From Cyanobacteria bacterium UBA8803 (GTDB lineage Bacteria > Cyanobacteriota > Cyanobacteriia > Cyanobacteriales > Coleofasciculaceae): a stretch of DNA of 14,768 nt. Of this stretch, positions 1-14,768 are shown piece by piece. The translations under genes were made by a program, and so were the position numbers. The stretch covers positions 1-14,768 of the forward strand of contig DNXU01000365.1 of NCBI GenBank assembly GCA_003505715.1. Reading direction: 5' to 3'. Below the pieces are notes generated by a model that was not told the DNA's origin, searched no databases, and was given only the letters and a program-made list of their open reading frames with translations. Each line of letters opens with the position of its first letter. Positions within the stretch are counted from its first letter, which is position 1.

Positions 1-15
1 AGCCTTTATTAGTAG

Positions 16-42
16 GGTGTGTTACGCTGTAGCTAACGCACC
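16..42. repeat. Imperfect palindromic repeat of a common cyanobacterial type
   Basis: The arms ggtgtgttacgc (16-27) and gctaacgcacc (32-42) form a near-perfect inverted repeat around a short loop. The gtgcgttacgc/gctaacgcac theme is a widespread dispersed repeat in filamentous cyanobacteria (recalled, not searched). It lies in the 280-base stretch before the first gene. No promoter with both a -35 and a -10 could be made out there. Confidence 0.5.
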
Positions 43-66
43 ATTGCTGCTATAGGGGGCCTAGTT

Positions 67-85
67 GCGTAAGTCCTAGTTTCTT
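67..85. repeat. Solo copy of a MITE-like element end
   Basis: The 12-mer gcgtaagtccta followed by gtttctt matches the right end of the element at 4792-4883, where the same 12-mer is followed by atttctt; 18 of 19 bases agree. No left end (taggacttacgc) is visible before it in the window, so this is either a truncated copy or an element that begins outside the window. Confidence 0.55.
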
Positions 86-227
86 GACTATGGCAAGGTA
101 TTCCAACGATGAGATGGGCTGTGTAGTCAAGACTCACAAGGACGGAATTGAGCCTAGCCACATACACAGCTGTGAACTTGCTTACACGAAAGCACTGAAT
201 TGACAATTGAAAATGAAAATAGAGAGA

Positions 228-246
228 GGGATGAGGGATGAGGGGG
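228..246. repeat. Short heptanucleotide array (GGGATGA type)
   Basis: Two adjacent gggatga units followed by ggggg lie 35-53 bases upstream of the first gene. The same heptamer, on the opposite strand as tcatccc/catccct, forms larger arrays at 11698-11711 and 11739-11766. Heptanucleotide short tandem repeats (STRR) are an established class of cyanobacterial repeats. Confidence 0.6.
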
Positions 247-280
247 ATAAAACTATAGGGAAAGTTACTCAGTTTTATGT

Positions 281-2134
281 GTGAAAGCCATGAATCAAGA
301 GAAATTTGCGAAAGCATTGACAGGGTTAACCCCTCGGCAAGAAGAGGTGTTGCTCAAACTTTTGGCGGGTGAAAAAGATGCTCAAATTGCTGACCAACTG
401 CATATCACTCCAGGTACGGTCAGAAAACATATTGAGAATATATGCAGCGTCTTTGAGCTGGGCAATCTGGAAGACCGAGGCTTATCTCACCGTTCTGAAC
501 TGATGTCCCTCTTTGCTAAGTACAGGCCGGAGTTATTCCGTGGAGATACTTCTATCCTGAACGAGCGCACCAAAATTTTACTCAGTTATTATGGCGGCAC
601 CGAAGATAAAAGCCTCGCTAGTCAGTTAGATGCGGCTTTAAAAGCCAAAGGCTATGTGGTTTTCATCGCTAATGGTAAGCGGCGCATGGAAACTAACGGA
701 CTACAGCAAATTTATGCGGCCTTAAACTGCTGCGATCGCTTGTTGCTGCTGTTGTCAACGATGGCAGCTAGCAGTGAAATGGTAACGGAAGAGGTGCGCT
801 GGGCTAAGGCGTTGCGCGATAATCGACCAGATAGCAAGCCAGCCATTTTACCCATTCGCCTGAATTGTCCCTTGAGCTTACTCAACCACGACTTGCGCGG
901 CTATCTCCAGGGACTACCCCAACAGGAGTGGCACTCGCCTGATGATACCCCAGCTATTGTAGAAGCGGTCTTGGACTGGCTGGCAGCCGATGAGAAACAG
1001 GCAATAGTACCTGCCTTAGGGAGTTCGCGGCAGGGATCTGTTCTTTTTACTTCCTATTCCCTCACCCCCAATTACCCACCCCAACCCGTAGCCGAACCCG
1101 AATTGCCTAGGGGACAGGTAGAGTTGGCTTCTGCTTTTTACATAGAACGACCTAGTATTGACGATCGCTGTTACGAAGCGATCGCTAAACCCGGTGCCTT
1201 GATCCGTATTAAAGCACCCCGACAGATGGGCAAAACCTCTTTAATGGCGAGAATTCTCCAGCGAGCAACTCAGCAAGGTTGTGTTGCCGTGCCGTTAAGC
1301 TTTCAGTTAGCGGATAGCAAAGTCTTCGCGGATCTGGAACGGTTCTTGCAGTGGTTTTGTGCGGTTGTCTCTCTAGAACTCCAGTTACCGGACCGATTAA
1401 CTGACTATTGGAACGGTATTTTTGGGAGTAAGGTAAGCTGTAAATCCTACTTTGAGCGCTATTTACTCGCGAGTACGGCAACTCCCCTCGTGTTGGGTCT
1501 TGATGAAGTAGACCGGGTGTTTCAATACCCCGAACTCGCAGCGGATTTCTTTGGTCTGTTGCGAGCTTGGCATGAAGAGGCTAAAAATCGGGAGATTTGG
1601 CGAAAACTGCGGTTGGTGGTCGTGCATTCCACAGAAGCTTACATCCCGATGGATATTAATCAGTCTCCCTTCAATGTTGGGTTACCTGTTGAGTTACTCG
1701 AATTTCAGTCTGAGCAAGTCTTAGATTTAGCCCACCGTCACGGCTTGGCTTGGGGGGCAACTGAGGTGGAGCAACTGATGGCGATGGTGGGAGGTCATCC
1801 CTATTTAGTCCGTCTAGGATTATATCACATTGCCCGTAAGGAAATAACCCTCGCTCAACTTTTAACCGCAGCTCCCACTGATGCCGGACTCTATGGCGAC
1901 CACTTAAGGCGACATTTATGGATTTTATCCCAACATCCGGAGTTAGCTGCTGCGATGAAAAAGGTGGTAGGGGCGGCAGGTGCGGTGCAGTTGGAGTCCA
2001 TGCAAGGGTTCAAATTGAACAGTATGGGGCTAGTGCGCCTGCAAGGTAATGAAGTAAAACCGCGCTGCGATCTTTATCGTCAGTATTTCCGCATTCGTCT
2101 AGCCTCTTCTCCATCAAGCCAGTCTGAGGAGTAG
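281..2134 (+). CDS. HTH-TIR-AAA-like ATPase (NLR-like signalling protein)
   Basis: A multidomain regulator, probably cytoplasmic. Residues about 12-60 form a LuxR/GerE-type helix-turn-helix ([20 protein letters not shown], then [12 protein letters not shown]). Residues about 97-240 resemble a TIR domain: KILLSYYGG strand, CDRLLLLLS strand, then helix SSEMVTEEV, where E170 or E171 falls near the catalytic Glu of TIR NADases. Residues about 290-560 are an AAA-like ATPase: P-loop RQMGKTS (R314-S320, with Ala in place of the usual first Gly), Walker [10 protein letters not shown] (D408, E409) and a GGHPYL motif. Numbering is from GTG 281; ATG 290 is an equally good start, as neither has a strong ribosome site. 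The stop lies four bases before the next ATPase gene, so the two are surely co-expressed. HTH-effector-STAND-like ATPases are known from bacterial conflict and programmed-death systems; the function here is inferred. TIR assignment is moderately sure, ATPase assignment very sure. Confidence 0.85.
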
Positions 2135-2138
2135 CCCG

Positions 2139-4532
2139 ATGAATGCCGAACTTTACAAATATTACATCGGGGGCTGCCTGCCCCTTGATGCCCCAACCTA
2201 CGTGACTCGGCAGGCAGATGACGAACTCTACCGAGGTGTAAATGCTGGAGAGTTTTGTTACGTCCTCAACTCCCGACAAATGGGTAAGTCCAGCTTGCGA
2301 GTCCGCACGATGGAGAGACTTTCTAGGGAGGGTGTGGTATGTGCTTCAGTTGATTTGACCGCCATTGGTAGCCAAAATATTACTCCCGACCAATGGTATG
2401 CCAGTGTTATCTATACCTTAGCCTGTAGCCTCAATCTCTTAGACGAACTCGATCTGAGTGCTTGGTGGTGCGATCGCCAATTTCTCTCCCCTGCACAACG
2501 CTTGAGTGAATTTATTCGAGAGGTACTGCTCAGAGCAATTCCTCAAAACCTGGCCATTTTCATCGATGAAATTGACAGCGTTCTCAGTCTGAATTTTCCA
2601 GTAGACGATTTTTTTGCCTTAATTCGCTCCTGTTACAACCAGCGTGCCGATCATCCCGAATACCAGCGCCTCACCTGGGTACTTTTGGGAGTGGCAACCC
2701 CCTCAGATTTAATTCGTTCTCCTCACTACAGTACACCGTTTAATATCGGTCGCGCCGTTGAACTGGCTGGCTTTCAATGGCACGAAATTCAGCCTTTAGC
2801 TGAGGGGTTACAACAGGTATTTAGCAATCCCCAGGCAGTTCTAAAAGAGATATTGCAATGGACGGGAGGTCAGCCCTTTCTAACGCAAAAGCTCTGCCAG
2901 TTAATTGTTAAAGAATCAGGGCAATTGCGAGCAAATGGCAAATCCTGTATTAAGGGGGAGGAAGCCAAGTGGATTGAGCAGCTAGTGCGATCGCATTTAA
3001 TTGAGAATTGGGAAAACAATGATGAGCCGGAGCATCTCCGCACCATCCGCGCTCGACTGCTGCAAAACGAACGATATGCGATCGGTATACTAGGACTATA
3101 CGAACAAATTTTACAACAAGGGAAAATTGCCGCCGATGACAGGCCAGAACAAATCTATTTGCGATTGTCAGGGTTGGTTGTCAAGCAAGATGGTAATTTG
3201 CAAGCTTACAACCACCTTTACCAGGCTATTTTTAATAAAGATTGGGTTAGTAAAGCATTAAATAATCTGCGCCCCTATAGTGTGAAAGTAGTGGCTTGGG
3301 AAGCGTCCAACCGACAAGAAGAAGCTTATTTGCTGCGAGGACAGGAACTGCAAGACGCCTTGACATGGGCAGCAGATAAGAGTTTAAGTGAGCGGGATTT
3401 CCAATTTTTAGCTGCTAGCCAGAAAAATGCCAATGAAATACTTACTCAAATAGTATGGGAGCTAGTATCGCCCCTCTCTTTTACCGAAGTTAGTCCTCAG
3501 GTAGAGGCTATCCTTAAACGGTTACAGCAAGTTTCAGGAGATTACTCCTTAAAACTATTGAAAATTAAGGCTGGTAGTACAATTCTAGTCTTACAAGGTT
3601 CTGAAAAGGGGTTCGAGCGGATTAGCTCTCTACTCAGCACCGGACAATTGAGTGAAAGTGTGGGTATTCTGGTTCGGGATGTCAGGTATGCTGGTGGTCA
3701 GGATAGCGATTGTCTTTTATCTGAGTTAATTAGTCGGTATCCTTACTTGTACGACCATTGTTTGCTGAGTGAGGATAGGTCTTTAGAAGATAAACAACAA
3801 ATCCAGCAACTCCAAGCGCAAATGCAGCAGCAATTTGAACTTCATCTGTCACGGTACGCAACTTACTTAGTGCAGCGCAGCAAAATGAACGATCAAACTT
3901 CTTTGTCTTTACAGCCAGTGTCAAATCCTACTCTCTTAAGTGATGAACAGTTATTACTTGCTCTCAAGGAATTTGCTGGAAAAGTAGATGGTTCCCATAC
4001 TTACAAAGACTTGGCTCATATATTCCTAGCTCTTACTTGTCAAACTCCGTCCTATCGAGAGTTCAAGAAAAATTTATACGAGTACATGATTCAATCGATT
4101 AAACCCGAATATGGTAAGCATTATTTTAATCAGTGCTTGTCTCAACAGTTAGACAATATTTTCCATGAAAGCGATTCTCAGAAAGTCAATAAATTTCTAT
4201 TAGTAGAGACTTGTCGTCAACTGTTTGACTTTTTTGTACAAAGCCCCAACCGACCAGAACACTTATATTTTATTGAATTAATTGCTAATAACGGTTCTCT
4301 GAGAACAACGGGTCTTTTGCTAAAAATTGCGCTGTTATCCCGCCAAGCTAAGCCTCATCTAGGAAAGCGATTTTTTATTTTGTGCAAACATTATCAATCT
4401 CAATCTATAGACAATAAATTTTACTTGGTGGAATTGATGGAAAATTTAAATGTGGCTTTAGCATTAAATATTGGTTCTATGGATGCTAGTGGTCTAGCAA
4501 GTTATTTATCGGAAGTTCCCCCGTACAGATGA
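2139..4532 (+). CDS. AAA-like ATPase with TRADD-N-like and helical C-terminus
   Basis: Second ATPase of the pair. The gene begins after gaggag (2126-2131), a strong ribosome site lying against the stop codon of the preceding gene. Residues about 4-370 are an AAA-like domain: YYIGGCLP start, P-loop SRQMGKSS (about 43-50), Walker [11 protein letters not shown] (about 138-147), sensor-like [11 protein letters not shown] (about 241). The [20 protein letters not shown] segment (about 406-427) is the usual exit from this ATPase in cyanobacteria, where WD40 repeats often follow. Here WD40 is absent. Residues about 430-517 ([19 protein letters not shown], then SSLLSTGQL) recall TRADD-N-type domains of bacterial effector-associated modules; this is recalled resemblance only. 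A Gln-rich probable coiled coil (about 550-580) and a wholly helical, unrecognised region (about 600-797) end the protein. The C-terminal third reads more AT-rich than the front. Likely partner of the upstream TIR-ATPase in one complex or pathway. Confidence 0.85.
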
Positions 4533-4789
4533 ACTACAAAAAAGGGGGCGCAGCTATTGAGAACTTATCCGAATCGTTCTCTGTGGTTCGCAGCCTGCCT
4601 CATGGTCATGTTGCTGCTGTTTTGGGAACCCTGAAAAAGTTAAATTTGCACAATATTATTCGCACCTCAGTCCCGGCTCAAACTTGAGATGCTGCCCAGG
4701 CAGTGAGAGCTTATAAGAGTCTTTCTCAAGTCGAAATTGCTTTCCGCAGTTATAAAACTATTGATTTAAAAGTGCGTTCAATTTACATT
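4529..4789 (+). pseudogene. IS1634-family transposase remnant
   Basis: One reading frame from ATG 4529 (overlapping the preceding stop as ATGA) contains VRSLPHGHVAAVLGTLKKL, the conserved N-terminal signature of IS1634-type transposases, up to TGA 4685-4687. In the same frame just after the stop it resumes with AYKSLSQVEIAFRSYKTIDL and KVRSIYI, which is the signature from the C-terminal catalytic half. Everything between the two parts, several hundred residues in intact relatives, is missing. This is therefore an internally deleted and interrupted copy that cannot transpose by itself. Homology stops at about 4789, exactly where the next repeat element begins. Intact IS ends were not identified. 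The family assignment rests on remembered signatures but both halves agree with it. Confidence 0.8.
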
Positions 4790-4791
4790 TC

Positions 4792-4883
4792 TAGGACTTA
4801 CGCCAACCCATCATTTAACCACAATCTGTAGAGGCAAGGCATACCTTGCCCCTACCCTATGCCGCGTTTGTGCGTAAGTCCTA
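4792..4883. repeat. 92-bp MITE-like element with 12-bp inverted ends
   Basis: The left end taggacttacgc (4792-4803) and right end gcgtaagtccta (4872-4883) are perfect inverted repeats. Inside lies a hairpin with 12-base arms, gtagaggcaagg (4828-4839) and ccttgcccctac (4844-4855), differing at one pair. It has no coding capacity. Ends of this sequence are common in filamentous cyanobacterial genomes (recalled). It sits between convergent genes, so the hairpin might also act as a two-way transcription stop. The mobilising transposase is not in the window. Confidence 0.75.
4828..4855. terminator. Possible bidirectional terminator hairpin between convergent genes
   Basis: A stem of 11 pairs and one mismatch with a four-base cata loop lies 49 bases past the stop of the minus-strand lyase gene and about 295 bases past the plus-strand ATPase gene. 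No clean T-run follows on either strand, so intrinsic termination is only a possibility. The hairpin is primarily part of the mobile repeat. Confidence 0.3.
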
Positions 4884-4903
4884 ATTTCTTTAGAGACAGC
4901 CTC

Positions 4904-7900
4904 TTAGAAATATTCTACTGTGATGATGATATTGGAGCTGTCATCAAACACCTTGATGAAACTGGTATTGATGCTTTGGTTGTAATACCACGCATTCTTA
5001 GATGATGCGTTTAAATCATCACTCCATGCCAACTGCGGAATCTCTTGTCCACCTATCTTGACACTCTTCAAGCAACCTGAACTACCTCTAGTTTCAGATG
5101 GAGCGTGTAATAGCGCGACAAAGAAATAGGTTTCAAACTTCGGCGTGTAGCCATCATGGACCCGCTCTACTTTTATCTGGCGCGTCTTTTCACTAGTGTA
5201 GGAATGCGATATCTTTGTCTGACGATATTCGTCGTTAGCCTCCTCATCACATCCAGATTGCGGCGGCCTCTTCGGAGCAGAAGTACGGCTCACCCCATCA
5301 TCAAGGTACATCGTGTACTCACCATGCTCACCTGGATAGACATTCAGAGTGATCGGATTGGGCTTACCTTCCTTATTAAGTTGTCCCACATATTGTTCAA
5401 GTTCAATCGTAGGAATAATTGCACTCTCTCGCACATACATGGGAACGATGAAATTAATGTGATTGCCTTCCAAATGAAGACTAGCATCAAAATCTCGAAT
5501 CGTTGTACCACCCTCAACAGCATCACCAAGGGGCATCATGTTGTTCATAAAACAGTACCAATCACTGCCGTATGGAAGGTAAACATCCCGCTTGCCGTAG
5601 TTTTGCTGAAGTCCCTGGGGTTGCTCGGGGTCTAAAACCGGAGCAATTAACAGATCCTTACCCACAAAAAACTCATTGTCTAGGAAAGATTCTTTGTCAT
5701 TGTAGAGTGATTGGTCGCCAGGATCGTTAATAAATAGAGGTCTGGATATCGGCAGTCCATTGAGTGTGTTCTCAAACAGCGCGTCGTAGAATAACTGCAT
5801 CAGCCGATACCGCAATTCAATGTAGTGCTTGCAAATCGGCAGTACCATGCGGTACAAATCTTGCGGCTCCGGCAGATGTCCACCCTGATATTGGTTAAAC
5901 CATTCTACATACATGAATGGCTCTTGAAACTCTTTACGCCCTTTACGGACATAATGATTCCGGAACCAAGGCAGAAAAGCACCCGCCGCCGTCCAGCGAA
6001 TCAGCAGTTCTGGACTAGCCCATTTGCCTTCATCGATCGCAGACGCTTCAAAACCCCCAATATCCTGACCATTGATTGCCAATCCGCACATACCAAGTGA
6101 AAGCACTTGGGAGACATTCATCTTCAGAAAATCCCAGTCCGAAGAGTTGTCACCATTCCACAATCCCGCATATCGATGCGCCCCACAGTAGCTACCACGC
6201 CCAATGATAAAGTTCCGCTTGTTATCTCGCTCTTTCAAGTTAGGATATTTGGGATCATTAAGTTTGTGCAGATTGTTTAATCCCTCGTATGTAGCTTTGT
6301 GAAGATTGTAAGAGTACAAATTCCACACTTTAATCGCTGGCGTTAATTTAGGCTCCTCATCAGAGTGGGAATTATCCGTCACTAATAAACGAAAAGGAAA
6401 ACCCTTCATATCCCCACGAAAATCGCGAATAGCAGGTGTTGTCATATCCTGCCAAACCATTTCTAGCCCCATGGAATAGAGGTATTTATATTGGGTTCCC
6501 CACCACTCACGTACCTCTTGCCGACCCAGATCCGCGTAATGACCAGAAGCCCCTAGCTCATTACCGTAGGAATCGTTTCCGTAGTAGACCCCACCAATAT
6601 AGGGTTCTCCACTATTGAAACCTTCGACCCAGCCATTATTGGGAGAGAATTCATGACCGCTACCATAAAGCTGATAAATTTTGCTATTAGGATTATCAGG
6701 ATCGTAACGTCGATCCATTACGAAATACCCTTTTTCCTTAGCCTCAGCGTAAGTTGAATAATTGGAGTCTAGTCGGCTAATCACTGGGGTAATGTTAGTG
6801 CTGCATTTCACGCCCTGGTCTTTTAAGCGGTGAAACATCCCGTAGGGATCGGGGAATTTATTTGTATCAATCGTGAAGGTTTGGTAGTTATTCTGGATAT
6901 CCACATCCACGTGCATCCCATCCAGAGGAATTTGGTATTCCCGATGCTTACGAACCGCCCATTCTACAATGTCCTGACGTTCGTAGCCATAACAACCTTG
7001 GTGATATCCCAAACAGTAGCGGGGTTTCAAGCGCGGTCTGCCTACAATTTCCGTATAACTATCCAGAATGTTGGCAGGGTCATGACCAATAAACAAGTAA
7101 AAGTCAAGGTCACCAAAGCGAGTCCCGAACATATAGCGACTGGAATTGATATAACCGACATCGACAAAGACTTGGCCGGTATTATCAACAAAAACGCCTG
7201 TGACACTATCATATTCGGGAACGCCATGAAATTCGTAAAAGAACGGCTCTGAATGGTAAAGAGGTTCCCGTGAGTCTAAGGGGCCGCGATCATAAACCTG
7301 CCGATACCGCATATTATCAAAGTTGAAATAGTTGACTTGTGCGGTATTTTTGCTTAGAGATTGCCCACCTTGTTCACCAAAGCCAACATATTTGGCATTT
7401 GCTGGCTTATTCACAGACTGAATAATGGCGTAATCATTATTTCCGTTAGGGGTATAGTAAATCGGAGTATCTGCTGTCTTCCAAACAATATACTCTTCAT
7501 GGGGAGCAAACATATAGACTGTAATTGAAAATGGCTGATGATTGACAACCACTTTCATTTCTGGTTTATTATCCCCATCCTTCGTCACCAGTTCGATGCT
7601 GTTGCTGCCATCTTTTACCTCGATATCAAAATGTTCGTTGCTGTCGAGCAGTCTCGTCAACTCGTGAAAGTTGTTCAAAAGTACTGAAGGACTATTTTTT
7701 GAAGAATAGTCCTGGGCAGTTTTTCCGGGATTGAAGCGCAACCGGAAAGTATCCTTTTGGGGAAACTGCATGAGCATACTGCATGGCTTGCCATCGCTCT
7801 TGCTAAAATTCAGCGTCAGAGTTTTGGAACTAGCATCAAAGGCGTGATTTTTGACGGCTCCCAGTTTCTCCCATTCTTTATACCTGCCAAAATAATCTTC

Positions 7901-7951
7901 TACTTTGAGAAATTTGTAGGCATCGTTGTCAGAAAAGATTTGATTTGGCAT
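4904..7951 (-). CDS. GH31 alpha-1,4-glucan lyase
   Basis: Predicted to cleave alpha-1,4-glucan (glycogen or maltodextrin) from the non-reducing end by elimination, releasing 1,5-anhydro-D-fructose (EC 4.2.2.13). The sequence closely recalls red-algal (Gracilariopsis) lyases: GYHQGCYGYERQDIVEWAV (from about residue 314), IPLDGMHVDVDIQNN, CSTNITPVIS and QYKYLYSMGLEMVWQDMTTP. The nucleophile motif is WQDMTTP with D502; GH31 hydrolases normally have W-x-DMNE, so the TT replacement points to lyase. D601 in LWNGDN stands where GH31 proteins have their acid/base, 99 residues later. N-terminal beta domains reach about 310, the barrel about 310-720, and C-terminal beta domains 720-1015. The length fits algal and fungal lyases (about 1030-1090) better than ordinary GH31 enzymes. 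No signal peptide, so probably cytosolic. A strong ribosome site, aaggagag at 7961-7954, fixes the start. It lies 74 bases after the cupin gene in the same direction. Such lyases are best known from red algae and fungi. Confidence 0.9.
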   Translation of the reverse strand: MPNQIFSDNDAYKFLKVEDYFGRYKEWEKLGAVKNHAFDASSKTLTLNFSKSDGKPCSMLMQFPQKDTFRLRFNPGKTAQDYSSKNSPSVLLNNFHELTRLLDSNEHFDIEVKDGSNSIELVTKDGDNKPEMKVVVNHQPFSITVYMFAPHEEYIVWKTADTPIYYTPNGNNDYAIIQSVNKPANAKYVGFGEQGGQSLSKNTAQVNYFNFDNMRYRQVYDRGPLDSREPLYHSEPFFYEFHGVPEYDSVTGVFVDNTGQVFVDVGYINSSRYMFGTRFGDLDFYLFIGHDPANILDSYTEIVGRPRLKPRYCLGYHQGCYGYERQDIVEWAVRKHREYQIPLDGMHVDVDIQNNYQTFTIDTNKFPDPYGMFHRLKDQGVKCSTNITPVISRLDSNYSTYAEAKEKGYFVMDRRYDPDNPNSKIYQLYGSGHEFSPNNGWVEGFNSGEPYIGGVYYGNDSYGNELGASGHYADLGRQEVREWWGTQYKYLYSMGLEMVWQDMTTPAIRDFRGDMKGFPFRLLVTDNSHSDEEPKLTPAIKVWNLYSYNLHKATYEGLNNLHKLNDPKYPNLKERDNKRNFIIGRGSYCGAHRYAGLWNGDNSSDWDFLKMNVSQVLSLGMCGLAINGQDIGGFEASAIDEGKWASPELLIRWTAAGAFLPWFRNHYVRKGRKEFQEPFMYVEWFNQYQGGHLPEPQDLYRMVLPICKHYIELRYRLMQLFYDALFENTLNGLPISRPLFINDPGDQSLYNDKESFLDNEFFVGKDLLIAPVLDPEQPQGLQQNYGKRDVYLPYGSDWYCFMNNMMPLGDAVEGGTTIRDFDASLHLEGNHINFIVPMYVRESAIIPTIELEQYVGQLNKEGKPNPITLNVYPGEHGEYTMYLDDGVSRTSAPKRPPQSGCDEEANDEYRQTKISHSYTSEKTRQIKVERVHDGYTPKFETYFFVALLHAPSETRGSSGCLKSVKIGGQEIPQLAWSDDLNASSKNAWYYNQSINTSFIKVFDDSSNIIITVEYF

Positions 7952-8025
7952 AACTCTCCTTGGGTAATCAAGTCCCCTATCTGTTGTTCAGTAATTAAAT
8001 TCGGCGCGATCAGAGCTATCTGAAT

Positions 8026-8742
8026 CTAAGGGAGCGGATGAAATTCATTGGCCATCCAAATGCAGTCAGTATCAGAATAATACTGATGCCACGGATAAAC
8101 AAAGTTGCCATTTTCTCCCACACTGGCAAAAGGAATGTGGGTATCACCCGGACTCATAATTACATCTTCGTAGATGGTATCGAAGTTATTGGCATGAAAC
8201 TTTTGCATCCTTCCTGTACCGTATATCTGAGTATGAACCTCTAGGAAATCCGGTTCCATGTGTTTGTTGTGGATCGCGCAATTGGTCTTAGCTGGGGCAA
8301 ACCACAAATTTACTTTGACTTGGTATTTCTTGAGATTGCTGTCTTTCGGTTTATCAGATTGTCCGGTTACAAAGTAGGGATCGAATTTGGCGATTCCCAA
8401 ATCATATTGGGTAGATTTCCACAAAGGCACCTCTTTGGGAAATTCCATTAAATTTCCCAATATATCCCATCCGGACTCCAATACTATCCCTCCGATATTG
8501 GTTTCATTGAAGATTTCGATTAACAGCAAAGAGTCACCATCTTTAATAGTCACGTCTTTGAGAATTGTTGAAGTCCGAGGAAGCAAATATTTTTCTGGCG
8601 GCGCTGAAATATGCGCCTTTTGATTGCCGAGATTGACGACGATTGTCCATTTTTCAATATAATAGTTGCGAACATCCGTCAGCCATGTAGTTTTCAGATA
8701 TTTTTCCGAAAACTTAATGTTTTTTTCAGTATTGTTGGGCAT
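8026..8742 (-). CDS. Cupin-like protein, candidate 1,5-anhydrofructose-converting enzyme
   Basis: A 238-residue soluble protein without signal peptide or membrane segment, predicted mostly beta. The second half has cupin-like metal-ligand spacing: H158-x2-H161, E168-x-H170 (FLEVHTQIYGTG), then MSPGDTHIPF with H202, and YPWHQY with H219. The first half (about 15-110) may be another degenerate beta barrel. It is the first gene of a unit with the glucan lyase 74 bases downstream. The pattern resembles, from memory, the cupin part of fungal aldos-2-ulose dehydratase/isomerase, which converts 1,5-anhydrofructose to microthecin. With the lyase next door, a dehydratase or isomerase acting on the lyase product is a reasonable inference but not shown. 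The fungal enzyme also has a propeller domain that is absent here. No strong ribosome site precedes the ATG at 8742. Cupin fold likely; substrate uncertain. Confidence 0.6.
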   Translation of the reverse strand: MPNNTEKNIKFSEKYLKTTWLTDVRNYYIEKWTIVVNLGNQKAHISAPPEKYLLPRTSTILKDVTIKDGDSLLLIEIFNETNIGGIVLESGWDILGNLMEFPKEVPLWKSTQYDLGIAKFDPYFVTGQSDKPKDSNLKKYQVKVNLWFAPAKTNCAIHNKHMEPDFLEVHTQIYGTGRMQKFHANNFDTIYEDVIMSPGDTHIPFASVGENGNFVYPWHQYYSDTDCIWMANEFHPLP

Positions 8743-9270
8743 GGAAATAAGTTTTTTACCTGAGTTAGAGGAAAGTGTATCATCTTATCCTTTGGGGAGG
8801 AAGTAACGAAGCTGTCATGAAGTACCCAATTGAATTCAAACCTTTACAGTGTCCAACCTCAATCGGGTTTTGTTGGACAGGTTGAACAGGTTGGACAGGT
8901 CGAGGCGTATCAGGCGGGGGTGTGTTATCAAGCGAAGAGAGCTGGGGGAGCTGGGGTAAATTCCAGGGCTTATTCTAAGATTTGAGCTGTGGTCGTGACT
9001 GACCGCCCCTGCAAATAATCGATAATGTACACTTCCCAAGCATCGGACGTGTGGAACTGGCTATTGGCTAAGCTTGAGAGCTGTTGTTCTTGTCCCCATT
9101 CCCCTTCGGCTATGCTCAGGGTAAACCCATTCCCCATTCCCCTTCGGCTATGCTCAGGGTAAACCCATTCCCCATTCCCCAAATGACAGAGTGTGGCACT
9201 TCTGGGTGCGGAATGTGGGTTAGATCGAGGTAATGAGACCCAACCTACATTAGCTCCAACTCTCTCTCAA
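8743..9270. other. 528-bp repeat-rich intergenic spacer
   Basis: No convincing gene. It must carry the promoter of the minus-strand cupin-lyase unit near 8745-8850, but no matched -35/-10 pair stands out. It holds three 9-bp tandem units (ttggacagg, ttgaacagg, ttggacagg; 8873-8899), whose sense pairs with gtccaac at 8851-8857, a gggggagctgggg stretch (8943-8955), a 38-bp tandem repeat (9094-9180), and a gtgggtta/acccaacctac dispersed-repeat fragment (9215-9250). A minus-strand reading at 8970-9090 gives about 36 residues of non-repeat protein that I do not recognise; it may be the tail of a decayed gene. Confidence 0.5.
9094..9180. repeat. 38-bp tandem repeat, 2.3 copies
   Basis: Two identical 38-base units (9094-9131 and 9132-9169) start with ccccattccccttcggctat and end with gggtaaacccatt. 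They are followed by a third partial unit, ccccattcccc (9170-9180). Within each unit the ccccatt heptamer theme and the cttcggctatgctcaggg repeat theme are combined, both of which are recognisable cyanobacterial dispersed motifs. Confidence 0.85.
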
Positions 9271-9525
9271 CTAATCATCCACTTCAACTAGGCCAAACAA
9301 GTTAGTCAACTCCTCAGGCATCACATCCAGTGCAATACATAAATCCTGAAATTGCGAAAGGGACAAATTAGCTGGAGTAATTCCCCTTTCCCAATTGCTC
9401 ACAGTTTTACCAGTAACTCCCACAAGTTTAGCAAGCGATGCTTGGGATAGTCCTGCTTGCTTCCTAAGTTTTTTCAATTCAGATTCCGAATCTTGAGTGA
9501 ATTGCTTCCATTTCATAACTAGCAT
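9271..9525 (-). CDS. Small XRE-family helix-turn-helix regulator
   Basis: About 84 residues, almost entirely an XRE/Cro-type DNA-binding domain: ELKKLRKQAGLSQASLAKLV is the first helix pair, and VTGKTVSNWERG the recognition helix with its usual NWERG ending; the rest (LSLSQFQDLCIALDVMPEEL) is the closing helix pair. I place the start at ATG 9525 because AGGG (9533-9530) lies just upstream; ATG 9516 and TTG 9528 are alternatives. It follows the MscS-DEP gene by ten bases in the same direction, so both probably share a transcript. No ligand or effector domain is present. It may regulate its own operon or act as a solo transcription factor; no toxin partner is adjacent. The fold is certain, the target unknown. 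Confidence 0.9.
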   Translation of the reverse strand: MLVMKWKQFTQDSESELKKLRKQAGLSQASLAKLVGVTGKTVSNWERGITPANLSLSQFQDLCIALDVMPEELTNLFGLVEVDD

Positions 9526-9535
9526 CAATCCCTAG

Positions 9536-11608
9536 TTATCCTTCATCGATAGGAAAACGGTAAAATGAGTAATCATCTTGAAAAAAATGTTCATCTAAAA
9601 CAGGACGAATAATACCGCGATCGAGCAGAATTTGTCCCAAATTTATAGCTTCTAACCGCGAACAATTGTACCGCTGCACTAGCCATTCAACCGCCTCTGC
9701 GCCAATAAAGCAACTGGGATAGATATTCAGGTGATAGCTGCGGTCTTTGATTTCCACTCCCCCCGTTTCTCTCATCGCTCTAACCAATGCCTCCATCTCT
9801 GCTTCTGTTATTTCCGTACCTGATATAACCGTTGTTAACGATAGCTCGGATTGGGGTTCTGTTGAGACTGTAGTATCTTGTAGGTGAGACGCTCCGTCAT
9901 GGTTACCCTTCATTTTGGGTTGATCGCGATCAGTGAAGTCGCTCGGATTTTGAGCAGGCGTTGGTGGTGACTTGTAGAGCAAGGCTGCCAGCAGTTCCTC
10001 TAGTTTGGGCGATCGCAAATGCAAGTCGCGCTGGGGAAAGGGCACTTGAATACCATAGCGGTGCAGGCTGGCTTCAATGCGATAGTTCAGGTCGCTCTTA
10101 ACTTTAAACTGCTTCTTGGGGTCTCCCATCCAGACGAGTAGGTTAAAATTGATGGCACTTTCACCAAAACTCTGAAACCATACCTGGGGTGGCGGTTGCA
10201 ATAGCACTTCCGGATGACCTTTGGCAGCTTCCAACAGTGCCACCTGCACTTTTTCCACATTCGAGCCGTAAGCGACTCCCACTGGAATCTGTAAGCGAGA
10301 CACTGGGTTCCCATGACTCCAGTTAATCACCTCGCTCTCCAAAAAGCGGGAATTAGGTACAATAATCGTCACCTGATCCAGGGTGCGAATCTCAGTACTG
10401 CGTGCTCCAATGCGCTCAACCGTTCCCATCAACTCGTTCACCTTTACAAAATCGCCCACCTGAATTGGTCGCTCAAAGGTGATGATCAAGCCACTAATAA
10501 AGTTGTTAGTAATATTCTGGACGCCAAAACCAATCCCCACCCCGAGAACGCTAGCCAGAAGGGTTAACGAACCCACATCCAAGCCCCAAATTTGCAGCAA
10601 AGCAATTAGTCCTAGGAAAGTCAGGATGTACTGCATCAAAACGGCGATGATCTCCTGCACCCTGGGTTCAGCTCCCGTTCGACCCAAGACGTAGGATTTA
10701 AATAGCTGAGTAAGACTGCTGACGGCAAACCACAGCCCGACAGTGAAGCCTAGCAACAAAATTAGTTGGAGGGCAGAATAATAATTGTTGCCCAGATTAA
10801 TTACTGGGGAATTGAGGAAATTGAACAGCTTAACTAGGAAGGTGAACAACTCATAGCGCCAAGTCCGCACCTGAGGAAACAGATCGGTCACGTACAAAAA
10901 AATCGCCGTCCACAGACCGACCTTTACCCCCAACAACCCTAGCTGTAAAAATAATTGGGCAGGCTGTTCCCAACGGTGGAGGGGAGAAGTTGGTTGCCCC
11001 AACCACAAACTCAGGTGGCGCGAGAGTTTTTTTCCCAACACTCCCAAACCCAAGTGCATCGCGATCGCTCCTAGCAGTACTCCCACCCCAAACACTAATG
11101 CCTGACGATAATAGATAGGAGTCCGCTCCAGATGTCCTTGGCGCAAGGCATCTTCGAGAATTCCCTGCCAAATATTGGCTTGCTCCAGGGGGTTGGAGCC
11201 TTCAACCAAGTCTTTTTCAGTAACTGTGAGGAGTTCGCGCTGGCTCCTTTGAGATCGAACAATCGCCAGTTCGTTCTTTGGGAAAACTTCTATTTCCCCT
11301 GGTTGAGGCGATCGCACTTCCTCGGCCAAAGCCTGGTTGATAATATCAGCCCGCTTCACAGCAGTATAGTTATTGCTTAAACTACCTACTTCAAATAAGA
11401 AGCGACCATCCAATACCACAGCAGCTTTATCAGTAGTTTGAACGGGGGGAGTTTGAGCTGAACTGGGCACTGCGATCAAGGTCAGCAGTAAAGTCAATAA
11501 ACTAAGAAGTACCAACCGCCAACGACGCTTGAGAAAATACCAAGATCGCCCTAATAGGGAATAGGGAATAGGGAATAGGGAATAGGGAATAGAAGATTTC
11601 ATATTCAT
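9536..11608 (-). CDS. MscS-family mechanosensitive channel with C-terminal DEP domain
   Basis: Predicted inner-membrane channel that opens on membrane tension, releasing solutes on osmotic downshock. A signal-like segment comes first: KRRWR (27-31), hydrophobic core 32-47, and a likely cleavage after SSA (51). Further membrane helices lie near 165-190, 217-245, 270-300 and 320-345. The MscS pore helix and its exit follow (LASVLGVGIGFGVQNITNNF, then LIITFERPIQVGD, about 345-385), then the beta domain (GARSTEIRTLDQVTIIVPNS) and the alpha-beta domain (to about 540). After a polar linker, residues about 600-690 form a DEP domain (YHLNIYPSCFIGAEAVEWLV, DEHFFQDDYSFYRF), usually linked to membrane or signalling contacts; its fusion to MscS is notable. 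The first 19 codons run through a heptanucleotide repeat, so the true start could be later (for example a TTG before VLLSLL); no ribosome site supports ATG 11608 or 11602. Confidence 0.9.
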   Translation of the reverse strand: MNMKSSIPYSLFPIPYSLLGRSWYFLKRRWRLVLLSLLTLLLTLIAVPSSAQTPPVQTTDKAAVVLDGRFLFEVGSLSNNYTAVKRADIINQALAEEVRSPQPGEIEVFPKNELAIVRSQRSQRELLTVTEKDLVEGSNPLEQANIWQGILEDALRQGHLERTPIYYRQALVFGVGVLLGAIAMHLGLGVLGKKLSRHLSLWLGQPTSPLHRWEQPAQLFLQLGLLGVKVGLWTAIFLYVTDLFPQVRTWRYELFTFLVKLFNFLNSPVINLGNNYYSALQLILLLGFTVGLWFAVSSLTQLFKSYVLGRTGAEPRVQEIIAVLMQYILTFLGLIALLQIWGLDVGSLTLLASVLGVGIGFGVQNITNNFISGLIITFERPIQVGDFVKVNELMGTVERIGARSTEIRTLDQVTIIVPNSRFLESEVINWSHGNPVSRLQIPVGVAYGSNVEKVQVALLEAAKGHPEVLLQPPPQVWFQSFGESAINFNLLVWMGDPKKQFKVKSDLNYRIEASLHRYGIQVPFPQRDLHLRSPKLEELLAALLYKSPPTPAQNPSDFTDRDQPKMKGNHDGASHLQDTTVSTEPQSELSLTTVISGTEITEAEMEALVRAMRETGGVEIKDRSYHLNIYPSCFIGAEAVEWLVQRYNCSRLEAINLGQILLDRGIIRPVLDEHFFQDDYSFYRFPIDEG
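11553..11590. repeat. Heptanucleotide array (AATAGGG)5 in the start region of the MscS gene
   Basis: Five perfect aataggg units (11553-11587) plus aat. On the coding strand it reads as a seven-residue repeat (IPYSLFP) within codons 7-19 of the channel gene. A unit of seven is not a multiple of three, so gain or loss of one unit would shift the reading frame if translation begins upstream of it. Confidence 0.9.
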
Positions 11609-11622
11609 TGAGACTGGCTATA

Positions 11623-11693
11623 TCAAATCCGTGTGAGTGCCGACACTGTAGAGACATTCCGGCAGAACTGCTCTACAACTTAACCGGATTTGA
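11623..11693. repeat. 71-bp MITE-like element upstream of the MscS gene
   Basis: Outer inverted repeat tcaaatccg (11623-11631) and cggatttga (11685-11693) are perfect. An inner stem gtagag (11648-11653) and ctctac (11671-11676) is also perfect. The pattern of nested palindromes with no coding capacity resembles a cyanobacterial dispersed element that I recall. It occupies about half of the 136-base gap between the FHA and channel genes. Confidence 0.6.
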
Positions 11694-11697
11694 AAAT

Positions 11698-11766
11698 CAT
11701 CCCTCATCCCTCATTTCCCCCAACTCCCCCAACTTCCTCATCCCTCATCCCTCATCCCTCATCCTT
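11698..11766. repeat. Heptanucleotide arrays (CATCCCT type)
   Basis: Two catccct units (11698-11711), a degenerate tttcccccaactccccc middle, then three perfect units and one variant, catcctt (11739-11766). The second block overlaps the last eight codons and the stop of the minus-strand FHA gene. It is the reverse complement of the array near 228-246. Confidence 0.85.
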
Positions 11767-12314
11767 GTCGTAGGTGTAGGGGTTGTAGGAACGCGAGGGC
11801 GGGATTGCTCTAGTAGGGAACTAACTATAGCCCAAGCTCCGAACCCCATCAACAGCAGCAATGCGATCCCAATCGACCACACAACCACAGCATTCTTGGG
11901 CAGCGATTTCATGGGCGGGGCTAAATTGGATTGATCCGCACTTTGAGCCGTGGCGTTGAGGTCGTTCGTCCGCATCAATGTTGCCGTGATCTTATAAGGG
12001 CCAATCCGCAGGGTATCCTTACTCGAAAAAGGTTGATGGGCTTGGCGAATTGGTCGCCCATTGAGAAATGTACCGTTGGCACTCCTATTGTCGGTGACGT
12101 AAAGCTGGTTATTTTCCACTGCAATCAGGGCGTGGAACCTAGAGATTTCTTGGTGGACTAACTCCAGATGCGAGACAGGCTGTCCTTCCCAATATTGGGG
12201 CATCTGCTCTATTTCTCGACCTACAGCAATCGGTGCCGCCAAAAGCGATCGCTTTAACTCGGCCATTTCTGGGTCTTCCCACGTCAATTGAATGTACACA
12301 GGTTCTGTAGACAT
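11745..12314 (-). CDS. FHA-domain membrane protein
   Basis: 189 residues. Residues about 25-112 form a forkhead-associated domain that binds phosphothreonine peptides, with the standard residues visible: G32-R33, S58-R59-x-H61 (EISRFHALI) and N80-G81-T82 followed by N85-G86. After a polar linker comes one membrane helix (about 143-167: VVVWSIGIALLLLMGFGAW) and a short Pro/Thr-rich tail. Topology is probably FHA domain in the cytoplasm, tail outside. AAGG six to ten bases before ATG 12314 supports the start. The last residues (RMRDEG) and stop codon are made by the heptanucleotide array, so the original C-terminus has probably been replaced. The gene is divergent from a Ser/Thr kinase gene 209 bases away, whose phosphorylated substrates, or the kinase itself, it may bind (inference). 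The MscS-DEP gene follows in the same direction. Confidence 0.93.
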   Translation of the reverse strand: MSTEPVYIQLTWEDPEMAELKRSLLAAPIAVGREIEQMPQYWEGQPVSHLELVHQEISRFHALIAVENNQLYVTDNRSANGTFLNGRPIRQAHQPFSSKDTLRIGPYKITATLMRTNDLNATAQSADQSNLAPPMKSLPKNAVVVWSIGIALLLLMGFGAWAIVSSLLEQSRPRVPTTPTPTTRMRDEG

Positions 12315-12523
12315 AGAACACCTTGACGCATCATTTTTTATTAGCCATCATGAGCGGAAAATGAAACTACAAGCTCAGTTCTCACGTCAGAACTGGACTG
12401 AGGGAACAAATCCTGATAGCCACAAGCTTATGGGCAATCACAATAATATTAGTTAAAAATAATTAAACAAGGAGAGCTAGAATAGCAACTTCTCTTGTGA
12501 GTAGGGGCTAATATCGGCAAGGT
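12315..12523. promoter_or_regulatory. Divergent promoter region between FHA and kinase genes
   Basis: This 209-base gap must hold promoters for both directions. The part at 12440-12470 is AT-rich (taatat at 12444-12449 is a possible -10 for the kinase gene, but without a convincing -35). An aaggagag at 12469-12476 looks like a ribosome site, but no start codon with an open frame follows it. An inverted repeat lies at 12376-12395. Confidence 0.4.
12376..12395. promoter_or_regulatory. Palindrome, possible operator
   Basis: Perfect seven-base arms cagttct (12376-12382) and agaactg (12389-12395) flank a six-base spacer cacgtc. The position near the middle of a divergent promoter region and the spacing fit a dimeric regulator site; a small stem-loop is the alternative. 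The protein that would bind is unknown; the XRE regulator of this region is only one candidate. Confidence 0.3.
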
Positions 12524-14557
12524 ATGGAATTAAACCTTTTACGTCTATTTCAATCAACCAACCCGGAGACTCCCCTAGGCGGACGTTACAAAATTATCAG
12601 TCAGCTGGGAGCGGGCGGATTCGGTCAAACCTTCCTGGCAGAGGATCTGCATTTGCCGGGTCGCCCTCGCTGCGTGGTCAAACAGCTTAAGCCTCAGGTT
12701 AGTGATGCTCTTAGCCTGCAAACGGCTAGACGCCTCTTCGACACAGAAGCCAAAGTTCTCTATCAGCTAGGCAACCACGACCAAATCCCTCGCCTGATGG
12801 CCCATTTCGAGCAGAATCAGGAGTTTTATCTCACCCAAGAATTAATTCCTGGCCAACCGCTGACTCAAGAACTGGTGAAAGGTCAGCCTTGGTCTGTTGG
12901 CCAGACGATCGCTCTTTTGCAAGATATTCTACAGGTGCTAACCTTTGTCCACCAGCAGAATGTCATCCACCGTGATATCAAGCCCTCTAACCTGATCCGC
13001 CGCGAACGGGACGGTAAAATCGTACTGATTGACTTTGGTGCAGTCAAACAAGTCACTACCCACACCACCAATCCCCTGCCGGGACAGACGAATTTAACCA
13101 TTTCCATTGGCACTCAGGGTTACGTTCCTAAAGAACAATTAGGGGGGCATCCTCGCTTTAGCAGCGATGTCTATGCTGTGGGCATGATTGGTATTCAAGC
13201 CTTAACCGGAGTTCATCCCAGGCTGTTAACAGAAGATCCCCAGACTGGAGAGATCGACTGGCGCGATCGCGCTCCTCAAGTCAGCCCCGAATTGGCCGAT
13301 GTTCTGGATTGCATGATCCGCTATGACTTCCGCGCCCGCTACGCCACAGCAGCAGAAGCTCTAGAAGCCCTGCGGAGTCTACCAGCTGAGCTTCTGGAAT
13401 CAGTGCCACCTCAAGAGATTGAACCAGAACAAACCACAGCAATTTTCCATCCGGAATCGCAAAACTCTGACAGTTACATGGGCACCACAGTGCCAGAGAG
13501 GGCACAATCCTCCCCTAACCAATCCCAGCGTGCAACTCGCCCCATAAATGCTGCCAACTCAGCAGGGGAAATTAGATCTTCAGGCTCAATACCCACGATT
13601 GCCGCATCGGAGTTGCCCTCCCAAAAATTGGTTAAACCTCTCGCCATTGTCGCAGTTTTAGTGGCGGTCGGCACTAGCTTAGCGATCGCTAAAGTGTTCC
13701 TGTTACCTCAACTCTCCAATCAAACAGTATCTAAAAACCAGGGACAGGTGGCAAATATCCCCTCCGATCCTACTGCCAGTCTGACTCCAGCAACCCCGAT
13801 TGAGGGAGCATCTCCGGTGAGTCCGACTCAGGCGTCTCCCTCACTAACTCCCAACAGTACATCCCCAGCTAATTCCACTCAGGCGTCCCCATCCCCAACT
13901 TCTAACTCTTCAGCCTCGACAACGAAAGCCCCATCCCCAGCCACCTCTGGGGTAGAGCCAGCCCCATCCCCAGCCACTTCTGCGGCTAAACCCGCCCCAT
14001 CCTCAACAACCTCTGGAGCCAAGCCAGCTGCATCCCCAGCCTCTCCTCCAGCCACCCCAGCCCCTGTGGCTCCACAACCACCAAAAGATACAGCAACTGC
14101 CGAAACCTATTGGAAACGCTGCTATGACTTGAACGTGCAGCAGCAAGCGGCGCGAGCGATCGTGGAGTGCGATCGCGCTCTTGCCCTCAACCCCAACTAT
14201 CCCGAAGCCTTATGGAGCAAAGGTGCTGCTCTAGAACAGCAGGGAAACCCGCTCGAAGCGCTCAAACTTTACGAACAAGCGATCCAACAAAAGCCGGGGT
14301 TTGCTGAGGCTTGGAATAATCGGGGAACGACTCTCCTGAAGTTGGGCCGCGCTAATGAAGCTGTTTCAGCCTATGAGAAAGCCATTGAAATTAAGCCCGA
14401 TTTTGCCAATGCCTGGGCTAACCAGGGTGCAGCCCTTTGGGAGATAGGACGCTTCGATCAGGCGATCGCTTCTATGGATAAAGCCATCCAACTCGATCCC
14501 AACAACCAAGATGCAATTAAGCTGCGTCAGTTAGCACGGGAAAAATTAGGGCACTAA
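12524..14557 (+). CDS. Membrane Ser/Thr protein kinase with C-terminal TPRs
   Basis: 677 residues. The kinase domain is at about 20-290: glycine loop LGAGGFGQT (28-36), catalytic lysine K53 in CVVKQL, catalytic loop H149-R150-D151 with K153 and N156 (HRDIKPSN), metal-binding D170-F171-G172, and GTQGYVPKEQ in the activation segment, where PKE stands for the usual APE/PPE. All key residues are present, so it should be active. A Ser/Thr/Pro linker leads to one membrane helix (about 372-392), then a Pro/Ala/Ser/Thr-rich spacer (about 400-520) with 11-residue repeats. Three to four TPR units follow (about 525-677; for example EALWSKGAALEQQGNPLEAL and AEAWNNRGTTLLKLGRANEA), probably outside the membrane, for protein contacts. 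The start ATG 12524 has AAGG only two to three bases upstream, which is unusually close. Divergent from the FHA gene, a natural partner for a Ser/Thr kinase. Substrates unknown. Confidence 0.95.
   Translation: MELNLLRLFQSTNPETPLGGRYKIISQLGAGGFGQTFLAEDLHLPGRPRCVVKQLKPQVSDALSLQTARRLFDTEAKVLYQLGNHDQIPRLMAHFEQNQEFYLTQELIPGQPLTQELVKGQPWSVGQTIALLQDILQVLTFVHQQNVIHRDIKPSNLIRRERDGKIVLIDFGAVKQVTTHTTNPLPGQTNLTISIGTQGYVPKEQLGGHPRFSSDVYAVGMIGIQALTGVHPRLLTEDPQTGEIDWRDRAPQVSPELADVLDCMIRYDFRARYATAAEALEALRSLPAELLESVPPQEIEPEQTTAIFHPESQNSDSYMGTTVPERAQSSPNQSQRATRPINAANSAGEIRSSGSIPTIAASELPSQKLVKPLAIVAVLVAVGTSLAIAKVFLLPQLSNQTVSKNQGQVANIPSDPTASLTPATPIEGASPVSPTQASPSLTPNSTSPANSTQASPSPTSNSSASTTKAPSPATSGVEPAPSPATSAAKPAPSSTTSGAKPAASPASPPATPAPVAPQPPKDTATAETYWKRCYDLNVQQQAARAIVECDRALALNPNYPEALWSKGAALEQQGNPLEALKLYEQAIQQKPGFAEAWNNRGTTLLKLGRANEAVSAYEKAIEIKPDFANAWANQGAALWEIGRFDQAIASMDKAIQLDPNNQDAIKLRQLAREKLGH
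13928..14059 (+). repeat. 33-nt in-frame tandem repeat in the kinase linker, four units
   Basis: Units at 13928-13960, 13961-13993, 13994-14026 and 14027-14059 encode APSPATSGVEP, APSPATSAAKP, APSSTTSGAKP and AASPASPPATP. The first three are close copies and the fourth is degenerate. The repeat lengthens a flexible Pro/Ala/Ser/Thr spacer between the membrane helix and the TPRs without changing frame. Confidence 0.85.
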
Positions 14558-14577
14558 TTTAACCAATAGGAGAGAAA

Positions 14578-14613
14578 ATGACCATGGAGGGATTCCGGCA
14601 CGGGCAATCCTGA
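14578..14613 (+). other. 11-codon reading frame with good ribosome site
   Basis: AGGAGA (14568-14573) stands four bases before ATG 14578, and the frame ends after eleven residues (MTMEGFRHGQS). It is 20 bases beyond the kinase stop. It could be the surviving start of a decayed gene or chance. I do not claim a product. Confidence 0.2.
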
Positions 14614-14691
14614 TGATTACCCATAAGTTGTACTGCACGGCTATGGGGTTACTGATGGATCTGATATCATGTCCGGTTGATTAACCATAAT

Positions 14692-14716
14692 AAAACCAGC
14701 TCTTTGGGCGGGTTTT
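14692..14716 (+). terminator. Stem-loop terminator after the kinase gene
   Basis: aaaaccagc (14692-14700) pairs with gcgggtttt (14708-14716) except for one mismatch, giving a nine-position stem with a seven-base loop and a terminal tttt. Its place about 135 bases after the kinase stop fits an intrinsic terminator, though the T-run is part of the stem. A second inverted copy of the gggcgggttt arm (aaacccgccc, 14757-14766) shows that it is also part of a larger palindromic repeat. Confidence 0.45.
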
Positions 14717-14766
14717 GACTTAAGACCTATCTGTGCTGTCTCAAGAATTTGTCACTAAACCCGCCC
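14706..14766. repeat. Inverted repeat of a common GC-rich cyanobacterial motif
   Basis: gggcgggttt (14706-14715) and aaacccgccc (14757-14766) are perfect ten-base inverted repeats 41 bases apart. The taaacccgcccct string at the window edge is a frequent dispersed repeat in cyanobacteria (recalled). The element probably continues beyond the window. Confidence 0.5.
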
Positions 14767-14768
14767 CT

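Follow-up and report, generated by a model that had tools for sequence, protein, structure and literature searches.

The window analyzed here is the whole 14,768-nucleotide stretch of contig DNXU01000365.1 from Cyanobacteria bacterium UBA8803. On its minus strand lies the gene of a probable α-1,4-glucan lyase, with a probable partner gene upstream of it (Table 1). The lyase ORF had been picked out in an earlier reading of the sequence alone (the sequence-only reading), and its boundaries and length were borne out here. A chance ORF was excluded by relatives at 43 genomic loci, whose best segments were 32–95% identical to the 1015-aa protein, and by dN/dS values of 0.12–0.14 (0.13, 0.12, and 0.14 against L006, L007, and L008, respectively). 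By record title, 26 of these 43 loci are cyanobacterial, and the rest come from Bacillota, Chloroflexota, Spirochaetota, Pseudomonadota, Acidobacteriota, and other records; many of these are metagenome-assembled. In a Pfam scan, the GH31 TIM barrel scored 261 bits (cut-off, 23.5), and the N- and C-terminal GH31 domains were also present. Elsewhere in the window, two adjoining AAA_35 proteins are encoded on the plus strand at 281–2134 and 2139–4532, of which the first has a LuxR-type HTH and a TIR domain and the second gives a TRADD-like match at its N terminus; judged from these domains, they may form a signalling or defence pair.

Table 1. Features of the lyase locus in the window
Feature	Positions	Strand	Remarks
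Probable α-1,4-glucan lyase, GH31, 1015 aa	4904–7951	minus (7951 to 4904)	D502 nucleophile/base, N386, D601 acid/base
Codons of VWQDMTTP (residues 499–506)	6434–6457	minus	D502 at 6446–6448; positions computed from the ORF start
N386 codon	6794–6796	minus	aligned with N459 of the red-algal lyase
D601 codon (GDN), acid/base	6149–6151	minus	from the alignment
Intergenic gap, cupin gene to lyase gene, 74 bp	7952–8025	minus	AAGGAG at 7961–7956 precedes the lyase ATG
Stand-alone homologue of the AUDH cupin module, 238 aa, probable partner enzyme	8026–8742	minus (8742 to 8026)	unannotated; 74 bp upstream of the lyase gene

According to the sections on GH31 lyases in a 2025 review (PMC12441222), the proton is taken by D553 with the aid of a hydrogen bond to N459, a position occupied by isoleucine in GH31 glycosidases, and the water-activating residues are missing from the lyases. 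D553 and N459 of the red-algal lyase aligned with D502 and N386 of the 1015-aa protein, a mapping that used a chain-numbering offset of 11 derived in this analysis. In a 127-row alignment, Asn occupied the N386 column in 119 of 120 lyase-type rows and WQDMT was found in 117, while none of the seven hydrolase rows had either marker, the Asn column being Ile in five, Met in one, and Ser in one. The exceptions were L048, in which both markers are altered, and P0277 and P0280, in which the motif alone is. L048 (Candidatus Paraprochloron terpiosi) has TTIT and WLDMT instead, which may reflect altered chemistry or decay. Copies (L001, L003, and L005), fragments (L031, L035, L044, L045, and L046), and short rows (P0281, P0296, and P0298) had been excluded before counting, and three of the best 120 of 506 lyase matches entered the alignment. 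One of the six search patterns behind the loci contained WQDM, which means that selection accounts for part of the motif count among loci; part of the rows was retrieved starting from 2x2h with no WQDM pattern involved.

Both motifs named in the sequence-only reading, VWQDMTTP with D502 and GDN with D601 (within WNGDNS), were recovered in the alignment, where the nucleophile stretch reads VWQDMTTPA and the water-activating hydrolase motif DMNE is missing. The other GH31 protein of the same genome, L002, has the hydrolase-type motif IWNDMNEPA. The proposal that WQDMTTP is a lyase signature held for the core WQDMT but not for the exact heptad, which differs between lyases: WQDMTVP occurs in P0241–P0245 (four named Gracilariopsis and one without a name, with P0244 called lyase isozyme 4 in its source) and WQDMTSP in three fungal rows (P0319, P0322, and P0323).

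In structural searches, 2x2h (the red-algal lyase) came first in Foldseek for the 1015-aa protein, and structure comparison gave it the longest alignment (881 residues) among the 50 rows shown, with a tie with glucosidases by Z. With a profile of 16 relatives, it was the best single-stretch PDB match (251.7 bits, followed by 3nuk with 221.5), and a two-domain maltase-glucoamylase totalled 279.2 bits over four stretches; in a single-sequence PDB search, 2x2h ranked only seventh. Where the best 120 of 506 lyase relatives were named by their sources, they were called alpha-glucosidase, GH31, TIM-barrel protein, and similar, with no glucan lyase name seen; because of such names, a pathway starting from these proteins would be hidden by annotation.

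In a 47-row tree, 39 lyase-type rows were split from eight hydrolases with support 100, and a 31-row tree from which the columns surrounding the motifs had been removed kept the split at 100/100; the root of these trees is assumed, and the hydrolase rows are few (seven or eight), partly fragments, and long-branched, long branches and unlike composition having been flagged. Forcing the query, L009, and L038 together with six hydrolases was rejected in the 31-row tree (p-AU 0.00014). The protein search and GH31 tree by which the sequence-only reading had wished its claim to be checked therefore place the query with lyase-type proteins outside the hydrolases, with the motif columns in or out. The lyase-type rows of the 47-row tree form three branches. 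The query's branch (23 rows, support 100) also holds cyanobacteria, other bacteria, and the three fungal rows; the second (ten rows, support 100) has two red-algal rows among bacteria; and the third (six rows, support 99) contains Pseudomonas, Telmatospirillum, and others. The fungal rows join Gastranaerophilales L027 with support 98, and more weakly in the 31-row tree (82/97). The query is 40–41% identical to the fungal rows, 25–26% to the red-algal rows, and 28% to the hydrolase L002 of its own genome, so identity alone cannot separate red-algal lyases from hydrolases. The idea that the red-algal lyases and this gene may share a bacterial or transferred ancestor stood in part: fungal and red-algal rows are each surrounded by a different set of bacterial rows, so a common bacterial origin is plausible but would be old, and the nearest eukaryotic rows are fungal, not red-algal.

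Aldos-2-ulose dehydratase (AUDH) acts on 1,5-anhydrofructose, the product of glucan lyase, and also accepts glucosone. The fold of its cupin module was matched over 217 of the 238 residues of the neighboring protein, which scored 19.4 bits against Pfam AUDH_Cupin and did not reach the cut-off of 25; weak matches to this family were found in 24 of 28 cupin relatives (best E, 1.8e-4). The dN/dS values of the cupin gene were 0.22, 0.20, and 0.22 against L006, L007, and L008, respectively. In 25 of the 43 loci, which span several phyla, a cupin gene is found no more than 1.7 kb from the lyase gene and on its strand. These are 22 of 24 cyanobacterial loci with an upstream flank and 3 of 17 other loci; many non-cyanobacterial contigs are short on one side. 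The absence of the cupin in L014 and L017 refers to the locus only. Cupin and propeller genes were the sole genes recurring beside the lyase in more than six of the 43 loci, and no common family emerged from a Pfam scan of ten proteins (nine lyase neighbors from seven cupin-less loci and one small L012 protein). In L039 (6204–7826), L040, L044, L045, and L047, a gene for a 540–583-aa protein lies directly upstream of the lyase-type gene, and its L039 and L047 copies gave no Pfam match. Among the best 120 of 292 cupin relatives, P0058, P0061, and P0063 come from the cnidarians Actinia, Nematostella, and Desmophyllum (55–57% identical), and P0052, P0054, P0069, and P0090 start, by eye, with a signal-peptide-like stretch and may be exported.

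The propeller half of AUDH is encoded by another gene, on the lyase strand, in 10 of the 43 loci. Nine scanned propeller genes scored 135–209 bits against PF22301 (cut-off, 27 bits), and the tenth (L011; G006) was found by genome search. The L038 propeller protein matched AUDH residues 19–432 with an E value of 6.2e-83, with no other PDB match at E ≤ 0.1. Six cyanobacterial loci have the order propeller-cupin-lyase. Paenibacillus filicis L025 and Vibrio penaeicida L042 show lyase-propeller-cupin, L027 has a partial cupin followed by propeller and lyase, and in L043 the contig ends after lyase-propeller. Because gene orders differ in distant phyla, a functional link is supported. The genome search covered the 39 genomes of 39 of the 43 loci and found the propeller in 11 (7 of 24 cyanobacterial ones); in one of these 11, it lies apart from the lyase. 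No PF22301 match was obtained in the genome of the window organism (90.7% complete), nor was a decayed propeller found inside the window (best match, E 0.31). The propeller was likewise found in none of 244 sampled genomes of the window's phylum, for which the search of the 39 lyase-bearing genomes served as the positive control; among these 244, the window organism's own genome was the only one with the cupin and the only one with a lyase match at E ≤ 1e-120. With that genome excluded from both sides, the propeller was present in 7 of 24 lyase-bearing cyanobacterial genomes versus 0 of 243 others (Fisher p 2e-8, relatedness ignored). Propeller presence changes five times on the cupin tree (at least four by well-supported branches), and in Calothrix L029 a broken beginning of the propeller gene persists ahead of the cupin; on these grounds, loss of the propeller is likely.

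A propeller-cupin protein, P0064, was rejected as a functional fusion: its propeller stops about halfway and the cupin begins inside it, so we regard it as the result of a deletion or of faulty assembly and as a sign of propeller-cupin adjacency only. A search of viral contigs with P0064 gave one locus with a 28-residue match. Limnofasciculus L051 (2722–9921) carries a second AUDH propeller type with GMC oxidoreductase, ferritin-like, and xylose-isomerase-like proteins; the Limnofasciculus propeller outside the lyase locus, near a GMC oxidoreductase and an AP_endonuc_2 protein, was discarded as part of the lyase system and probably belongs to another system.

The cupin also has other homes. 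Twenty-eight plasmid records matched it, and none of the five regions opened had an annotated lyase. In the Ensifer, Rhizobium, Thalassospira, and Paracoccus regions, it is accompanied by genes for GMC oxidoreductases and sugar transporters and by further catabolic genes; in the Streptomyces region, a propeller gene (PF22301, 190.9 bits) directly follows it and an FAD oxidase is near. The streptomycete FAD protein was considered as a pyranose oxidase and rejected, as it resembles TamL and AknOx instead. On plasmids L052, L053, L055, and L056, the catabolic clusters that hold the cupin combine a GMC oxidoreductase with an aspartase-like lyase, and three of the four also include a TPP enzyme and a HisD-like dehydrogenase, perhaps an undescribed sugar pathway. 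GH31 proteins 26–29% identical to the lyase were found on seven plasmid records. The plasmid settings fit the cupin as an enzyme of 2-keto sugars, and the cupin alone is therefore no proof of 1,5-anhydro-D-fructose (1,5-AF).

An ordinary alpha-glucosidase is disfavored by the markers and trees. Another reading is that the protein is a hydrolase or transglycosylase of GH31 with an unusual specificity, in which WQDMT and N386 mark a lineage but not lyase chemistry. In its favor, relatives are named alpha-glucosidase or GH31 protein by their sources, fold and single-sequence scores do not set lyase apart from glucosidase, and lyase activity is a prediction for the 1015-aa protein. We nevertheless consider it improbable, as both lyase markers are present and DMNE is missing, the protein groups with lyases even without the motif columns, and AUDH-like genes adjoin the lyase gene. 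These same lines of evidence support the sequence-only reading in its choice of a lyase over a hydrolase.

If the lyase is accepted, the role of the cupin has to be weighed. It might serve another 2-keto sugar such as glucosone, which AUDH also takes, or catalyze a non-AUDH reaction, and its relatives in all five opened regions do lie with GMC oxidoreductases or an FAD oxidase; but the recurrence of just cupin and propeller beside the lyase, and the fact that the lyase itself would provide 1,5-AF, make this rather unlikely in our judgment. That the cupin is a mere chance or regulatory neighbor is hardly credible. Although it is tied to AUDH only by its fold and by a Pfam match below the cut-off, the clustering extends over several phyla and three gene orders, and the propeller, the other half of AUDH, clusters too; yet within the sampled phylum the cupin is confined to one of 244 genomes.

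We thus consider it likely that the window encodes a GH31 α-1,4-glucan lyase with an adjacent cupin acting downstream. From homology, active-site residues, gene clustering, and phylogeny, we infer the catalysis, substrate, product, and step order as follows. D601 would protonate the leaving glucan while D502 forms a glucosyl-enzyme; in place of water attack, D502, held by N386, would then take the C2 proton, releasing 1,5-AF. The 238-aa cupin would act after the lyase, either on 1,5-AF or on ascopyrone M, which arises from 1,5-AF by dehydration. Where relatives have the propeller gene, a route from glycogen via 1,5-AF and ascopyrone M to a microthecin-type pyrone would be completed, and the lyase, cupin, and propeller genes look like a split bacterial anhydrofructose pathway. 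In the window organism, in which no propeller was found, the cupin would act alone or with another dehydratase; its work without the propeller is the weakest step of the proposal. Since the genome has a full-length match to glycogen phosphorylase, the lyase would be an extra route beside phosphorolysis.

The sequences suggest that bacteria, too, have a pathway described for fungi and red algae. The 2025 review gives, in the sections considered, fungi and red algae as examples of lyase organisms, and bacteria figure there as consumers of 1,5-AF and 1,5-anhydroglucitol (PMC12441222). The literature searched by full text, in which subscription journals are mostly not included, yielded no description of a glucan lyase or an AUDH from bacteria. 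With a bacterial lyase and AUDH-like partners, bacteria would have a 1,5-AF source of their own. If this is true, a phototroph would have a third way out of glycogen, the AUDH halves would be available as small separate enzymes, and the origin of fungal and red-algal lyases would become testable. More tentatively, and with somewhat less than even confidence, we propose that bacteria, this cyanobacterium included, run the anhydrofructose pathway from their own glycogen via a compact cluster of lyase and split AUDH, that fungi and red algae acquired their lyases from two different bacterial branches, and that in propeller-less cyanobacteria the cupin alone converts 1,5-AF to a new product, perhaps an antimicrobial or signalling pyrone.

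Compared with known systems, the cyanobacterial protein shares the GH31 fold, WQDMT, the Asn at the N459 position, and GDN with the red-algal lyase (EC 4.2.2.13; Gracilariopsis, 2x2h), but it lies on another branch, the red-algal branch having bacterial rows of its own, and its gene forms a cluster with an AUDH-like one. The fungal GH31 proteins of lyase type (P0319, P0323, and P0322, which its source calls alpha-1,4-glucan lyase) share branch and markers with the query, with the identity given above extending over 85–93% of it; they nest among bacterial rows and are known from sequences, and the Morchella and Peziza lyases lie outside this comparison. AUDH of Phanerochaete (4a7k, 4a7y, and 4a7z) has its cupin fold in common with the neighbor and its propeller in common with the separate gene of the relatives; in bacteria these parts are separate genes, and the window has the cupin only. 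The fungal anhydrofructose pathway leads through lyase, dehydratase, and isomerase/tautomerase to microthecin or ascopyrones (outlined in part in PMC12441222). The three-gene bacterial loci would encode the same kinds of enzymes, but here the genes are clustered and AUDH is split.
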